Assembly: GCF_001898115.1 (NCBI RefSeq)
Contig: NZ_MKSQ01000026.1
Span: forward strand, 501,184-565,183
DNA: 64,000 bases
Reading direction: 5' to 3'
Source of the DNA: Allobosea sp. 67-29
GTDB lineage: Bacteria > Pseudomonadota > Alphaproteobacteria > Rhizobiales > Beijerinckiaceae
The position numbers and the translations under genes were made by a program. The stretch's first letter is position 1. Each line of letters starts with the position of its first letter. This document shows positions 1 to 64,000 of the stretch, in pieces. The notes under the pieces were generated by a model. The model was not told the DNA's origin. It searched no databases and was given only the letters and a program-made list of their open reading frames with translations.

Positions 1-176
1 TCGTCCTCGCCGGCGAACCGGTTGCAGTCATGGGCGAAACGTCGGAAGCTGCCGCGACGACTGTCGGAGTAGGAACCGGACAACCGGTTCTGTATATAGA
101 ATTCAGGAAAGACGGCGTCTCGGTCGACCCGGGCCCGTGGTGGACGAAATCGCAAGGCGAAAAGGTTCGCGGATGA
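1..176 (+). CDS. M23 family peptidase / EnvC-like murein hydrolase activator, C-terminal end only
   Basis: The frame is open from base 3 to a TGA at 174-176 and its start lies outside the window. The visible 57 residues contain VLYIEFRKDG followed by DPGPWW, the characteristic C-terminal end of the LytM/M23 domain of EnvC-type proteins. These are periplasmic activators of cell-wall amidases at division. The stop overlaps the ATG of the downstream protease gene in an ATGA arrangement, so the two are probably translationally coupled. An M23 gene just before ctpA is common in Hyphomicrobiales. The zinc-site region and the coiled coil cannot be seen, so catalytic competence cannot be judged. Confidence 0.85.
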   Translation, partial: VLAGEPVAVMGETSEAAATTVGVGTGQPVLYIEFRKDGVSVDPGPWWTKSQGEKVRG

Positions 177-1546
177 TGCGCAAGGTTTCTCTCGTTCTCG
201 CCGGCGCCATCATGGGCGCGGGCCTGACCGGACTGGCTACCCAGACTCAGTTGCTGAGCTCGACCAGCGCGGTCGCCGCTTCGGCCGAGGTCTACCGCAG
301 CCTGAACCTGTTCGGTGATATCTTCGAGAAGATCCGCACCGACTATGTCGACAAGCCCGACGAGCAGAAGCTGATCGAGGCCGCCATCAACGGCATGGTC
401 TCCTCGCTCGACCCGCATTCCTCCTATCTCGACGCCAAGTCCTTCCGCGAGATGGACACCGACATGCGCGGCCAGTTCGGCGGGCTCGGCATCGAGGTGA
501 CGATGGAGAACGGCGTTCTCAAGGTCGCCAAGCCGATCAAGGATACGCCCGCCTCAAAGGCCGGCATCCTGGCCAACGACATCATCCGCCAGATCGACGG
601 GCAGGAGGTCAAGGGCCTCTCCCTCACCCAGGCGGTGGACAAGATGCGCGGCCTGATCAACACCCAGGTGACGCTCAAGATCGAACGCCCCGGCAAGACC
701 GATCCGCTCGACTTCACCCTGACCCGCCAGACCATCGTCGTCCCCGCGGTCGAGGACCGCGTCGAGGGCGACATCGGCTATATCCGCATCGGCACCTTCT
801 CCGAGCAGACCTATGACGGCCTGCGCAAGGCGATCGAGAAGACCACGAGCGAAATCGGCGCCGACAAGATCAAGGGCTACGTCATCGACCTCCGCAACAA
901 CCGCGGCGGGCGTCTCGACCAGTCGGTGCTGGTTTCCGACGCCTTCCTCGAGCGCGGCAAGATCGTCTCGACCCGCGGCCGCAACGCCGAGGAGACCCAG
1001 GTCTTCAACGCGAAGTCCGGCGACCTGACCAAGGGCAAGCCCGTGGTGGTGCTGATCAACGGCTCGACGGCCTCGGCCGCCGAGATCGTCTCGGGCGCGC
1101 TGCAGGATCACAAGCGCGCCACGATCATCGGCACGCGCTCCTTCGGCAAGGGCTCGGTCCAGACAGTGATTCCGCTCGGCTCGAACGGCGGCCTGCGCCT
1201 GACCACGGCCCGCTACTACACTCCCTCCGGCAACTCGATCCAGGCCAGGGGCATCACCCCGGACATCGAGGTCCAGCAGGACATTCCGCCCGAGCTGAAG
1301 GACAAGATCGTCGACAACAAGGGCGAAGCCGCTCTCAAGGGCCACCTCAAGGCCGGCGAGGGCGAGGAGCAGTCCGGCTCGAGCTCCTATGTCCCGAACG
1401 ACCCGAAGAAGGACACGCAGTTGATCGCCGCGATCGACCTGCTGCACGGGGTTAAAAAGGATGCGACCGCCGCCGCGCCCAAGCCGGCGGAAGCGCCAGC
1501 CCCTGCCCCGGCGGCACCGGCCGCCCCCGAGGCACCGAAGCCCTGA
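173..1546 (+). CDS. ctpA: S41 family C-terminal processing peptidase (CtpA)
   Basis: This is a periplasmic serine protease of the carboxy-terminal processing family, which trims or degrades envelope proteins. The ATG at 173 is preferred over an upstream frame start at 137 because it gives a normal signal sequence (MMRKVSLVLAGAIMGAG) and overlaps the preceding stop by 4 bases; the ATG at 176 is equally possible. A PDZ domain spans about residues 95-175. The S41 core follows, with the catalytic Ser in STASAAE (about residue 301) and the general-base Lys in FGKGSVQ (about 326), 25 residues apart as in the family. The last 35 residues are an Ala/Pro-rich tail. All expected catalytic features are present. 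Confidence 0.95.
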   Translation: MMRKVSLVLAGAIMGAGLTGLATQTQLLSSTSAVAASAEVYRSLNLFGDIFEKIRTDYVDKPDEQKLIEAAINGMVSSLDPHSSYLDAKSFREMDTDMRGQFGGLGIEVTMENGVLKVAKPIKDTPASKAGILANDIIRQIDGQEVKGLSLTQAVDKMRGLINTQVTLKIERPGKTDPLDFTLTRQTIVVPAVEDRVEGDIGYIRIGTFSEQTYDGLRKAIEKTTSEIGADKIKGYVIDLRNNRGGRLDQSVLVSDAFLERGKIVSTRGRNAEETQVFNAKSGDLTKGKPVVVLINGSTASAAEIVSGALQDHKRATIIGTRSFGKGSVQTVIPLGSNGGLRLTTARYYTPSGNSIQARGITPDIEVQQDIPPELKDKIVDNKGEAALKGHLKAGEGEEQSGSSSYVPNDPKKDTQLIAAIDLLHGVKKDATAAAPKPAEAPAPAPAAPAAPEAPKP

Positions 1547-1659
1547 TCCCTGCGGCTCCGGGTAAGCTCGGGGCTCGACGGCGGGCAGCCGAGACGACAA
1601 GACTAGCGCGCGGGCCGCTGATTCGGGTCCGCGTCGCAACTTTCGAGGACGGCTGACCT

Positions 1660-2874
1660 TTGGCCGGAACGCCGCTCACGGACCTCAACCGGCCGCTCGG
1701 CCGCGACAAGCCTGCGCCCACCGGGAAGCCGTGGGCGCGCTGGCTTGCGACCGCTGCGGCCGGCGGAATCGGTACCGTCGTTCTGGGGCTCGCCCTGGTC
1801 GCTGCCCTGCGCCGCGATCCCGATGGCGGCGAACCCATGGCCGTCGCAACGATCGAGAAGCGCGCCGCACCGCCCGTCGCCGTCTCGACCGGCCCCGACG
1901 CGAAGCCGCACGGCCCGGCCAGTGCCTCTCAGCTCGAGAACGATGCCGGCGTCGTGGTCTATCGCCCGGACTCGGACGCGCCGGGCGCGATCGTCATCAC
2001 CGTTCCCGACGATGCCGGCGCCGTCAGGCTCGCTCCCGCACCCGACACGCGGCTGGTGGAGCGCACCCGCTACGGCCTGCTGCCCAAGACCGGCCCGGAC
2101 GGCGCGACCCCGGCGCGGATCTATGCGCGCCCGCTCGGCCCCGAACCGACGACAAAACTCGCCGGGCGCATCGCCCTCGTCGTGGGCGGCCTCGGAATCA
2201 GCCAGAGCGGCACCGCCGACGCCATCTCCCGTTTGCCGCCCCAGGTCTCGCTCGCCTTCGCGCCCTACGGCAGCGAGCTCGAACGGACCGTGCAGCGGGC
2301 AAGGAGCGAGGGACACGAGGCCTTCCTACAATTGCCGATGGAACCCTTCGACTATCCCGACAACGATCCCGGACCGCATACCCTGCTGAGCGGCCCCAAG
2401 GCATCCGACAATCTCGACAAGCTGCATTGGTCGCTCGGTCGCTTCACCGGCTATGTCGGGGTGATCAACTTCCTCGGCGGCCGCCTGACCGCAGATGAGA
2501 CCGCGCTGTCGCCGATTCTGCGCGACCTCGCCGGGCGCGGGCTGATGGTCGTCGACGATGGCTCTTCCGCCCGCAGCCAGTTCGCCGCTGCCGCCAGCCG
2601 CGCGCAGATTCCCTCCCTCAAGGTCGACCGCACCATCGACACGGTCACCCGCGCCGAGGCGATCGACAAGGAGCTGGCCGGCCTGGAGGCGACGGCGCGC
2701 GAGCGCGGCATCGTCGTCGCCTCGGCCAGCGCCCTGCCCGTCTCGATCGAGCGCATCGCCCGCTGGGCTCAGTCGCTCGAGGCCAAGAAGATCGCTCTCG
2801 TGCCGCTGAGTGCGGCACGCGGTTTCCGCGATCCCAAGACGACCGGATCCCTCTCCGCTGGACCCTTGCGATGA
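1660..2874 (+). CDS. Divergent polysaccharide deacetylase family protein
   Basis: The product is 404 residues. It has a proline-rich cytoplasmic N-terminus, one membrane anchor at about residues 27-50, and a periplasmic domain of the divergent polysaccharide deacetylase (YibQ/DUF610-like) family from about residue 168. Supporting motifs are [29 protein letters not shown] and GVINFLGG. Biochemical function is not established for the family; it regularly sits between ctpA and rppH in alphaproteobacteria, which suggests an envelope role. The start is a TTG at 1660 preceded by a weak GAGGAC, so the exact N-terminus is less certain than the rest. The stop overlaps the rppH start by four bases. Confidence 0.85.
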
Positions 2875-3380
2875 CCGACGCCGCCCCGGAAGGCTATCGC
2901 CCTTGCGTGGGGCTTGCCTTGTTCAATCGCGACGGCCTCGTCTTCGTCGGCCGACGCGCCGACAAGACCAAGCGCGAGCACGTGGCCCCGGGCTATGCCT
3001 GGCAGATGCCGCAAGGCGGCATCGACGCCGGCGAGACGCCGCTGGAAGCGGCCCGGCGCGAGCTGCAGGAAGAGACGAACGTCACCTCCGTCGAGCTCCT
3101 GGCCGAAGCTCCCGGATGGCTCAGCTATGATTTGCCCGGCGATATCGGCCGTGAAGCCTGGAAGGGTCGCTGGCGCGGGCAGGCACAGCGCTGGTTCGCC
3201 TTCCGCTTCACGGGTCCCGACGACGAGATCGACATCCTGACCCCCGCCGGCGGCCACAAGGCCGAGTTCGACGCCTGGCGCTGGGTGCCGCTCGCCGAGA
3301 CGCCCGGCCTGATCATCCCCTTCAAGCAGGGCGTCTACCATCAGGTCGTCGGCCATTTCGCCGCTTTCGCCCAGGCCTGA
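2871..3380 (+). CDS. rppH: RNA pyrophosphohydrolase (Nudix hydrolase RppH)
   Basis: RppH removes pyrophosphate from 5'-triphosphorylated RNA and so primes mRNA for decay. The 169-residue length is normal. The Nudix box occupies residues 49-71 ([18 protein letters not shown], then EETNV): the metal-binding REx2EE glutamates are present, while the usual late Gly is Asn70. The opening [21 protein letters not shown] and the WQMPQGGID segment are typical of the RppH/NudH subfamily. The ATG overlaps the upstream stop (ATGA), so it is probably co-translated with the deacetylase-like gene. The symbol rests on family resemblance and conserved order. Confidence 0.93.
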
Positions 3381-3383
3381 GGC

Positions 3384-3408
3384 GCGCTCCGCCCGGTCCG
3401 AGGAGCGC
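3384..3408. terminator. GC-rich hairpin between convergent genes
   Basis: GCGCTCC (3384-3390) pairs perfectly with GGAGCGC (3402-3408) around an 11-base loop. It lies four bases after the rppH stop and twelve before the 3' end of the opposite-strand membrane protein gene. A bidirectional terminator is a reasonable reading, although no T-tract follows. Confidence 0.4.
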
Positions 3409-3419
3409 CGGGGCGGCCC

Positions 3420-4013
3420 TTATCCGCCATGCATCGCCGCCAGGATGCGCGCGATCCAGTAGATCTGATAGGCGATGTGGCTGGCGGCGATGCCGATCTG
3501 CAATCGCCGGTCCGCCCACAGGCTTCCGGCCAGGCAGAAGGCGAGGCCGAGCGGCACCTGCACGAGATAGTCGCCGCTGAGCCGGTTCCAGTGCTCGGCT
3601 CCCTTGATCACGGTGTCGACGATATCGAGCACGAAGGCGATGGCGAGCAGCCCGAAGAACCAGCGCCGGCGCTTGATGAAGAAGTCTTCGTAGCCGGCGT
3701 ATTCCGAGATGTTGTCCGGGAAGAGCAGCGCCGCGAGCAAATACAGCACCACCGCATAGCCGATCAGGAACAGGAAGATCTCGAAGCTGAGCGCGGGCAT
3801 CCGCGACAGCCCGAATTCCCACCACCAGAACAGCACCAGCTCAAGCAGGATCGACCCGACCCAGAGCAGGTGCAGCAGGGAGAGGCGCTGGCGGCCGGGA
3901 TGCTGGATGAAGCCGGCGAGGCCGGTGAGCGTTCTGGTAATGCCGAGGCCGACCACCATGCCCATCACGATGCGGACATGGCTGAAGAGTTCTTGCGTCG
4001 TCGCGGCATCCAT
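3420..4013 (-). CDS. Hypothetical multi-pass membrane protein
   Basis: The product is 197 residues and I do not recognise a named family. About five hydrophobic segments are visible, near residues 15-35, 45-65, 75-97, 117-135 and 148-185. Charged loops such as EYAGYEDFFIKRRRW lie between them, so it is an inner-membrane protein without a cleaved signal peptide. Codon use matches the neighbours. It is transcribed toward rppH and is preceded by the palindromic repeat at 4046-4150, so it probably has its own promoter. No enzymatic motif was seen. Confidence 0.7.
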   Translation of the reverse strand: MDAATTQELFSHVRIVMGMVVGLGITRTLTGLAGFIQHPGRQRLSLLHLLWVGSILLELVLFWWWEFGLSRMPALSFEIFLFLIGYAVVLYLLAALLFPDNISEYAGYEDFFIKRRRWFFGLLAIAFVLDIVDTVIKGAEHWNRLSGDYLVQVPLGLAFCLAGSLWADRRLQIGIAASHIAYQIYWIARILAAMHGG

Positions 4014-4045
4014 GACCCTGCATAACGCGGCTAGCGGCCTGCGCC

Positions 4046-4150
4046 TAGATCATCGCGTGTCCTATCGGACGCGGTAACGATGATCTATCTCGTTGCTGGA
4101 GCATCGAATTTTCCCGAAAAGTGGAATCCACTTTTCGGTCCGATGCTCCA
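4046..4150. repeat. Two adjacent intergenic palindromes (Hyphomicrobiales-type repeat)
   Basis: The first palindrome pairs TAGATCATCG (4046-4055) with CGATGATCTA (4078-4087) around an inner near-palindrome. The second has outer arms TGGAGCATCG (4097-4106) and CGATGCTCCA (4141-4150). Nested inside is a 12-base perfect stem, CCGAAAAGTGGA (4114-4125) with TCCACTTTTCGG (4127-4138), around a single loop base. The GAAAAGTGGA/TCCACTTTTC core is one I recognise as a recurrent intergenic element in Bradyrhizobium/Methylobacterium/Bosea-type genomes. It separates the ClC gene 3' end from the 5' end of the membrane protein gene and may also act as a terminator. Confidence 0.75.
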
Positions 4151-4195
4151 GCTCGCGCGCCCAACGCAACGAGCGCCGCAGCCGACTGCGGCGCC

Positions 4196-5611
4196 TTACG
4201 GCGCGGCGCCGGCGGACTGGGCTCGCCGCTGCCGGAGCACATCGGCGATGAAGAGACGCGACAACGCATGGTAGAGCGGCTCGCGCGTGATCAGCCGTGC
4301 AGTCCCGTAGCCGAGGACGGAGGCCGCCATCAATGCGATGACGTTGTCGTGGTTGCCGGTCATCTCGAGGATGATGACGAAGGCCGTCATCGGCGCCTGG
4401 ACGACGCCGGAGAAATAGCCGGCCATGCCGAGCACCGCCGCCAGGCCTGCCGGCGAGCCGAGAAGGCTGCCGAGCGTGCTGCCGAGGCCGGCACCGACCG
4501 ACAGGGATGGAGCGAACAACCCGCCCGGGATGCCCGAGACCGACGACGCCAGGCTGGCGATGAACTTCGCCAGGAAGAACGACGCCGGCAACGGCGTGCC
4601 CTCGATGGCGCTGCGTGCCTGCGCGTAGCCGGTGCCGAAGGTCATGCCGCCCGTGGCGATGCCGATGAGCGCGACCACGGCCCCGGAGAGAACCGCAACG
4701 ATCAGGATGCGCCCGAGGGGCGATCCGGCCCGCCAGCGCCGGATCCGGCGCGTCAGCCAGACCATGCCGCTGCTGAAGACGGCGCCGAAGCCGCCGCCGA
4801 TGACGCCGCAGCAGAGCACCAGGAACCAGTCCCGCTTCAGAACGGCGGTGGCGTCGGTGAAGCCGAAATAGGTGTAGTTCCCGACGATGGCGATCGAGGC
4901 GAGGCCGGCGATGATGACGGCGGAAAGCACGATGCCGTTGGTTCGGGCCTGGTAGGTCCGGCTCATTTCCTCGATGGCGAAGACGATGCCGGCGAGCGGC
5001 GTATTGAAGGCGGCCGCGATCCCGGCGGCCGACCCGGCGAGAATCAGTCCGCGAGCCTGGACCATGCCGCCCCAGCGCGCGACCTGCAGCATGATCGACG
5101 CTCCGACCTGGACCGTGGGTCCTTCGCGGCCGATCGAGGCGCCGCAGAGCAGCCCGATGATGGTCATCACGATCTTGCCCACCGCGATGCGCAGCGACAG
5201 GAAGCTGGAACGCTCCGAATCGTCGCGCAGGTGGCGGGCGGCGATCGCCTGCGGGATGCCGCTGCCCTGGGAGCCTTGAACGAAGCGCGCCGCGAAGAAG
5301 GCGCAGAGCCCGAAGCCCAGCGGCGTCACCAGCAGCGGCAGGAAGCGCAGCCCGTCCTGCCTGACGGCCACCTGCGAGAACAGATGCTGCGCCTCGTCCG
5401 CGAGCTGTGCGAATCCGGCGCTGACGAGACCGATGGCGAGCGCCCCGAGCCAGAACACCAGCCGCTGTCGCCAGTAGCGGGGCGTGATGACCAGCGTGCG
5501 CGAGCGCCGAAGAATCCGCAATCCACCACCGGCCACGCGACCAATCCCTTCGTACTCGACTCCTGTCATGCCGGCTTTAGCAGAATTCTTCCCCGAACTG
5601 TCGAGCAACAA
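4196..5611 (-). CDS. ClC-type chloride channel/antiporter
   Basis: The product is 471 residues with the ClC selectivity motifs: GSGIP at about 116-120, GREGP at 161-165 (E163 is the external gating glutamate) and GIPGGLFAPSLSVGAG in the C-terminal half. The segment NTPLAGIVFAIEEM keeps the inner glutamate pair that marks proton-coupled Cl-/H+ exchange in ClC-ec1, so an antiporter is more likely than a channel. There are no CBS domains. The start at 5611 is the longest frame; an internal Met at 5569 is also plausible. ClC exchangers help acid resistance and charge balance. The gene stands alone, with opposed or repeat-bordered neighbours. Confidence 0.92.
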   Translation of the reverse strand: MLLDSSGKNSAKAGMTGVEYEGIGRVAGGGLRILRRSRTLVITPRYWRQRLVFWLGALAIGLVSAGFAQLADEAQHLFSQVAVRQDGLRFLPLLVTPLGFGLCAFFAARFVQGSQGSGIPQAIAARHLRDDSERSSFLSLRIAVGKIVMTIIGLLCGASIGREGPTVQVGASIMLQVARWGGMVQARGLILAGSAAGIAAAFNTPLAGIVFAIEEMSRTYQARTNGIVLSAVIIAGLASIAIVGNYTYFGFTDATAVLKRDWFLVLCCGVIGGGFGAVFSSGMVWLTRRIRRWRAGSPLGRILIVAVLSGAVVALIGIATGGMTFGTGYAQARSAIEGTPLPASFFLAKFIASLASSVSGIPGGLFAPSLSVGAGLGSTLGSLLGSPAGLAAVLGMAGYFSGVVQAPMTAFVIILEMTGNHDNVIALMAASVLGYGTARLITREPLYHALSRLFIADVLRQRRAQSAGAAP

Positions 5612-5670
5612 ATCATCGGCGAGGGCAACAGGCCCGCCATGGCCACCGCGTCAGACGGTCAGCGGACCCG

Positions 5671-6312
5671 TCACCAGCGCAGGAACCGCGGAAAAACCAG
5701 TGCTCCGGCGCTCGTGACCAGAGCAATCCCGATCATGTACCAGGTCGCCAGGAAAGGCGCGGTGTCGTCGGGACAATGCAGGCTGTAGGCGACGATCGCG
5801 AGCCCGGCGGAAGCGAGCCCGGCACATGCCCCGGTGAGCGGCCCGTCGACCGCCGCGCCCCGCCGCGCCAGCACCAGCAGGACAAGGAACGGTACCATCG
5901 CGTAGAGCGGCACCGCCACCAGGCAGGCGCGCCAGTAGTGACCGAAGATCAACGTAGTCCACTGCTCCGCAGGGGTCTGCGCGAGCGTCAGCGCGGCCCA
6001 GCCCACTACCAGCAGGATCGGCGCCAGAACCCAGGGCAGCTGCCGTGCCGGCTCCTGCCCCGGCCTCAGGCTGCGCTGGAACAGCGGCAGGGCAATCGCC
6101 GCGACGCCGGCGCCGAGCAGCATCTTGGCCAGCACCGGCATGCTCAGCCAGGCGCGGCCGAGATCGTGCCGCGGCCCGAGCGTGATCAGGACGAGACCGG
6201 CCGTCACCGCAAGCGCACACAGCGCCGCGAGCCAGGTCGCGCGGCTCAGCCGGGCCGTGTCCACCGGGCGCTGGCTTGCGACCATCAGGGAGATCAATTG
6301 ATCAGTCTGCAT
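5671..6312 (-). CDS. nrsF: NrsF family (DUF1109) membrane anti-sigma factor
   Basis: The protein is about 213 residues with six hydrophobic segments and matches the DUF1109/NrsF family, integral-membrane anti-sigma factors best described with Caulobacter SigF. The start at 6312 is chosen because MQTDQLISLMVASQ is the usual NrsF opening; a longer frame to 6411 adds 33 atypical residues that overlap the sigma gene. Two membrane cysteines often conserved in the family cannot be assigned with certainty here, although HC occurs in SLHCPDD. It lies 79 bases downstream of an ECF sigma gene on the same strand, so the two form a sigma/anti-sigma operon, presumably for envelope or oxidative stress. Confidence 0.85.
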   Translation of the reverse strand: MQTDQLISLMVASQRPVDTARLSRATWLAALCALAVTAGLVLITLGPRHDLGRAWLSMPVLAKMLLGAGVAAIALPLFQRSLRPGQEPARQLPWVLAPILLVVGWAALTLAQTPAEQWTTLIFGHYWRACLVAVPLYAMVPFLVLLVLARRGAAVDGPLTGACAGLASAGLAIVAYSLHCPDDTAPFLATWYMIGIALVTSAGALVFPRFLRW

Positions 6313-6391
6313 GTCCGATCTTCGGTTGGTTGCGTTGGAATATTCGTTGCGGATCAGGGAAACGTTACGGACGTTCGGTGTCGCGGCCGGC

Positions 6392-6967
6392 TCATCCGGG
6401 CTTGCTCCCACTGCGGGACAGGAATTTGGCCATGGTTTGCAAGCCGCGATGAATCGCGACCTTCGCGGCGTTCTCGCTCATGCCTGCCGCAACCGCCGCT
6501 TCGGCGATGCTGGCCCCCTGCAGCCTGACCCGGTCGATCAGGCCCCGCGTTCGCTCGGGCAGGCTCGCCATGGCGCGATCCAGGTCGAGCCGCGCCTCCG
6601 CAGCCGCTGCGACCGGCCGGTCGGCCAGCCCGAACGCCTCTTCGTCGAGCGGCAGATGGCCGACATGGCGGCCGGAGCGGCGCAGATGATCGACCAGCTT
6701 GTAGCGGGCAATCGCATGGGCCCAGGCCGTGACCGGGCTCGCCGGGTCATAGGTATGGCGAGACAGGTGCAGCGCCAGCAGCACCTCCTGCAGCACGTCC
6801 TCGACCTCGCTCGGCTCGCGGCGCCCGGCCCGCGCCAGCATGTGGCGCAGATGGCCTCGCAAGCGCTCGCCGATGATATCGAGGAAGCGCCGATAGGCCG
6901 CCCCGTCGCCGGCGAGCGCCGCCAGAAACAGCGGCCTCAGCTGCATTTCAAGATCTTCGAGCGACAA
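6392..6967 (-). CDS. ECF RNA polymerase sigma factor (SigF-like)
   Basis: The product is 191 residues. Region 2 is near residues 20-95, with VEDVLQEVLLALH and the -10-recognition helix TAWAHAIARYKLVDHLRR. Region 4 is near 120-180, with LPERTRGLIDRVRLQG and a helix-turn-helix at SIAEAAVAAGMSENAAKVAI. There is no region 1.1 or 3, as expected for an ECF factor. The gene next downstream encodes its NrsF-type membrane anti-sigma, which supports assignment to the group containing Caulobacter SigF. The divergent secreted esterase at 7129 may be a target, but I could not define an ECF promoter with confidence in the 161-base gap. Confidence 0.88.
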   Translation of the reverse strand: MSLEDLEMQLRPLFLAALAGDGAAYRRFLDIIGERLRGHLRHMLARAGRREPSEVEDVLQEVLLALHLSRHTYDPASPVTAWAHAIARYKLVDHLRRSGRHVGHLPLDEEAFGLADRPVAAAAEARLDLDRAMASLPERTRGLIDRVRLQGASIAEAAVAAGMSENAAKVAIHRGLQTMAKFLSRSGSKPG

Positions 6968-7128
6968 GTCCGGTGCGCTTCCCGTCTATGTTGCGATGCG
7001 GCTTATCCCGTCGCATGCCGGAGCTCGGCTCACAAGCGCGTGACCGCCTGATGAGCGGCGCGGGAGCCGCCGCTACGCTCGCGGGCAGGCGCGGCGCCCC
7101 CGCATCCGCCTCACCTGGAGACCAGCCC

Positions 7129-8013
7129 ATGGCCGCCGCAGCCCGTATTGCGTTCGCCGTCCTTGCGACCCTGGCGACGACATCCATCGCCCCGGCGCAG
7201 GAACCCGGGCCGTCTGCGCAGCCATGCCCGGCCGAGGGCGGATGCAGCGTCGCCGGCGGCTCCTACCGCATCCTGATCCCGCCCGGCGGCCGCCCCGGCC
7301 AGCGTTACGGCGCCATCGTGTATTTCCACGGCTATCAGGGCTCGGCCGCCGAAACCATCGCCGACGACGCCTTGGCCGGAGTGGCGCGCCGGCTCGGCGT
7401 CGCGCTGATCGCTCCGGAAGGGCTGGGCCGCAGCTGGTCGTTTCCGGGTTCGCCGAGCCGGCGCAGGGACGAGTTCGCTTTCGTCGGGCAGGTACTCGAC
7501 GATGCGACGCGACGCTTTCCGGTCGATCCGCAGCGCCTGATGGCGAGCGGCTTCTCGCAGGGTGGCTCGATGGTCTGGTATCTCGCCTGCCGGATGCCGA
7601 CGCGCTTCGCCGCATTCGCGCCGATCGCCGGCGCCTTCTGGGAGCCACTTCCGCAAGCCTGCGAGGGGCCGCGACCCAAGCTGATCCATGTCCACGGCAC
7701 CAGCGACACCACGATACCGCTCGCCGGCAGAATGCTGCGCCAGGGGGCCAGGCAGGGCGACGTCTTCAGGAGCTTGGCCGTCCTCGCCGGCGGGAGCTGC
7801 GCGGCGGGCTGGGCCGATCTGCCCGGCCAGGCCGTTCCGGGCACGGCGCTGACCTGCCGGCTGGCAAGCCATTGCGGCGGGGCCCGGCTCGAGCTCTGCC
7901 TGCATGACGGCGGCCATTTCGCCGATGCGGCCTGGGTCGAACGGGCCTGGCGCCTGATGATGACCAACGAACCCGCGTCCCGGACCGCCGGTGCCGTGCT
8001 CACGTCTCCGTGA
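7129..8013 (+). CDS. Secreted alpha/beta-hydrolase of the PHB-depolymerase/feruloyl-esterase type
   Basis: The product is 294 residues with a signal peptide ending near AIAPAQ-like TTSIAPAQ. The start at 7129 is preferred because CTGGAG lies just upstream and the signal sequence begins there. The alpha/beta-hydrolase triad is visible: nucleophile in GFSQGGSM, Asp in HVHGTSDTTIPL and His in HDGGHF. The oxyanion segment is VYFHGYQGS. Family members cleave esters of polyhydroxyalkanoate oligomers, feruloyl esters or similar substrates; the sequence does not say which. It is divergent from the ECF sigma gene. Confidence 0.82.
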   Translation: MAAAARIAFAVLATLATTSIAPAQEPGPSAQPCPAEGGCSVAGGSYRILIPPGGRPGQRYGAIVYFHGYQGSAAETIADDALAGVARRLGVALIAPEGLGRSWSFPGSPSRRRDEFAFVGQVLDDATRRFPVDPQRLMASGFSQGGSMVWYLACRMPTRFAAFAPIAGAFWEPLPQACEGPRPKLIHVHGTSDTTIPLAGRMLRQGARQGDVFRSLAVLAGGSCAAGWADLPGQAVPGTALTCRLASHCGGARLELCLHDGGHFADAAWVERAWRLMMTNEPASRTAGAVLTSP

Positions 8014-8083
8014 GGCTGTAACCGTGGGCACCGCCGCTGCGATCTCTCAGGCGCCACCGCCACGCGGACCGCTGGAGAGACCG

Positions 8084-9736
8084 ATGCGCCACGACCCGAT
8101 TTCCGCCTCCCGTCCCGGCGCGGGCACGGACCAGGGCTGCGTCAGGGGGGCCGATCTCGTCGCCGCCCGTCTCGCCGCGGCGGGTGTGACCCATGCCTTC
8201 GGCATTCCCGGCGGCGAGGTGCTGGCGCTCGTCGATGCGCTGGAGCGCGCCGACATTCGCTTCCTGCTCGCCAAGCATGAGAATGCGGCCGGCTTCATGG
8301 CTGAGGGGCTGTGGCACGCGACCGGCGCGCAACCGGTATTGATTGCGACGCTCGGGCCGGGCGTTGCGAATGCGGTCAACGTCGTCGCCAACGCCCAGCA
8401 GGATCGCGTGCCGCTGCTCTTCATCACCGGTTGTGTCGATCAGGCGCTCGCCGAGAGCTACACGCACCAGGTCTTCGACCATCAGGCCGTGCTGCGCCCC
8501 CTGGTCAAGGCGAGCTTCCGCGCTGCGCCCGGCACCGAGGATCTCGTCGTCGCCAAGGCGATCGCGCTCGCGAGACGCGGCCGGCCCGGCCCGGTGCATA
8601 TCGACTTGCCGATCGCGGTGGCGGAGGCGCCGGCTCCGCACCGCGCGCCGGGGCGCCTGCCCCGGTCCGAAGCCGCCGTTCCCGCCGAGCTCGGCCCCGC
8701 GGCCGGACGCCTCGCCGCCGCGCGGCGGCCCCTCGTCATCGCCGGCCTCGACCTTGTCAACGAAGGCGCGGCACCTGCCCTCGAGCAATTCCTGGCCCGC
8801 ACCGGCGCGCCGTTGCTGACGACCTACAAGGCCAAGGGCTTGCTGCCGGAGGACGACCAGCGCGTCATCGGCGGCATCGGCCTCTCGCCGCGCGCCGACG
8901 CGATCGTCCGGCCGCTGCTGGAAGCAGCGGACCTGATCGTCCTCGCCGGTTACGATCCCATCGAGATGCGCCAGGGCTGGCGCCATCCCTGGCCGCAGGA
9001 CAAGCCGGTGATCGACATCGTCGCGGAGGCGATGCCGCACGGCATGCATGCCGCGACCCTGCTGCTGGAAGGCGATGTCGGGACGATCCTGGCGCGGTTG
9101 ACGGCGGCGCTGCCGGCTGCGCAGGCGGCCTGGCCAGCGGGCGAGCCCGCGGCCGTGCGATCCCGCTTTCGCGAGGCCTTCGCCGCGCCGCCCGGCTGGG
9201 GGCCGCACGCCGTCTTCGAGACCCTGCGCGCGGTGGCGCCCGCCGGCACGATCGCCACCGCCGACTCCGGCGCGCACCGCATCCTGCTCAGCCAGATGTG
9301 GCGCTGCGACGGGCCGCGGCGGCTGCTGCAATCGACCGGGCTCTGCACCATGGGTTGCGCCTTGCCGCTGGCGACCGGTGCCGCGCTTGGCGCGGACGCT
9401 CCAGTGCTCTGCTTCGTCGGCGATGCCGGGCTGGAGATGGTCCTCGGCGAATTGGCGACGCTGCGCGATCTCGAACTTCCGGTCGTCGTCGTCACGCTCG
9501 TCGACGAGAGCCTCGGGCTGATCGCGCTCAAGCAGCGGCAGATGGGTCTGCGGCGGGCCGGCGTCGATTTCGGCGGCACCGATTTCACGGCGGTGGCCCG
9601 AGCCATGGGCGGGCACGGCGTCACCATAGACGATCGCGAGACTTTGCAGTGCGAGGCCGCCGCCGCCTTCTCCCGCAAGGGCTTCACGCTTCTTGCCTGC
9701 CGGATCGACGCTGCGCATTACGAGGGAGCCTTCTGA
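8084..9736 (+). CDS. Thiamine diphosphate-dependent enzyme, acetolactate-synthase-like
   Basis: This 550-residue protein has the three-domain ThDP fold of the acetolactate synthase/benzoylformate decarboxylase superfamily. The N-terminal PYR domain carries the cofactor-activating Glu in LLAKHENAAGF. A central domain and a C-terminal PP domain follow. In the PP domain the ThDP motif is GDAGLEMVLGELATL, ending at LVDESLG; the usual GDG is GDA and the usual Asn-Asn pair is Val-Asp, so cofactor or metal handling may differ. The ATG at 8084 has CTGGAGAGA upstream. Substrate is unknown; no acetolactate-synthase small subunit is nearby. The stop overlaps the next gene (ATGA). Confidence 0.82.
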   Translation: MRHDPISASRPGAGTDQGCVRGADLVAARLAAAGVTHAFGIPGGEVLALVDALERADIRFLLAKHENAAGFMAEGLWHATGAQPVLIATLGPGVANAVNVVANAQQDRVPLLFITGCVDQALAESYTHQVFDHQAVLRPLVKASFRAAPGTEDLVVAKAIALARRGRPGPVHIDLPIAVAEAPAPHRAPGRLPRSEAAVPAELGPAAGRLAAARRPLVIAGLDLVNEGAAPALEQFLARTGAPLLTTYKAKGLLPEDDQRVIGGIGLSPRADAIVRPLLEAADLIVLAGYDPIEMRQGWRHPWPQDKPVIDIVAEAMPHGMHAATLLLEGDVGTILARLTAALPAAQAAWPAGEPAAVRSRFREAFAAPPGWGPHAVFETLRAVAPAGTIATADSGAHRILLSQMWRCDGPRRLLQSTGLCTMGCALPLATGAALGADAPVLCFVGDAGLEMVLGELATLRDLELPVVVVTLVDESLGLIALKQRQMGLRRAGVDFGGTDFTAVARAMGGHGVTIDDRETLQCEAAAAFSRKGFTLLACRIDAAHYEGAF

Positions 9737-10932
9737 TGGCGGCGGTGATCGACAAGGCGGGAAAGCGCCCGCGCGACGAGCGGCTCGACGTCTTTCGCGG
9801 CCTGACGATGCTGATCATCTTCGTCGCACACCTGCCCGACAACAGCTGGAACGCCTGGATCCCGGCGCGGTTCGGCTTCTCGTCCGGTGCGGAGCTCTTC
9901 GTCTTCTGCTCGGGCGTCGCCAGCGCCCTGGCCTTCGGCAGCGTCTTCGTGCGGCGCGGCCCGGTCCTGGGCACCGCGCGCATCGCCTATCGGATCTGGC
10001 AGGTCTACTGGGCCCAGATCGGCCTCGTGCTGGCCCTGATCGCCCTCGCCGCCGGCATCGACCGGATCTTCGACTTCGGTGTTCTGGCGAAGCAGTTCGG
10101 GCCGCTGATCGGCGATCCGGAGCGCGCCTTGCTCGGGCTCGCGACGCTGACCTGGCAGCCCGACTATCTCGACATCCTGCCGATGTATCTCGTCATCCTC
10201 GCCCTGGTCCCGGTGATGATGCTGCTGCGGCGCCTGCATGGCGGCCTGCCCTTCCTCCTTGCCGCACTGCTCTACGCGCTGGTCTGGACGCAGGGCCTGA
10301 ACCTGCCGGGCAATCCCTGGACCGGCGCCGGCTGGTTCCTCAACCCCTTCGCCTGGCAGCTCATCTTCTTCACCGGCTTCTTCATCGCGATGAAATGGCT
10401 GCCGGTGCCGCGGCTGGGCGCGCCCCGGCTGATGCTGGTGGCAACGCTCTTCCTTGCCCTGTCGGTGCCGCTCTCCTTCTGGGTCGTGCTCGATCATTGG
10501 CCGGCGGCACAGGCGCTGCACGACGCGATCCTGCCCGCCAGCGAGAAGAACGACCTGCACATCCTCAGGGTGCTCCATTTCCTGGCGCTGGCCTATGTCG
10601 TGCTCAGCCTGATCGAGCCCTGGCGCGGCAAGCTGGATCGCGGCATCGGCCATCTCCTCATCCTGATCGGGCGGCAGTCGCTGGCCTGCTTCCTTGCCAG
10701 CGTCGTGCTGGCGCGGCTGCTGGGCGTCGTGGCAGACGCGACCGGCCGGGGCGAAGCGACCATGGCGCTGCTCAATCTCGTCGGCTTCGCGCTGATCCTC
10801 GGCACGGCCGTGGTGGTTGGCTGGTTCAAAAGCGCGCCGTGGCTGGCGCCGGGGCGACCGCAGCCCGGCCCCGCACCGCAGGAACTATCCGCCGGACTGC
10901 CGCTCCGGACACGGGTCCGTGAAGCGAGTTGA
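9736..10932 (+). CDS. opgC: OpgC-like membrane acyltransferase domain protein
   Basis: The product is 398 residues with about ten hydrophobic helices. It opens with RDERLDVFRGLTMLIIFVAH, the characteristic start of the OpgC family. In several proteobacteria OpgC adds succinyl groups to osmoregulated periplasmic glucans. HLPDN, FSSGAELFVFCSGVAS and the late LIGRQSLACF segment also fit the family. The start overlaps the preceding ThDP-enzyme stop, so expression is coupled, an unusual pairing. No glucan synthase is in the window, so the acceptor is unknown. The C-terminal ~35 residues are Pro-rich. Confidence 0.8.
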   Translation: MAAVIDKAGKRPRDERLDVFRGLTMLIIFVAHLPDNSWNAWIPARFGFSSGAELFVFCSGVASALAFGSVFVRRGPVLGTARIAYRIWQVYWAQIGLVLALIALAAGIDRIFDFGVLAKQFGPLIGDPERALLGLATLTWQPDYLDILPMYLVILALVPVMMLLRRLHGGLPFLLAALLYALVWTQGLNLPGNPWTGAGWFLNPFAWQLIFFTGFFIAMKWLPVPRLGAPRLMLVATLFLALSVPLSFWVVLDHWPAAQALHDAILPASEKNDLHILRVLHFLALAYVVLSLIEPWRGKLDRGIGHLLILIGRQSLACFLASVVLARLLGVVADATGRGEATMALLNLVGFALILGTAVVVGWFKSAPWLAPGRPQPGPAPQELSAGLPLRTRVREAS

Positions 10933-11002
10933 ACGGCGTTTGATCGCCCGCCTGCGAACTCCCTCATGAGCGTTCGAAGCGAACGCTGCAAAGGAGCAGC
11001 CG

Positions 11003-12400
11003 ATGTCACAGCCTCTCTATCACGATCTGTCCGGCGACCGCCTCACCGTAGCGAACGACCCCGCGCGCTTGGCCTGGAACGATACGCTCGAGGCCATGAT
11101 GGCCCATGCCGCCGCGACGCCCGAGCATCTGGCCCGCACGCTCGCAGCCGATCCGGACTTCGCCCTCGCCCATGCGGCGAAGGGGCTGATGCTGCTGTCG
11201 CTCGCCCGTGCCGAGCTGGTCGGGGCCGCCCGCGAATGCCTCCTGCAGGCGCGAGCCTCCGCAGGGCTGCGGCCTGTCACCCGGCGCGAGGCGATGGTGA
11301 TCGAGGCTCTCTCGCTCTGGCTCGACGACGCGCCGCGCCGCGCCGCCGAAAGGCTGGAAGCCATCCTGCTTGCCCACCCGCACGACGTGCTCGCGCTCAA
11401 GCTCTCTCACGGTCTGCGCTTCATACTGGGCGACCAGCAGGAGATGCTCGCCACCTTGCAGCGCTTCGCGCCGGGCTTCGGCGAGCACCACCCCCTCGCC
11501 GGCTACGTCAACGGCTGCCACGCCTTTGCGCTGGAAGAGCGCGGCTTCTACGCCGAAGCCGAGCGCACCGGCCGGCGCGCCGTCGCCCTCAGCCCCCGCG
11601 ACGCCTGGGGGCGCCACGCCGTCGCGCATGTGCTGGAGATGACCGGCCGGGCCGGCGAGGGGATCGCCTGGCTCGGCGACGGGCGCGGCATCGCGCACGC
11701 CAACAATCTGCGGTTTCACATCTTCTGGCATCTTGCGCTGTTCAGGCTGGAACGCGGCGAGAATGCCGAGGTGCTGCGGCTCTATGACGAGGAGATCCGT
11801 GCGGAGCCGACTGACGACTACCGCGACATTGCCAATGGCGCCTCGCTGCTGGCCCGGCTCGACCATGCCGGCGTCGATGTCGGCGATCGCTGGGAGGAGC
11901 TCGCCGCCAAGGCTGAGGGCCGGGTCCACGACGGGCGCCTCGTCTTCGCCGATCTGCACTATGTCCTCTCGCTGCTCGGGGCCGGCCACCGCGGCGGAGC
12001 CGAGGCCATCGCCGCGGATCTCATGCACGATGCCCGCTCCCATGCGAGCCGCGAGCGTGCCGCGGCGGCCCGCAGCGGCGCGTTTGCGGCCCGTGGCCTG
12101 ATCGCGTTCAGCGAGGGCGATCATCCCGAGGCTGCGCGCCTCCTCGGCATGGCCCGCGACGGCCTGCTGGCCATCGGCGGCAGCCACGCCCAGCGCGACA
12201 TCTTCGAGCAGATCCATATCGAAAGCCTGATCCGCGCGGGCAGCCACGATCTCGCTGGCCGCCTCCTGGAACAGCGCCTTGCCCGCCGCGGCGGCGCCAA
12301 CCGCTTCGCCGTCCGCCGCCTCGCCCAGCTGCGCCACCATGCCCCGGGACGTCTCGCCGCTCTCGCCGTCGCGGCGACCCCTCTCGCCATCGCACACTGA
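11003..12400 (+). CDS. Tetratricopeptide-repeat protein (TTC38-like)
   Basis: The product is 465 residues of helical repeats with no signal peptide or membrane segment. It starts MSQPLYHDLSGDRLTVAND and then contains degenerate TPR units, for example FALAHAAKGLMLLSLARAEL and GRRAVALSPRDAWGRHAVAH. The overall pattern, including the THVLEM-like AVAHVLEMTGR and the FHIFWHLALFRLERG segment, resembles the TTC38 group of proteins, whose bacterial function is unknown. The start has GGAG seven bases upstream. The next gene begins 21 bases later, so it likely heads a small operon with the membrane protein and the YHS protein. Confidence 0.72.
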   Translation: MSQPLYHDLSGDRLTVANDPARLAWNDTLEAMMAHAAATPEHLARTLAADPDFALAHAAKGLMLLSLARAELVGAARECLLQARASAGLRPVTRREAMVIEALSLWLDDAPRRAAERLEAILLAHPHDVLALKLSHGLRFILGDQQEMLATLQRFAPGFGEHHPLAGYVNGCHAFALEERGFYAEAERTGRRAVALSPRDAWGRHAVAHVLEMTGRAGEGIAWLGDGRGIAHANNLRFHIFWHLALFRLERGENAEVLRLYDEEIRAEPTDDYRDIANGASLLARLDHAGVDVGDRWEELAAKAEGRVHDGRLVFADLHYVLSLLGAGHRGGAEAIAADLMHDARSHASRERAAAARSGAFAARGLIAFSEGDHPEAARLLGMARDGLLAIGGSHAQRDIFEQIHIESLIRAGSHDLAGRLLEQRLARRGGANRFAVRRLAQLRHHAPGRLAALAVAATPLAIAH

Positions 12401-12421
12401 CCTTGCAGAAAGGACCGCGCC

Positions 12422-12907
12422 ATGACCACCGCCGCCATGCCTCGCAGCCTCGCTCTTCCCTCCAGCCGGACCGTGATCAACCTCGCGCTCGGGGGGTTCG
12501 CCGGCCTCGGCTTCTGGGAGCTCTTCTCCGCCGTGCCGACGGCCTGGGTTGCGGGCTTCCCGCTGGAGCCGCCAGAGCTGGTGAAGGCGCTGTTCTACCA
12601 CCAGCTCGGCCTCCAGCTCTCGACACCGGTCGCAAAGCTGCTGCACTTCGTCACCGGTTTCCTATTCTACCCGATGGCGTACTGGGTCCTGACCCGCTGG
12701 GTGAAGAGCTTCGGCATGCCGGCCGATGGCTGGATCTGGGGCGTGATCACCTATTTCATCGCGCTTGGCTTCTTCGCCCCTCTCGGCGGGCAGCATTTCC
12801 TGCTGAACGACGTGCCGCTGCTGTCCCTCATGAGCCTGATCGGCCATGCCATCTATGGCTGGCTCGCGGCCTATGTCTTCGAGGCGCTGGAGGCGCGCTC
12901 GGCATGA
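12422..12907 (+). CDS. Hypothetical four-helix membrane protein
   Basis: The product is 161 residues with roughly four transmembrane segments at about 20-45, 70-90, 100-125 and 130-155. I do not recognise a named family. GGQHFLLND and ALFYHQLGLQLSTPVAKLLH hold several His residues in or next to the membrane, so a cofactor or metal role is possible but unproven. An AGAAAGGA ribosome-binding site precedes the ATG. The stop overlaps the ATG of the YHS-domain gene by four bases, which ties the two together functionally. Confidence 0.7.
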   Translation: MTTAAMPRSLALPSSRTVINLALGGFAGLGFWELFSAVPTAWVAGFPLEPPELVKALFYHQLGLQLSTPVAKLLHFVTGFLFYPMAYWVLTRWVKSFGMPADGWIWGVITYFIALGFFAPLGGQHFLLNDVPLLSLMSLIGHAIYGWLAAYVFEALEARSA

Positions 12908-13395
12908 ACGTGCTCGCCCGCAGAAACCGTAAAGGCCTGGACCGGCGCGGCCTGCTTCTGTTCGCCCTGGCGGTCATCCCCGCCACGGCAGCCGGGGCGG
13001 CGACGACGCATCGCGTCAACACGCTGGGCTCGCCGGACGGCGTCGCGATCGGCGGCTACGATCCGGTCGCCTATTTCCGCGACGGCGGCCCCCGCCTCGG
13101 CAAGCCGGAGTTTTCGTTGCGCCATGGCGGCGCCACCTGGCACTTCGCCAGTGCCGAGCACAAGGCGCTGTTCGCGGCCGATCCGGAGCGCTACCTGCCG
13201 GCCTATGGCGGCTTCTGCGCCTACGGCACCTCGCGTGGATACCTGGTCAAGATCGAGCCGGAAGCCTGGTCGATCGTCGACGGGAAGCTCTATCTCAACT
13301 ACGATCTCGGCGTCCGCACGACCTGGCTTCGCGACCGCGCGAAATATATCGGCCGGGCCGACCGGAACTGGCCGCGCCTGAGCACCATGCCCTGA
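12904..13395 (+). CDS. Secreted YHS domain-containing protein
   Basis: The product is 163 residues with an arginine-containing N-terminus and a hydrophobic signal segment (GLLLFALAVIPATAAGAA) that predicts export. The YHS domain spans about residues 45-120: VAIGGYDPVAYF, the FSLRHGGATWHFAS strand-turn and the YLPAYGGFCAYGTSRG segment with its single conserved Cys. YHS domains are small metal-linked domains found in copper- and redox-related proteins, and in this stand-alone secreted form the role is undefined. It is co-translated with the preceding membrane protein and convergent with the following oxidase operon. Confidence 0.85.
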   Translation: MNVLARRNRKGLDRRGLLLFALAVIPATAAGAATTHRVNTLGSPDGVAIGGYDPVAYFRDGGPRLGKPEFSLRHGGATWHFASAEHKALFAADPERYLPAYGGFCAYGTSRGYLVKIEPEAWSIVDGKLYLNYDLGVRTTWLRDRAKYIGRADRNWPRLSTMP

Positions 13396-13411
13396 TGCGG
13401 GGTGGAAGCCC

Positions 13412-14566
13412 TCAGTCGAATTCCTTGCGGAACTTCTCGCTCACTTGAGTCGCCGAACGGAAGCGGCCGATCCCGAACGGCGCCAGCGGCGTCTGCGTCC
13501 CGCCATCGAGAATCATCTCGCTGAGGCAGGCTCCGACACCCGGTCCAATCTGGAAGCCATGGCCGCAGAAGCCGAAGGCGTGGAACAGCCCCGCCGTGGT
13601 CTGGCTCGGCCCGATCACCGGAATCATGTCGGGAAGATAGGCCTCGATCCCCGACCAGACCCGGATGACATGGCACTGCGCCAGCACCGGCGCGACGCGC
13701 GCCAGCGCCCTCATCGCGGCCAACGTCTTCGCCGGAGGTACCGGTGCGCGGTTCGCCTGCGGATCGGCGGCCGTGCGGGGATAGCCGGCGAGGATGACAT
13801 TGCCGCGCGGGATCTGGCGGAAGATGACCGAACCGTCGATCGCCTGGATGGACGGCGCGATCAGATAAGGAAACGGCTCGGTCACGAACTGCGGCGGGCC
13901 GGCCGGAAACAGCGGCGCCGTTTCGCCGAAGCGTTCCGCGATCTCGAGCGCCCAGGCGCCGGCGCTGTTGACCAGCGCGCCACAGCTCAGGGTTTCCCCG
14001 TTGGCGAGGGCCAGCGTGAAGCCGTCGCCCGAGCGGCCGATATCGACGACGCGCGTGTTCTCGCGCACGCTGGCCCCATGCCGCGCCGCGGCTCGCATGA
14101 CGGCCGGCGTCGCGAGCCGCGGATTGGCGGTGGCGTCCCGGGCCGAGAAGGTCGCGGCGACCGCCTGCTGGCCGAGCCAGGGCCAGCGCCGCCTGAGATC
14201 CGCCGGCTCGAGGCGCTCGATCGCCAGACCGTACGACTCGGAGACCTCGGCATAGCTCTCCAGCCTGGCATGCTCCTCCGCGTCATAGGCGAGGTAGAGA
14301 TGCCCGCTCTGCTCGAATTCGCAATCCTCCCCGGTCAGGGCCTCGAACTCCTCCCAGAGCGCCTGGGAGCGCAGCGACAGCGGATACTGCCCGGGAAAGC
14401 GGCCTTGCAGCCGGAGATTGCCGAAGTTGACGCCGCTCGATTGCGCACCGACGACGCCCTTCTCGAGCACGGTGACGCGCTGGCCCCGCCGCGCCAGGAA
14501 AAACGCCGTCCAGGCGCCGACGAGCCCGCCGCCGACGATGGCGACATCGGTGGTTCGTCCGGTCAT
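13412..14566 (-). CDS. FAD-dependent oxidoreductase, beta (HcnC/OoxB-like) subunit
   Basis: The product is 384 residues of the DAO/glycine-oxidase fold. The dinucleotide motif is GGGLVG at residues 12-17 within DVAIVGGGLVGAWTAFFLAR, and the C-terminal flavin-contact segment is FGFCGHGFQIGPGVG. The start at 14566 gives the normal N-terminus and overlaps the upstream stop by four bases; the longer frame beyond it is a shadow. With the two upstream genes it forms the catalytic subunit of a heterotrimeric flavin/iron-sulfur dehydrogenase like opine oxidases, D-hydroxyproline dehydrogenase or HcnABC. The substrate is probably a secondary or imino amino acid, but this is inference. Confidence 0.85.
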   Translation of the reverse strand: MTGRTTDVAIVGGGLVGAWTAFFLARRGQRVTVLEKGVVGAQSSGVNFGNLRLQGRFPGQYPLSLRSQALWEEFEALTGEDCEFEQSGHLYLAYDAEEHARLESYAEVSESYGLAIERLEPADLRRRWPWLGQQAVAATFSARDATANPRLATPAVMRAAARHGASVRENTRVVDIGRSGDGFTLALANGETLSCGALVNSAGAWALEIAERFGETAPLFPAGPPQFVTEPFPYLIAPSIQAIDGSVIFRQIPRGNVILAGYPRTAADPQANRAPVPPAKTLAAMRALARVAPVLAQCHVIRVWSGIEAYLPDMIPVIGPSQTTAGLFHAFGFCGHGFQIGPGVGACLSEMILDGGTQTPLAPFGIGRFRSATQVSEKFRKEFD

Positions 14567-15927
14567 GACCCGTCCATGGCCGCGGCGAGCGCGATCGGCT
14601 TGACTGGTGCCTGGCCGCGCAGGCGCCCTGCGGCAAGGCCATCGCCGCCGCATTCGGCCGCGACGAGTTCCTGCAGCGCCGGTCCGCAGACGCGGCCCTG
14701 GCAACGCCCCATCCCGCAACGCGTAATGGCCTTGACCCGGTTGACCTCGGCCGGGCCGAGGTCACGAGCCATGCTGGCGCGCACCGCTCCGACGGTCACG
14801 TTCTCGCAGCGGCACAGCGTCACCGCATCGTCGAGGGCCGCGATCTGGGCTCGTGGCCAGGCGAAAGCGCGGGCAAGGCCTCGCTGGAAATCGCGCAGGC
14901 GCTGCACGCGCCGCGCCAGGCGCCGCGTGACGGCGATCTCTGCGGGCCGGCCTAGATCGGACAGGATCGCATGGGCGGCGAGGGCCCCGCTCGCCTCCGC
15001 TGCGTCGGCTCCGCCGATACGAACCCCGTCTCCCGCGAGATACAGGCCCGGCCGTGCCCGGCCCATGCCGTCGATCTTCGGCAGGAAGAGCCTGAAATCG
15101 GCATCATAGACGAATGTCGCCCCGGCCAGGTCGGCGAGCTGGGTTTCCGGCTTCAGCCCGTAGCCCAGCGCGACGGCATCGCAGGCGAAGCGGCGTTCGC
15201 GGCCCCGGGCGTCGTGCAGCAGGAGCGCCTCGACCCGCTCGCTGCCCTCGATCGCCACGGGCACCGCGCCATGCAGCATCTTGGTTCCGGCGCGCAGCGA
15301 GGCAGCCATATACCAGAGCCCTCGGGCCAGCGTCCGCGGCGCATGCAGCAGCGCCGGCAGCGCCGCCGCCTTGGCGCGAAGCGCAGTCGTGTCGGCGATG
15401 ACGGCGATCTCGGCGCCCATCTCGCGATACTGCTTGGCGGCCAGCGCCAGCAGCGGCGACGAACCGAGGAAGGCGACGCGGCTCCCGATCAGGCAGCCCT
15501 GATCCTTCAGGGCCACCTGCGCGCCGCCGAGCGTGAACACACCCGGCAAGGTCCAGCCCGGCAACGGGGCGATGCGGTCCATCGCGCCGCTGGCGATCAG
15601 CAGCCTGTCGAAGCAGAGCGTCTCCGCACGCCCGTCGCGCAGCAGATGCAGCGTGTCGCCGTCGATCGCCCAGACGAGCGTGCCCGGCCGGTAGTCGATG
15701 CGCGGCAGAAGGGCCTCGAAGCGCCGATGCAGCGCGGCATATTTCCTCGCCTCCGACCCCATGAGGCGGGCCATGTCCAGCGCCAGGCTCTCCGCCGGCC
15801 GGCGATAGCCCTGGCCGCCGGCCCTGGCGCCTTCGTCGATGAGGATGGGTCTCAGGCCTGCGGCGCAGAGGACCTCCGCCGCGGCAATCCCGGCCGGGCC
15901 GGCGCCGACGATGACGGGATCAGCCAC
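14563..15927 (-). CDS. FAD/NAD(P)-binding oxidoreductase with BFD-type [2Fe-2S] domain (HcnB/OoxA-like)
   Basis: The product is 454 residues. An N-terminal nucleotide-binding domain begins VIVGAGPAGIAAAEVL, and a second dinucleotide site lies near VAFLGSSPLLALAAKQY (151-167). The C-terminal BFD-like iron-sulfur domain carries cysteines at about 372, 374, 404 and 409 (LCRCEN and RCGMGRCQGRVCG). This is the architecture of the alpha subunit of octopine/nopaline oxidases and of HcnB. It overlaps both neighbours (4 and 8 bases) in one operon. Electrons likely pass from the catalytic flavin subunit through this subunit to the respiratory chain. Confidence 0.87.
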   Translation of the reverse strand: MADPVIVGAGPAGIAAAEVLCAAGLRPILIDEGARAGGQGYRRPAESLALDMARLMGSEARKYAALHRRFEALLPRIDYRPGTLVWAIDGDTLHLLRDGRAETLCFDRLLIASGAMDRIAPLPGWTLPGVFTLGGAQVALKDQGCLIGSRVAFLGSSPLLALAAKQYREMGAEIAVIADTTALRAKAAALPALLHAPRTLARGLWYMAASLRAGTKMLHGAVPVAIEGSERVEALLLHDARGRERRFACDAVALGYGLKPETQLADLAGATFVYDADFRLFLPKIDGMGRARPGLYLAGDGVRIGGADAAEASGALAAHAILSDLGRPAEIAVTRRLARRVQRLRDFQRGLARAFAWPRAQIAALDDAVTLCRCENVTVGAVRASMARDLGPAEVNRVKAITRCGMGRCQGRVCGPALQELVAAECGGDGLAAGRLRGQAPVKPIALAAAMDGS

Positions 15928-16252
15928 GGCCGCTCTCTTCGGCCGGACGATCGAACGATGCTTGCGGCATGGCGAACAGCTCCATGCCCTCGGCGACGGG
16001 GGTCGTGCAGGCCCTGATCCGGCCGCCGGCGGAGCTCCAGACCCAGCAGTCCTGGCAAGCGCCCATCAGGCAGAAGCCCGCGCGCGGCTCGGCGCCGAAC
16101 TCCAGGCGGCGAAGCAGCGTGCCGTGCTGCAGCAAGGCGGCCAGGACGCTGTCCCCGGCTGTCGCAGCGATGGAGACTCCATCGAAACGGAGCGTCACCG
16201 CAGGTCCGGTCCTGGCGGCGACGCGGCGGAACTGAGCTGTCGGGGGCCCCAT
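15920..16252 (-). CDS. Small (2Fe-2S)-binding subunit (HcnA-like)
   Basis: The product is 110 residues with a plant-ferredoxin-type fold. Cysteines C61, C66 and C69 (GFCLMGACQDCWV) and C82 (IRACTT) match the Cx4Cx2C...C ligand spacing of the Fer2_4 domain. It is the smallest subunit of the three-gene dehydrogenase and the first gene in the operon, overlapping the next by eight bases. An AT-rich inverted repeat lies twelve bases before its start. Size and gene order match HcnA and the gamma subunits of D-hydroxyproline and opine dehydrogenases. Confidence 0.86.
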   Translation of the reverse strand: MGPPTAQFRRVAARTGPAVTLRFDGVSIAATAGDSVLAALLQHGTLLRRLEFGAEPRAGFCLMGACQDCWVWSSAGGRIRACTTPVAEGMELFAMPQASFDRPAEESGRG

Positions 16253-16263
16253 GAGCGATCCTG

Positions 16264-16290
16264 AATAGTTATTTCTATACGATAACTATT
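16264..16290. promoter_or_regulatory. Inverted repeat upstream of the dehydrogenase operon
   Basis: AATAGTTAT (16264-16272) and ATAACTATT (16282-16290) are perfect 9-base inverted arms with a 9-base spacer. They end close to the ATG at 16252 in an AT-rich pocket of otherwise GC-rich DNA; a further half-site-like GATAACT follows at about 16301. The placement suits a repressor operator overlapping the promoter or leader. The IclR-type gene just upstream is the obvious candidate, but no binding evidence exists. Confidence 0.5.
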
Positions 16291-16345
16291 CGCGAATATT
16301 GATAACTCTCCAAAAGCCTTGTCAAGCGGCCGCGGCGCGGACGGT

Positions 16346-17170
16346 TCAGACGCGCGAGATCGCGTGTGCGGTGGCGATGACCAGCGAGGAGAAGCGGGAG
16401 ATGACCTCGGCATGGCTGAAGCGCGACGTCGAGGTCGCGATGTTGACCGCAGCCTCCGGGCGGCCGTGATGGTCGACGATCGGCGCCGCGATCGAGGCGT
16501 CGCCGATATAGACCTCCTCGAAGGCCGTCGCATAGCCCTGGGCCGCCGACTGCCGCAGCTTCTCGCGCAAGGCGTCGCGCTGCCAGGTCGTCGACGGCGT
16601 ATGGGCCTTGAGATCGGAAGCGTCGATGATGGCCAGCGCCTCCTCCTCGGGCAGGCGCGAGAGCATCGCGATGCCCGGCGCGGTGGCATAGGCCGGCATC
16701 CGCGTACCGATGATGACGTCGGTGTTCAGCACGTGCCGGCTGAGGAAGCGCGAAACGAAGATGATCTCGGTACCGTCGCGCACCGTCAGGTTGACCGTTT
16801 CCTCCGTCTCCTTGCTGAGGTGCATCAGATAAGGCATCGCCCGGTCCAGCAGGCGGCTGCTGCGCACGAAATGGTAGCCGAGGTCGAGCGTCTTGGCCGT
16901 CAGCTCGAAGCGCTTGGTCTGGGTATCCTTGTGCAGGTAGCCGAGCCTGGTGAGGGTGTGCGTGAAGCGCTGCGCCGCGCTGACGTCCATGCCGGTCTCG
17001 GACGCGACCTGCGACAGGTTGAGCGTCTGGTGCTGCCGGCCGAAGGCCGACAGCACGCGGAACGCCTTCTCGACCGAGTTCACCATCAGCGCGTCGTCCT
17101 TGCGGGACGATCGTTCGGCGAGCGGCGGCGCGAGCTTTCCACGGCGCTGTGGCGTGTCGGACATCGTCAT
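16346..17170 (-). CDS. IclR family transcriptional regulator
   Basis: The product is 274 residues. An N-terminal winged helix-turn-helix (about 25-85: VNSVEKAFRVLSAFG, then LNLSQVASETGMDVSAAQRF) is followed by an IclR effector domain (about 100-270) with TVRDGTEIIFVSRF and ATAPGIAMLSRLPEEEAL. The start at 17170 is chosen because GAGGAG lies about ten bases upstream. It lies between the dehydrogenase operon (same strand, downstream) and the divergent crotonase/ABC operon, so it probably controls one or both in response to a small carboxylate or aromatic ligand. Confidence 0.9.
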   Translation of the reverse strand: MTMSDTPQRRGKLAPPLAERSSRKDDALMVNSVEKAFRVLSAFGRQHQTLNLSQVASETGMDVSAAQRFTHTLTRLGYLHKDTQTKRFELTAKTLDLGYHFVRSSRLLDRAMPYLMHLSKETEETVNLTVRDGTEIIFVSRFLSRHVLNTDVIIGTRMPAYATAPGIAMLSRLPEEEALAIIDASDLKAHTPSTTWQRDALREKLRQSAAQGYATAFEEVYIGDASIAAPIVDHHGRPEAAVNIATSTSRFSHAEVISRFSSLVIATAHAISRV

Positions 17171-17255
17171 CGGACCAACTCTCCTCGCGCGATCAATGGC
17201 CGTCAGCGGTGGCCTTGACAAGTTGGCGCGTTCGCGCAGTATATTCAATAGATTT

Positions 17256-17270
17256 TATCGCATTGTGATA
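17256..17270. promoter_or_regulatory. Near-palindromic operator candidate before the crotonase gene
   Basis: The 15-mer TATCGCATTGTGATA has arms that match in six of seven positions around a central T. It ends 20 bases before the ATG at 17291, inside the 120-base gap shared by the divergent IclR gene. Size and symmetry suit an IclR-type operator. An AT-rich run (about 17239-17258) could hold promoter elements, but no confident -35/-10 pair was assigned. Confidence 0.42.
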
Positions 17271-17290
17271 GAAGGCCATCGGAGGGCGGT

Positions 17291-18064
17291 ATGAAGGACT
17301 CGGTTCTGGTCGAAGTGCGCGGCACGGTCGGCATCGTGACGCTCAATCGCCCTCAGGTGCTCAACGCCTGGAACGCGCCGATGCGGGCGCGGCTCGTCGA
17401 ATGCTTCGACGAGATGGAAGCGAACGAGGAAGTCCGCGCGATCATCCTCACCGGTGCCGGCGACCGCGCCTTCGGCGCCGGCCAGGATCTCAACGAGACC
17501 AAGACCTTCGATGCCGACCGCGCCGAAGCCTGGATGGGGGAATGGGAGCGCCTCTACGACCGCATCCGGTCGCTCTCCAAGCCGCTGATCGCGGCTCTCA
17601 ACGGCGTCGCGGCCGGCTCCGCCTTCCAGGTCGCGCTGCTCTGCGACCTGCGCGTCGGCCATGACGGCGTCACCATGGGCCAGCCCGAGATCAATTCCGG
17701 CATCGCCTCGGTCACCGGGCCCTGGATCATGAAGGAGATGATCGGGCTCGCCCGCACCATCGACCTGACGCTGACCGGCCGGATGATGGACGCCGACGAA
17801 TCCTTCCGCATCGGCCTGATCAGCCGGATCGTGCCGAAGGAGAAGGTCATGGAGGCCTCGCTCGCGCTGGCCGAAGAGCTCGGCGCCAAGGCCCCCAACG
17901 CCATGCGGCTCAACAAGGCGCGGTTCCGCGAGGTGACCGAGCAGAGCTTCCGCGAATGCCTGGCGGCCGGCATCCGCAACCAGCGCGAAGCCTACGCGAC
18001 CGGCGAGCCGGCGCGGATGATGGAGGAATTCCTGGCCAAGCGCGCCGCGCGCAAGAGCGCCTGA
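17291..18064 (+). CDS. Enoyl-CoA hydratase/isomerase (crotonase) family protein
   Basis: The product is 257 residues with the crotonase fold. Oxyanion-hole segments are visible at RAFGAGQDLNE (59-69) and NGVAAGSAFQ (104-113). One of the two classical hydratase glutamates is kept (E133 in GQPEINSG), but the other position, normally in GGGCEL, is Gln113 in GSAFQVALLCDL. Such proteins are often isomerases, hydrolases or other CoA-ester enzymes rather than simple hydratases. It is the first gene of an operon with a polyamine-type importer and an acyl-CoA ligase, so its substrate is presumably the CoA thioester made by that ligase. Confidence 0.87.
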   Translation: MKDSVLVEVRGTVGIVTLNRPQVLNAWNAPMRARLVECFDEMEANEEVRAIILTGAGDRAFGAGQDLNETKTFDADRAEAWMGEWERLYDRIRSLSKPLIAALNGVAAGSAFQVALLCDLRVGHDGVTMGQPEINSGIASVTGPWIMKEMIGLARTIDLTLTGRMMDADESFRIGLISRIVPKEKVMEASLALAEELGAKAPNAMRLNKARFREVTEQSFRECLAAGIRNQREAYATGEPARMMEEFLAKRAARKSA

Positions 18065-18130
18065 CCGCGTTCACGCCATTCTGACCACCCACGGGGAAAT
18101 GCGGAAAACCGCTTGAAAGGGGAGAAGACG

Positions 18131-19198
18131 ATGACGAGCACGATCACGAGGCCGACCCGGCGCAACCTGCTGCAACTGGCCGGCGGCGTCGCTGCCGGCG
18201 CGGTCGCCGCGCCATATCTCGGCGGCGCGGCCCGCGCCGCCACCCAGATCACCGTTGCCGATCCGGGCGGCCCCTTCGGCCCCGCCTTCCGCAAGGCCTT
18301 CTACGACCCCTTCGAGAAGGCGACCGGCAACAAGGTCGTCAACGTCGCCCGCGAAGCCGAGCCGACCGCGCAGTTCAAGGCGATGGTCGAGACCAAATCC
18401 TATACCTGGGACGTCTGTACGCTGACGCTCTCGGCCCGCGACATCCTGAAGGGCCAGGGCCTGCTCGATCCGATCGGCTTCTCGCATGCCGATGTCCCGA
18501 AGCTGATGCCGCAGGCGATCTCGCCGGAGTTCATGGGCACCGACGTCTATTCGACGATCTTCGCCTACCGCACCGACAAGGTGAAGAACGCGCCCGCGAG
18601 CTGGACCGACTTCTTCAACGTCGAGAAGTTCCCCGGCCGCCGCGCGCTGCGCAAGAACCCGATCGATACTATCGAGCAGGCGCTGCTCGCCGACGGCGTG
18701 CCGCTGGACAAGCTCTACCCGCTCGACGTCGACCGCGCCTTCAAGGTGCTCGACAAGATCAAGCCGCATGTCGCGGTCTGGTGGACCGGCGGCGCGCAGT
18801 CGACCCAGCTCCTGCAGAGCGGCGAGGTCGACATGCTGCCGGGCTGGAACGCCCGCCTGCAGGCGGCGATCGACGGTGGCACGCCGGCGAAGATCGTCTG
18901 GAACCAGGGCCTGTACTCGATCGAGGGCTGGGGTCTGCCCAAGGGCGGCCCGAAGGCGGACGTTGCGCGGCAGTTCATCCGCTTCTGCTCCGATCCGAAG
19001 CAGCAGGCGATCTACACCGAGGCCCTGGCCTATGGCCCGACCAACCTCGACGCCTACCAGACGATCCCGGCGGCGCGCGCCAAGCTGCTGCCGACCTCGC
19101 CGGAAAACCTGAAGCAGATGGCGATCGCCAACGAGGATTGGTGGAGCGCCAACCGCGCCAAGGTGACCGAGCGCTTCAACGCCTGGCTGCTGACCTGA
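18131..19198 (+). CDS. ABC transporter substrate-binding protein, polyamine (PotD/F) type
   Basis: The product is 355 residues. RRNLLQLAGGVAAG near the N-terminus is a Tat-type signal, with cleavage probably after ARAA. The mature part is a family-1 extracellular solute-binding protein like spermidine/putrescine binders: ITVADPGGPFGPAF, WTDFFNVEKFPGRRAL and WGLPKGGPKADVARQFI. The ATG at 18131 follows GGGGAGAAG; an upstream TTG at 18113 is less likely. It is followed by ATPase and permease genes with tight spacing. The ligand is unknown; polyamine-type importers also carry aromatic or quaternary amines and phosphonates. Confidence 0.88.
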   Translation: MTSTITRPTRRNLLQLAGGVAAGAVAAPYLGGAARAATQITVADPGGPFGPAFRKAFYDPFEKATGNKVVNVAREAEPTAQFKAMVETKSYTWDVCTLTLSARDILKGQGLLDPIGFSHADVPKLMPQAISPEFMGTDVYSTIFAYRTDKVKNAPASWTDFFNVEKFPGRRALRKNPIDTIEQALLADGVPLDKLYPLDVDRAFKVLDKIKPHVAVWWTGGAQSTQLLQSGEVDMLPGWNARLQAAIDGGTPAKIVWNQGLYSIEGWGLPKGGPKADVARQFIRFCSDPKQQAIYTEALAYGPTNLDAYQTIPAARAKLLPTSPENLKQMAIANEDWWSANRAKVTERFNAWLLT

Positions 19199-19203
19199 CG
19201 CCG

Positions 19204-20280
19204 ATGGCGACGAGCGCCGGCATGAACGCCACCGAACCCAGGGCTGCCAAGCTCGTCATCGAAGGGCTGTGCAAGCGCTATGGCGCCACCACGGCCCTCG
19301 AGCCGAGCTCGCTCAGCGTCGCCGAGGGCGAGTTCCTGACCTTGCTGGGGCCTTCGGGCTCCGGCAAGACCACGCTGCTCCAGCTCATCTGCGGTCTGGT
19401 CGAGGCCAGTGAAGGCAAGGTGGTGATCGACGGGCGCGACCAGTCGGCGATGCCGGTCCACCAGCGCGATATCGGCCTCGTCTTCCAGCACTACGCCTTG
19501 TTCCCGCACCTCACGGTGGCGGAGAACATCGCCTTCCCACTCAAGATGCGCGGCCGGCCTTCGGCCGAGGTCGCCGGCCGGGTTTCGGCCGCGCTCGACA
19601 TGGTCCATCTCGGCCATCTTGCCGGGCGCTTCCCGCGCGAACTGTCCGGCGGCCAGCAGCAGCGCGTCGCGCTGGCGCGCTGCTTCGTCTACCAGCCCTC
19701 GATCATCCTGATGGACGAGCCGCTCGGCGCCCTCGACAAGAAGCTGCGCGAGCACATGCAGATCGAGATCAAGCGGCTGCACCGCGAGAGCGGCGCCACG
19801 ATCGTCTACGTCACCCACGACCAGGAGGAGGCGCTCGCGATGTCCGACCGCATCTGCCTGATGAACCACGCGAAGATCGAGCAGCTCGGCACGCCGCGCG
19901 AGATCTACGAACGTCCGCGCACGGCCTTCGCCGCCGATTTCATCGGCATCTCCAACATCTTCCGCGGCCGCTGGGAGGGCAATGGCTCGCTCGAGACCGC
20001 CCATGGCCGCTTTGTCCTGCCGCGCGGGGCACAGTGCGAGACGTCCGATCCCGCGCTGGTGATCCGGCCCGAGAACCTGCGCCTCGGCGCGCAGGACGGC
20101 AACGCCGTCAACGGGCGCGTCAGCGAGATCGTCTATGCCGGCTCCGAGACGCGCGTCATCGCCGCGCTCGCCGATGGCGGCCAGCTCGTGCTGCGCCTCG
20201 GCCCCGACGACGCCGTGCCTGCCATTGACGAGGCCATTGTCGCCGGCTGGCCGCGCGACAAGGCGGTGCTGGTCGCATGA
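19204..20280 (+). CDS. ABC transporter ATP-binding protein, PotA type
   Basis: The product is 358 residues. It has a Walker A motif (LLGPSGSGKTTLLQ), Q-loop (VFQHYALFPHLTV), ABC signature ([14 protein letters not shown]), Walker B (SIILMDEPLGALDK) and H-loop (TIVYVTHDQEEAL), followed by a C-terminal TOBE-like domain from about residue 280. This matches the MalK/PotA ATPases that power polyamine-type importers. The ATG at 19204 is five bases after the binding-protein stop; an internal Met at 19222 is possible. Its stop overlaps the permease ATG by four bases. Confidence 0.93.
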   Translation: MATSAGMNATEPRAAKLVIEGLCKRYGATTALEPSSLSVAEGEFLTLLGPSGSGKTTLLQLICGLVEASEGKVVIDGRDQSAMPVHQRDIGLVFQHYALFPHLTVAENIAFPLKMRGRPSAEVAGRVSAALDMVHLGHLAGRFPRELSGGQQQRVALARCFVYQPSIILMDEPLGALDKKLREHMQIEIKRLHRESGATIVYVTHDQEEALAMSDRICLMNHAKIEQLGTPREIYERPRTAFAADFIGISNIFRGRWEGNGSLETAHGRFVLPRGAQCETSDPALVIRPENLRLGAQDGNAVNGRVSEIVYAGSETRVIAALADGGQLVLRLGPDDAVPAIDEAIVAGWPRDKAVLVA

Positions 20281-22040
20281 GCGCCGTCAGCATCGGCCGC
20301 GCGCCGGCCCTCGCCGGCAGGCTGCGCCCCAACGCGCTGTGGCTGGCGGTGCCCGGCCTTGTCTTCCTTGCGGTGTTCTTCGTCTGGCCGGTGGCCCAGC
20401 TGCTGGGCCTGAGCGCCGTCGATCCGGAAAGCGGGGCCTATTCGGCCGGCGCCTATCAACGCATCGCCGCGACCGACGTCTATCTGCGCGTGCTGGGCAT
20501 CACCTTCCGCATCGCCGGCTGGACCGCGCTGTGGTCGCTGCTGATCGGCTATCCGCTGGCCTACTGGCTGGCGCGCCTGCCCGACCTGTTCCGCGGCCGC
20601 ATGCTGCTCTTCGTGATGGTGCCGTTCTGGACGAGCTACCTCGTCAAGACCTTCGCCTGGATGCTCATCCTGGGCCGCACCGGCGTTGTCAATTCGCTGC
20701 TGACCGGCGCCCATGTCGTCGGCGAGCCGCTCTCGCTGATCAACAACCAGTTCGGCGTCATGGTCGGCATGGTGCATGCCATGGTGCCGCTGGCGGTGAT
20801 GACCATGCTGCCGGTGATGACCGGCATCGACCGGCGTCTGGTCCAGGCGGCGCAGACGCTGGGCGCGGCCCCGGCGCGCGCCTTCTGGCTGATCTATTTC
20901 AAGCTCTCGTTGCCTGGCGTCGCCGCGGCGGGACTGCTCGTCTTCATCTCCTCGCTTGGCTTCTTCATCGTTCCGGCCTTCCTCGGCGGGCGGCAGGAGA
21001 CCATGCTGGCCCAGCTCATCATCACCCAGGTGCAGGAGCTGCTGAACTGGTCCTTCGCCGGCGCGCTTTCGGCGATGATGCTGGCGGCCGCGCTCGTCTC
21101 CTGCGTCGTCTACGATCGCATCTTCGGACTGTCGACCATCGCCGGCGGCTCGGCGCAGATCGGCACCGGGCGCATCCGCGACCTCGGCCTGGCGCTGCTG
21201 TCCGCGGTCGCGACCATTCTGGGGCGCCTCTCCGATGCCGCGCAGGCCGTGCTCGGCAAGCGCGCCTGCGCATGGCTGCTGCCCGGCTTCTGCTGGCTGG
21301 TCATCGCCTTCCTGGTGCTGCCGACGCTGCTCGTCATTCCGCTCGCCTTCACCTCCTCGCAGTTCCTGGAGTTCCCGCCGCCGGGTTACGGGCTGAGCTG
21401 GTTCCACGCCTATTTCGGTTCCCCGCTCTGGATCCAGGCGACGATCCGCTCCTTCGGCGTCGCCTTCGTCACGGCGTTCGCGGCGACGGCGATCGGCGGC
21501 TTCGCGGCGCTGGCTCTGGCGAACAGCCGCACCCGCTGGGCCGGGCTGATCTTCGCCTTCTTCCTCGCACCGATGATCGTGCCGCGCATCGTCATCGCGG
21601 TCGGGCTGTTCTACCTGTTCGCGCGGCTCGGGCTGATCGCCACCGATCTCGGCCTCGTCATCGGCCACACCGTGCTGGCGATCCCCTTCACCCTCGTCAC
21701 CATCGCCGCCGTGCTGAAGACCTACGACCAGCGCCTCGACCAGGCGGCGGCGACGCTCGGGGCCAACCGCGTGCGGACGCTGACCGGCGTCACCATCCCG
21801 CTGGTCAAGGGCGGCCTCGTCGCCGCTTTCCTCTTCGCCTTCATCACCTCCTTCGACGAGCTGACCATCGCGATCTTCGTCTCCGGCGGCATCAAAACGA
21901 CGCTGCCGAAGCAGATGTGGGACGACATGATTCTGCAGCTCAACCCGACGCTCGCGGCGGTCTCGGTCGTCGTCTTCATCGTGGTGACAGCGATGCTGCT
22001 CGTCGCGGAACGCTTCCGCTCCTCTTCCCGACCCGACTGA
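20277..22040 (+). CDS. Fused ABC transporter permease (PotB-PotC type)
   Basis: At 587 residues this is about double a normal polyamine permease. It contains two complete MetI-like transmembrane domains joined by a linker near residues 285-325. Each half has its own EAA loop: VQAAQTLGAAPARAFWLIYF in the first and LDQAAATLGANRVRTLTGVT in the second. About twelve membrane helices are expected. PotB and PotC are usually separate proteins, although fused forms are known for iron and some polyamine-type importers. It is translationally coupled to the ATPase, and the single polypeptide replaces both permeases of the system. Confidence 0.9.
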   Translation: MSAVSIGRAPALAGRLRPNALWLAVPGLVFLAVFFVWPVAQLLGLSAVDPESGAYSAGAYQRIAATDVYLRVLGITFRIAGWTALWSLLIGYPLAYWLARLPDLFRGRMLLFVMVPFWTSYLVKTFAWMLILGRTGVVNSLLTGAHVVGEPLSLINNQFGVMVGMVHAMVPLAVMTMLPVMTGIDRRLVQAAQTLGAAPARAFWLIYFKLSLPGVAAAGLLVFISSLGFFIVPAFLGGRQETMLAQLIITQVQELLNWSFAGALSAMMLAAALVSCVVYDRIFGLSTIAGGSAQIGTGRIRDLGLALLSAVATILGRLSDAAQAVLGKRACAWLLPGFCWLVIAFLVLPTLLVIPLAFTSSQFLEFPPPGYGLSWFHAYFGSPLWIQATIRSFGVAFVTAFAATAIGGFAALALANSRTRWAGLIFAFFLAPMIVPRIVIAVGLFYLFARLGLIATDLGLVIGHTVLAIPFTLVTIAAVLKTYDQRLDQAAATLGANRVRTLTGVTIPLVKGGLVAAFLFAFITSFDELTIAIFVSGGIKTTLPKQMWDDMILQLNPTLAAVSVVVFIVVTAMLLVAERFRSSSRPD

Positions 22041-22050
22041 ACCGACGACG

Positions 22051-23586
22051 ATGACCTCCTTGGACGACGCTGGCTTCGTGAGCCTTCTGACGACACGCGC
22101 CGCGGCAGAGCCGGAGCGCGTCTATGCGCGCTTCTGCGGCGAGCCTGTGACCTATGCCCAGATCGAGCGGCGCTCGGCCGCCTTCGCCGCCCATCTGAGG
22201 GCACGCGGCATTGTGGCCGGCGATCGGGTCGCCGTGATGATGCGCAACTCGATCGCGACCATCGCGGTGGTGTTCGGGCTCGCGCGCGCCGGCGTCGCCT
22301 GGGTGCCGGTCAACGCGCAGCAGCGCGGCGAGGGCTTGCGTTACCTGCTGACGCATTCGCAGCCGCGCCTTGTCGTCGCCGATGCGGAGCTTGCGCCGCA
22401 GATCGCGGAGGCGATGGCGTCGGAGGCCGAATTGCCGCTCCTCGCCCATGCGCCGGGCGGAGAGCTCGACGCCGCCCTGTCTCGGCAGGAACGCTTCACC
22501 GAGCCGGCGCCGGCGCCGGAGGCCGTCTTCGCGATCATGTACACCTCCGGCACGACCGGGCGGCCGAAGGGCGTGATCGTCTCGCATCGCATGCTGCGGC
22601 TGGCGGCCGAGAGCGTCGCGCTGCTCTCGGATGCGAAACCGGACGATGTCTTCTTCGTCTGGGAGCCGCTCTATCACATCGGCGGCGCGCAGCTGCTGCC
22701 CCTGCCGATGATCCGCGGCGTCACGCTCGCCATGGTCGAACGGTTCAGCGCCAGCCGGTTCTGGGATCAGGTCAGGGCCGAAGGCGCCAGCCATATCCAC
22801 TATCTCGGCGGCATCCTGCAGATCCTGCTGAAGCAGCCGCCCTCGCCGCGGGACCGCGACCATGGCGTGCGCATCGCCTGGGGCGGCGGCTGCCCCGCCG
22901 ACATCTGGCCGCAGTTCCGCAAGCGCTTCGGTGTCGACATCCGCGAATGCTACGGCATGACCGAGGCCTCGAGCCTCACGACCTGCAACCTGAGCGGCGT
23001 GGTCGGTTCGGTCGGAACGCCGATGCCCTGGTTCACGGTGCGGCTGGACGATGCCGAAGGACGGCCCGTGCCTGCCGGCGCCCGCGGCGAGATCGTGATC
23101 GAGACCAGCGTTCCAGGCGCGATCTTTCCGGGCTATCTCGACAATTCCGAGGCGACCGCGAAGGCGCTGAGGCCCGACGGTTTCCACACCGGCGACCTCG
23201 GCTCCTTCGACCCGCAAGGCAACCTCTATTTCCACGGCCGGATGACCGACAGCGTGCGCTGCCGCGGCGAGAACGTCTCGGCCTGGGAGGTCGAGCACGT
23301 CGCCGCCGAGCACGAGGCAGTCGAAGACTGCGCGATGATCGGGGTCGCGGCAGATGTCGGCGAGCAGGACATCAAGCTCTTCGTCAAGCCACGTGCCGGC
23401 GCGAGCATCGATCCGCAGGCGCTGTCCGGCTGGCTCGGCCAGCGCCTGGCCCCCTACCAGAACCCGCGCTACATCGCCGTCGTCGACGAGTTCGAACGCA
23501 CCGCCAGCCAGCGCATCATGAAGCACCGGCTCTCGCCTCGGCTCGACGATTGCTGGGACCGCGCCGCAATGGCGCTGGAGCGCTGA
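22051..23586 (+). CDS. AMP-dependent acyl-CoA synthetase/ligase (CaiC-like)
   Basis: The product is 511 residues of the ANL superfamily. The phosphate-binding loop YTSGTTGRPKG is at 164-174, the A5 motif YGMTEAS is near 302, the hinge region is FHTGDLGSFDPQGNLYFHGR and the C-terminal motif is RTASQRIMKHRL. In that last motif the usual Gly-Lys with the adenylation lysine reads Gln487-Arg488, so confirming activity matters. It forms acyl-AMP and then a CoA thioester; carnitine/crotonobetaine ligases are close in type. It follows the permease by ten bases and probably activates the imported carboxylate for the crotonase. Confidence 0.85.
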   Translation: MTSLDDAGFVSLLTTRAAAEPERVYARFCGEPVTYAQIERRSAAFAAHLRARGIVAGDRVAVMMRNSIATIAVVFGLARAGVAWVPVNAQQRGEGLRYLLTHSQPRLVVADAELAPQIAEAMASEAELPLLAHAPGGELDAALSRQERFTEPAPAPEAVFAIMYTSGTTGRPKGVIVSHRMLRLAAESVALLSDAKPDDVFFVWEPLYHIGGAQLLPLPMIRGVTLAMVERFSASRFWDQVRAEGASHIHYLGGILQILLKQPPSPRDRDHGVRIAWGGGCPADIWPQFRKRFGVDIRECYGMTEASSLTTCNLSGVVGSVGTPMPWFTVRLDDAEGRPVPAGARGEIVIETSVPGAIFPGYLDNSEATAKALRPDGFHTGDLGSFDPQGNLYFHGRMTDSVRCRGENVSAWEVEHVAAEHEAVEDCAMIGVAADVGEQDIKLFVKPRAGASIDPQALSGWLGQRLAPYQNPRYIAVVDEFERTASQRIMKHRLSPRLDDCWDRAAMALER

Positions 23587-23587
23587 G

Positions 23588-24688
23588 ATGGCCGGCTGCG
23601 ACATCCTGATTTCCGGCACCGGCGGCTTCGCGGCGCGCATCGCCTTCGATATCGCGGCAACCGCCGAGGAGGCGGTCGAGGTCGTCATCGCCGGGCGCAA
23701 TCGCGAGCGGCTGAGCTGGCTGCGCACTGCCGCCAACGCCCGGGCGGGATTGTTCGGCAGGAAGGCCCGCTTCACCACCCATATCGTCGACCTGCTCGCC
23801 GCCGACGCTTCCGACCTCATGCTCGCGGCGACCGGCCCACGCATCGTGGTGCAGGCAGCCTCGATCCAGACCTCGCAGGTCATCGCCCAGACCGGCAACG
23901 CCTGGACGCAGCTCGTCGCCGAGGGCGGCCTGAGCGCCACGGCTGTCTTCCAGGCCCTGCTGAGCTCGCGGGTCGCCGCGGCCATCACCCGTGCCGGCAA
24001 GCCGGTCACTCTGGTCAATTGCGGCTTTCCCGACGTGGTCAACGGCATCATCAAGGCGATGGGCCATGATGTCGCCTGCGGCATGGGCAATGTCGCGATC
24101 CTGTCGAACGTCTTCGCCGGCTCGGCGGCGACGCCTGCCGGAGCCGAAGTCAAGGTTCTCGCGCATTACCAGAACCTCGCCGCCTGGCGGCGACGGCCAC
24201 AGGAGCGGGGCGGCCGGCCGCCGCGCGTCTGGTTCGCCGGCAGGGAGGTCGCCGATGTCTATGCAACCTTCGCGGATATTCAGCTGACGCCCGAGCCGGT
24301 GATCGAGATCTCCGGCGCCAGCGGCGTTCCCATGCTGCTGGCCATGGCGGCGGGGCGCTCCTGGCACGGCCATGTGCCCGGACCCAACGGCCTGCCCGGC
24401 GGCTACCCGGTCCGCCTCGCCGGCGGCGAGCTGGAGCTGGCGCTCCCGGACGGCGTCAGCGCCGCCGAGGCGATAACCTGGAACGCCTCGTTCGAGGAAG
24501 CCAACGGCCTGGTCGTCTCCCCCGAAGGCGGCGTGCGTTTCACGGGCATCCTGCGCGACAGGCTGACGGAACACGTCCCGGCGCTGCGCGACGGCTTCCC
24601 CGTGCGGGATCTGGAGGCCGTTTGCGAGGAACTGCTTCGTCTGCGCGCCGCGCTGATGGAAACCCCGCCCGCGGCCAATGACGCGTAG
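23588..24688 (+). CDS. Uncharacterised Rossmann-fold (saccharopine-dehydrogenase-like) protein
   Basis: The product is 366 residues. The N-terminus ILISGTGGFAARIAFDIA is a dinucleotide-binding motif with GTGGFAAR at about 10-17, followed by VVIAGRNRERL, whose Arg suggests NADP preference. The middle (VNCGFPDVVNGIIKAMGHDVACGMGN) and end do not match a family I can name; saccharopine dehydrogenase-like or homoserine dehydrogenase-like reductases are the nearest guess. It starts one base after the ligase stop and closes the operon, so a catabolic role with the ligase and crotonase is likely. It converges on the signalling gene at 24700. Confidence 0.68.
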   Translation: MAGCDILISGTGGFAARIAFDIAATAEEAVEVVIAGRNRERLSWLRTAANARAGLFGRKARFTTHIVDLLAADASDLMLAATGPRIVVQAASIQTSQVIAQTGNAWTQLVAEGGLSATAVFQALLSSRVAAAITRAGKPVTLVNCGFPDVVNGIIKAMGHDVACGMGNVAILSNVFAGSAATPAGAEVKVLAHYQNLAAWRRRPQERGGRPPRVWFAGREVADVYATFADIQLTPEPVIEISGASGVPMLLAMAAGRSWHGHVPGPNGLPGGYPVRLAGGELELALPDGVSAAEAITWNASFEEANGLVVSPEGGVRFTGILRDRLTEHVPALRDGFPVRDLEAVCEELLRLRAALMETPPAANDA

Positions 24689-24699
24689 AATAGACGGCG

Positions 24700-26067
24700 T
24701 CAGGGCCTCCCCGGCGTCCTGGCTTGTCTGATCTTCCGGATGATCATTTCGGCCCGCTCGATCAGGTTGCGAGGGTCGGGATGGCCGTCATATTCCACGA
24801 CGGCAGCGTCCAGCGACAGATCCCTGAGGACATGTCCGCCGATATCGAGCCGGCTCGCGGCAAAGACCGCGGAGATCTGATCGACGAAATCCTGGGCCTC
24901 TGCCTGGGTCGTCTCGACGCGGATCACGAAAAACCGGTCCCGTCCGAACTGGAAGACCGAATCGCTCGAGCGAGAGGCATTGAAGATCATCGTGGCGGCG
25001 TGCTGGGCAAGGACATCGGCTGCTTCCTCGCCGAGGCGGGCGCGCAGTTCGGCCGCACCCGCGATCTCCGCCAGGATCGCGCAGAATGGGTGCGGAACCT
25101 TCTCCTGCAGGCCGATCTCACGGGAGAGCGCCGCCCGCAGATAGCGTCGATGCAAGAGCTGGGTCACCGGATCGCGCGCGCCTTCGACGCCCGTGGCATG
25201 GTCGAACAGCAATGCCACGAGGCGTGCGAGCAGGTCGATCGACGTCTTGAGGCCCTGGAGCGCTTCCCGGCGATCTTCCTGCGCCGCCAGCGCCAGAATG
25301 ATCTCGTCGATCTTGCCGACGGCCTCCAATGCGACGGGATACTCCCTGAACTGCGAGAAGATGACATCGCCCTGATGCAGAAGCCATAGGCCGAATTCGG
25401 AACGACCCAGGCTGCGGCCACCCGGCGGCGCATCGTCAAATTGCGCATGAAAGAATGCGTTCTGGCCCCACTCCGCCAAGGCCGCTCTCTGGCGCTCCCG
25501 CTCGGCCTGAAGATCCTTGCCGATGGAGTAGAGCCGCAAGGCCTCATCCGCTCGCGTGTTGCGCTCGAGATTGCTCATATGCGCGGCGGTCATCGCGCTG
25601 AGCGCGATATCGAGCGATCCCGAGACATAGGCATGTGCCTGCGCGATCTGGGAAGACGGCAGCGGGGCCTGCTTGAGCAGTTCGTAAAGGCGCTGCCTCA
25701 GAACGCGCGTTCCATACATGATCAGGCCGATCGGCACGCGGATCCTGGCATGGGCCGATCCGACGAGAAGCTGCAGCCGGACGATCTCGTCGAGATCGCC
25801 CCTCTCCTTCGGGAACAGCGTTTCGAGCCAATTCTGCAAGGCAGCCTGCAACCGTTCGGCAACGACCGCATTGTCGAGATAGAAATGGGCCCGCGGCCTC
25901 GACTGCACCGCTTCGTAGAAGTCCCGGCTGAGCCCGAGCGCGTGAGCGTGAGTGACGCGCCCGACCACGCGCCGGACCTGGGCGGATGTGACGGAATGGA
26001 GCCGCGACAGCTCCTCCCGCAGGTCGGCAAATTCCAGATCGAAGTGGGCGCGACTATCCAACGCCAT
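24700..26067 (-). CDS. Globin-coupled sensor protein with degenerate GGDEF domain
   Basis: The product is 455 residues laid out like E. coli DosC. A sensor globin covers about 20-170, with the proximal His at about 106 (LVGSAHARIRVPIG). A helical middle region covers 175-295 (RSEFGLWLLHQGDVIFSQF), and a GGDEF-like domain covers 300-450. The active-site motif is GRDRF (375-379) in place of GGDEF, and the upstream substrate-binding Asn and Asp are Arg and Ala in EIAGAAELRARLG, so diguanylate cyclase activity is unlikely. The inhibitory I-site RxxD is intact (RSSD, 366-369) at the correct five-residue distance. I infer a heme-based gas sensor that binds rather than makes c-di-GMP. It is divergent from a chemoreceptor gene. 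Confidence 0.82.
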   Translation of the reverse strand: MALDSRAHFDLEFADLREELSRLHSVTSAQVRRVVGRVTHAHALGLSRDFYEAVQSRPRAHFYLDNAVVAERLQAALQNWLETLFPKERGDLDEIVRLQLLVGSAHARIRVPIGLIMYGTRVLRQRLYELLKQAPLPSSQIAQAHAYVSGSLDIALSAMTAAHMSNLERNTRADEALRLYSIGKDLQAERERQRAALAEWGQNAFFHAQFDDAPPGGRSLGRSEFGLWLLHQGDVIFSQFREYPVALEAVGKIDEIILALAAQEDRREALQGLKTSIDLLARLVALLFDHATGVEGARDPVTQLLHRRYLRAALSREIGLQEKVPHPFCAILAEIAGAAELRARLGEEAADVLAQHAATMIFNASRSSDSVFQFGRDRFFVIRVETTQAEAQDFVDQISAVFAASRLDIGGHVLRDLSLDAAVVEYDGHPDPRNLIERAEMIIRKIRQARTPGRP

Positions 26068-26500
26068 GTCTCACGTTATGAATTCAGAACACAAGCGTAT
26101 ATCTTGATTAAACTATGATTAAATTAAGTTTAATGAACAAATAATTTCGCAGTGCATACTGTTTAATGAATTATTAATTTGCATTAATCGGTTAACTCGC
26201 ACCCCAAGTTCGCGCGCTATTTCATTTCGATTTCAGCAGAAAGCCAATACATTCTGTACCGGACGGTCATCGAAAGGGTTAAAATCCCTCGCGGATAAAG
26301 GAATCTTAATTTTCAGTTTAACTCCATTCTACGTCGGGCATGCAGCGCCTTAAACCTGCGCGGATGCAGATTTGCATTGGCTGACGCTGAGACGACTGCG
26401 GTCGAACCGGCTCGTGCATGAACAGGTTCTCGCCCTCGGCGGGCATCGCGACAGGCAGATTCACATGACGCGCCGGCCGGCGCGCTTCCGGGGGATGTCC
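26068..26500. other. AT-rich divergent intergenic region with inverted repeats
   Basis: This 433-base gap separates the globin-coupled gene from the soluble chemoreceptor. The part from about 26090 to 26345 is strikingly AT-rich for this genome and likely contains both divergent promoters. Two small inverted repeats are visible: ATTAAA/TTTAAT (26118-26134, 5-base spacer) and TTAAT/ATTAA (26163-26177, 5-base spacer). The end of the gap (26372-26500) is in frame with the chemoreceptor and could extend it N-terminally. No independent gene is supported. Confidence 0.6.
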
Positions 26501-28348
26501 ATGCCACTGAAATTGATGAACCCGCTGACCTCTGCATCGCGGACGGCCGAGAGCCAGGCGCTGCGGCGGACCCAGGCTGTCATCGAATTCGAACCGGATG
26601 GCACGATACGCGATGCCAATCCCCTGTTCCTGACGACGCTGGGATATGAGCTCGACGAGATCCGCGGCCAGTCCCATGCCCTGTTCGTCGAACCGGCAGA
26701 GCGCGCCAGCGAGGCCTATCGCAGCTTCTGGACCGAGCTGGCGGCGGGCAAGGCGCATCAGGCGCAGTTCCTGCGAATTGCCAAGGGCGGCCGCAGAATC
26801 TGGCTTCAGGCGACCTATACTCCGGTTCTCGACCGGTCGGGACGCGTCGAGAAGGTCGTCAAATTCGCGTCCGACATCACGGAACTCAAAGGCACCTTCG
26901 CCGACCTCGAAGGGCAGATCGCCGCGATCAACAAGGCGCAAGCGGTTATCCAGTTCGACCTCTCCGGCACCATTCTCGACGCCAATCCGAATTTCCTGGC
27001 GGTCATGGGCTACGCCCGCGACGAGATCATCGGCCGCCATCACAGCCTGTTCGCGAGCGAGGAGCTTCGCACCAGCGCCGCCTATCGCGAATTCTGGGAC
27101 AAGCTGAAGCGCGGGGAATACGACGAAGGCCGCTATATGCGCCTTGCCAAGGGCGGCCGCGCCATCTGGATCCAGGCCAGCTACAATCCCATTCTCGACG
27201 CGGCCGGCCGCCCCTGGAAGGTCGTGAAATATGCAACCGACATCACGGCCTCGGTGATGGCGGAAGAGCGCATGCGCCAGGCTGTTTCCGAGGCGGGGCG
27301 CGTGGTCCAGGCGGCCATCCGGCACGACCTGACGCCACGCATCGCACTCGACGGCTTCTCGGGCGATCTGCTGTCGCTTTGCCGAAGCGTCAACGAGCTC
27401 GTCGAGAATTTTGCCGGAGTCGTTCACTCGGTCGCAGGCATTTCGCAGAATGTCGAAACCGCTTCGCGCGAGATCTCGTCAGGGGCGGAAGATCTGTCGC
27501 GACGCACGGAAGATCAGGCTTCCTCGCTCGAGGAGACCGCGGCCACCACCGAGGAACTCGCCGCTTCCGTGAAGGCGACGGCTCAGGCTTCGCGGGAGGC
27601 GGCGACGATCGCGGACGAGGCGATGAAGGCGGCCGATGCGGGCGGCGCGATCGCCGGGCAGGCGGTGGAGGCCATGGCGCGCATCGAGATCGCCTCGACG
27701 AAGATCGCCGACATCATCCGCGTGATCGACGACATCGCGTTCCAGACCAATCTGCTGGCGCTCAATGCCGCGGTCGAGGCGGCCCGCGCCGGCGACGCAG
27801 GCAAGGGCTTTGCCGTCGTCGCCAGCGAGGTGCGCACATTGGCACAGCGCTCCAGCGCAGCGGCCAAGGACATCGCGGTGCTGATCTCCTCCTCGAACAA
27901 CGAGGTCGCAGACGGCGTCAAGCTGGTGCGCAAGGCGGGAGAGTCGCTCGTCGTCATTCTCGAAGCCTCCCGCAAGGTCGCGGCCACCATCGCCGACATC
28001 TCATCCGCTTCGGGCGAGCAGGCCAGCGGGCTCGACGAGATGAGCCAGGCCGTCGCCCACCTCGATGAAATGACGCAGGCCAACGCCGCGCTGGCCGAGC
28101 AAAGCGCGGCGTCGTCGACCGCGCTGACCGGCCGCACCGCCGAGCTGCATGAGATCATTGCGCGCTTTCGGATCGACGAAGCCGCGACGCGCCCTCTTAC
28201 GGCATCTACCGAGCCCGAACGGCTGCGGCAGCTCGCCCGGGAGGCCTTCCAGGCCGACCGCCGGCCTGGAAGGCCGGCAGCCGGGGTTGCCCCGCCACAG
28301 AAGCGCGCTGCGGCTGGCCGTGGCAGCCGGGGCTGGGAAGAATTCTAG
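26501..28348 (+). CDS. Soluble methyl-accepting chemotaxis protein with two PAS domains
   Basis: The product is about 615 residues and has no transmembrane segment. Two tandem PAS/PAC modules (about 20-130 and 140-255) share near-identical frames such as [19 protein letters not shown] and [24 protein letters not shown]-like helical segment follows, then the MCP signalling domain with the hairpin tip [20 protein letters not shown]. The C-terminus ends in GWEEF, a CheR/CheB-tethering pentapeptide of the xWExF type. The ATG at 26501 is chosen for the GGGGGA six bases upstream; ATGs at 26465 and 26495, and a frame to 26372, are alternatives. It resembles BdlA/Aer-like cytoplasmic energy or redox receptors. 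Confidence 0.9.
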
Positions 28349-28461
28349 GCGCCGCATCTCATCCCTGGCCGGCCGCTCATCGGGCTCATCGCGACCATCG
28401 CTCGAGTCCAACGCGCCCCGTTGCCGCACAACATGTCCACATGTCTCTTCCGGAGAAGAAG

Positions 28462-28770
28462 ATGATGAACGACGAACTGCGAGACTACCTGACCGGCATC
28501 GCCAGCGCCCAGATCAGCCTGTTCGGCCTCCTGGTCGACCATCTGGAACGAGCCGGCGCGCTCGACAAGGCCAAACTTTCGGAAGAGCTGCAGAGCATCA
28601 TGAAGATCTCGGAAAGCAGCGAAAAGCCGCTTCAGCGCTATCAGGCGATGGTGTTCGATCAGGTCATCAGCTGGATGGCGACAGGCAAGCCGCAATGGAC
28701 CCCGGTCGTCATCCAGGGGGATGGCCGCCCCACACCGGGGAAGGACCAGCAGGGCGCGCAGCCCGGCTGA
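28462..28770 (+). CDS. Small uncharacterised helical protein in the chemoreceptor locus
   Basis: The product is 102 residues, acidic and predicted mostly helical ([20 protein letters not shown], then [14 protein letters not shown]), with no signal peptide. I do not recognise a family. The start at 28462 has CGGAG seven bases upstream; the frame can extend to 28441. It lies between the soluble and membrane chemoreceptors on the same strand, 113 bases after the first and 34 before the second, so it is probably co-expressed with them. An adaptor or accessory role is inference only. Confidence 0.62.
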
Positions 28771-28804
28771 ACCGCTGCCCCCTGTGCAAGCAGCCGAGTT
28801 CGCC

Positions 28805-30367
28805 ATGCCGACCGGTCTTCGGTTTCACGAGCGCCTGATCCTGCGTTGGAGCGACGCGCTCGACCTTCGCTTCGGCCTACGCATCGACGCAGGCGAGCGC
28901 GCCGCCATGCGCGCGGCCCAGGCCGTGCGCTTCGGCGCGTCGCTGCCCACCATCCTGCGCGCCAACATCATCTTCGTGCTCGCGATCTCGGCGGTGCTGC
29001 TTTGCAGCGGGTGGCGCGCGCTTCCGCTGATCTGGGCACCGATCACGGCCGCGCTGTCCGTGCTCGGCATTCACCAGATGGGCCTGCTGCGCAAGCGGGA
29101 CTGCAGCGATCCGCCGTCGCCGCGTTTCACCGTCCGCATCATCCGGGATTCCTTCCTGATGGGCCTTCCCTGGGCGGTGCTGGCGACGCTCGTCAACAGC
29201 AGCGCCGCCATGCGCTTCGACGGCGTCATCGGCATCACGATCACCTGCCTCTCCTGCGTCGGGATATTCACGATGGGGATCGTGCCGGCGGCGGCCTTCA
29301 CCTTCCTGGCGACCTTGTGGATCGGGCGCGCCACGCATCTGTTCTATCTCGGGGAGGACTTGCTTCCGATCTACGCGACCGTCGACGTCATATTCCTCGG
29401 CCTCGCCTTGGTGCTGATCCGTTCGGTGGCCACGCTTTTCCTCGATGGCGTCCGCCGGGACTTCAGCATCGCCGAACTTCAACAGGCCCAGAGGCTGCGG
29501 GCCCAGAACGAGGAGGACAAGCGCCGTGCCCTCGAAGGCCGGGTGTCGCACTTCAACTCCTCCGTCTGGGCGGTGCTCTCGGCGCTTACCAACGCCATCG
29601 ACCGGATGAAGCAGAGTTCCGATCAGCTTTCCGCCCTGTCGGGGCGCTCGCGATCTGCCGTCGCCGAAGTCCCCGACATGGTCAATGCGGCGAAGCTCAG
29701 CCTGCGCACGGTCGACGAAGCGTCGGACCGGATGGCGGAAGCTGTCGCGAGCATCAGGACGAACGCCGACAGCGCCTCCGCCTTCGTCCGGCTTGCGTCC
29801 GAGGGCATTCACCGCTCGGCGGCGGCCAAGGCTCGCCTGACGCTGCAGCTGGATGAAGTCGACAAGGAGAGCAATCTCATCCGCGACATTGTCCGGCAAA
29901 CCAACCTGCTCGCGCTCAACGCGACGATCGAGGCGGCGCGCGCCGGGCCTCTCGGCGCCGGCTTCTCGGTGGTGGCCAAGGAGGTGAAGCTGTTGTCGGC
30001 CCGGATCAACGACGCCGCCGGGTTGATCGTCGGACGGATCGAAGACATCCGGACGGCGAGCGAGCAAGCGGCCGTCGCAAGCCAGGACCTGGAGACCAAC
30101 GCGGGCAAAGTCATCGGTTCGGCCGAGCAGATCCTGGCGGCGTCGGACCAGCAGACGGAAGCGCTCTCGCGCATCGCCACGGCACTGAAGGATGTGATCA
30201 GTGCCTCGGAAGCCGCCGGCGAAGCCACCGCGATCGTGATCGCCGGATCGACCGGAGCCCTCGATCAAGCCGTCTCGGTCTCCGAAACCGCACGGCAGGT
30301 CCAGGAAACGGCGAAGGATCTCAACGAAACCGTCGACCAGTTCACCAAGGCCATCATGCAGTTCTGA
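28805..30367 (+). CDS. Membrane methyl-accepting chemotaxis protein with a six-helix N-terminal sensor
   Basis: The product is 520 residues. Six hydrophobic helices occupy about residues 50-212 with very short loops, unlike the usual two-helix periplasmic sensor, so the input is probably from within the membrane, as with MASE-type domains. The signalling half carries the hairpin [20 protein letters not shown] and [13 protein letters not shown]. No clear HAMP or ligand-binding domain is present, and the C-terminus (TKAIMQF) lacks a CheR pentapeptide. The start at 28805 lacks a strong ribosome-binding site and the frame is open to 28721. No cheA/cheW genes are in the window, so it must feed a pathway encoded elsewhere. 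Confidence 0.85.
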
Positions 30368-30424
30368 GCGGGCGGCAACCCAGCCGCTGCGGCAGCCGGC
30401 CGTCCGGGCCTGGCAACGCCGTGG

Positions 30425-31783
30425 CTATGGCGTCGATTCGCCGCCGTGCAGCGCCGCTGCAACGAGATCGACGAGCCGCCGCGAATCCGACACGCCGTCA
30501 TAGCTGGCCACGCCGAATGTCAGGGTGCTTTCCTGGACGGTCTGGCCCTCGATCGAGAAATGGGCGGCCCTGTAGCTCGCGACGATGCGCTGCGCAAAGG
30601 CCCTCGCCTCCGGCAGCTCGGCTTCTACGCGAATGACCAGGAAGGTCTCCCGCCCCATGCTGATCACCACATCGCTCGATCTGACCGCATTGAGCAGGAA
30701 GGCGGCAGTCTGCTGGACCATCGCATCCGCACCGTCCTCGCCCAGGCGCGCGCGCAGCTCGGCGAAGCCGGGGATCTCGAACATGACGAGCGAAAACGTC
30801 TTCCCCGTCCGGCGATAGGCCGTCATCTCGCGCTGGATGGCTGCCTTGAGGAAACGACGGTTCAGCAGGCGCGACAGCGGGTCTCTCGTCCCGCCCATGT
30901 CGAGGAACCGGCTGAACTGGGCCACCATCAGATTGTTGATCTGGTCGGATATCTGCTTGATGTCCTTGAGGCACTCCTGCCGGAGCAGATCCACCTTGCT
31001 GCCATTGAGCTGATTCACAAGCTGGTCGGCGCGTTCGATGAGCGCGGCGGTGGAGGCGTATTCGAGCTTGTGGCCGAACAGGAGATGCGCTCGATGCGAA
31101 AACCAAAGGCCGAACTCCGAGCGGCTCAGCAGCGGCGCGCTCCCAGTGGCCCTCACAAGCGCGGTCTCGAAGAAGACGTCCTGCGCCCATTCAGCGAGGG
31201 CAGCCTTCTGCTTTTCGCGTTCGGCGCGAAGGTCGTGTCCGACCGATATTTCTCGCAACGCTTCGTCGGCCCGTGCCGAACGTTGCATTTCGCTCGCGTA
31301 TCCCGCGACGACCGCCGCCGCGGAGATATCGATCACGGCGGAGATATAGATGAAGGCGTGACTGTAGTAATCTTTCGAAAAATTCTGATCGAGCACGTGC
31401 TTGCTAAAGACGTGCTTGGCGGAAATCGTCGCATTGACGACGACGGGCAATGGGATCTGCCGGTTCGCCTCGGCGGCACCGGAACGCATCTGCCGCGCGA
31501 TGAAAGCATCGGGATCGATACCTTCTCGCGGCAGCAGGCCGACCATCAATTGCGTCAAGCACGAGCGGCAATGGGCAAGCGCCTCGCTGCCCCTGAAATT
31601 GTGCTGGATTCGCGGGCTGTCCGTAAGTCCAGACCAGAACTCGTCTCCGAGCTCTTCGAACAAGCGGTCCGAAGTGGCGGATATGGCACTCCGCACCTTC
31701 TGGGGAACAGCCTTGTTCAAGCGAAGTAGTTGGGTCTTCAACGAAGAAACGTCGAAATCATCCCAGGTGACAGGAAGAAACAT
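30425..31783 (-). CDS. Second globin-coupled-like protein with degenerate GGDEF domain
   Basis: The 452-residue product is a paralogue of the protein at 24700-26067, with matching blocks such as RADEALREISVGHDLRAERE and SRSEFGLWFSHRAHLLFG. Here the GGDEF-like motif is GRETF (377-381) and the I-site is again intact (RSSD, 368-371, five residues upstream). In the N-terminal globin-like domain the position of the proximal His is Glu, at about residue 105 (SGAAEANRQIPLP), so heme binding by the normal ligand is doubtful. It may be a non-heme or regulatory partner of the first paralogue. It is convergent with the membrane chemoreceptor. Confidence 0.78.
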   Translation of the reverse strand: MFLPVTWDDFDVSSLKTQLLRLNKAVPQKVRSAISATSDRLFEELGDEFWSGLTDSPRIQHNFRGSEALAHCRSCLTQLMVGLLPREGIDPDAFIARQMRSGAAEANRQIPLPVVVNATISAKHVFSKHVLDQNFSKDYYSHAFIYISAVIDISAAAVVAGYASEMQRSARADEALREISVGHDLRAEREKQKAALAEWAQDVFFETALVRATGSAPLLSRSEFGLWFSHRAHLLFGHKLEYASTAALIERADQLVNQLNGSKVDLLRQECLKDIKQISDQINNLMVAQFSRFLDMGGTRDPLSRLLNRRFLKAAIQREMTAYRRTGKTFSLVMFEIPGFAELRARLGEDGADAMVQQTAAFLLNAVRSSDVVISMGRETFLVIRVEAELPEARAFAQRIVASYRAAHFSIEGQTVQESTLTFGVASYDGVSDSRRLVDLVAAALHGGESTP

Positions 31784-32484
31784 TACAAATACTCAAATCT
31801 GGCACGATGAAATACCTTAGACACGACTCGGAACCGTAGGCCCGGCGACGACCACGGCGGCTCCGAAGCTGGCATCGGCAATCGAATTCTCGCGAGAACG
31901 ATCGCATTCTCCACCGTCAAGGCGGAATTGTGTCGCCTCATCTGCTCGCCCCGAGGCCCGTCGAGGCTTCGGGATCGTCCACGCCGGACTCCACGCAAAT
32001 TCGCTCGGCCTCATCTGTCGCCGGTCGGACAGATTCACTTTGGCGACAGGCGAGTGGTTTGACCATTACGGCATTCCGATTCCGATTCGAACGATGGAGA
32101 CGGCCTCTTTCACAATTATTAATTGTAAGAATCTTGAAAATGACTTCAACAAACAGCGAGAATAAAGATTGAACTGCGTCACGCCCGAGGTCTTTACCGC
32201 CCGTTTACACCTGTAAAAACCCTCGATTCGCCCTGCAGGCTTGAGGCAGCGGTCACAAGCAGACAATCAATGCCGATGCGAGACTGAAATCGCTGGGCGT
32301 CATCGGCCTGAGCTTCTCGCGGTGTGGACGCTCCAGTTCACTCGCCAGCGGACGACGAGCGCCTTGTCGAACGAGAACGCACACAACACACGTGGCGGCG
32401 GGCCGAACGCCCTCGCGTCATGTCGCGGTTGCCTGCATGATGCCGATCGCCACCCGTTCGGCTCTCGCCGCCGCTGCAGGCCCT
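31784..32484. other. 701-base gap without a supported gene
   Basis: No frame here has convincing codon use or a recognisable product; the short open frames lack ribosome-binding sites. The part from about 32075 to 32175 is AT-rich, with a perfect ACAATT/AATTGT inverted repeat (32112-32126, 3-base spacer). The left end presumably holds the promoter of the degenerate-GGDEF gene starting at 31783. A decayed gene is possible for 32240-32484 but cannot be identified. Confidence 0.5.
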
Positions 32485-33258
32485 TCAGTAGGTCGCTCTG
32501 CCACCCGACAGGTCGAAGACGCCGCCGGTCGAGAACGAGCATTCATCCGAGGAGAGCCAAAGCACCATGCGCGCCACCTCCGCGATTTCGACGAAGCGGC
32601 CCATAGGAATGCGCGAGAGGATGTCGGCGCGGCGCTCCGCGGATATCTCCTTCGCCATGGCGGTTTCGGCGGCGGCAGGGGTGATCGCCGTGACGATGAT
32701 GCCGTCGCGCGCGGTCTCCTTGGCCGCGCTCTTGGTCAGCGCGATCACGCCAGCCTTGGACGCCGAATAGGCGGCGGCCAGCGCCATGCCTTCCTTGCCC
32801 TGGATCGACGCGACATTCACGACATGGCCGCGCAAGGCATGGCCACCCACGCCGGAGCGCGCCTCCTGCATCCGCATACGGCCGATCAGCGCACGGCAGA
32901 CGAGATAGGTGCCGAACAGATTGACGCGCAGCACGGCCTCGAAATTGGCGGGATCGGTCTCCCAGAGCGGCCTGACCTCCCCCAGGATGCCGGCATTGTT
33001 GACGAGGATGTCGATCCGTCCATGTGTGTCGAAGGCCGCCGCGGCGGCGGCGTCCACGATCGCCGCATCGGTGATGTCGACCTGCCGCTGGCCGACGCCC
33101 AGCACGGTCGCCGCTTCGGCAAGCCGCTCGGCATGCGCGTCCCAGAGCTCCACCGTCGCGCCCGCGTCGCGCAGCGCTTCGGCTATGCCGCGGCCGAGAC
33201 CTCCGGCGCCGCCGGTGACGATCGCGCTGCGGCCGGCGAGATCGTAGCGGGCATCCAT
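32485..33258 (-). CDS. SDR family NAD(P)-dependent oxidoreductase
   Basis: The product is 257 residues of the classical short-chain dehydrogenase type. It has TGGAGGLG (15-22) for the cofactor, NNAG (87-90) and the catalytic Ser151, Tyr164 and Lys168 (VASIQGKEGMA, then YSASK). LWDAHAERL after strand 2 carries an Asp, pointing to NAD rather than NADP. The C-terminus SFSTGGVFDLSGGRATY is typical. The ATG overlaps the stop of the upstream EthD-like gene. The pair probably oxidises or reduces an alcohol/ketone in the pathway controlled by the divergent IclR regulator. Confidence 0.9.
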   Translation of the reverse strand: MDARYDLAGRSAIVTGGAGGLGRGIAEALRDAGATVELWDAHAERLAEAATVLGVGQRQVDITDAAIVDAAAAAAFDTHGRIDILVNNAGILGEVRPLWETDPANFEAVLRVNLFGTYLVCRALIGRMRMQEARSGVGGHALRGHVVNVASIQGKEGMALAAAYSASKAGVIALTKSAAKETARDGIIVTAITPAAAETAMAKEISAERRADILSRIPMGRFVEIAEVARMVLWLSSDECSFSTGGVFDLSGGRATY

Positions 33259-33956
33259 CAGCCAGCGCTCCAGGCAGTCTTGGTCCGGGTAATCTGGTGG
33301 CGGTAGAGGCCGAGCGAATATGGGCCTTCGCCGCCGACGGCGTCGAGCGCGGCTGATGACAGCGCCTGCTTCGCCAGAGCGACGAAATCGGCCTCGTCGC
33401 CCCAGCCTTCCAGGAGGAGCACCCGGCGCGGCACGGCATTGGCGACGCCGCGCGCCTTCTGCTCGGCGGTGGCGACGCCGCTCGCCTCGTCATCGGCGAC
33501 GAGCCAATGCACGCCCGCAACGCCGGGCTTGTCCAACAGGTCGGGGATGAAGCGGCGCAGCAGCGCCTCGCGATGCACCGTCTCGCCGCCTTGCGGTACG
33601 TCATAGCGCAGCGTCGCCATCAACCCGCCCTGGGCCGGACCGGCACTGTGGGCGACGCGGCAGATCGAGCGGGCGACCGAGCGGAAATGCCTGACGGCGC
33701 TCAACGTCCAGGGCGTCGGCGCGTTGACACGGGCGGTGTAGTCCTGGCCTTTCAGGGTCTCGACGCTCAGCGCCTCGTAGAGGTTGAAGAACTCCAGATC
33801 GGCCTCGATCGCGACATAGCGGCGTCCACGCAGGAAACCGGGAATGCCGACACGCTCCGGCATGTGCTCCCGGCCGTGCCAGGCATAGAATTCGCCGCGC
33901 CCCTCTGGCGCGATGTCGTGCCAGATCGCGACCGCCCCCTCACCCGCCAGACTCAT
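33258..33956 (-). CDS. EthD/DUF4286-like dimeric alpha-beta barrel protein
   Basis: The product is 232 residues. The segment GEFYAWHGREHMPERVGIPG is the hallmark of the DUF4286/EthD-like dimeric alpha-beta barrel family, with a possible second half (YDVPQGGETVHREALLRRFI, then PGVAGVHWLVADDEA) that suggests two ferredoxin-like repeats. Such proteins often accompany degradation of cyclic or aromatic compounds. Function is unproven. The start at 33956 is the first good Met; the frame extends further upstream into the operator region, which is unlikely to be coding. It overlaps the SDR gene by one base. Confidence 0.72.
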   Translation of the reverse strand: MSLAGEGAVAIWHDIAPEGRGEFYAWHGREHMPERVGIPGFLRGRRYVAIEADLEFFNLYEALSVETLKGQDYTARVNAPTPWTLSAVRHFRSVARSICRVAHSAGPAQGGLMATLRYDVPQGGETVHREALLRRFIPDLLDKPGVAGVHWLVADDEASGVATAEQKARGVANAVPRRVLLLEGWGDEADFVALAKQALSSAALDAVGGEGPYSLGLYRHQITRTKTAWSAG

Positions 33957-34014
33957 GCGCCCTCCCGAATTCCGCCGCGAGGCGCGTTGACTCGGCCTTG
34001 CCGCACTCTTATAC

Positions 34015-34047
34015 GGAAATGAATTCCTAATTGGAAATGATTTCCAA
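34015..34047. promoter_or_regulatory. Tandem palindromic operators in the divergent IclR promoter
   Basis: A perfect 17-base palindrome, TTGGAAATGATTTCCAA, occupies 34031-34047. A related imperfect copy, GGAAATGAATTCC, occupies 34015-34027, with centres 18 bases apart. Both lie between the EthD-like gene (start 33956) and the IclR gene (start 34066). The spacing places the two sites on about the same face of the helix, as expected for cooperative binding by a dimer of dimers. Autoregulation and control of both divergent operons by the adjacent IclR protein is the simplest reading. Confidence 0.68.
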
Positions 34048-34065
34048 AAATAAGAAAGAGGGAGT

Positions 34066-34923
34066 GTGCGAAGGGTGACGATCGCGGCGGTCGAGCGGGC
34101 ATTGAAGCTGATCGAGGCGCTGGCCGGCGAGCCGGACGGCGTCGATCTCAGCCTGCTCGCGGAGCGGCTCGACCTGCCCTTCAGCGCGACGCATCGGCTT
34201 CTGGCCACGCTGGCCGAGCGCGGCGTCGTCGACCAGGACGCCCAATCCGGCGCTTACGGCCTGACGCTGAAACTCGCCCAGCTCGCCTTTCGTGATCTCG
34301 ACAGCCGCGGCCTGCCAGACGCCGGCCAGCTCGTGCTCGACCGGCTCGCGGCGGCAACGCGGGAATATTGCCGGCTGGCGGTGGTCGAGCGCGGCGACCT
34401 GATCTGGATCGCCCGCGCGCAGGGCGCCACGGCAGGCCTGCGCTACGAGCCGCCGATGGGCGCCGGACCCGTGCTGCATGCGACCGCGACCGGGAAGGCC
34501 TGGCTCGCCTCGCTGCCGGAGGCAGACGCACTCCGCATCGTCTTCGCGCGTGGCTTCGACGGCGACGAGCGCACCGGGCCGAATGCGCTCAAGGATGTCG
34601 ATGCCTTGCGGGCCCATCTCGACGAGACGCGGCGGCGCGGCTTCGCCGCCGCGGTCGAGGAAGGCGAGATCGGCATCGTCGCCATGGCGACGACGTTCCG
34701 CGCCGGGCCCGATCCGGCCGCACCGGTCGCCGGCACGCTCAGCGTTGCGGGGCCCCTGCCCCGCATGCCGGCGGAACGGCGCCCCGCTGTCGCCGAGGCG
34801 CTGGCGCGCGCGGCGGCCGAAATGGCGGAGATCTGGCCGCTGCGCCGCCGGCAGATCCAGCCCTCGCGAGCGTCTTCGCCGGCCTCCACCAATCAGGACC
34901 AGACCGCAGGAATAACGGCATGA
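34066..34923 (+). CDS. IclR family transcriptional regulator
   Basis: The product is 285 residues. The winged helix (about 4-65: VERALKLIEALAGEPDG, then LSLLAERLDLPFSATHRLLA) and effector domain (about 80-260: CRLAVVERGDLIWIARAQG, HATATGKAWLASLPE) match IclR regulators. The start is a GTG at 34066 after GAGGGA; a second GTG at 34075 is possible. Its stop overlaps the ATG of the ABC permease (ATGA), so regulator and transporter are one transcript, unusual but not rare. It faces the tandem operator at 34015-34047. Confidence 0.9.
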   Translation: MRRVTIAAVERALKLIEALAGEPDGVDLSLLAERLDLPFSATHRLLATLAERGVVDQDAQSGAYGLTLKLAQLAFRDLDSRGLPDAGQLVLDRLAAATREYCRLAVVERGDLIWIARAQGATAGLRYEPPMGAGPVLHATATGKAWLASLPEADALRIVFARGFDGDERTGPNALKDVDALRAHLDETRRRGFAAAVEEGEIGIVAMATTFRAGPDPAAPVAGTLSVAGPLPRMPAERRPAVAEALARAAAEMAEIWPLRRRQIQPSRASSPASTNQDQTAGITA

Positions 34924-35729
34924 CCGACACTGCCGCCAACCCCTCCGTCGCTCCGGCGACCCGCCGAGGCTGGTTTCAGCAGTGGGGTTCGGCCGTCGCC
35001 TGGCCGCTGATGAGCTTCGCCGTGCTGCTCGCCGCCTGGGAGTGGCTGGTGCCGCTCGCCCGCATTCCCGAATACATCCTGCCGGTTCCGAGCGCCTTCT
35101 TCGAGCGGCTCTGGATCGATCGGGTCGACATCCTCAGGCATACGCTGGTTACGGCGAACGAGATCGTGCTCGGCTTCCTGATGGCAGCGGTGATCTCGAT
35201 CCCGCTCGGCTACGTCATCGTCTCGGTACGGCTGCTGGAGAAGGCGATCTATCCGGTCATCGTCTTCTTCCAGCTGGTGCCGAAGATCGCGATCGCGCCG
35301 CTCTTCGTCGTCTGGTTCGGCTTCGGCCTGTTCCCCAAGGTGCTGCTGACCTTCCTGCTCTGCTTCTTCCCGACGCTGGTCGCCAGCATGACCGGCTTTC
35401 GCGCGCTGGACGAGCGCGTGCTCTACCTCACGCGCTCGATGGGCGCCTCGGCCTGGCAGACCTTCCGCTATGTGCGGGTGCCGGCGGCGCTGACCTATAT
35501 CTTCTCGGGGCTTAAGGTCTCGGCCGTGTTCGCCGCGACCGGCGCCATCGTCGGCGAGTTCGTCGGCGCCAATGCCGGCCTCGGCTATCTCCTGCTGCGC
35601 GGCACGAGCTTCCTCGACATGCCGCTGATCTTCGCCTGCCTCGTGGCGCTGAGCATCGTCGGCATCCTGTTCAGCTACATCGTCGACGGCCTCGAAGTCT
35701 TGCTGATGCCCTGGCAACGCAAGGGCTGA
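34920..35729 (+). CDS. ABC transporter permease, SsuC/TauC type
   Basis: The product is 269 residues with about six transmembrane helices and the BPD_transp_1 signature in LYLTRSMGASAWQTFRYVRV. SEQ-like landmarks are LPVPSAFFERLWIDR near the N-terminus and PAALTYIFSGLKVSAVFAAT after the EAA loop. This type imports sulfonates, taurine, riboflavin precursors, hydantoins or nitrate. It is coupled to the IclR gene and followed by a binding protein (46 bases) and later the ATPase. Substrate is open. Confidence 0.9.
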   Translation: MTDTAANPSVAPATRRGWFQQWGSAVAWPLMSFAVLLAAWEWLVPLARIPEYILPVPSAFFERLWIDRVDILRHTLVTANEIVLGFLMAAVISIPLGYVIVSVRLLEKAIYPVIVFFQLVPKIAIAPLFVVWFGFGLFPKVLLTFLLCFFPTLVASMTGFRALDERVLYLTRSMGASAWQTFRYVRVPAALTYIFSGLKVSAVFAATGAIVGEFVGANAGLGYLLLRGTSFLDMPLIFACLVALSIVGILFSYIVDGLEVLLMPWQRKG

Positions 35730-35775
35730 CCACCAAACGCACAAGCCGGACGAACCGGTATTCGGGAGGACACAG

Positions 35776-36768
35776 ATGAACAGACGCATGCTGATCACCG
35801 CAGCCGCCATGCTCGCTCTCGGCGCTTCCGGCGCGCTGGCGCAAGGCGCCGGCAAGCCGATGAAGATCACGTTGAACTTCCTCGCCGCCGCGCCCAATGC
35901 CGGCTTCATGATGGCCAAGCAGATGGGGCTCTATCAGAAAGCCGGGATCGACCTGACCATCGAGGAGGGCAAGGGCTCGGGCACCACGGCGCAAATGGTG
36001 GCGACCGGCCAGACCGACCTCGGCTTCGCCGACGCTCCCGCCGCGATGCAGCTGCGGACCAAGGGCGCGCCGGTGAAGATCATCGCGCCCGTGCTCCAGA
36101 CCAACGGCTTCGCCATCATCGCGCTGGAGGATTCCGGCATCGCCTCGCCGAAGGACCTCGTCGGCAAGAAGGTCGCCGTCCAGCCCGGCACGGCGCAGAC
36201 CACGCTGCTCGACGCGATTCTCGCCAGCAACCAGATCGACAAGAGCAAGGTCGATATCATCAATATCGACCCGGGCGCCTTCGTCGGCGCCCTCCTGGAA
36301 AAGAAGGTCGATGCCATCCTCGGCGGCGCCGACTTCCATTCGATCCAGATCCGCGAGCGCGGCTTCAAGGTCCGCGACATCTTCTACCGCGATGTCGGCG
36401 TGCCCACGGTCGGCCTCTCGATCATCGCCCGCGACGACAGGATCAAGGCCAACGCCGAGCTCTACAGGAAGTTCGTCGAAACCAGCCTGCAGGGCTGGGA
36501 TGCAGCCCGCAAGAACCCCGACGCCGCCGCCGACGCGGTGGTCGCGCAGTTCCCGTCGGTGAAGAAGGCGCAGGTGCTGGCGCAGTTCGAGGTGGTCAAC
36601 AAGCTGCTCTGCGCACCGGGCGCGACCGCGCTCGGCAAGGTGCCGGAGGCCAACTGGACCAAGAGCTTCGAACTGCTGACCCAGTATCTCGGCCTGCCCA
36701 AGGACAAGCCGATCACCGACTACTACACGACAGAGCTGCTGCCCGCCTCGGCGCCGGCCTGCCCCTGA
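35776..36768 (+). CDS. ABC transporter substrate-binding protein, NMT1/THI5-like
   Basis: The product is 330 residues with a Sec signal peptide (MLITAAAMLALGASGALAQG). The mature part is an NMT1/SsuA-type binding protein: ITLNFLAAAPNAGFMMAKQM, GLYQKAGIDLTIEEGKGSG and VATGQTDLGFADAPAAM. Such binders serve pyrimidine precursors, sulfonates, riboflavin or related heterocycles. It is the periplasmic component of the transporter encoded on both sides. A GGGAGGA ribosome-binding site is present. A single C-terminal Cys is visible near the end. Confidence 0.88.
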   Translation: MNRRMLITAAAMLALGASGALAQGAGKPMKITLNFLAAAPNAGFMMAKQMGLYQKAGIDLTIEEGKGSGTTAQMVATGQTDLGFADAPAAMQLRTKGAPVKIIAPVLQTNGFAIIALEDSGIASPKDLVGKKVAVQPGTAQTTLLDAILASNQIDKSKVDIINIDPGAFVGALLEKKVDAILGGADFHSIQIRERGFKVRDIFYRDVGVPTVGLSIIARDDRIKANAELYRKFVETSLQGWDAARKNPDAAADAVVAQFPSVKKAQVLAQFEVVNKLLCAPGATALGKVPEANWTKSFELLTQYLGLPKDKPITDYYTTELLPASAPACP

Positions 36769-36892
36769 GAAGCCAACCCCTGTCCCGGCCGGAGCAGAAC
36801 GCGGATCCGGGGGCTATGCCGAAGCAATTCAGGCGTGGATCCCGGATCTCCTTTGCGAACGTCGCGGATGGCCCGAAACTGGATCGACTATC

Positions 36893-37672
36893 GTGACAGC
36901 CGCCGCCCACGCCGCCGCCTCGATCGAGGGGCGCGGCATCATCAAGACCTTCGGCAGCTTCACTGCTGTCGACGGGCTGACCCTGAACATCCGCAGCGGC
37001 GAGTTCGTCAGCCTGATCGGCCCCTCCGGCTGCGGCAAGAGCACCTTCATGCTGATGGCGGCGGGGCTCATCCCGGTCAGCCAGGGCGAGCTCCTTGTGA
37101 ACGGCAAGAAGCTGACCTCGCCGCTGACCGATATCGGCATCGTCTTCCAGGATCACCTCCTGCTGGAATTCCGCACGGCGATGGAAAATGTGCTGCTGCA
37201 GGCTGAAATCCGCGGCCTGCCGCTGGAGCCGGCGCGCGAGCGGGCGCTGGATCTCTTCGCCAAGCTCGGCATCTCGCACGCGGTCGACCGCTATCCCAAG
37301 CAGCTCTCCGGCGGCATGCGCCAGCGCGTCTCGATCGCCCGCGCGCTGATCCACAACCCGGCCGTGCTGATGATGGACGAGCCCTTCGGCGCGCTCGACG
37401 CCATTACCCGAACCCAGATCCGGCACGATCTCGAGCTGCTCTGGATGGAGCAGGCCAAGACGGTGGTCTTCATCACCCATTCGATCGAGGAGGCGATCGG
37501 CCTCTCCGACCGCGTGCTGGTGATGTCGCCGACGCCGGGCAGGATCGTCGACGAGATCGCGATCGAGCTGCCGCGCCCGCGCCCGGCCCATCTCGGCGAC
37601 TATCCGAGCTTCAACCACTATGCCGATCGCATCCACGACGCCTTCCGGCGCTTCGGCGTGATCAAGTACTGA
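36893..37672 (+). CDS. ABC transporter ATP-binding protein, SsuB/TauB type
   Basis: The product is 259 residues. Walker A (LIGPSGCGKSTFML), Q-loop (IVFQDHLLLEF), signature ([16 protein letters not shown]), Walker B (AVLMMDEPFGALDA) and H-loop (TVVFITHSIEEAI) are all present. The start is a GTG at 36893, 124 bases after the binding-protein gene. That gap has a weak ribosome-binding region and no other gene; it could host a processing site or a second promoter. It completes the SsuABC-like importer. Confidence 0.9.
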   Translation: MTAAAHAAASIEGRGIIKTFGSFTAVDGLTLNIRSGEFVSLIGPSGCGKSTFMLMAAGLIPVSQGELLVNGKKLTSPLTDIGIVFQDHLLLEFRTAMENVLLQAEIRGLPLEPARERALDLFAKLGISHAVDRYPKQLSGGMRQRVSIARALIHNPAVLMMDEPFGALDAITRTQIRHDLELLWMEQAKTVVFITHSIEEAIGLSDRVLVMSPTPGRIVDEIAIELPRPRPAHLGDYPSFNHYADRIHDAFRRFGVIKY

Positions 37673-37709
37673 AGCGCCGGGGCCGGCACCGGGTCCGGAT
37701 CGCGCGGTT

Positions 37710-37725
37710 GGCCGGTCCCCCGGCC
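37710..37725. terminator. Possible hairpin between convergent operons
   Basis: GGCCGG (37710-37715) pairs with CCGGCC (37720-37725) around a four-base loop, in the 87-base gap between the ATPase gene and the hyuB gene, which converge. The stem is GC-rich but no T-tract follows, so a terminator function is only suggested by position. Confidence 0.3.
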
Positions 37726-37759
37726 TCGGCATTGATGGACGCGGCAGTCGCGGCCGCCC

Positions 37760-39364
37760 TCAGTAGCGCTGCTCGGCGCGGTCCTTCGCCCGCAACTCGG
37801 CGCTGCGCTCGGCCGGTGGTCCGTAGCCGCCGGCACCGGGGGTGATGATCTCGACGATCTGACCCTTTTCCAACGCACCGTCGCCCTTGAAGAAGGGCAC
37901 GACACCCTCGCTGAAGGCGAAGGAGCCGCCCTGCCCCTCGCCGCCGCCGGCGAGGCCCCAGGGCCGCGAGGTCAGGCGCGAATTGTCGACGTTGAGCCGG
38001 CACGGCGCCTCTGCCCGGTAGACGCGGCGCAGGCCCATGCCACCGCGCTGGCGTCCGTCGCCGCCCGAACCGTCGACCAGTTCGTAGCGCAGCAGGGTCA
38101 ACGGATATTCGAGCTCCAGCGCCTCGACAGGGAGGTTCGAGGTGTTGGTCATGTGGACATGGACGCCATGGAGCCCGTCCTTGTTGGTGCGGGCGCCGGA
38201 ACCGCCGCCGATCGTCTCCAGATAGACCCAGAGCTCACCGCTACCGGGCTGCTCACCGGCAAAGGTCGCGGAAGCGACCGCGCCCGAACAGGCGGCGATG
38301 ACGCGATCCGGCACGGCCTGCGCGAGCGCACCATGGATCAGGTCGACGACGCGCTGGCAGGCGGCGATGCGGCCGTTGACGGCGGCCGGATGCACGCAGT
38401 TCAGCACCGAGCCTTCCGTCGCGGTGACGGTGAGCGGCCGCGCGAGCCCCGCATTGGGCGGGATCGTCGGGTCGGCCACGGTCTTGACCGCGTAATACAC
38501 GGTCGAGAGCAGCGCCGTGTAGACCATGTTGAAGCCGGCCCGCATCTGCGGCGGCGAGTCGAAGGCCAGCGTCATTTCATCGCCCGCGACGGTGATCGTG
38601 ACCGAGAAGGTCAGCGCCGCGTCGATCTCGGGATTGTCGAAAGAATCCGAGAAGCGATAGGTGCCGTCGGGAATCGAGGCGATGCCGGCGCGCATCTTGC
38701 GCTCGGCATAATCCTGCAAGGCCTTGCCGGCGGCGAGCACGGTGTCGCGGCCATACTTGTCGCAAAGCGCGCGCAGCCGCTCGACGCCGAGGCGGTTCGC
38801 CGCCATCTGGGCGCGCAGGTCCGAGAGGCGCTCACGCGGCACCTGGCAGTTGAGCAGGATCAGTTCCTGCACATCCTTCATCAGCACGCCGCCGTCATAG
38901 AGGCGGATCGGCGGGATGCGCAGGCCCTCCTGATAGATATGGGCGTGGCCGCGATCGGCGAAGTCCGAATGGTGCGCCGTGTTGACCGCCCAGGCGATCA
39001 TCACGCCCTCGTGGAAGACCGGCTCGGCCAGCACGATATCAGGGAGATGGGTGCCGCCACCCTCATAGGCGTCGTTGCCGATGAAGACGTCGCCCGGCTT
39101 CATCTCGGCGACAGAGTGGCGCTTCAGGATATGCGGGATGATGCCGATGAAGGAGCCGAGATGCATCGGGATATGCTCGGCCTGGCAGAGCGTCTGGCCC
39201 TCAACGTCGAAGAGCGCGGTCGAGCAGTCGCGACGCTCCTTGATGTTGGTCGAGTAGCTCGCCTTGACCAAGGCCTCGCCCATCTCCTCGGCGATGGAGG
39301 CGAAGGAGGAGCCGATGACCTCGACGGTGATCGGATCGACGCTGACGGATGCGGGCGTGGTCAT
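37760..39364 (-). CDS. hyuB: Hydantoinase B / 5-oxoprolinase subunit family protein
   Basis: The product is 534 residues. VSVDPITVEVIGSSFASIAE, the segment ERRDCSTALFD and QTLCQAEHIPMHLGSF mark the HyuB family. Family members join HyuA to open hydantoins, lactams such as 5-oxoproline, or acetone/N-methyl rings, with ATP. The C-terminus keeps the usual GGGYGPP-like end (IITPGAGGYGPPAERS). The start at 39364 overlaps the hyuA stop; the longer frame is a shadow of hyuA. It is the last gene of the minus-strand frlB-frlD-hyuA-hyuB run. The true lactam or hydantoin substrate is not known. Confidence 0.92.
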   Translation of the reverse strand: MTTPASVSVDPITVEVIGSSFASIAEEMGEALVKASYSTNIKERRDCSTALFDVEGQTLCQAEHIPMHLGSFIGIIPHILKRHSVAEMKPGDVFIGNDAYEGGGTHLPDIVLAEPVFHEGVMIAWAVNTAHHSDFADRGHAHIYQEGLRIPPIRLYDGGVLMKDVQELILLNCQVPRERLSDLRAQMAANRLGVERLRALCDKYGRDTVLAAGKALQDYAERKMRAGIASIPDGTYRFSDSFDNPEIDAALTFSVTITVAGDEMTLAFDSPPQMRAGFNMVYTALLSTVYYAVKTVADPTIPPNAGLARPLTVTATEGSVLNCVHPAAVNGRIAACQRVVDLIHGALAQAVPDRVIAACSGAVASATFAGEQPGSGELWVYLETIGGGSGARTNKDGLHGVHVHMTNTSNLPVEALELEYPLTLLRYELVDGSGGDGRQRGGMGLRRVYRAEAPCRLNVDNSRLTSRPWGLAGGGEGQGGSFAFSEGVVPFFKGDGALEKGQIVEIITPGAGGYGPPAERSAELRAKDRAEQRY

Positions 39365-41415
39365 CACGGCATCTCCAGGATCAGGTTGAGATAGGGCTCG
39401 ACCGTCGCGGTCATGCCCGGCAGCAGCACGGTGGTCGAATCCATCTGCTCGACGATGGCCGGGCCGGTGAAGCGATTGCCGGATTTGAGCTTGTCGCGGT
39501 CGTAGATAGGGCAGGCGACGAAGCCGCCGGCCTCGGGGAACCACACCTCGCGGCTGCCGATGACGGCGTGGGAAGCATCAGGCCCGGCATCGGGCTCCGG
39601 TCGGAAGGCGGCCTTGGGCACGAGGCCGACCGCCTCGACTCGATAGGTCACGAGCTGGACCGCCTCGCCTTCCGCGACGAAGCCGTAGAGGCGCTTGTGG
39701 GCGGCGGCGAAGCCCTCGGCCAGCGCGGCGATGGTCGCGGGCGTGATCGGTCCGTCCGGCACATCGATGGCGAGTTCGTAGTTCTGGCCGTGATAGCGGA
39801 GATCGGCGGTGCGCTTCAGCCGGCGATCGGCCGATGCGACGCCCTCTTCCGCGAACCAGTGATCAGCCTGTTCCTGCAGGGCAACGAAGATTCCCGCCAT
39901 GTCCGGCAGGAGCGCTTCGGAGAGCGTCGCCAACCGCGTCGTCGCGAAATTGGCGCGCAGGTCGGTCAGGAGCAGGCCGAGCGCGCAGCCGATGCCGGGA
40001 TTGCGGGGCACCACGATGCGCTTCATGTCGAGCTCGCGGGCGAGCCGCGCGGCATGCAGCGGCCCCGCGCCACCGAAGGCGACCAGCGCGTAGTCGCGCG
40101 GATCATGGCCGCGCTGGACGCTGATGACGCGGATCGCCTTGGCCATGTTGGCTGTGACGACCGAGATGATGCCCTGCGCCGTCGCCATCAGGTCGAGGCC
40201 GAGTTCGTCGGCAAGCCGGCCGATCGCCTGTTTCGACAAAGCCTGGTCGATCGGCATGCGCCCGCCGAGCAGATGCGTCGGGTTCAGGGTCTGGAGCACG
40301 ACATTGGCGTCGGTAACGGCGGGCTCGGTCGCGCCGCGCCCGTAGCAGACCGGCCCGGGATCGGCGCCGGCCGAGCGCGGCCCGACCTTGAGCAAGCCGC
40401 CGGAATCGATCGCGGCGAGCGAGCCGCCGCCGGCCCCGACCGTGTGGATGTCGAGCATCGGCGCCTTGATCGGATAGCCGTGGACATTGGCCTCCGAGGC
40501 GAGCTTGGCCTCGCCATCGTCGAGCAGGGCGACGTCCGAGGAGGTGCCGCCCATGTCGAAGGTGATGAGGCTGGGTATGCCGATCATGGCGCCGATCGCC
40601 TGCGCCGCGACGACACCGGTCGAGGGGCCGGAGAGCACCGTGCGAACCGGCAGGCGCGCCGCCATGTCGAAGCCGATGACGCCGCCATTGGACTGCGTCA
40701 GATGCGGGACAGCCTTGAGCCCGAGTTCCTTCAAACGGTCGGCGAGGCGGCGGATATAGCCTTGCATGACCGGGCCGAGATAGGCGTTCACGACGGTGGT
40801 CGAGATGCGTTCGTACTCACGGAACTCGGGCGCGACCTCATGCGAGGCGCAGATGAAGGCCTCGGGGAACTCTTCGGTGATGATGTGCTTGGCCGCTTCC
40901 TCGTGCTCCGGCCGGACGAAGCCGTAGAGGAAGCCGATGGCGACCGCCTTGACGCCCTCCGATTTCAGCGCCCTCGCGGCCTGCCTGACGGCCTCCTCAT
41001 CGAGCGGCGTCTCGACCGATCCATCATACCGGACGCGCTCGGGGACGCCGAAGCGCAGATCGCGGGTGACGAGCGGCGGGGCCTTGTCGGCCTGGAGATC
41101 GTAGAGGTCCGGCCGCTTCTGCCGGCCGATCTCGATCAGGTCGCGGAAGCCCTCGGTGGTGATCAGCCCCGTCTTCACGCCGCGATGCTGGATCAGCGCG
41201 TTGGTGCCGACCGTGGTGCCATGGCCGAAATAGGCGATGTCGGCGGGGCTGGCGCCGACGCGCTCGACGGCTTCCTGCGTGCCGCGAGCGATAGCGCGGG
41301 AGGGGTCGTCTGGCGTCGACGGCACCTTCCAGACCGCGACCATGCCGGTCGCATCGTCGAACAGGCAGACATCGGTGAAGGTGCCCCCGGAATCGATCCC
41401 GATCCGCCACGCCAT
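39364..41415 (-). CDS. hyuA: Hydantoinase A / 5-oxoprolinase family protein
   Basis: The product is 683 residues. It starts MAWRIGIDSGGTFTDVCLFD, which carries the acetate-kinase-like ATP-binding motif, and contains FDMGGTSSDVALLDDG and GAGGGSLAAIDSGGLLKVGP, both typical of HyuA/5-oxoprolinase. This subunit uses ATP to open the ring in partnership with HyuB. It overlaps hyuB (ATGA) and follows the frlD-like kinase by 15 bases, so the four genes are very likely one transcript. The pairing with an Amadori-type deglycase and kinase is unusual. Confidence 0.92.
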   Translation of the reverse strand: MAWRIGIDSGGTFTDVCLFDDATGMVAVWKVPSTPDDPSRAIARGTQEAVERVGASPADIAYFGHGTTVGTNALIQHRGVKTGLITTEGFRDLIEIGRQKRPDLYDLQADKAPPLVTRDLRFGVPERVRYDGSVETPLDEEAVRQAARALKSEGVKAVAIGFLYGFVRPEHEEAAKHIITEEFPEAFICASHEVAPEFREYERISTTVVNAYLGPVMQGYIRRLADRLKELGLKAVPHLTQSNGGVIGFDMAARLPVRTVLSGPSTGVVAAQAIGAMIGIPSLITFDMGGTSSDVALLDDGEAKLASEANVHGYPIKAPMLDIHTVGAGGGSLAAIDSGGLLKVGPRSAGADPGPVCYGRGATEPAVTDANVVLQTLNPTHLLGGRMPIDQALSKQAIGRLADELGLDLMATAQGIISVVTANMAKAIRVISVQRGHDPRDYALVAFGGAGPLHAARLARELDMKRIVVPRNPGIGCALGLLLTDLRANFATTRLATLSEALLPDMAGIFVALQEQADHWFAEEGVASADRRLKRTADLRYHGQNYELAIDVPDGPITPATIAALAEGFAAAHKRLYGFVAEGEAVQLVTYRVEAVGLVPKAAFRPEPDAGPDASHAVIGSREVWFPEAGGFVACPIYDRDKLKSGNRFTGPAIVEQMDSTTVLLPGMTATVEPYLNLILEMP

Positions 41416-41430
41416 CTGTGTTTCCCTCCC

Positions 41431-42267
41431 TTACAGCACCGCCGTCTCGATCTGCGTCCAGGCCGCGCCGTGGCCGAAACCACCCTGATAGCCGCAGACG
41501 CGCGCCGCATGCTCCGCGCCGGCAGCCATGGCCGCCGCAACACTGCCGCCGTCCAATATGGTCAGCAGAAACGCAGCGATGAAACCATCGCCGGCGCCTA
41601 GCGTATCCACGACCAGCGCGGGGCTGGCGTCATGGACCCGAAAGGCGCCCTCGACCAGCGCCATCGAGCCCTTCGCGCCGCGCGTCGCGACCGCCATACC
41701 GGCCCCGAGCTCGATGCAGCGCGCGAGCAGGCTGCGACAATCCTCGTCGGAAGACGAAGGATAGGACAGGAATGCGATGTCCACCGAGGGCAGGGTTGCG
41801 GCGAGATTCCGGTCGGTCCAGCGCTCGGAAAAATCGTAGGACAAGCGCCGCGCCGTGCCGCGCACGATCGACAGCGCATCGCCGAGCTCGCTGTAGATGC
41901 TGGAATGAACGAGATCATAGCCGGCTATGTAAAAGAGGTCGTCTTCGTCGATTGGTCCCCATTGGCCGCGCACGCCACGCTTGGAGCGCAGGAAGCGCCG
42001 GTCCTGCCCATCATGACCGATGAAGGCGCGGGCATTCGCTCCCGGCCTGATCCGGCAGCGGGAAATATCGACATCCTCCCGGACCAGCGCCTCGCCCAGG
42101 AGCCTTCCCGCCTCGTCTGAGCCAAGGCAGCCGAGATAGCCGGCCGCGGCGCCGAGACGCCTGGCCTGCACAGCGACGTTGACGGCGTTTCCGCCCGGGA
42201 ACTGCAGGCCGCGGTCGACATAGGTGTCGACGGTATTGTCGCCGAGGCCAAGCAGACGGTGCCGCAT
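41431..42267 (-). CDS. frlD: PfkB family sugar kinase, FrlD-like (fructoselysine-6-kinase type)
   Basis: The product is 278 residues of the ribokinase fold. The opening LLGLGDNTVDTYVDRGLQFP and GGNAVNVAVQARRLGA are typical of FrlD. The catalytic motif is DTLGAGDGFIAAFL near residue 230. FrlD phosphorylates the Amadori compound fructoselysine at O6 in E. coli. The start at 42267 gives a normal N-terminus, though the frame is open to 42366. It is followed by hyuA after 15 bases. The actual phosphoacceptor could be a fructosyl or glucosyl derivative of another amino acid. Confidence 0.84.
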   Translation of the reverse strand: MRHRLLGLGDNTVDTYVDRGLQFPGGNAVNVAVQARRLGAAAGYLGCLGSDEAGRLLGEALVREDVDISRCRIRPGANARAFIGHDGQDRRFLRSKRGVRGQWGPIDEDDLFYIAGYDLVHSSIYSELGDALSIVRGTARRLSYDFSERWTDRNLAATLPSVDIAFLSYPSSSDEDCRSLLARCIELGAGMAVATRGAKGSMALVEGAFRVHDASPALVVDTLGAGDGFIAAFLLTILDGGSVAAAMAAGAEHAARVCGYQGGFGHGAAWTQIETAVL

Positions 42268-42435
42268 CAGGCACTCCTCCCTTTCGCCGCGGCCATGAAC
42301 GATATGAAGTCCTCGCCCCCGGCGACGCCACATCCCGGTGAATGCGCGGACAAACTCCGAAGCCAACGGAAACGCCCCTCGGGAAGCCGATGGCCGGACT
42401 CCTCGGGATGACGGCTGCAGCGGGTCATGCGCGCC

Positions 42436-43449
42436 TCAATACGCCACCTTCCACATGTAGCGGCGCGTGCTCAGGGGCTGGTTGCGAAGCACCGAGAGAT
42501 GGGCCGCCATGCGCTTGAGGGCCGCCTGCAGAATATAGGGCGCGACGATGGGACGGATATCGGGATCGATCCCGCGCATGGCGTAGTCGCGGGAATCATA
42601 GGCCATGACCCGTCCAGCATGGGTATCGCAGAAGCTCGCCACCCGCTCCATCAGCGGCCGGCTCGGATCCTCGCCGGTGATCAGGATAAGCGGCGTCCGC
42701 TTGTCGACGATCTCGAAGGGACCGTGGAAAAACTCGGCCGCCTCGATCGGATAGCTGTGCAGCCACAGCATCTCCATCAGGATGCAGACTCCGAAGACAT
42801 AAGCCGTCGTGAAGCCGGGGCCCGAGGCGACATGGTAGATTCGGTCGTCGTCCGCATAGGTCGCGGCGTCGGCCGCGGCGCGGGCCTCGTTCTGCTCGGC
42901 GGCATCGCACATCGCCGCCGGCAGCGCGTCGAGCGAGGCGAGCAGCTTCTCCCCGAGGGACCAGCCTTCCTTGGCGGTCATCAAACCGCCGATCAACGCC
43001 TGCATCAGCATGAACATGGCCGCGAAGGATTCGCTGGTGGCGCCCACGAGGAAATGCCGCGGCACCGCCTGCGCCAGCGGCTTGTCGCCGTACTGGCTGA
43101 AGGCGACGATCTCGCAGGGCTTGTCCTTGAGAAAATGCGCCGCCGCCACCGTCTCCGGCGTCGTCCCTGATTTCGAGGCGAGCAGGACCAGCGTCCGGTC
43201 GTCGAGCCGCGGCGGGTCGATCGCCATGAATTCCGCCGGGAAATAGCGGCGCACCTCGAGACCGGGCGAATAGCGCTCCAGCCAATACTGGATGCCGAGC
43301 ATGGCCCGGTTCGCCGAGCCGCAGGCGATCAGGTAGACCCGCTCGATCCGCGGCGCCAATTCCCGTCCGAGTGCGAAGGCGGCCGGCAGGGCGGCGCGGG
43401 TCGGCTCCAGCCCGGACAGGACGGCGTCACGGTCGAAGGCGATTGACAT
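42436..43449 (-). CDS. frlB: SIS-domain deglycase, FrlB-like
   Basis: The product is 337 residues with two SIS domains. The first carries ACGSANRA (42-49) and ASKSGTTPE (91-99), the sugar-phosphate binding loops; the second has EAAEFFHGPFEIV, characteristic of FrlB/FraB deglycases. FrlB cleaves fructoselysine-6-phosphate to glucose-6-phosphate and lysine. It is first in the minus-strand operon, 168 bases before frlD, and its promoter region carries a GntR-type operator (43484-43499). It is divergent from a GntR/UTRA gene, as in several frl/fra loci. Confidence 0.87.
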   Translation of the reverse strand: MSIAFDRDAVLSGLEPTRAALPAAFALGRELAPRIERVYLIACGSANRAMLGIQYWLERYSPGLEVRRYFPAEFMAIDPPRLDDRTLVLLASKSGTTPETVAAAHFLKDKPCEIVAFSQYGDKPLAQAVPRHFLVGATSESFAAMFMLMQALIGGLMTAKEGWSLGEKLLASLDALPAAMCDAAEQNEARAAADAATYADDDRIYHVASGPGFTTAYVFGVCILMEMLWLHSYPIEAAEFFHGPFEIVDKRTPLILITGEDPSRPLMERVASFCDTHAGRVMAYDSRDYAMRGIDPDIRPIVAPYILQAALKRMAAHLSVLRNQPLSTRRYMWKVAY

Positions 43450-43483
43450 GGAGCGCTCCGGGCAGCTTTAAGGCGACGACGCA

Positions 43484-43513
43484 ATTGGTATACACCAATA
43501 TGCTATACCAATT
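43484..43513. promoter_or_regulatory. GntR-type operator in the frlB/GntR divergent promoter
   Basis: ATTGGTATACACCAAT (43484-43499) is a near-perfect palindrome, 35 bases before the frlB ATG. A further half-site, TATACCAATT, follows at 43504-43513. The same core (TGGTATAnACCA) occurs before two other genes of the region (47422 and 47641), which suggests that the GntR regulator starting at 43663 binds all three. Confidence 0.75.
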
Positions 43514-43662
43514 CCTGTCAAGCCTATTCCAGTTTTGACCGGACCCGCCGTTCGGACAGTAGCGTGCGCAGGCGCTTTCGCCTTACACAAGCGGAGCGCA
43601 CCGGCCGTCACTCACCGATCTGCCGGCGCGCCACTGAGGTGCAAGCCATAGAGACGCAACGC

Positions 43663-44409
43663 ATGTCGAAACCGCTGAAGCGGCTCAAGCCGATCTATGT
43701 CGAGGTCCAGGATTACCTCCTCGATCTCGTCGGCGGATCGGATTACGGACCCGGTGACCGGATTCCCTCGGAACGGACGCTGGCCGACACGCTCGGCATC
43801 AACCGCATGACGGTCCGCAAGGCGATAGACCGCCTGGTCGAGCGCAGCGTCTTGGAACGCAACGGCACCAGCGGCACGCGCATCCCGCTGGTCCAGGTCT
43901 CGCGGCCGATCGACGCTTCCGCCTCGCTCGGCATCACCCGTATCATCCGCAACGCCGGCGGAGAGCCCGGCAGCAAACTGCTTCACTTCGGCGAGGAAGC
44001 CGCGACCGAAAGCGTCGCCCAGCGCCTCGAATTGCAGCCCGGTAGCGATCTCGTCATGGCACGCCGTCTGCGCAGCGTGAACGACGAGGCCTTCTGCATC
44101 GAGACGAGCTATCTGCCCGCATCGCGCGTGCCCGGCCTTTCCGCCGAGGACCTCCTGTCGGGGCAGTCGCTCTACGAGCTTCTCCGGCAGCGTTACGACA
44201 TCGAGGTCAGCATCCGCGATCGCGAGATCGGCGTCGGCACGGCGACGGAACGCGAAGCGCAGCTGCTTGCGCTGGCGCCCGGCTCTCCAACGCTCGTCCT
44301 GCGGATCGTCGCCCGCGACCGGGAAGGCCGGCCGATCGAATACATGCGGTCCGTCAATCACCCGCACCATGTCGTCTTTCGCAGCTCCGCAGCGCCGGCC
44401 CAGGCATGA
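43663..44409 (+). CDS. GntR family regulator with UTRA effector domain
   Basis: The product is 248 residues. The winged helix is near 10-75 (IYVEVQDYLLDLVGGSDYGP, IPSERTLADTLGINRMTVRKA), and the UTRA ligand domain is near 90-245 (RLRSVNDEAFCIETSYLPAS, ending RPIEYMRSVNHPHHVVF). UTRA-type GntR proteins sense sugar phosphates or amino-acid derivatives, as FrlR does. The start at 43663 is chosen because upstream residues lack helix-turn-helix character; the frame extends to 43564. It is divergent from frlB, which fits a local regulator of the Amadori-like regulon. Confidence 0.9.
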   Translation: MSKPLKRLKPIYVEVQDYLLDLVGGSDYGPGDRIPSERTLADTLGINRMTVRKAIDRLVERSVLERNGTSGTRIPLVQVSRPIDASASLGITRIIRNAGGEPGSKLLHFGEEAATESVAQRLELQPGSDLVMARRLRSVNDEAFCIETSYLPASRVPGLSAEDLLSGQSLYELLRQRYDIEVSIRDREIGVGTATEREAQLLALAPGSPTLVLRIVARDREGRPIEYMRSVNHPHHVVFRSSAAPAQA

Positions 44410-44476
44410 TCCGCGCCTGGACGGGCGCAGTGACGCCTTCCGCAGCCCACTTGTCCCGCCTTCCGGAGCCTTCGTG

Positions 44477-45799
44477 ATGGGCATCACCATCGAGACCATC
44501 GAGCCCGATCCGTCCCTGCCGGCCGCCAGCGACGTCGTCGTCATCGGCGGCGGCATCATCGGCATCGCCACAGCACTGTTCCTGGCGCGCGATGGGATCT
44601 CGGTCACGGTCTGCGAGAAGGGCGAGGTCGGCCATGAGCAATCCGGCCGCAACTGGGGCTGGGTCCGCATCATGGGCCGCGACCCCGGCGAGATCCCGCT
44701 CGGACTCGAAAGCATGCGGCTCTGGCAGGATATGGACCGGCTGGTCGGCGGCGATACCGGCTTCACCCGGTCCGGCATCGTCTATGTCGCCGACACTCAG
44801 GCGAAGCTTGCCGAACACGAGGCCTGGCTCGACCACGCCAGGACTTACCAGCTCGACTCGCGGCTCCTGAGCAGCAGCGACATCGAGGCCGTCCTGCCCG
44901 GCGGCAGGCGCGCCTTCGCCGGCGCGCTGTTCACACCGAGCGATGCCCGCGCCGAGCCGCAGAAGGCCGTGCCGGCCATGGCGCGGGCATTGCGCCGCCA
45001 TGGCGGAACCGTCCTGACACGTTGCGCGGTGCGCGGCATCGAGACGGCCGGTGGGCGCGTCGGCGCCGTCGTCACCGAGCGCGGGAGGATTGCCTGCCAG
45101 CGCGTGGTGCTGGCGGGCGGCGCCTGGTCGCGGCTCTTCCTCGGCAATCTCGGCATCGACTTCCCGCAGCTCAAGATCCTCGGCTCGGTGTTCCGGACCG
45201 AGCCGCTGGACGGGCCGCCGGCTCATGCGGTCGGCGCCTCGGATTTCGCCTTCCGCAAGCGGCAGGACGGCGGCTACACGATCGCGCATCGCGGGGCGAG
45301 CCTGGCCGAGATCGTGCCGGACTCCTTCCGGCTGCTGTTCGACTACCTGCCCTCGCTGGTGAAGCAGCGCCATGAACTGCGGCTGCGGCTCGGCGAGCGC
45401 TTCCTGGAAGAAGCCCGCACGCCGAAGCGCTGGTCCCTCGACGCCGAAACGCCATTCGAGCGCATGCGCATCCTCGATCCCCGGCCATCAGAGCCGATTC
45501 TCGCGGAGGCGAAGCGCAACCTGATCGCTGCCTTCCCCGCCTTCGCCGAGCTCAGGATCAAGGAAAGCTGGGGCGGGCTGATCGATGCCACGCCCGATGC
45601 GGTGCCCGTCATCGGCGAGGTGCCGCGCCTGCCCGGCTTCTTCCTGGCCACCGGCTTCTCCGGCCATGGCTTCGGCATCGGCCCTGGCGCGGGCCGGCTG
45701 ATCGCCGATCTGGTCAGCGGCCGCACGCCGATGATCGACCCGAAGCCGTTCCGGCTGGAGCGCTTCGCCCGGCTGGAGCGAACGACGCGCGCCGGCTGA
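44477..45799 (+). CDS. FAD-dependent amino-acid-oxidase-like (DAO) protein
   Basis: The product is 440 residues. GGGIIG (24-29) within DVVVIGGGIIGIATALFLAR binds FAD, and the C-terminal FAD contact is FLATGFSGHGFGIGPGAG. Family members include D-amino-acid dehydrogenases, glycine/sarcosine oxidases and fructosyl-amino-acid oxidases. The ATG at 44477 is used; a GTG at 44474 is next to it. It follows the GntR gene by 67 bases on the same strand. In this context it may oxidise the amine part of the imported compound, but the sequence does not establish that it is an amadoriase. Confidence 0.82.
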   Translation: MGITIETIEPDPSLPAASDVVVIGGGIIGIATALFLARDGISVTVCEKGEVGHEQSGRNWGWVRIMGRDPGEIPLGLESMRLWQDMDRLVGGDTGFTRSGIVYVADTQAKLAEHEAWLDHARTYQLDSRLLSSSDIEAVLPGGRRAFAGALFTPSDARAEPQKAVPAMARALRRHGGTVLTRCAVRGIETAGGRVGAVVTERGRIACQRVVLAGGAWSRLFLGNLGIDFPQLKILGSVFRTEPLDGPPAHAVGASDFAFRKRQDGGYTIAHRGASLAEIVPDSFRLLFDYLPSLVKQRHELRLRLGERFLEEARTPKRWSLDAETPFERMRILDPRPSEPILAEAKRNLIAAFPAFAELRIKESWGGLIDATPDAVPVIGEVPRLPGFFLATGFSGHGFGIGPGAGRLIADLVSGRTPMIDPKPFRLERFARLERTTRAG

Positions 45800-45831
45800 G
45801 CCCGCACCTCGACGGAAGCGCCCTTCAGGAG

Positions 45832-45847
45832 CCTGAGCGCGCTCAGG
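45832..45847. terminator. Perfect palindrome at convergent gene ends
   Basis: CCTGAGCGCGCTCAGG is a perfect 16-base palindrome that overlaps the last codons of the minus-strand binding-protein gene, in the 43-base gap after the FAD oxidase gene. The position suits a bidirectional terminator, but no loop and no T-tract are present. Confidence 0.3.
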
Positions 45848-47369
45848 CCAGCGCAGCCTCGTCGAGCGAATAGGCGGAGAAGAAATTCGTCCCGCCGGGA
45901 TAGCATTTGAAGCCGGTCAGGCCCTTGGCCATGGCGTAACCTTGCGAGCGCCAGGCGAGGCCGACGAGCGGCGCCTGTTCGAGAGCGTATTTCTCGAGCT
46001 CGGCATAGACTGCCTTGCGCTTCTGAGGGTCGAATTCGGCGCGCCCCTTGGCAAACAGCGCGTGAATCTCGGGGGTTGGGATCTGCCAGCTCCGTGCCAT
46101 GTTGGCGGGCAGCTCGCCGTCGATCAGCGGGGCAAGGCCGTCAGGATCATTGTTGTCCGCCGTCGTACCCTGGACCATGAAGTCGTAACGGCCCTTGCCC
46201 GCCAGATCGACCCGCGCAGCCCAGTCGGGCAGATTGAGAGTGACCTGGATTCCGATTTCGGCAAGATTGGCCTGCACGACCTCGGCGGTCGATTTGTGCA
46301 TGCCGTACTGCGCCGTCGACAGCAGCGTGCAGGAGAAGCCGTTCGCCAGCCCCGCTTCCGCCATCAGCTTCTTCGCCTTGGCCGGATCGTAGTTCCAGTA
46401 GTGCGAGCGCGCCTTGTCGAAATAGGGGCTGCTCGCCGGAATCGGGATGCCCTCGAGCTTGCTGCCCCGGCCGAAGAAGGCCGCCTGGACGATGTCCTCG
46501 CGGCGGATGGCGTGCGCCACCGCCTGTCGCAGCCGCACATCCTTGAACGGCCCGGCACCACCGTTGAAGTTCAGCCCCATGAAAGGCCCGTCGGCGGCGA
46601 CGAGCCGCAAGCGCTCATCCTTCTCGATCGTGCTCATCGACTGCCAGGGCACGTATTCGATGAGGTCGACATCGCCGGCCTGCAGCGCCGCGACACGCAG
46701 GTTCTCGTCGGCATAGGCAACGAGCCTGATGCCGGCCAGCTTGGGCAGCCCGGGCTTGTAGTACTTGTCGAAGCGCGCGACCTCGATCGAAGCGCCGCGC
46801 TCCTGCGCCTTGATCGTGAACGGCCCGGCACCGACGCCGAGGCCGGCCCGGCCTTCGATGGAATCCTTGGCGATGATCGGCATGTGCGGGCTGGCAAGCC
46901 AGATCGGCAGCGTCACGGTCGGCTGCTTCATGACGATGCGGACAGTCCGTGGGTCTGGCGTCTCGACACGCTCGACACCGCCGAACTCGGCCTTGAGGAA
47001 AGCGGTGGAGTTGGGCGCGGCGACCTGCTCCAGCGTCCACTTCACATCTTCGGACGTCACCGGCTTGCCATTGTGGAACGTCGCCTGACGCAGCTTGAAG
47101 ACCCAGCCGGTCTCGCCCTCGCGCTCCCAGCTCTCGGCGAGCTCGGGCCTGACCTCACCCCTCTCGTCGAAGCCGGTCAGGCCGCGGAAGATCAGCAGCT
47201 TGACGGTCAGCGCCGCAGTGCCGGTATGGAGCCAGGGTTGCAGACTCGGCGGAAAGCTCGACAGGCCGAAGCGGAGCACCTTGCCCGCGCCTTGAGCCTG
47301 CGCCCGCAATCCCAGAAGAGGCAAGGCCGCACCGGCGGCGAGCAGATTACGGCGGGAGATCGAGACCAT
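45843..47369 (-). CDS. ABC transporter substrate-binding protein, family 5 (peptide/opine type)
   Basis: The product is 508 residues. The N-terminus SISRRNLLAAGAALPLLGLR is a Tat-type signal. The mature protein has the family-5 layout: LRFGLSSFPPSLQPWLHTG, WEREGETGWVFKLRQATFHN and KAKKLMAEAGL, which occur in dipeptide, nickel or opine binders. No permease or ATPase is on its strand; it could use the DppBC-DF-type proteins at 51.9-55.5 kb. A perfect GntR operator (47422-47435) lies 53 bases before the start. It is divergent from the ridA-like gene. Confidence 0.9.
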   Translation of the reverse strand: MVSISRRNLLAAGAALPLLGLRAQAQGAGKVLRFGLSSFPPSLQPWLHTGTAALTVKLLIFRGLTGFDERGEVRPELAESWEREGETGWVFKLRQATFHNGKPVTSEDVKWTLEQVAAPNSTAFLKAEFGGVERVETPDPRTVRIVMKQPTVTLPIWLASPHMPIIAKDSIEGRAGLGVGAGPFTIKAQERGASIEVARFDKYYKPGLPKLAGIRLVAYADENLRVAALQAGDVDLIEYVPWQSMSTIEKDERLRLVAADGPFMGLNFNGGAGPFKDVRLRQAVAHAIRREDIVQAAFFGRGSKLEGIPIPASSPYFDKARSHYWNYDPAKAKKLMAEAGLANGFSCTLLSTAQYGMHKSTAEVVQANLAEIGIQVTLNLPDWAARVDLAGKGRYDFMVQGTTADNNDPDGLAPLIDGELPANMARSWQIPTPEIHALFAKGRAEFDPQKRKAVYAELEKYALEQAPLVGLAWRSQGYAMAKGLTGFKCYPGGTNFFSAYSLDEAALA

Positions 47370-47421
47370 CGCATACCCCTCCTGGTTCTGACGGCCGTGC
47401 GGGCCGATGCGGCAGAATGAT

Positions 47422-47435
47422 TTGGTATATACCAA
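47422..47435. promoter_or_regulatory. Perfect GntR-type palindrome before the binding-protein gene
   Basis: TTGGTATATACCAA is a perfect 14-base palindrome, 53 bases upstream of the minus-strand ATG at 47369. It matches the core at 43484 (TTGGTATACACCAA) in 13 of 14 positions. It is therefore a likely member of one regulon controlled by the GntR/UTRA protein encoded at 43663. Confidence 0.75.
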
Positions 47436-47640
47436 TTTGTCAATCTGCTCGGATTGCCCCGGCTGGGTTCGGCGCGACGGCGGCGGTCGACTCTAGAGCC
47501 CGACCGGGTTCGTCGACAACGGCGGTGCAGCATCACTGCCCGGCTGCGGCCACCGCGCCGCTGAGCGAGCTGTGCCGGGCCGATCCGATGAAGGCACGAA
47601 AGCCGGCCGAACCGTTCTTGACAGCCCCGGGTAACTCGAA

Positions 47641-47652
47641 TGGTATACACCA
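47641..47652. promoter_or_regulatory. Third GntR-type operator, before the ridA-like gene
   Basis: TGGTATACACCA is a near-palindrome that shares its 12-base core exactly with the site before frlB. It is 66 bases upstream of the ATG at 47718. The 348-base gap 47370-47717 between the divergent genes holds this site and the one at 47422, with nothing else recognised between them. Confidence 0.68.
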
Positions 47653-47717
47653 GATCAAGGCATTCGACGCCTGTCGATCGAGCTCGATACGATGCTGGCA
47701 GCCCCCGGAGGCAACTC

Positions 47718-48146
47718 ATGAGCGAGATCGTCAAAGTCAAATCGGGCAGCAAATACGAGACGCTGAACAGCTATTCGCGCGTCGTCGTCGCCGGCGACAT
47801 GATCTTCGTCTCGAACACGGCCGGACGGAACTACAAGACCCGCGCCATCGCGCCCGACGCCAGGGGTCAGGCCGAACAGGCCTTCCGCAATATCGAAGGC
47901 GCTCTTGCCGCCGTCGGCGCCTCGCTGAAGGACGTCGTCGCGATCAAGGTCTTCGTGCCGGATATCGCCGATATGGACGAGGTCAACGAGGTCGTCGGCG
48001 CCAGGTTCAGGGGTATCGACCCGGCCAACACCACGACCTGCACGCCGCTCGGCCAGCCCGAGCTCAAGGTCGAATTCGAGGTCACCGCTTACAAGCGCCG
48101 CAACCCCGACGAGCCCGAGCGGCGCATCAGCGTCGACCTCTCCTGA
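47718..48146 (+). CDS. RidA family protein lacking the canonical active-site Arg
   Basis: The product is 142 residues of the Rid (YjgF/YER057c/UK114) family, small trimeric proteins that hydrolyse reactive enamines and imines. LNSYSRVVVAGDMIFVSNTA and DVVAIKVFVPDIADM fit the fold, and the C-terminal strand is LKVEFEVTAYKR. In canonical RidA the substrate Arg lies in a PARS-like segment; here that position is Asn104 (DPANTTTCTP). It therefore belongs to one of the Arg-less Rid groups, whose chemistry is unsettled. CGGAGGC precedes the ATG. It lies just before an amino-acid-oxidase-like gene, a setting where imines are produced. Confidence 0.85.
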   Translation: MSEIVKVKSGSKYETLNSYSRVVVAGDMIFVSNTAGRNYKTRAIAPDARGQAEQAFRNIEGALAAVGASLKDVVAIKVFVPDIADMDEVNEVVGARFRGIDPANTTTCTPLGQPELKVEFEVTAYKRRNPDEPERRISVDLS

Positions 48147-48160
48147 AGCGGGGCGCCGCC

Positions 48161-49318
48161 ATGCCGGACGTCGTCATCGTCGGAGGCGGGATCAGCGGGG
48201 TTTCGGCCGCCTACGAGATCGCGCGCGCCGGTCATGCGGTGACGCTGCTCGAAGCACGTGGTCTCGCGGCGATGGCGTCCAGTTGGACACTCGGTGGCGT
48301 CCGCCAATCCGGGCGCGATCCCGCGGAACTGCCGCTCGCGCAGGCCGCGGTCGAGCGCTGGGCCGGTCTCGATGTCGAGCTCGACGCACCCACCGGCTAT
48401 CGCCGGCACGGCAATCTGCGGCTGGCGAGAACGGAAGCGGAAGTCACCGTCATCCGCGAACTGGTCCGGCAGCAAGGCGCGCTCGGTCTCGCCATCGAGT
48501 ATCTGCCCGACAACGCGGCCGTGCGCGACAAGGCTCCGGCGATCGGGCCCGGCATCCTGGCAGCCTCGTTCTGCCCCGGCGACGGCAATGCCGACCCGGT
48601 TCCCGCGGTCCATGCCTATGCCGCGGCGGCCCGTCGGCATGGCGCGGTCATCCGCGAGGGAATTGCGGTGCGCAGGCTCGCCCGCAGCGGCAACCGCGTC
48701 ACCGGGGTTGAGACGCAGGCCGGCCAAACCATCGCCGCCGGGCGCGTCGTCGTGGCGACGGGCATCCACGCACCGGAGTTGCTCACGCCGCTCGGCCTGT
48801 CCTTGCCGCTCACCATCAGGCTGGTCTGTGTCATGCAGAGCGTGCCGCTGCCGCCTCTGCTTGCGCCGGTCTTCGGCGTCGCCAATGCGGATTGCGCCGG
48901 ACGGCAGGAGATCGACGGGCGCCTGCGCGTCACCACCGGCATCGGCGATTGGCCGCATGACCCGCGCGGCTGGACGGAGGCCTTGCTGGCGCCGCCCAGC
49001 CGGGATGTCGCGGCGCTGATCGCCCGCACCAGCCTGGTTCTGCCGGCGGTGGCGGATGCCGGCATCGCCCGGCTCTGGGGCGGGCTGATCGATCTGACGC
49101 CGGATGCCCTGCCTGCGATCGACGCCGATACCGGGCTCGACGGGCTCGTGGTCGCCGCCGGCTTTTCCGGCCACGGCTTCGGCATCGGCCCCGTCACCGG
49201 CGAGATCCTGGCCGATCTCTGCCTTGGGCGGCGATCGCGCTTCGATCTCTCGCCCTTCCGGCTGAATCGCTTCGCTGCTGGCGAGCGGCCCGCAGCCGAG
49301 CTCACCCTGCACGGATAG
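48161..49318 (+). CDS. FAD-dependent oxidoreductase (DAO family)
   Basis: The product is 385 residues. The FAD motif GGGISG is at 8-13 (DVVIVGGGISGVSAAYEIAR), and the C-terminal flavin segment is VVAAGFSGHGFGIGPVTG. It resembles glycine/sarcosine oxidases and D-amino-acid dehydrogenases. The ATG at 48161 is 14 bases after the ridA-like stop, so the two are one operon. Imines it forms could be handled by the Rid protein. It is the second DAO-type enzyme of the region and is distinct from the one at 44477. The substrate is unknown. Confidence 0.85.
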   Translation: MPDVVIVGGGISGVSAAYEIARAGHAVTLLEARGLAAMASSWTLGGVRQSGRDPAELPLAQAAVERWAGLDVELDAPTGYRRHGNLRLARTEAEVTVIRELVRQQGALGLAIEYLPDNAAVRDKAPAIGPGILAASFCPGDGNADPVPAVHAYAAAARRHGAVIREGIAVRRLARSGNRVTGVETQAGQTIAAGRVVVATGIHAPELLTPLGLSLPLTIRLVCVMQSVPLPPLLAPVFGVANADCAGRQEIDGRLRVTTGIGDWPHDPRGWTEALLAPPSRDVAALIARTSLVLPAVADAGIARLWGGLIDLTPDALPAIDADTGLDGLVVAAGFSGHGFGIGPVTGEILADLCLGRRSRFDLSPFRLNRFAAGERPAAELTLHG

Positions 49319-49331
49319 GACATCGCCCGCC

Positions 49332-50045
49332 ATGCTCGCTCCCGAGGGTCGCGTCATCCTGATTTCCGGTGCCAATCGCGGCATCGGCCGGGCCGTCGCA
49401 GAGCTCCTGCATGGGCAGGGATACAGCCTGAGCCTGGGCGGCCGCGATCTCGCCTCGCTGAGGGCGATGAGCGCCGGCTGGGACCCGTCGCGCATACACG
49501 TCGCGCGCTATGACGCGGCCGACTGGACGAGCCATCGCGCCTGGACCGACGCTGCGGCTGCACGTTTCGGTCGGATCGACGGCCTCGTCAACAATGCCGG
49601 CATGAGCAGCCACATGACCCTGCGCGCGCCGGACGAAGCGACGCTCGACGCGATCTGGGCCGCGAACTGCAAAGGGCCGCTCAACTTGATCCACTGCGCC
49701 CTGCCCCATCTTGAGGCCTGCGGCACAGGGCGCATCGTGAACGTCGCGTCGATGTCGGGCAAGCGCGTGCGCAACGACCACGTCGCCTACAACATGACCA
49801 AGCACGCGATGATCGCGCTGAACCATGCGGCACGGCGCATCGCCTGGGACAAGGGCGTGCGCACCACGGCGCTCTGCCCCTCCTTCGTCCGGACCGACAT
49901 GACCGCCGCGAGCACCGCATTGCCGCCGGAGGCGATGACGCAGCCGGCCGATCTCGCGGAACTGGTTGCCACGGTGCTGGCACTGCCCAACAATGCCACC
50001 GTCGCGGAACTGCTCGTCAATTGCAGGCTGGAGGACATGCTGTAG
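49332..50045 (+). CDS. SDR family oxidoreductase
   Basis: The product is 237 residues. GANRGIG (13-19) binds the cofactor; NNAG is at 87-90, and the catalytic Ser140, Tyr153 and Lys157 are in VASMSG and YNMTKHA. LGGRDLASL after strand 2 carries an Arg that favours NADP. It begins 13 bases after the DAO stop, continuing the ridA-DAO operon. The role, such as reducing an aldehyde or keto acid from amine oxidation, is inference. Confidence 0.88.
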   Translation: MLAPEGRVILISGANRGIGRAVAELLHGQGYSLSLGGRDLASLRAMSAGWDPSRIHVARYDAADWTSHRAWTDAAAARFGRIDGLVNNAGMSSHMTLRAPDEATLDAIWAANCKGPLNLIHCALPHLEACGTGRIVNVASMSGKRVRNDHVAYNMTKHAMIALNHAARRIAWDKGVRTTALCPSFVRTDMTAASTALPPEAMTQPADLAELVATVLALPNNATVAELLVNCRLEDML

Positions 50046-50135
50046 AGCCGCGCGCTCGACGGAACGAGTGCCGACGCAGAGAGGCCATTGTCAGATCGAA
50101 ATCACCGCAATCAACGACAAAAGCAGGGGAAAACC

Positions 50136-51689
50136 ATGAAGACACCCGTTTCGATCCTCGCCGCCCTGGTAGCCGGCGCATTGCTGGCCAGCCCGGCGCT
50201 GGCACAGAAGACGGTGCTGACGGTCGGCATGCAGAGTTCCGACGCCGGCGTACTCGATCCGCATCTCAACTCCGGCACTCCCGGCAAGGCGATGCTGCAA
50301 TGGATGTTCAACGGGCTGGTACGGATCAAGCCCGGCGAGCTCTCGCCGGAATTCATCGAGCCCGATCTCGCCGAGAGCTGGACCTCCTCCGCCGACGGCA
50401 AGGAATGGACCTTCAAGCTGCGCCATGGCGTCCAGTGCCATCACGGCTATGGCGAGTTCACCTCGGAGGACGCCGTCTATTCGCTGAAGCGCGCATCCGC
50501 CAAGGAAACCTCGGCGTTTTCCTCCGACTACAGCGCGGTGCAGTCGATCGAGGCCCCCGACAAATACACCGTCAAGATCACGCTCAAGCAGCCGATCCCC
50601 AGCCTGCTCGGCATCGTCATGAACTACCATGGCGGCAACATGGTCTGTAAGAAGGCGGCGGAAGAGCTGGGCAAGGAGGGCTTCGCCAAGAAGCCGATCG
50701 GCACCGGGCCCTTCATGTTCTCCGAATACGTGCCGCAGCAATACGCCAAGCTCGTCGCCAACCCCGACTATTTTCGCGGCAAGCCGAAGCTGACCGAAAT
50801 CCTCTACCGCTTCATCCCGTCCGACTCCTCGCGCGATCTCGCTTTCCAGGCGGGCGAGCTCGACATGATGCTCGGACGGCAGGAACAGGCCTGGGTCGAC
50901 CGCATGAAGGCGCTGCCGGGCGTCAAGGTTGTGGCGATGGGCCCGGCCGAGATGTCGGTGCTGCATCTCAACGAGAGCCAGCCGCCGCTCGACAATCTCA
51001 AGGTCCGGCAGGCGATCGCCTATGCCATCGACCGCAACGCGATCTGGCAGTTCCGCGGCAAGAACATCTCGCGCCCAGCCGTCTCGGTGGTGCCTTCCGG
51101 CTATCTCGGCACCGACGAGAAGGCGCCGCTCCTGCCCCATGACCTCGCCAAGGCCAAGGCCCTTCTGGCCGAGGCCGGCTTCCCGAACGGCATCACCATC
51201 AAGGCGATCAACACCACCCTGCCTTCGATGCTGAGCTTCACCGAAGCCGTGCAGGCCCAGCTCAAGCGCGCCAACATCAACCTGGAAATCCAGCCGGTGG
51301 AACATGCGACCTTCCATCAGCAGATCCGGCAGGATCTCTCGCAGGTCGTGCATTTCCAGGCCGCGCGCTTCCCGGTGGCTGACGTTTATCTGTCGCAGTT
51401 CTTCCACTCGCGTGCGATCGTGAAGACGCCGACGGCGGTAACCAACTTCTCGCACTGCAAGGTCGCCGACGCCGAGATCGACGCCGCGCGCTCCGAGACC
51501 GACAAGGCCAAGCAACTTGCCTTGTGGAAGACGGCGCAGGAGAAGATCATTGCCGATGTCTGCGCCATCCCGGTCAACGAGATGATGCAGCTCTGGGCCT
51601 ACAAGGACAATCTCGACCTCGGCTACGAGCTCAAAGCCTCGCTCAATCTCGGTCCGCCGGTGCTGGAGACGACGCACTTCACCAAGTGA
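50136..51689 (+). CDS. ABC transporter substrate-binding protein, family 5
   Basis: The product is 517 residues with a Sec signal peptide (ILAALVAGALLASPALAQ). The mature sequence starts KTVLTVGMQSSDAGVLDPHL and contains YTVKITLKQPIPSLLGIVMN and DLAKAKALLAEAGFPNGI, standard for peptide/opine-type binders. GGGGAAAACC precedes the ATG at 50136. It begins 90 bases after the SDR gene and is followed by a palindromic repeat and then two permease genes and a fused ATPase gene, so it is the dedicated binder of the Dpp-type transporter. Confidence 0.92.
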   Translation: MKTPVSILAALVAGALLASPALAQKTVLTVGMQSSDAGVLDPHLNSGTPGKAMLQWMFNGLVRIKPGELSPEFIEPDLAESWTSSADGKEWTFKLRHGVQCHHGYGEFTSEDAVYSLKRASAKETSAFSSDYSAVQSIEAPDKYTVKITLKQPIPSLLGIVMNYHGGNMVCKKAAEELGKEGFAKKPIGTGPFMFSEYVPQQYAKLVANPDYFRGKPKLTEILYRFIPSDSSRDLAFQAGELDMMLGRQEQAWVDRMKALPGVKVVAMGPAEMSVLHLNESQPPLDNLKVRQAIAYAIDRNAIWQFRGKNISRPAVSVVPSGYLGTDEKAPLLPHDLAKAKALLAEAGFPNGITIKAINTTLPSMLSFTEAVQAQLKRANINLEIQPVEHATFHQQIRQDLSQVVHFQAARFPVADVYLSQFFHSRAIVKTPTAVTNFSHCKVADAEIDAARSETDKAKQLALWKTAQEKIIADVCAIPVNEMMQLWAYKDNLDLGYELKASLNLGPPVLETTHFTK

Positions 51690-51710
51690 AGAACGCCTGA
51701 TCTGACACTC

Positions 51711-51837
51711 CTCAGCCCTCATCCTGAGAAGGCCGCTTCAGCGGCCGTCTCGCAGGATGCTCCAGGAGGCTCCCGTGCCCCTGGCAGCGCCCTTCGAGAC
51801 GCAAGGCGGCGCCTTGCTCCTCAGGGTGAAGGCTGAG
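51711..51837. repeat. Complex palindromic intergenic repeat inside the transporter operon
   Basis: Outer arms of 18 bases (51711-51728 and 51820-51837) pair with two G-T-type mismatches. Inside are a GGCCGC/GCGGCC stem with a TTCA loop (51731-51746), CGTCTCG/CGAGACG pairing and a CAAGGC/GCCTTG stem (51802-51816). The CTCATCCTGAG...CTCAGG arms are a widespread Hyphomicrobiales intergenic repeat form. It separates the binding-protein gene from the permease gene, so it may stabilise the upstream mRNA segment or attenuate the downstream one. Confidence 0.72.
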
Positions 51838-51866
51838 GGCAAAGCTCCCTCCAATCCGGCGGCATC

Positions 51867-52805
51867 ATGAGCGCCTTCCTCGTCAAACGCCTCGGCTTCG
51901 CCATCGTCACGCTCTGGGCTGTGCTATCGCTGGTCTTCGTCGTGGTGCGCATCGTGCCGGGCGATCCGGCGCAGGTCGTCCTGGGTGACCAGGCCGATGC
52001 CACGGCGATCGCGGCGATGCGTACGCGTCTCGGCCTCGACGCGCCGATGAGCGAGCAATATGTCAGCTTCCTCGCCGGCGCCGTACGCGGCGACTGGGGC
52101 GTTTCGCTGGTGACGGGGCGCCCGGTGATCCAGGAGGTGCTTGCGGTTCTGCCCTGGACGATCGAGCTGACGGTTGTCTCGCTGGTGATCGGCGTCCTCA
52201 TCGGCGTCCCGCTCGGCGTCTGGTCGGCCGTCAACCGCAACCGCATGCCGGACTACGTCACCCGCATCGCCTCGCTGCTCGGCCTGTCCTTCCCACCTTT
52301 CGTCTCGGCGATCATCCTGCTGATCGTCTTTGCGATCATGCTGCGCTGGTTCCCGGTGATCTCAGCCGGGCGAGGCTCGGTCTCGGCCTGGTTCCAATCC
52401 ATGGCCTTGCCCGCTCTCAATCTCGGACTGATCATGGCGGCCTACATCACCCGCGTCGCGCGCTCGGCCATGCTCGAGGTGATGCAGGAGGACTATGTCC
52501 GCAGCGCCCGCGCCAAGGGCGTGCCCTGGCGCGTGGTGATCTGGCGGCATGCGCTGCGCAACGCGCTGATCCCGATCATCACCATCGTGGGGCTCTACCT
52601 CGGCATCCTGATCGGCAATTCGGTGCTGACCGAGATCGTCTTCAACCGGCCGGGCCTCGGCAAGCTGATCGTCGGCGCGCTGAACCAGCGCGACTACACC
52701 ATGCTCCAGGGCATGATGGTGATCTACACGCTGATCGTCGTGCTCGTGAACATCGCGACCGATATCACCTACGCCCTCGTCGATCCAAGGGTGAAGCTGT
52801 CATGA
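51867..52805 (+). CDS. ABC transporter permease, DppB type
   Basis: The product is 312 residues with about six membrane helices. The N-terminus FLVKRLGFAIVTLWAVLSLV, then VRIVPGDPAQVVLGDQA, is typical of DppB/OppB/GsiC. The EAA loop is DYVRSARAKGVPWRVVIWRH. It is followed by the second permease with a four-base overlap. It forms half of the inner-membrane pore of the Dpp-type importer. Confidence 0.93.
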   Translation: MSAFLVKRLGFAIVTLWAVLSLVFVVVRIVPGDPAQVVLGDQADATAIAAMRTRLGLDAPMSEQYVSFLAGAVRGDWGVSLVTGRPVIQEVLAVLPWTIELTVVSLVIGVLIGVPLGVWSAVNRNRMPDYVTRIASLLGLSFPPFVSAIILLIVFAIMLRWFPVISAGRGSVSAWFQSMALPALNLGLIMAAYITRVARSAMLEVMQEDYVRSARAKGVPWRVVIWRHALRNALIPIITIVGLYLGILIGNSVLTEIVFNRPGLGKLIVGALNQRDYTMLQGMMVIYTLIVVLVNIATDITYALVDPRVKLS

Positions 52806-53688
52806 GCACCTCCGTCCATGATGCCGCTCCCGTCGCGCCGTCGCGCCTGCGCTGGCTCAAGGCGACGATCGGCGCCTTCAACGCCAACAAGACCTCCTGG
52901 CTCGGGCTCGCCATCGTCCTCGCGGTGATCATCGCCGCCGCGCTGGCGCCCGTCATCGCCCCGCATGACCCGCTCGAGCAGGATATCCTCTCGCGGCTGC
53001 AACCGCCCCATGACGACTTCTACCTCGGCACCGACTATTTCGGCCGCGACATCCTGTCCCGCCTGCTCTACGGCGCCCGGATCTCGCTGGTGATCGGCAT
53101 CGCCTCGACCGCCATCGCCATGGTCGCCGGCTCGCTGGTAGGCATCCTCGCCGGCTACTATGGCGGGCGCTTCGACGTGGTGGTGATGCAGGCGATGGAC
53201 ATCCTGCTGGCGTTTCCGTCGCTGATCCTGGGCCTCATCCTGGTCGCGATGCTCGGCCCCTCGATGGAGAACATCACCATCGCGATCGCATTGACCTCGA
53301 TCCCCTCCTTCGCCCGCATCGCGCGGGCCCCGACCATCGCCGTCAAGGAGCGCGACTATATCGGCGCCGGCCGGGCGCTCGCCTTCTCCGACGCGCGGAT
53401 CATGGCCGGGCACATCCTGCCCAACATCTTCCCGGAGATCCTGGTGATGGCGTCGCTCTGGCTCGCCAGCGCCATCCGGACCGAGGCCTCGCTCGCCTTC
53501 ATCGGACTCGGCGTCAAGCCGCCGACCGCGACCTGGGGCGGCATGATCCGCGAGGGCTTCGAGAACATCCTCGACAGCTACTGGCTGGTGCTCGCGCCGA
53601 GCCTCGCCATCCTCGTCGTCGTCTTCGCCCTCAACGTTCTCGGCGACGGCCTCCGCGACGCCATCGACCCCAAGCTGAAGGGCGAGCG

Positions 53689-53692
<4 letters not shown>
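52802..53692 (+). CDS. ABC transporter permease, DppC type
   Basis: The product is 296 residues. It opens with a cytoplasmic stretch and helix ([20 protein letters not shown]) and then [20 protein letters not shown], the DppC/OppC landmark. The EAA loop is [20 protein letters not shown]. About six helices are expected. Four-base overlaps with both the upstream permease and the downstream ATPase show one operon. Confidence 0.93.
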
Positions 53693-55512
<1,820 letters not shown>

Positions 55513-55667
55513 AGGCGCAGCCGGTGGGCTCGCAGCGTGCGCGCACAAGCGCATGGCGCGATACCGTCGGCGGCGCGATTGCCGGGGTGCCCGGTTCCGG
55601 AAGGAGGGCGACACGCCACCGGGTCCGCATGGTCGAGCCCAAGACCACGATGATCTGGCGCCGCGCC

Positions 55668-56114
55668 TCAGCCTTCGGCATCCATCTGGTGCAGCTTCTC
55701 GACCCGGCGGCGGAAATCCTCGTCGGTGGAAAATTCGGCCGCGAGATAGGATGAGATCAGGTCGCTGGCGAGCCAGGGGCCGACGATCTTGGCGCCGATG
55801 CACATTACATTGACGTCGTCATGCTCGACGCTCTGATGGGCGGAGTGGATATCGTGGCAGACGGCGGCGCGGATGCCCTTCATCTTGTTGGCCGCGATCG
55901 AGGCTCCGACGCCGGTGCCGCAGACCATGATGCCGCGCTCGGCCTCGCCGGAGGTGACCTTGCGGGCGACCTCGCGGGCGATGTCGGGAAAATCGACCGG
56001 CTTGTCGTCATGGGAGCCGACGTCGACGACCTCGTGGCCGAGCGACTTGATGTGGTCGATCACGTGCTGCTTGAGGGACCAGCCGGCATGGTCGGATCCG
56101 ATGACGAGGCGCAT
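55668..56114 (-). CDS. rpiB: RpiB/LacA/LacB family sugar-phosphate isomerase
   Basis: The product is 148 residues. It starts MRLVIGSDHAGWSLK, and the family catalytic Cys65 (MVCGTGVGASIAANK) and His98 (SVEHDDVNV) are in place. The type isomerises ribose-5-phosphate/ribulose-5-phosphate or related C4-C6 sugar phosphates, including D-erythrulose-4-phosphate in erythritol pathways. It is the last gene of an ABC/dehydrogenase operon, 65 bases after the binding-protein gene, so a tetrose or pentose-derived substrate is plausible. An alternative substrate cannot be excluded by sequence. Confidence 0.87.
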   Translation of the reverse strand: MRLVIGSDHAGWSLKQHVIDHIKSLGHEVVDVGSHDDKPVDFPDIAREVARKVTSGEAERGIMVCGTGVGASIAANKMKGIRAAVCHDIHSAHQSVEHDDVNVMCIGAKIVGPWLASDLISSYLAAEFSTDEDFRRRVEKLHQMDAEG

Positions 56115-56179
56115 GGATTTTCCTATCGATGTGGGAGCGAAAGGCCGGCGCTCGCGAAGAGCGCCGGCATCGGGAGAGA

Positions 56180-56968
56180 TCAGCCGCGCATGTTTTCCGG
56201 CAGATCGGTTCCATGGAACTTCTTGTAGATCGCGTTGAGCTTGCCGTTCTTGAGGTTCTGCTCGATCCACACGTTGAGCTTTTCGAGCAGCTTCGGCTCG
56301 CCCTTCTTGACGCCGATGGCCAGGTCGAAATTGGTGATCGTGACCTTGGGCTCGAAGGGGCGCGACGGCGCCTTGACGCCGATCTGCGAGACGATCGTGG
56401 CCGAGGTCGCGATGCAATCCGCCTGGCCTGAGACCGCCGCGGTGACCATGGTCGCATCGTCTTCGTAGCGGGCGAGCTTGAGATCGCGCTCCTTCATATT
56501 GGTCAGCGTCGTGTCTTGCGTGGTACCGCGCGAGACGGCGATCGTCTTGTCCTTCAGATCCGACCAGTTCTTGGCGTCGACCGACTTCAGGCAGCCCACC
56601 ACCGATTGCAGTGCGGCGTAAGGCTTGGAGAAGTCGATGACCTTGGCGCGATCCGGCGTGACCGACAGCGTCGAGATGATGATGTCGGCCTTGTTGGTCT
56701 GGACGTTGGGGATGCGGGTCGCACCCGTCGTCTGGACGAATTCGAGCTGCAAACCCCAGTCCTTGGCGAGGAGTTCGGCAGTCTCGACGTCGGAGCCCGT
56801 CGGCTTCATGGCGCTGTCGATCATGCCCGACGGCGGAATCGCCAGATCGGTGGCGATGCGGATCTTGCCGGCCTTCGTGATGTCGTCGAGCATGTCGGCG
56901 CGGGCGGCCTGGCCGGCGCAGGCGAGCGCCGTCGTGGCGAAGAGGATAGTCGCGAGATAGCGTTTCAT
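56180..56968 (-). CDS. ABC transporter substrate-binding protein, family 3 (polar amino acid type)
   Basis: The product is 262 residues with a Sec signal peptide (MKRYLATILFATTALACAGQ). Mature landmarks are IRIATDLAIPPSGMIDSAMK, PTGSDVETAELLAKDWGLQL, the binding segment VQTTGATRIPNVQTNKADII and VIDFSKPYAA. These match amino-acid or polar-ligand binders such as HisJ/FliY. It is preceded by the ATPase gene (29 bases) and followed by rpiB. The ligand need not be an amino acid given the isomerase and hydroxyacid dehydrogenase in the operon. Confidence 0.9.
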   Translation of the reverse strand: MKRYLATILFATTALACAGQAARADMLDDITKAGKIRIATDLAIPPSGMIDSAMKPTGSDVETAELLAKDWGLQLEFVQTTGATRIPNVQTNKADIIISTLSVTPDRAKVIDFSKPYAALQSVVGCLKSVDAKNWSDLKDKTIAVSRGTTQDTTLTNMKERDLKLARYEDDATMVTAAVSGQADCIATSATIVSQIGVKAPSRPFEPKVTITNFDLAIGVKKGEPKLLEKLNVWIEQNLKNGKLNAIYKKFHGTDLPENMRG

Positions 56969-56997
56969 CCTTGATGTTCCTTCCCTTTTTTTGGTCG

Positions 56998-57750
56998 TTA
57001 GAACCCGGTTCCGACGAACTGGGCGAGTTCCGGCGTAGCCGGAGCCGACAGGATCGAGGCACTTCCGGCCTCGTGGACCCTGCCCGCATGCATGAACACC
57101 ACCTGATCGGCGATGCCCCGGGCGAACCCCATCTCATGGGTGACCATGACCATGGTCATGCCGTCCGCCGCGAGCTGTTCGATGACCTTGAGCACCTCGC
57201 CGGTCAGTTCCGGATCGAGCGCGGAAGTCACCTCGTCGAACAGCATCACCTTGGGCTGCATGGCGAGCGAGCGGGCGATCGCCGCGCGCTGCTGCTGGCC
57301 GCCAGAGAGTTGCTCGGGATAGGCATCGAGCTTTTCGGAGAGCCCCACTCTGGCCAGCATGGCCCGGGCGAGATCGAGAGCCTCGGCCTTCCTCATGCCC
57401 TTCACCGAGACGGGCGCGAGCGTGATGTTCTGTGCGATGGTGAGGTGGGGAAAGAGGTTGTAGCTCTGGAAGACGATGCCGACGTCCTGGCGCAACGCCC
57501 GCAGGTCGATGTCGGCGGCATCGACGCGGTGATCGCAGACGCGGATCTCGCCTGAATCGATTTTTTCGAAGCGGTCGATGCAGCGCAGCGCCGTGCTCTT
57601 GCCGGAGCCGGAGCGGCCGATCAGCGCCAGGACCTCGCCGCGTTCCACGGTGAAGCTGACGCCGTCCAGCACCTTGAGCGGGCCGAAGCTCTTGTGGACC
57701 TTGTCGAGGGCGACGACGGGGCGTTCGACGATGATGCGTTCCCGGCTCAT
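56998..57750 (-). CDS. Amino-acid-type ABC transporter ATP-binding protein
   Basis: The product is 250 residues. Walker A ([14 protein letters not shown]), Q-loop ([14 protein letters not shown]), signature ([16 protein letters not shown]) and Walker B ([14 protein letters not shown]) are of the GlnQ/HisP kind, and the H-loop is [11 protein letters not shown]. The ATG at 57750 is preferred because GAGG lies just upstream; a TTG at 57759 is possible. It is 15 bases downstream of a permease gene in the same operon. Confidence 0.93.
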
Positions 57751-57765
57751 GGCTTTCAAACCTCG

Positions 57766-58434
57766 TCAGGCTGGCATCAGCTTCGCGCGCCCGACGCCCA
57801 GGCGACGTTCCAGGCGCCGGCTGAGGAGCGATATCGGGAAGCAGAGCGCGAAGTAGATCAGTGCGATGATCGCGTAGATCAGGAAGGGCTCGAACAGCGA
57901 GTTGTTGATGATCTGTCCCGAGCGGGCGAGTTCGACGAAGCCCACGACGGAGGCGAGCGACGTATTCTTGATGATCTGCACCATGAAGCCGACGGTCGGC
58001 GGCGTCGCGATGCGCAGGGCCTGCGGCAGAACGACCTTGAGCATCCGCTGCGTACGGCTGAGCGCGAGACCTTCGGCAGCCTCCCATTGCTGGCGCGGGA
58101 CGGCCTGGATGCAGCCGCGCCAGATCTCTCCGAAATAGGCGCCGACATAGATCGTCAGCGAGGCGCCAGCCGCCCAGAGCGGCGTGATCGCCAGGCCGAG
58201 CGCCGAGAGGCCGAAATAGCCGAGGAACATGATGACGAGGAGCGGGGTACCCTGGACAAGCTGCACATAGGCGCCGCTGAGGAGACGCACGGCCTTGCTC
58301 GGCGAGACGCGGGCGAGCGCGATCAGAAAGCCGACGAGCCCTCCACCGATCAGCGCGATCACCGACAGCCCGATCGTCCAGAGTGCACCCTGGCCGAGGA
58401 AGAGGAGATGGTTCGCATTGAGCGAGCCGCCCAT
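57766..58434 (-). CDS. Amino-acid-type ABC transporter permease (HisM/GlnP)
   Basis: The product is 222 residues with about five helices. The family segments are LVQGTPLLVIMFLGYFGL, AYFGEIWRGCIQAVPRQQWE and the EAA-like AAEGLALSRTQRMLKVVLPQ. The start at 58434 is the first ATG after the upstream permease; the longer frame is an antisense/other-frame shadow. It lies 11 bases downstream of the second permease, and both make the membrane channel. Confidence 0.92.
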   Translation of the reverse strand: MGGSLNANHLLFLGQGALWTIGLSVIALIGGGLVGFLIALARVSPSKAVRLLSGAYVQLVQGTPLLVIMFLGYFGLSALGLAITPLWAAGASLTIYVGAYFGEIWRGCIQAVPRQQWEAAEGLALSRTQRMLKVVLPQALRIATPPTVGFMVQIIKNTSLASVVGFVELARSGQIINNSLFEPFLIYAIIALIYFALCFPISLLSRRLERRLGVGRAKLMPA

Positions 58435-58445
58435 GATCGCCCTCC

Positions 58446-59129
58446 CTAAAGCGGCGTGCCGAGGCGCCGGCGGCGCGGGAACAGGACAAGCCCCAGCGAC
58501 CAGAAGACAGCGCGCAGGACGAGCGACAGCCCGATATAGGCGAGCGCGACGAGGATGTAGGTCTCGAAGGCGCGGTAGGTGTCGGACTGGACGTAGTTGG
58601 CGACCGCGGTCAGTTCTTCGGCGGAAATCTGCGAGGTCACGGAGGAAGCCAGCATCAGCAGCACGAACTGGCTGGTCAGTGACGGGTAGACCTTCTCGAT
58701 CGCCGGCAGCAGGATGACATGCCAGTAGATCTGGAAGCGCGAGAGGGCGAGTCCTTCGGCAGCCTCGATCTGGCTTGGCGGGATCGACTCGAAGCCGGCG
58801 CGGATGATCTCGGCTGTGTAGGCGCCGACATTGATGGCGAGCGCCGCCGCCGCCACCGAGAAGGCCGAGAATTTGAAGCCAATACTGGCGAGGCCGAAAT
58901 AGACCAGGAAGATCTGGACCAGCAGCGGCGTGTTGCGGATCGTCTCGACATAAACGGTGCAAAATCCGGCGACGAAGCGGTTGTTGCTGCCGCGGCCGAC
59001 AGCGCAGAGCGTGCCGATGGCGCCGCCGATCAGGATCGCCATGAAGGCGAGCTTCAGCGTCATCACCGCGCCGTCGAGGAAGAGCGGCCACCGCTCCAGC
59101 ACGACCGAGAAGTCGAGATTGAGGCTCAT
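58446..59129 (-). CDS. Amino-acid-type ABC transporter permease
   Basis: The product is 227 residues, homologous to the permease downstream. Landmarks are MTLKLAFMAILIGGAIGTLC, VYVETIRNTPLLVQIFLVYF, the EIIRAGFESIPPSQIEAAEG segment, then LALSRFQIYWHVILLP. About five helices are expected. The C-terminus is basic (FPRRRRLGTPL). It begins eight bases after the upstream dehydrogenase gene stop on the minus strand. Confidence 0.92.
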   Translation of the reverse strand: MSLNLDFSVVLERWPLFLDGAVMTLKLAFMAILIGGAIGTLCAVGRGSNNRFVAGFCTVYVETIRNTPLLVQIFLVYFGLASIGFKFSAFSVAAAALAINVGAYTAEIIRAGFESIPPSQIEAAEGLALSRFQIYWHVILLPAIEKVYPSLTSQFVLLMLASSVTSQISAEELTAVANYVQSDTYRAFETYILVALAYIGLSLVLRAVFWSLGLVLFPRRRRLGTPL

Positions 59130-59137
59130 CGCCGCCG

Positions 59138-60031
59138 TCAGGCCCGGTTCGTCATGCGGTCATAGACGCGGAAGAGCGCCTGGTTGCCGTTGCTGCCTTC
59201 GCCATGGGCACGCGCCTCGATATACTGGTTGGTCACGAGCGCGGTGCCTGGAAGCGGCACCGAAAGCGCCTGCGCCTGCTCCTGGACCAGCCGCAGGTCC
59301 TTCAACATCAGATCGATGCGGAAGCCGGCCCCGGCGTCGCCGGCGATCATCGCCGGGCCGAGCTTGTCGAGCATCCAGGACGCTGCCGAGCCCCCGAGCA
59401 GCACGGAGCGCATCTGCTCCAGATCGACGCCCGAGGCGCGGCCGAGCGCGATCGCCTCGCAGACCGCCTGGATGTTGATGCCGCAGATCAACTGGTTGCA
59501 AAGCTTGACCGCCTGGCCGGCGCCCGGAGCGCCGACATGCGTGATCGTCGTGCCCATGCCCCGGAAGAACGGCTCGGCCCTGGCGAAAGCCGGCGCCTCG
59601 CCGCCCGCCATGATCGTCAACGTCGCATTCTTGGCGCCGATCGGGCCGCCGGAAACCGGCGCGTCGATGAAATCGATGCTCTTTGCCTTGAGATCGGCAT
59701 GCATCCGGCGGACTGCGGCCGGCGCGATCGTGCTCATGTCGACGACCAGGCGCCCGCGCGGCGGCGAGGCCAGCAGACCGCCTTCGCCGTAGATCACATC
59801 CTCGACCTGAGGCGTGTCCGGCAGCATCGTGATCGCGAGATCGGCGTCCGCGACGGCCTCGGCGAGGCTCGTCGCCGCGATCGCCCCCTCTGCCGCCAGC
59901 GCCGTGACCGCCTCCTCGACGATGTCGAAGACGGTGACCGCATGCCCGGCTTTGAGGAGGTTGCGGACCATCTCGCGGCCCATCGTGCCGAGCCCGATGA
60001 AGCCGACGCTACCTGTTCCGTTTTCTGCCAT
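59138..60031 (-). CDS. NAD(P)-dependent beta-hydroxyacid dehydrogenase (HIBADH family)
   Basis: The product is 297 residues. GFIGLGTMG (10-18) is the dinucleotide motif, DAPVSGGP (123-130) the substrate-binding signature, and Lys176 in GAGQAVKLCNQLICG the catalytic residue. FDIVEEA after strand 2 carries an Asp, pointing to NAD. The family covers 3-hydroxyisobutyrate, tartronate semialdehyde, L-threonate and similar hydroxyacid dehydrogenases. The start at 60031 has GAGAG seven bases upstream; the frame extends to 60049. It follows the FCD-GntR gene by 39 bases and precedes the importer, so it likely oxidises the imported hydroxyacid. Confidence 0.9.
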   Translation of the reverse strand: MAENGTGSVGFIGLGTMGREMVRNLLKAGHAVTVFDIVEEAVTALAAEGAIAATSLAEAVADADLAITMLPDTPQVEDVIYGEGGLLASPPRGRLVVDMSTIAPAAVRRMHADLKAKSIDFIDAPVSGGPIGAKNATLTIMAGGEAPAFARAEPFFRGMGTTITHVGAPGAGQAVKLCNQLICGINIQAVCEAIALGRASGVDLEQMRSVLLGGSAASWMLDKLGPAMIAGDAGAGFRIDLMLKDLRLVQEQAQALSVPLPGTALVTNQYIEARAHGEGSNGNQALFRVYDRMTNRA

Positions 60032-60070
60032 CTTCCGCTCTCTCGGCATCGTGTCTGGTGAAGCAGGGCG

Positions 60071-60820
60071 TCAGGCGCCGCTGGCCTTGCGCGCCTCGGG
60101 CCGGTCGCCTTCGCCGGTGACCGCACGGCGCCGATACTCGTCGCCGATCGCGAAGTGGCGCCGAAGCGTCACCTCGGCACGGTCGGCATCGCGTCCGACG
60201 ATGGCGTCGAAGACGCGCTTATGGTCGTCGATCAGGTAGCCCTTCATCGAGCTGAACTGCTGGACGAGTTCGCGACGGCTGCGATGCGAACGTGCCAGCA
60301 GCGTCGACATGGATTCGTGCAGCACCGCCAGCGTGGGCGAGCGCGCCGCCAGCACGATGGCCCGGTGGAAATCGAAGTCGGCGTCACCGCCGGCATCGGC
60401 ATCGTCGATCGTCTCGCCGATCCGGACGATCGCCCGCTGCAGCCGCTCGAAATCGGCGATGGTCGCGCGCTCGCAAGCCAGGCGGACGGCCTGGCATTCG
60501 ATCGCGATGCGCGCCTCCATCACATCGTCGATCAAGTCGGCCTGCTGCGCGAGCGCGAGCGTGAAGAAGTCCTTCAGCATCGAGGCATCGGGGCGCTTCA
60601 CGATGGTGCCGACACGCTCGCGGATCTCGACGATGCCGAGCATATGGAGCGCGCGCAGCGCCTCGCGGACGACCGGCCGGCTCACGCCGAGCTGTGCGGC
60701 CAGTTCGCGTTCGGCCATGAGCCGTTCGCCCTGCTTCAGCGTGCCGTCGAGCAGACGCTCCCGCAGATATGCGAAGACGCGTTCGAACCCCGACGCGCTG
60801 TCGGCATCTTGAGCTTCCAT
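60071..60820 (-). CDS. GntR family regulator with FCD domain (FadR subfamily)
   Basis: The product is 249 residues. The winged helix is at about 10-75 (VFAYLRERLLDGTLKQGERL, ERELAAQLGVSRPVVREALR), and an all-helical FCD domain is at about 95-225 with the family's acidic and His residues (DFDFHRAIVLAA, DDHKRVFDA, LRRHF). FCD regulators sense small carboxylates or hydroxyacids. It is the first gene of the operon it probably controls. A CTGGT-AAG-ACCAG operator lies 24 bases before its start. Confidence 0.92.
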   Translation of the reverse strand: MEAQDADSASGFERVFAYLRERLLDGTLKQGERLMAERELAAQLGVSRPVVREALRALHMLGIVEIRERVGTIVKRPDASMLKDFFTLALAQQADLIDDVMEARIAIECQAVRLACERATIADFERLQRAIVRIGETIDDADAGGDADFDFHRAIVLAARSPTLAVLHESMSTLLARSHRSRRELVQQFSSMKGYLIDDHKRVFDAIVGRDADRAEVTLRRHFAIGDEYRRRAVTGEGDRPEARKASGA

Positions 60821-61151
60821 CCCTGAAACCGTTCTTTTTGTTTCTGGTAAGACCAGTACGATGACCAGATTGGCCGAGTCAAGAATGCCGTGGCCGGGAA
60901 ACTCGCGTCCTCGGCAGATTGAGCAGCGCGGTTCGGCAACCGCCGCCGCTGCATGGCGCGGCGGGCGATCTCAACGCGCCTGCAGTTCCGCGTGAGAAGA
61001 TCGGCCCCGAGCTCGGCGAAACGGCACGAAGGAGGCCCAAAGGCCCAGGGCGATAGAGCAGGCCGCTTGCCTGCGCAGAGACAGCCTCGACGGCGACGCC
61101 GCACCCGATCGCCGGCTGTCAGGCGGTCACCGGAGCCGGCATTGGCGCGCT
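60821..61151. other. 331-base gap between the FCD-GntR gene and the next operon
   Basis: Apart from the operator at 60844-60856, no gene or strong hairpin was found. The open frames here carry shadow-type composition. The right end meets the 3' end of the minus-strand UTRA regulator, so transcription from that gene enters this gap and must end in it. Confidence 0.45.
60844..60856. promoter_or_regulatory. FCD-GntR-type operator
   Basis: CTGGT (60844-60848), AAG spacer, ACCAG (60852-60856) is a perfect inverted repeat of the TGGTnnnACCA form favoured by FadR-subfamily GntR proteins. It is 24 bases before the ATG at 60820. A further GACCAG half-site occurs at about 60863-60868. This supports autoregulation and control of the whole downstream operon. 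Confidence 0.7.
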
Positions 61152-61961
61152 CTACCTGACCTCGTTCACATAGGCGTGCGAGGCCGTCGTCGCACGGTGC
61201 CATCCGAGGATCGTGGGAACGCCTGCCTGATCGTAGGCGACCTCGTCGATGGTGAGGACCGCCTGGCGTTGAGGGAGATCGAGCAGGGCTATGTCCTCGT
61301 CGCTCGCCAGATCGGCTGTGATCTGCTCGCGCACGGCTGAAATCCGAATCCCGTACCGTTCCAGGAGGTGCAGATAGAGAAGTGGAGGCAGGGCTTCCGG
61401 CTCGCGCGGAAGCCCGGAAACGCGTTCCTCGGCAAGCAGCAGCTTGTCATGCATGACCGGGCGCCCATCGGCATGCCTGATGCGGTGAATGGCGATCACG
61501 CCGCCTGCCGAAACCTGCAGGCGCTCGGCTTCCTCGGCCGTAGCAGGCCGCGCCTTCACGCTCAGGAATTGGCTCGTCGATTTCACCAGGCTGCCATCGG
61601 CGCGGTGAAGCCGGAAATACTGGAAGAAGAAGCGCAGCGAGTGATGCGGAGCGCGGCCCGTCACCACGGTTCCCGTCTTCCGCCGGCGGGACAGCAATCC
61701 TTCCGCGACGAGATCCGTCATGGCCCGCCGCACCGTGCCGACGGCGATGCCAAAGCCCTGTGCCAATGCCGTTTCGTTGGGCAGCACCATTCCGGGCGGC
61801 CATTCTCCGACGAGGATCGCCTCGGACATGTGCCGCTTGACCCGCTCGTAGAGCGGGGCGGATTCCCCGGATGCCAAGTTCGGCAGCATCGCGGCGAGGT
61901 CGCCGCCATTGACCAATGTCGCGGCAGGACCGGTCGATTTTTTGGCGTTGACAGATGGCAT
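61152..61961 (-). CDS. GntR family regulator with UTRA domain
   Basis: The product is 269 residues. The winged helix spans about 35-105 (APLYERVKRHMSEAILVGEW, LPNETALAQGFGIAVGTVRR), and the UTRA domain spans about 115-265 (VSAGGVIAIHRIRHADGRPV, ending GVPTILGWHRATTASHAYV). The start at 61961 is the first Met before the helix-turn-helix; the frame runs on to 62114 without support. It is divergent from the M20 hydrolase and peptide-binding-protein genes, which it probably regulates. Confidence 0.88.
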   Translation of the reverse strand: MPSVNAKKSTGPAATLVNGGDLAAMLPNLASGESAPLYERVKRHMSEAILVGEWPPGMVLPNETALAQGFGIAVGTVRRAMTDLVAEGLLSRRRKTGTVVTGRAPHHSLRFFFQYFRLHRADGSLVKSTSQFLSVKARPATAEEAERLQVSAGGVIAIHRIRHADGRPVMHDKLLLAEERVSGLPREPEALPPLLYLHLLERYGIRISAVREQITADLASDEDIALLDLPQRQAVLTIDEVAYDQAGVPTILGWHRATTASHAYVNEVR

Positions 61962-61980
61962 CAGGCTTGGTCCTATTTCT

Positions 61981-61993
61981 ATATAGTTTATAT
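61981..61993. promoter_or_regulatory. AT-rich near-palindrome in the divergent promoter
   Basis: ATATAGTTTATAT has arms that match in five of six positions around a central T. It is 20 bases before the UTRA regulator start and just over 100 before the M20 gene at 62100. The AT-rich pocket suggests a promoter/operator, but the symmetry is weak. Confidence 0.35.
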
Positions 61994-62099
61994 GAAAGTG
62001 GCGAATGCGCCAGATGGCACCGCGACCCGCACCTTCCGCCTCTTCCATGGCAGATCGACCTTCTGTCGCCCAGCCGGGCGCCTTTCGCGAGCGAAAGAC

Positions 62100-63422
62100 A
62101 TGAAGACCTCGCAAGCTTCCGCACCTTCGGCGGCGTTGGACAAGGCGCTAAACTGGATCGTCGTGGAAGCGCAGGGCGCCGTGGCCGATCTTCGCCGCAT
62201 GATCGCCCTCGACACGTCCTTTCCGCCCGGCCTCGGCTACGATGATTTCGCTGAACTGATGGAGGGCTTCGTCGCCCCGCTCGGTTTCGCCAGCGAGCGC
62301 GTCGCAGTGCCCGAGGCTTTGTGGCGCACCGCGCATGGACCGGCAGCGGGCGTGCGCACCAATCTCCTCGCCTCTCGCGGGACCGGCCGGCCGGCCTGCG
62401 GCATCTATTTCCATGTCGATACCGTGCCCGCCGCCGCCGGCTGGAAAACCGACCCCCTGCGGATGGAGCGCGACGGCGACCGGCTGATCGGGCTCGGTGC
62501 GGCCGACATGAAAGGCTGCATCGCAGCGGTCCTGCTCGCGTTGCGGGCCGCGCGAGCGTTTGGCGTGGAGCTCGCCTACGACCCGATGCTGCTGTTCTGC
62601 ACGGACGAGGAAGGCGGGCTTTATCCCGGCATCCGCCATCTCGCCGAGCAGGGCCGCCTCCCGGAGCATATCCTCAACTTCAACGGCAGCGCCGAGGCCC
62701 GGATCTGGGCTGGCTGCTTCGGCCTGTTCAATTTGCTCGTCCGCATCCATGGCCAGACCGTCCATGCCGGCGAGGGCAATCGCAAGGGAGGCGGCCTCAA
62801 CGCGATCGAGGCTGCGCTGCCGCTGCTCAATGCGCTGACGGTGCTGAAGGCCAGGGTCGCGACCCGCATCTCCGCCTTGCCGCCGCCGCCGGGCAAGCCG
62901 CCGCTCGCGGCCCAGCTCAACCTCGCCGCGATTGAGGGCGGCACGGCCGGCGGCCAGGTTCCTGCTCTCCTCGAACTGACGATCAACCGACGCTACGCCC
63001 CCGAGGAGCGTTTCGAGGATGCACTGGCGGAGATCGAAGATGCGATCCGCCGCAGCACCGCCGCCGTGCCGGGGCTGACGGTCGAGACCACGCTGATCGG
63101 CCATCTCATGCCGACGGCGGACCCGACCGGGCCGCACTGGCCACGCTGGCAGGCAGCGATGGGGGCAGGCTTCGGCTACGCGCCGGAGGAGTTCCGCAAA
63201 TGGGGCGCCGCGAGCTGCTCCGATTTCGGCTGGGTCCAGCGCGCCACCGGGCGGAACGAGGTTCTGCTGGGCGGGCTCGGCCGGCCCGACCGTAATATCC
63301 ATTCGCCCGGCGAATATACGACCCTGTCCGACATCGTCTCGCTGGCGAAAGCCGTGCTCGCTTATCTCGCCACAGATTTCCGACCCGACATCAACCCCGA
63401 CCTGAATCCGTCCCGGAGCTGA
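62100..63422 (+). CDS. M20 family metallohydrolase (ArgE/DapE-like)
   Basis: The product is 440 residues. Zinc-ligand motifs of the M20 family are visible: His105 and Asp107 (FHVDTVP), Asp136 (GAADMKG), catalytic Glu170 and ligand Glu171 (CTDEEGG), and a late His401 (NIHSPGEY). A dimerisation domain lies in the middle (VHAGEGNRKGGGLNAIEAAL). It removes an acyl or aminoacyl group from a small substrate such as an N-acyl amino acid or dipeptide. It shares an operon with the peptide-type binding protein that follows after 11 bases. A weak ribosome-binding site precedes the ATG. Confidence 0.9.
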   Translation: MKTSQASAPSAALDKALNWIVVEAQGAVADLRRMIALDTSFPPGLGYDDFAELMEGFVAPLGFASERVAVPEALWRTAHGPAAGVRTNLLASRGTGRPACGIYFHVDTVPAAAGWKTDPLRMERDGDRLIGLGAADMKGCIAAVLLALRAARAFGVELAYDPMLLFCTDEEGGLYPGIRHLAEQGRLPEHILNFNGSAEARIWAGCFGLFNLLVRIHGQTVHAGEGNRKGGGLNAIEAALPLLNALTVLKARVATRISALPPPPGKPPLAAQLNLAAIEGGTAGGQVPALLELTINRRYAPEERFEDALAEIEDAIRRSTAAVPGLTVETTLIGHLMPTADPTGPHWPRWQAAMGAGFGYAPEEFRKWGAASCSDFGWVQRATGRNEVLLGGLGRPDRNIHSPGEYTTLSDIVSLAKAVLAYLATDFRPDINPDLNPSRS

Positions 63423-63433
63423 AGGAGCGTCCC

Positions 63434-64000
63434 ATGCCGAGCATCCATCGTCGCGATTTCCTCGCCGCTTCCGCCGCTCTGAGCGGCCTCGCCATGTCCG
63501 GCATTCCTGCCTTCGCCCAGACGCCGCGCCGCGGCGGCACGCTGCGCGTCAGCGTTGACCAGGCGGTGTCGAAGCTGAACCCGCTCGTGACCCGTGTGAA
63601 CCCGGAATATCTGGTGGCGGAGCTGCTCTACTCCGGCCTGACCCGGCTCAAGGTCGACATGAGCGCCGAGCCCGACCTGGCCGAATCCTGGACGAGCTCG
63701 GCCGACCTGACCGAGTGGACCTTCACCCTGCGCAAGGGCTTGGCCTTCCACGACGGCTCGCCGTGCACGGCCGCCGACGTAGTCGCGACCTTCGAGGCGA
63801 TCCTCGACCCCAAGACCGCCTCGCCCGCACGCCAGAACGTCGGCCCGATCGCCAAGGTTTCGGCCAAGGACGATGCGACCGTCGTCTTCAATCTTTCGGC
63901 GCCCTTCGCCGACCTGCCGGTGACGCTGGCCTATACCAACGCCAAGATCGTCCCGGCCGCCGTGATCAAGAGCGGGCTGGAGAAGCTCGACCGCCAGGCG
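63434..64000 (+). CDS. ABC transporter substrate-binding protein, family 5, cut by the window end
   Basis: The frame starts with an ATG at 63434 after AAGGAGC and stays open to the last base (189 codons). The N-terminus IHRRDFLAASAALSGLAMSG is a Tat-type signal. The visible mature part (RGGTLRVSVDQAVSKLNPLV, then DLAESWTSSADLTEWTFTLR and LAFHDGSPCTAADVVATFEA) is typical of the first lobe of family-5 peptide binders. The remainder and any permease genes lie beyond the window. It is co-transcribed with the M20 hydrolase. Confidence 0.92.
   Translation, partial: MPSIHRRDFLAASAALSGLAMSGIPAFAQTPRRGGTLRVSVDQAVSKLNPLVTRVNPEYLVAELLYSGLTRLKVDMSAEPDLAESWTSSADLTEWTFTLRKGLAFHDGSPCTAADVVATFEAILDPKTASPARQNVGPIAKVSAKDDATVVFNLSAPFADLPVTLAYTNAKIVPAAVIKSGLEKLDRQA

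Follow-up and report, generated by a model that had tools for sequence, protein, structure and literature searches.

Globin-coupled proteins with a degenerate GGDEF domain beside chemoreceptor genes in Bosea: candidate readers of oxygen and c-di-GMP

What might two proteins that look like diguanylate cyclases, each with a ruined active-site motif, be doing on either side of a pair of chemoreceptor genes? The window analysed here is the whole 64,000-nt stretch of Allobosea sp. 67-29 DNA in which this arrangement lies (assembly GCF_001898115.1, contig NZ_MKSQ01000026.1, positions 501,184–565,183, forward strand). Two minus-strand genes, P1 (24700..26067) and P2 (30425..31783), enclose three plus-strand genes encoding a soluble PAS-PAS chemoreceptor (26495..28348), a 109-residue protein (28441..28770) and a membrane chemoreceptor (28805..30367). 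The first-pass annotation took P1 and P2 to be paralogues flanking chemoreceptor genes, and this reading was borne out: both open reading frames are intact, they share 32% identity over 431 residues, and each matches the Pfam DosC_2nd and GGDEF profiles above cut-off. By sequence, both are DosC-type proteins, in which a DosC middle domain is joined to a GGDEF domain. The genes between them are likewise as described, namely a soluble PAS-PAS-MCP protein, a 109-residue protein without a Pfam match, and an MCP with membrane-like segments.

In place of GGDEF, P1 has GRDRF and P2 has GRETF, and in each the tetrapeptide RSSD stands five residues upstream, as first noted. Comparable active-site losses occur in 13 further sequences, which is more than chance would give. 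The resulting alignment of 15 degenerate rows (P1, P2 and the 13, these being 37–74% identical to P1 among the matches listed) was set against nine canonical relatives. Six positions, the metal Asp, the phosphate Lys, the guanine Asn, the second Gly, the second acid and the C-terminal Arg446, are altered in all 15 degenerate rows and intact in all nine canonical ones. The metal Asp has become Glu throughout and is thus still acidic, Arg or Gln stands at the second Gly, and the guanine Asn (335 in PleD numbering, as is 344 for the Asp below) is Arg in both P1 and P2. The first reading had both the upstream Asn and the upstream Asp lost; this is true of the Asn, but the guanine-binding Asp344 is retained in 15 of 15. 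The acid at the third motif position (370) survives in 14 of 15. Loss of the whole C-terminal Lys/Arg pair was considered and rejected, as Arg446 is altered in every row but Lys442 is kept in nine of 15. No row, P1 and P2 included, has an intact GG(D/E)EF motif, and because the six positions are altered in all 15, catalysis has almost certainly been lost in this family on sequence grounds, and we do not file P1 and P2 as cyclases.

All 15 rows combine a lost active site with an I-site whose Arg and Asp are retained, the pattern of a degenerate-GGDEF effector. The presence of RSSD by itself was rejected as decisive evidence: RxxD occurs in all nine canonical relatives and E. coli DosC itself has RSSD, so the motif is inherited and its mere presence says little. 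The informative part of the alignment is that the I-site has been retained after the active site was lost. Eleven of the 15 sequences read RSSD-x5-GRETF, and in a copy from the Xanthobacteraceae, which shares about 40% identity with P1, the sequence is RSSD-x5-GRERF. Retention may also have structural reasons, by analogy with BpeGReg, where mutation of the I-site Arg altered oligomerisation (reported in PMC5549716). A structure model of P2 (pLDDT 71.8, pTM 0.41) supports the GGDEF fold and is too weak for pocket geometry; Foldseek aligns it with the DosC GGDEF structures 4zvg and 4zvf at TM scores, by target, of 0.77–0.78.

The sensor ends of the two proteins have fared differently. P1 matches the Protoglobin profile at 38.5 bits (cut-off 25) and retains the proximal His, together with the distal Tyr43 and with Leu65, in the column 22 residues after Tyr43. 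P2 has no match to that profile at E≤10, carries Glu in the column of the proximal heme His and Trp in that of the distal Tyr, and its model finds no globin among the best 50 Foldseek matches listed. The proposal of a globin-type, gas-sensing pair thus survives for P1 and fails for P2; gas sensing by both was rejected, since P2 lacks the heme ligand. P1 alone can be called a gas sensor, of predicted heme binding and presumably for O2, and P2 is predicted to be heme-free. In nine orthologues that occur as single copies, Trp and Phe replace Tyr43 and Leu65, which makes O2 sensing doubtful there. Compared with its counterpart in genome G210, P2 is 39% identical in the globin region and 81% in the middle domain, the corresponding values for P1 being 74% and 78%.

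The degenerate sequences form one clade with a support of 100/100, and the clade holds when the GGDEF domain is left out. Ratios of dN/dS lay between 0.04 and 0.36 in the 20 comparisons made, on a hand-chosen and not exhaustive set of six pairs plus the P2 pair; dS approaches saturation in the P1 pair and in the P2 pair. In five of the six chosen pairs with a GGDEF value, dN was lower for the dead GGDEF domain than for the globin; only the P1 pair departs from this. Judged by these substitution rates, the degenerate proteins are under selective constraint. The G210 copy of P2 is split across two frames, through either decay or assembly error.

The gene neighbourhood gives indirect evidence of what the family may do. 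A degenerate sensor is present in 12 of 67 Bosea genomes, the other 55 having no match at E≤1e-20, and all 14 matches at that threshold are of the degenerate kind. A soluble PAS-PAS chemoreceptor lies near the sensor in all 12 carriers (divergently in 11) and the small protein accompanies it in ten; genome G110, for instance, has the sensor and lacks the small gene. The usual unit is therefore one degenerate sensor, a soluble receptor and the small protein. That core set is conserved beyond this strain, but the two-copy bracket of the window is not: it occurs in two of the 67 genomes and was rejected as a conserved unit. The suspected tie to chemoreceptors holds as a gene association: of the 13 degenerate loci fetched, 12 have a chemoreceptor domain nearby, against none of 14 canonical loci (18 canonical-relative loci were found and 14 fetched with flanks, L017 and L092–L094 being left out; two loci in these counts need care, L047, where the contig ends within the receptor gene, and L049, whose receptor has 253 residues). 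The neighbouring receptors are of three types, HemAT-like in L045 and L071, and at L072 the 8 kb visible behind the sensor contain no receptor. Because the Bosea loci are related, the number of independent arrangements is about three.

The soluble receptor consists of two PAS domains and an MCP signalling domain with no membrane-like segment, and is of the AerC/BdlA type in build. Its listed reading frame opens at a TTG at 26372, and conserved homology begins near the ATG codons at 26495/26501; its C-terminal GWEEF resembles a CheR-tether tail. The best solved match is the sensor protein 3ewk (3.2e-28), which we take to be the flavin-binding MmoS, followed by DosP, a blue-light kinase, an Aer PAS domain and others. 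The receptor is itself probably a redox sensor. The membrane receptor, with N-terminal hydrophobic segments and an MCP signalling domain, has a listed frame that opens at 28721, in overlap with the small gene. The small protein is mostly helical by prediction; its moderate model (pLDDT 70.5) drew 29 matches from the PDB, none at E≤0.001, and among 397 genomes sampled from the family its gene was present in six, each of which bears the cluster.

Between P1 and the soluble receptor lies a divergent intergenic region (26068..26494, 47% GC) with three copies of TTAA-N7-TTAA, the full-site type of box defined for CtrA in PMC4287350 and PMC3692519, at 26108, 26119 and 26163. The last opens an array (26163..26195) reading TTAA-N7-TTAA-N6-TTAA-N4-TTAA, which aligns with near-identical boxes at nine other Bosea loci. 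All 11 copies of the N7 pair in the 240,007 bases of ten loci fall in the divergent promoter region, at eight loci, the pair being absent from two. None of 1000 shuffles reached 11 copies, an excess that is overstated because shuffling treats related promoters as independent. Genome-wide there are 23 sites against nine in a reversed control, and one protein of the genome exceeds the NCBIfam CtrA cut-off (424 bits, cut-off 350). TTAA pairs at spacings of 4 (ten of ten loci), 6, 14, 17 and 25 are as frequent as those at spacing 7, and what the evidence supports is a conserved, CtrA-like array of TTAA boxes rather than CtrA specifically. The promoter is probably under CtrA control through putative binding at these boxes, in which case the unit would be made together with flagella.

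The arrangement suggests that O2 and c-di-GMP jointly tune chemotaxis in some Bosea. The explanation that fits best as a whole, and which we hold tentatively at slightly less than even confidence, is that in an old clade of globin-coupled sensors the GGDEF domain ceased to be an enzyme and was turned into a receptor domain, and that these sensors now serve the adjacent soluble PAS-PAS chemoreceptor as accessory signalling proteins. P1 would most likely bind heme and O2, relay its state by way of the DosC-type middle domain, and carry c-di-GMP at the I-site; P2 would be a paralogue that lost heme and in which the dead GGDEF and the middle domain persist. The small helical protein perhaps mediates the link to the receptor. 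Chemotaxis output would in this way be tuned by O2 and the c-di-GMP level, with the CtrA-type promoter probably coupling expression to flagella; receptor contact and the direction of the effect, like both ligand-binding events, are inferred. A more specific version, in which P1 pairs with P2 and the mixed dimer binds to cytoplasmic chemoreceptors and reads O2 and c-di-GMP jointly at the array, a new output mode for globin-coupled sensors with GGDEF as the c-di-GMP receptor, is rather unlikely as it stands.

Other readings draw on the same observations. The dead GGDEF domain may be a structural or dimerisation partner through which P1 and P2 control, by protein contact, some active cyclase or phosphodiesterase elsewhere, the receptors being merely co-regulated motility genes. 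The shared promoter by itself could explain the neighbourhood, and at L071 a PAS-GGDEF gene with an intact GGEEF lies directly behind the HemAT-like gene; the receptor association nevertheless holds across three receptor types and different arrangements, and the unit shared among Bosea genomes, with flank genes only partly annotated, showed neither a cyclase nor a phosphodiesterase. We consider this reading somewhat unlikely. Improbable, in our view, is a domain that responds not to c-di-GMP at the I-site but to GTP or some other nucleotide in the former active site. Asp344, the acid at 370, the nine retained Lys442 residues and the still acidic Glu at the metal position do make nucleotide binding there possible, and FimX with a degenerate GDSIF is described as responding to GTP (PMC8846402) and CbrR with SAEKI as binding it (PMC8779298); yet the guanine Asn, the phosphate Lys332 and Arg446 are altered in all 15 rows, and an Arg or Gln at the second Gly should crowd the phosphate pocket.

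A view of P1 and P2 as functionless remnants in decay would suit the fast divergence of the P2 globin, the split P2 of G210 and the 55 Bosea genomes without a match, but the low dN/dS values and the recurrence of the RSSD-x5 motif as far as the Xanthobacteraceae copy make it quite improbable. Least credible of all, and very unlikely, is a diguanylate cyclase that still works with an unusual motif: the GGDEF fold predicted for P2 and the tolerance of some cyclases for changes at the first motif position (PMC5549716) speak for it, and against it stand the six jointly altered positions and the report that Ala at any GGDEF residue (e.g., G375, E377) or at D333 abolishes in vivo function of E. coli DosC (PMC5549716). 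Single Lys and Asn mutants of DosC are reported there to leave partial function.

Among known systems, DosC/YddV (EcGReg) and BpeGReg have in common with P1 and P2 the DosC middle domain with its His, the GGDEF fold and RxxD, and P1 further shares their proximal His, Tyr43 and Leu65; they differ in that the active site of P1 and P2 is destroyed, P2 lacks the heme ligand and the genes stand beside chemoreceptors. PopA, CdgG and CbrR are described as combining a lost or variant active site with a c-di-GMP-binding I-site (PMC8779298, which also cites a CbrR–CheA two-hybrid contact). P1 and P2 resemble them in site loss and retention, with c-di-GMP binding predicted. P1 and P2 differ in having a globin as sensor module and in the pairing of their genes with those of chemoreceptors. 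The soluble receptor is likened to AerC of Azospirillum, reported to bind FAD weakly (PMC13401364), and BdlA of Pseudomonas, reported to oligomerise with c-di-GMP phosphodiesterases (PMC4047105), by build and not by sequence. It is set apart by what lies next to it, a globin-GGDEF protein with a dead active site and a small protein observed solely in genomes that bear the cluster. In the Azospirillum aerotaxis receptors Tlp1 and Aer, described as tuned by c-di-GMP (PMC13401364), the receptor itself bears the c-di-GMP site, in the form of a PilZ domain, whereas here a separate protein with a GGDEF I-site is proposed. Among the best matches in the openly licensed PMC literature, read as titles and abstract openings, we found no description of a globin/degenerate-GGDEF protein arranged with a chemoreceptor, which is no proof that none is published. 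If the preferred reading is true, an oxygen-sensing cyclase has become a reader of two signals that is connected to chemotaxis, swimming in Hyphomicrobiales can be tested for a link to O2 and c-di-GMP, and the P1/P2 pair, with and without a heme ligand, would be a natural experiment separating heme from GGDEF function.

The middle domain, which bears a "CZB-like" label, matches PF21118 at 42.0 and 59.7 bits in the two proteins (cut-off 31). Its His and the adjacent Lys are both reported as needed in DosC (PMC5549716). The His is retained in all 15 degenerate rows, and the Lys is replaced by Arg in 13 of them and by Gln in the other two, P1 and its counterpart in G210, the same change to Arg being present in five canonical relatives.

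The gene and domain anatomy of the locus best fits an O2-sensing protein that would also read c-di-GMP and would act together with a chemoreceptor. Among the papers listed by full-text literature searches, none described a degenerate globin-coupled GGDEF sensor combined with a chemoreceptor; a logic akin to the proposed one is already known in pieces, namely the I-site effectors PopA, CdgG and CbrR (PMC8779298), the aerotaxis receptors Tlp1 and Aer, which are tuned by c-di-GMP (PMC13401364), and BdlA, which is associated with c-di-GMP phosphodiesterases (PMC4047105).

The two DosC-like proteins, P1 (24700-26067, minus strand) and P2 (30425-31783, minus strand), are encoded by intact ORFs in a genome of 4.86 Mb and share 32% identity over 431 aa; both exceed the Pfam cut-offs for DosC_2nd and GGDEF, and pieces of DosC are their best solved matches. 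The genes between them encode a soluble PAS-PAS chemoreceptor (PAS-PAS-MCP), a small protein of 109 aa and a second MCP, in which several segments are hydrophobic.

The GGDEF domains of 15 degenerate proteins (13 from Bosea, two from MAGs) were aligned with those of nine canonical relatives and with the GGDEF fragment of DosC, in PleD numbering. In all 15 the metal Asp is Glu, phosphate Lys332 is missing, the guanine Asn is changed (to Arg, or to Thr or Gln in the two MAGs), the second Gly of GGDEF is Arg (once Gln), its second acid is Thr, Arg or Ser, and Arg446 is altered or missing. Retained in all 15 are Asp344, both I-site residues (Arg and Asp) and, of the motif, its first Gly and final Phe; the acid at position 370 survives in 14 and Lys442 in nine. 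Every one of these positions is intact in the nine canonical relatives. The first-pass annotation was thus right that the catalytic residues are lost and the I-site kept, and right about the upstream Asn, but not about the upstream Asp. Because of these changes, and because DosC loses its function in vivo when D333 or any one residue of GGDEF is replaced by alanine, cyclase activity of the degenerate proteins is judged very unlikely; DosC Lys and Asn mutants retain part of their function (both from PMC5549716).

Compared against the DosC globin sequence, the proximal His, distal Tyr43 and Leu65 are all kept in P1, in its counterpart in the Bosea genome G210, in a third Bosea genome (G110) and in the two MAGs, and the nine single-copy Bosea orthologues keep the His, with Trp in place of Tyr43 and Phe in place of Leu65. 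The view that both are globin-type, gas-sensing proteins is supported for P1, which also has a Protoglobin match, but not for P2, which has none at E ≤ 10 in the Pfam search; in P2 and its G210 counterpart His has become Glu, Tyr has become Trp and Leu65 has become Cys or Tyr. Between the window genome and G210, P2 is 39% identical in the globin and 81% in the middle domain (74% and 78% for P1), so the P2 line appears to have lost heme function with its middle domain still conserved. DosC requires the middle-domain His H223 (PMC5549716), and the aligned His is kept in all 15 degenerate rows, its adjoining Lys being Arg in 13 and Gln in two. Values of dN/dS ranged from 0.04 to 0.36 (20 comparisons). 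The G210 counterpart of P2 (L044:6487-7840) reads as two frames that overlap, the second of which contains RTSD and GRET. The three other Protoglobin matches in the window genome (G000:C26:488410, G000:C29:105519 and G000:C25:19847) lie in frames that look by eye like globin-coupled chemoreceptors, so P1 would be the sole non-receptor among the four.

In the tree a branch with 100/100 support separates the 16 degenerate sequences from the rest, also with the GGDEF domain omitted. The P1 sequences of the window genome and G210 fall outside a group of G110, P2 and the single copies, at forks that are not starred (94/89 and 92/85); it is therefore likely that the single copies are orthologous to P2, with P1 probably either a paralogue of greater age or a replacement. 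At E ≤ 1e-20 the 67 Bosea genomes yield 14 matches, every one of them degenerate. In the family sample 11 of 199 genomes match: two belong to Bosea, and the other nine, from different genera, carry canonical motifs (including a second copy in one of the nine); at the strict thresholds used, the five matching genomes in the order sample (397 genomes) and the three in the class sample (385 genomes), besides the window's own, all carry GGEEF.

The first-pass annotation had described a neighbourhood of two sensors, two receptors and a small protein. Searched for in other genomes, the pairing of sensor and receptor recurs, but the full two-copy layout is confined to two of 67 Bosea genomes (the window's and G210). 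The degenerate sensor is present in 12 of the 67, with PAS-PAS-MCP nearby in all 12, adjacent and divergent in 11; in G110 the two genes share a strand and are about 3.4 kb apart, and a HemAT-like globin receptor is encoded in the interval. The small gene occurs in ten of the 12 (missing at a contig end, L047, and in G110) and the membrane receptor in three, with two contigs not long enough to show it. A model of the small protein matches six of 397 family genomes, each of them a Bosea that carries the cluster, and finds no match in G110, which is part of that sample. Flank genes are common to the nine single-copy loci. Outside Bosea, in the Hyphomicrobiales MAG (L071), the degenerate copy directly precedes a HemAT-like receptor and a PAS-GGDEF protein with GGEEF; in the Xanthobacteraceae MAG (L072), whose contig begins just before the gene, no receptor lies in the 8 kb behind it. 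Across loci of 9-20 kb, window excluded, 12 of the 13 with a degenerate sensor also encode a receptor domain, versus none of the 14 canonical ones. In Bosea sp. AAP35 (L045:6700-8700) a 147-residue frame, by eye like a MucR/Ros-type regulator, lies between a HemAT-like receptor and the degenerate sensor.

No membrane-like segment was found in the PAS-PAS-MCP sequence, and the nearest solved sequence to its PAS domains is 3ewk, followed by DosP and others including Aer. CheR is tethered by the tail of an E. coli receptor, and a resembling tail, W-x-[EK]-F, ends all 11 copies read (GWEEF in the window); the genome has three CheR matches. In one MAG (L049:8131-8892) the copy, as assembled, is just 253 aa long and aligns with two large gaps, lacking the signalling hairpin and the greater part of its PAS region.

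The sensor-receptor intergenic region (26068-26494 in the window) would likely be under CtrA control, as predicted from its sequence. Ten loci, 240,007 bases in all, contain 11 copies of TTAA-N7-TTAA, the CtrA full site of Caulobacter (PMC4287350, PMC3692519); all 11 lie inside these regions, in eight of the ten, against a mean of 0.2 and a maximum of two in shuffles. The TTAA boxes form one array, in which four aligned boxes are nearly invariant and the flanks variable, so other spacings are equally frequent (N4 in ten of ten loci, 16 pairs for N17). The whole genome holds 23 N7 sites versus nine for the reversed pattern; four of the 15 site loci viewed lie beside genes that look by eye, unscored, like ftsK, ftsQ and flagellar genes. 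One protein exceeds the NCBIfam CtrA cut-off (424 bits versus 350). The best CtrA match has a CheR match within 300 bases of it, on the opposite strand (G000:C22:171493-173006).
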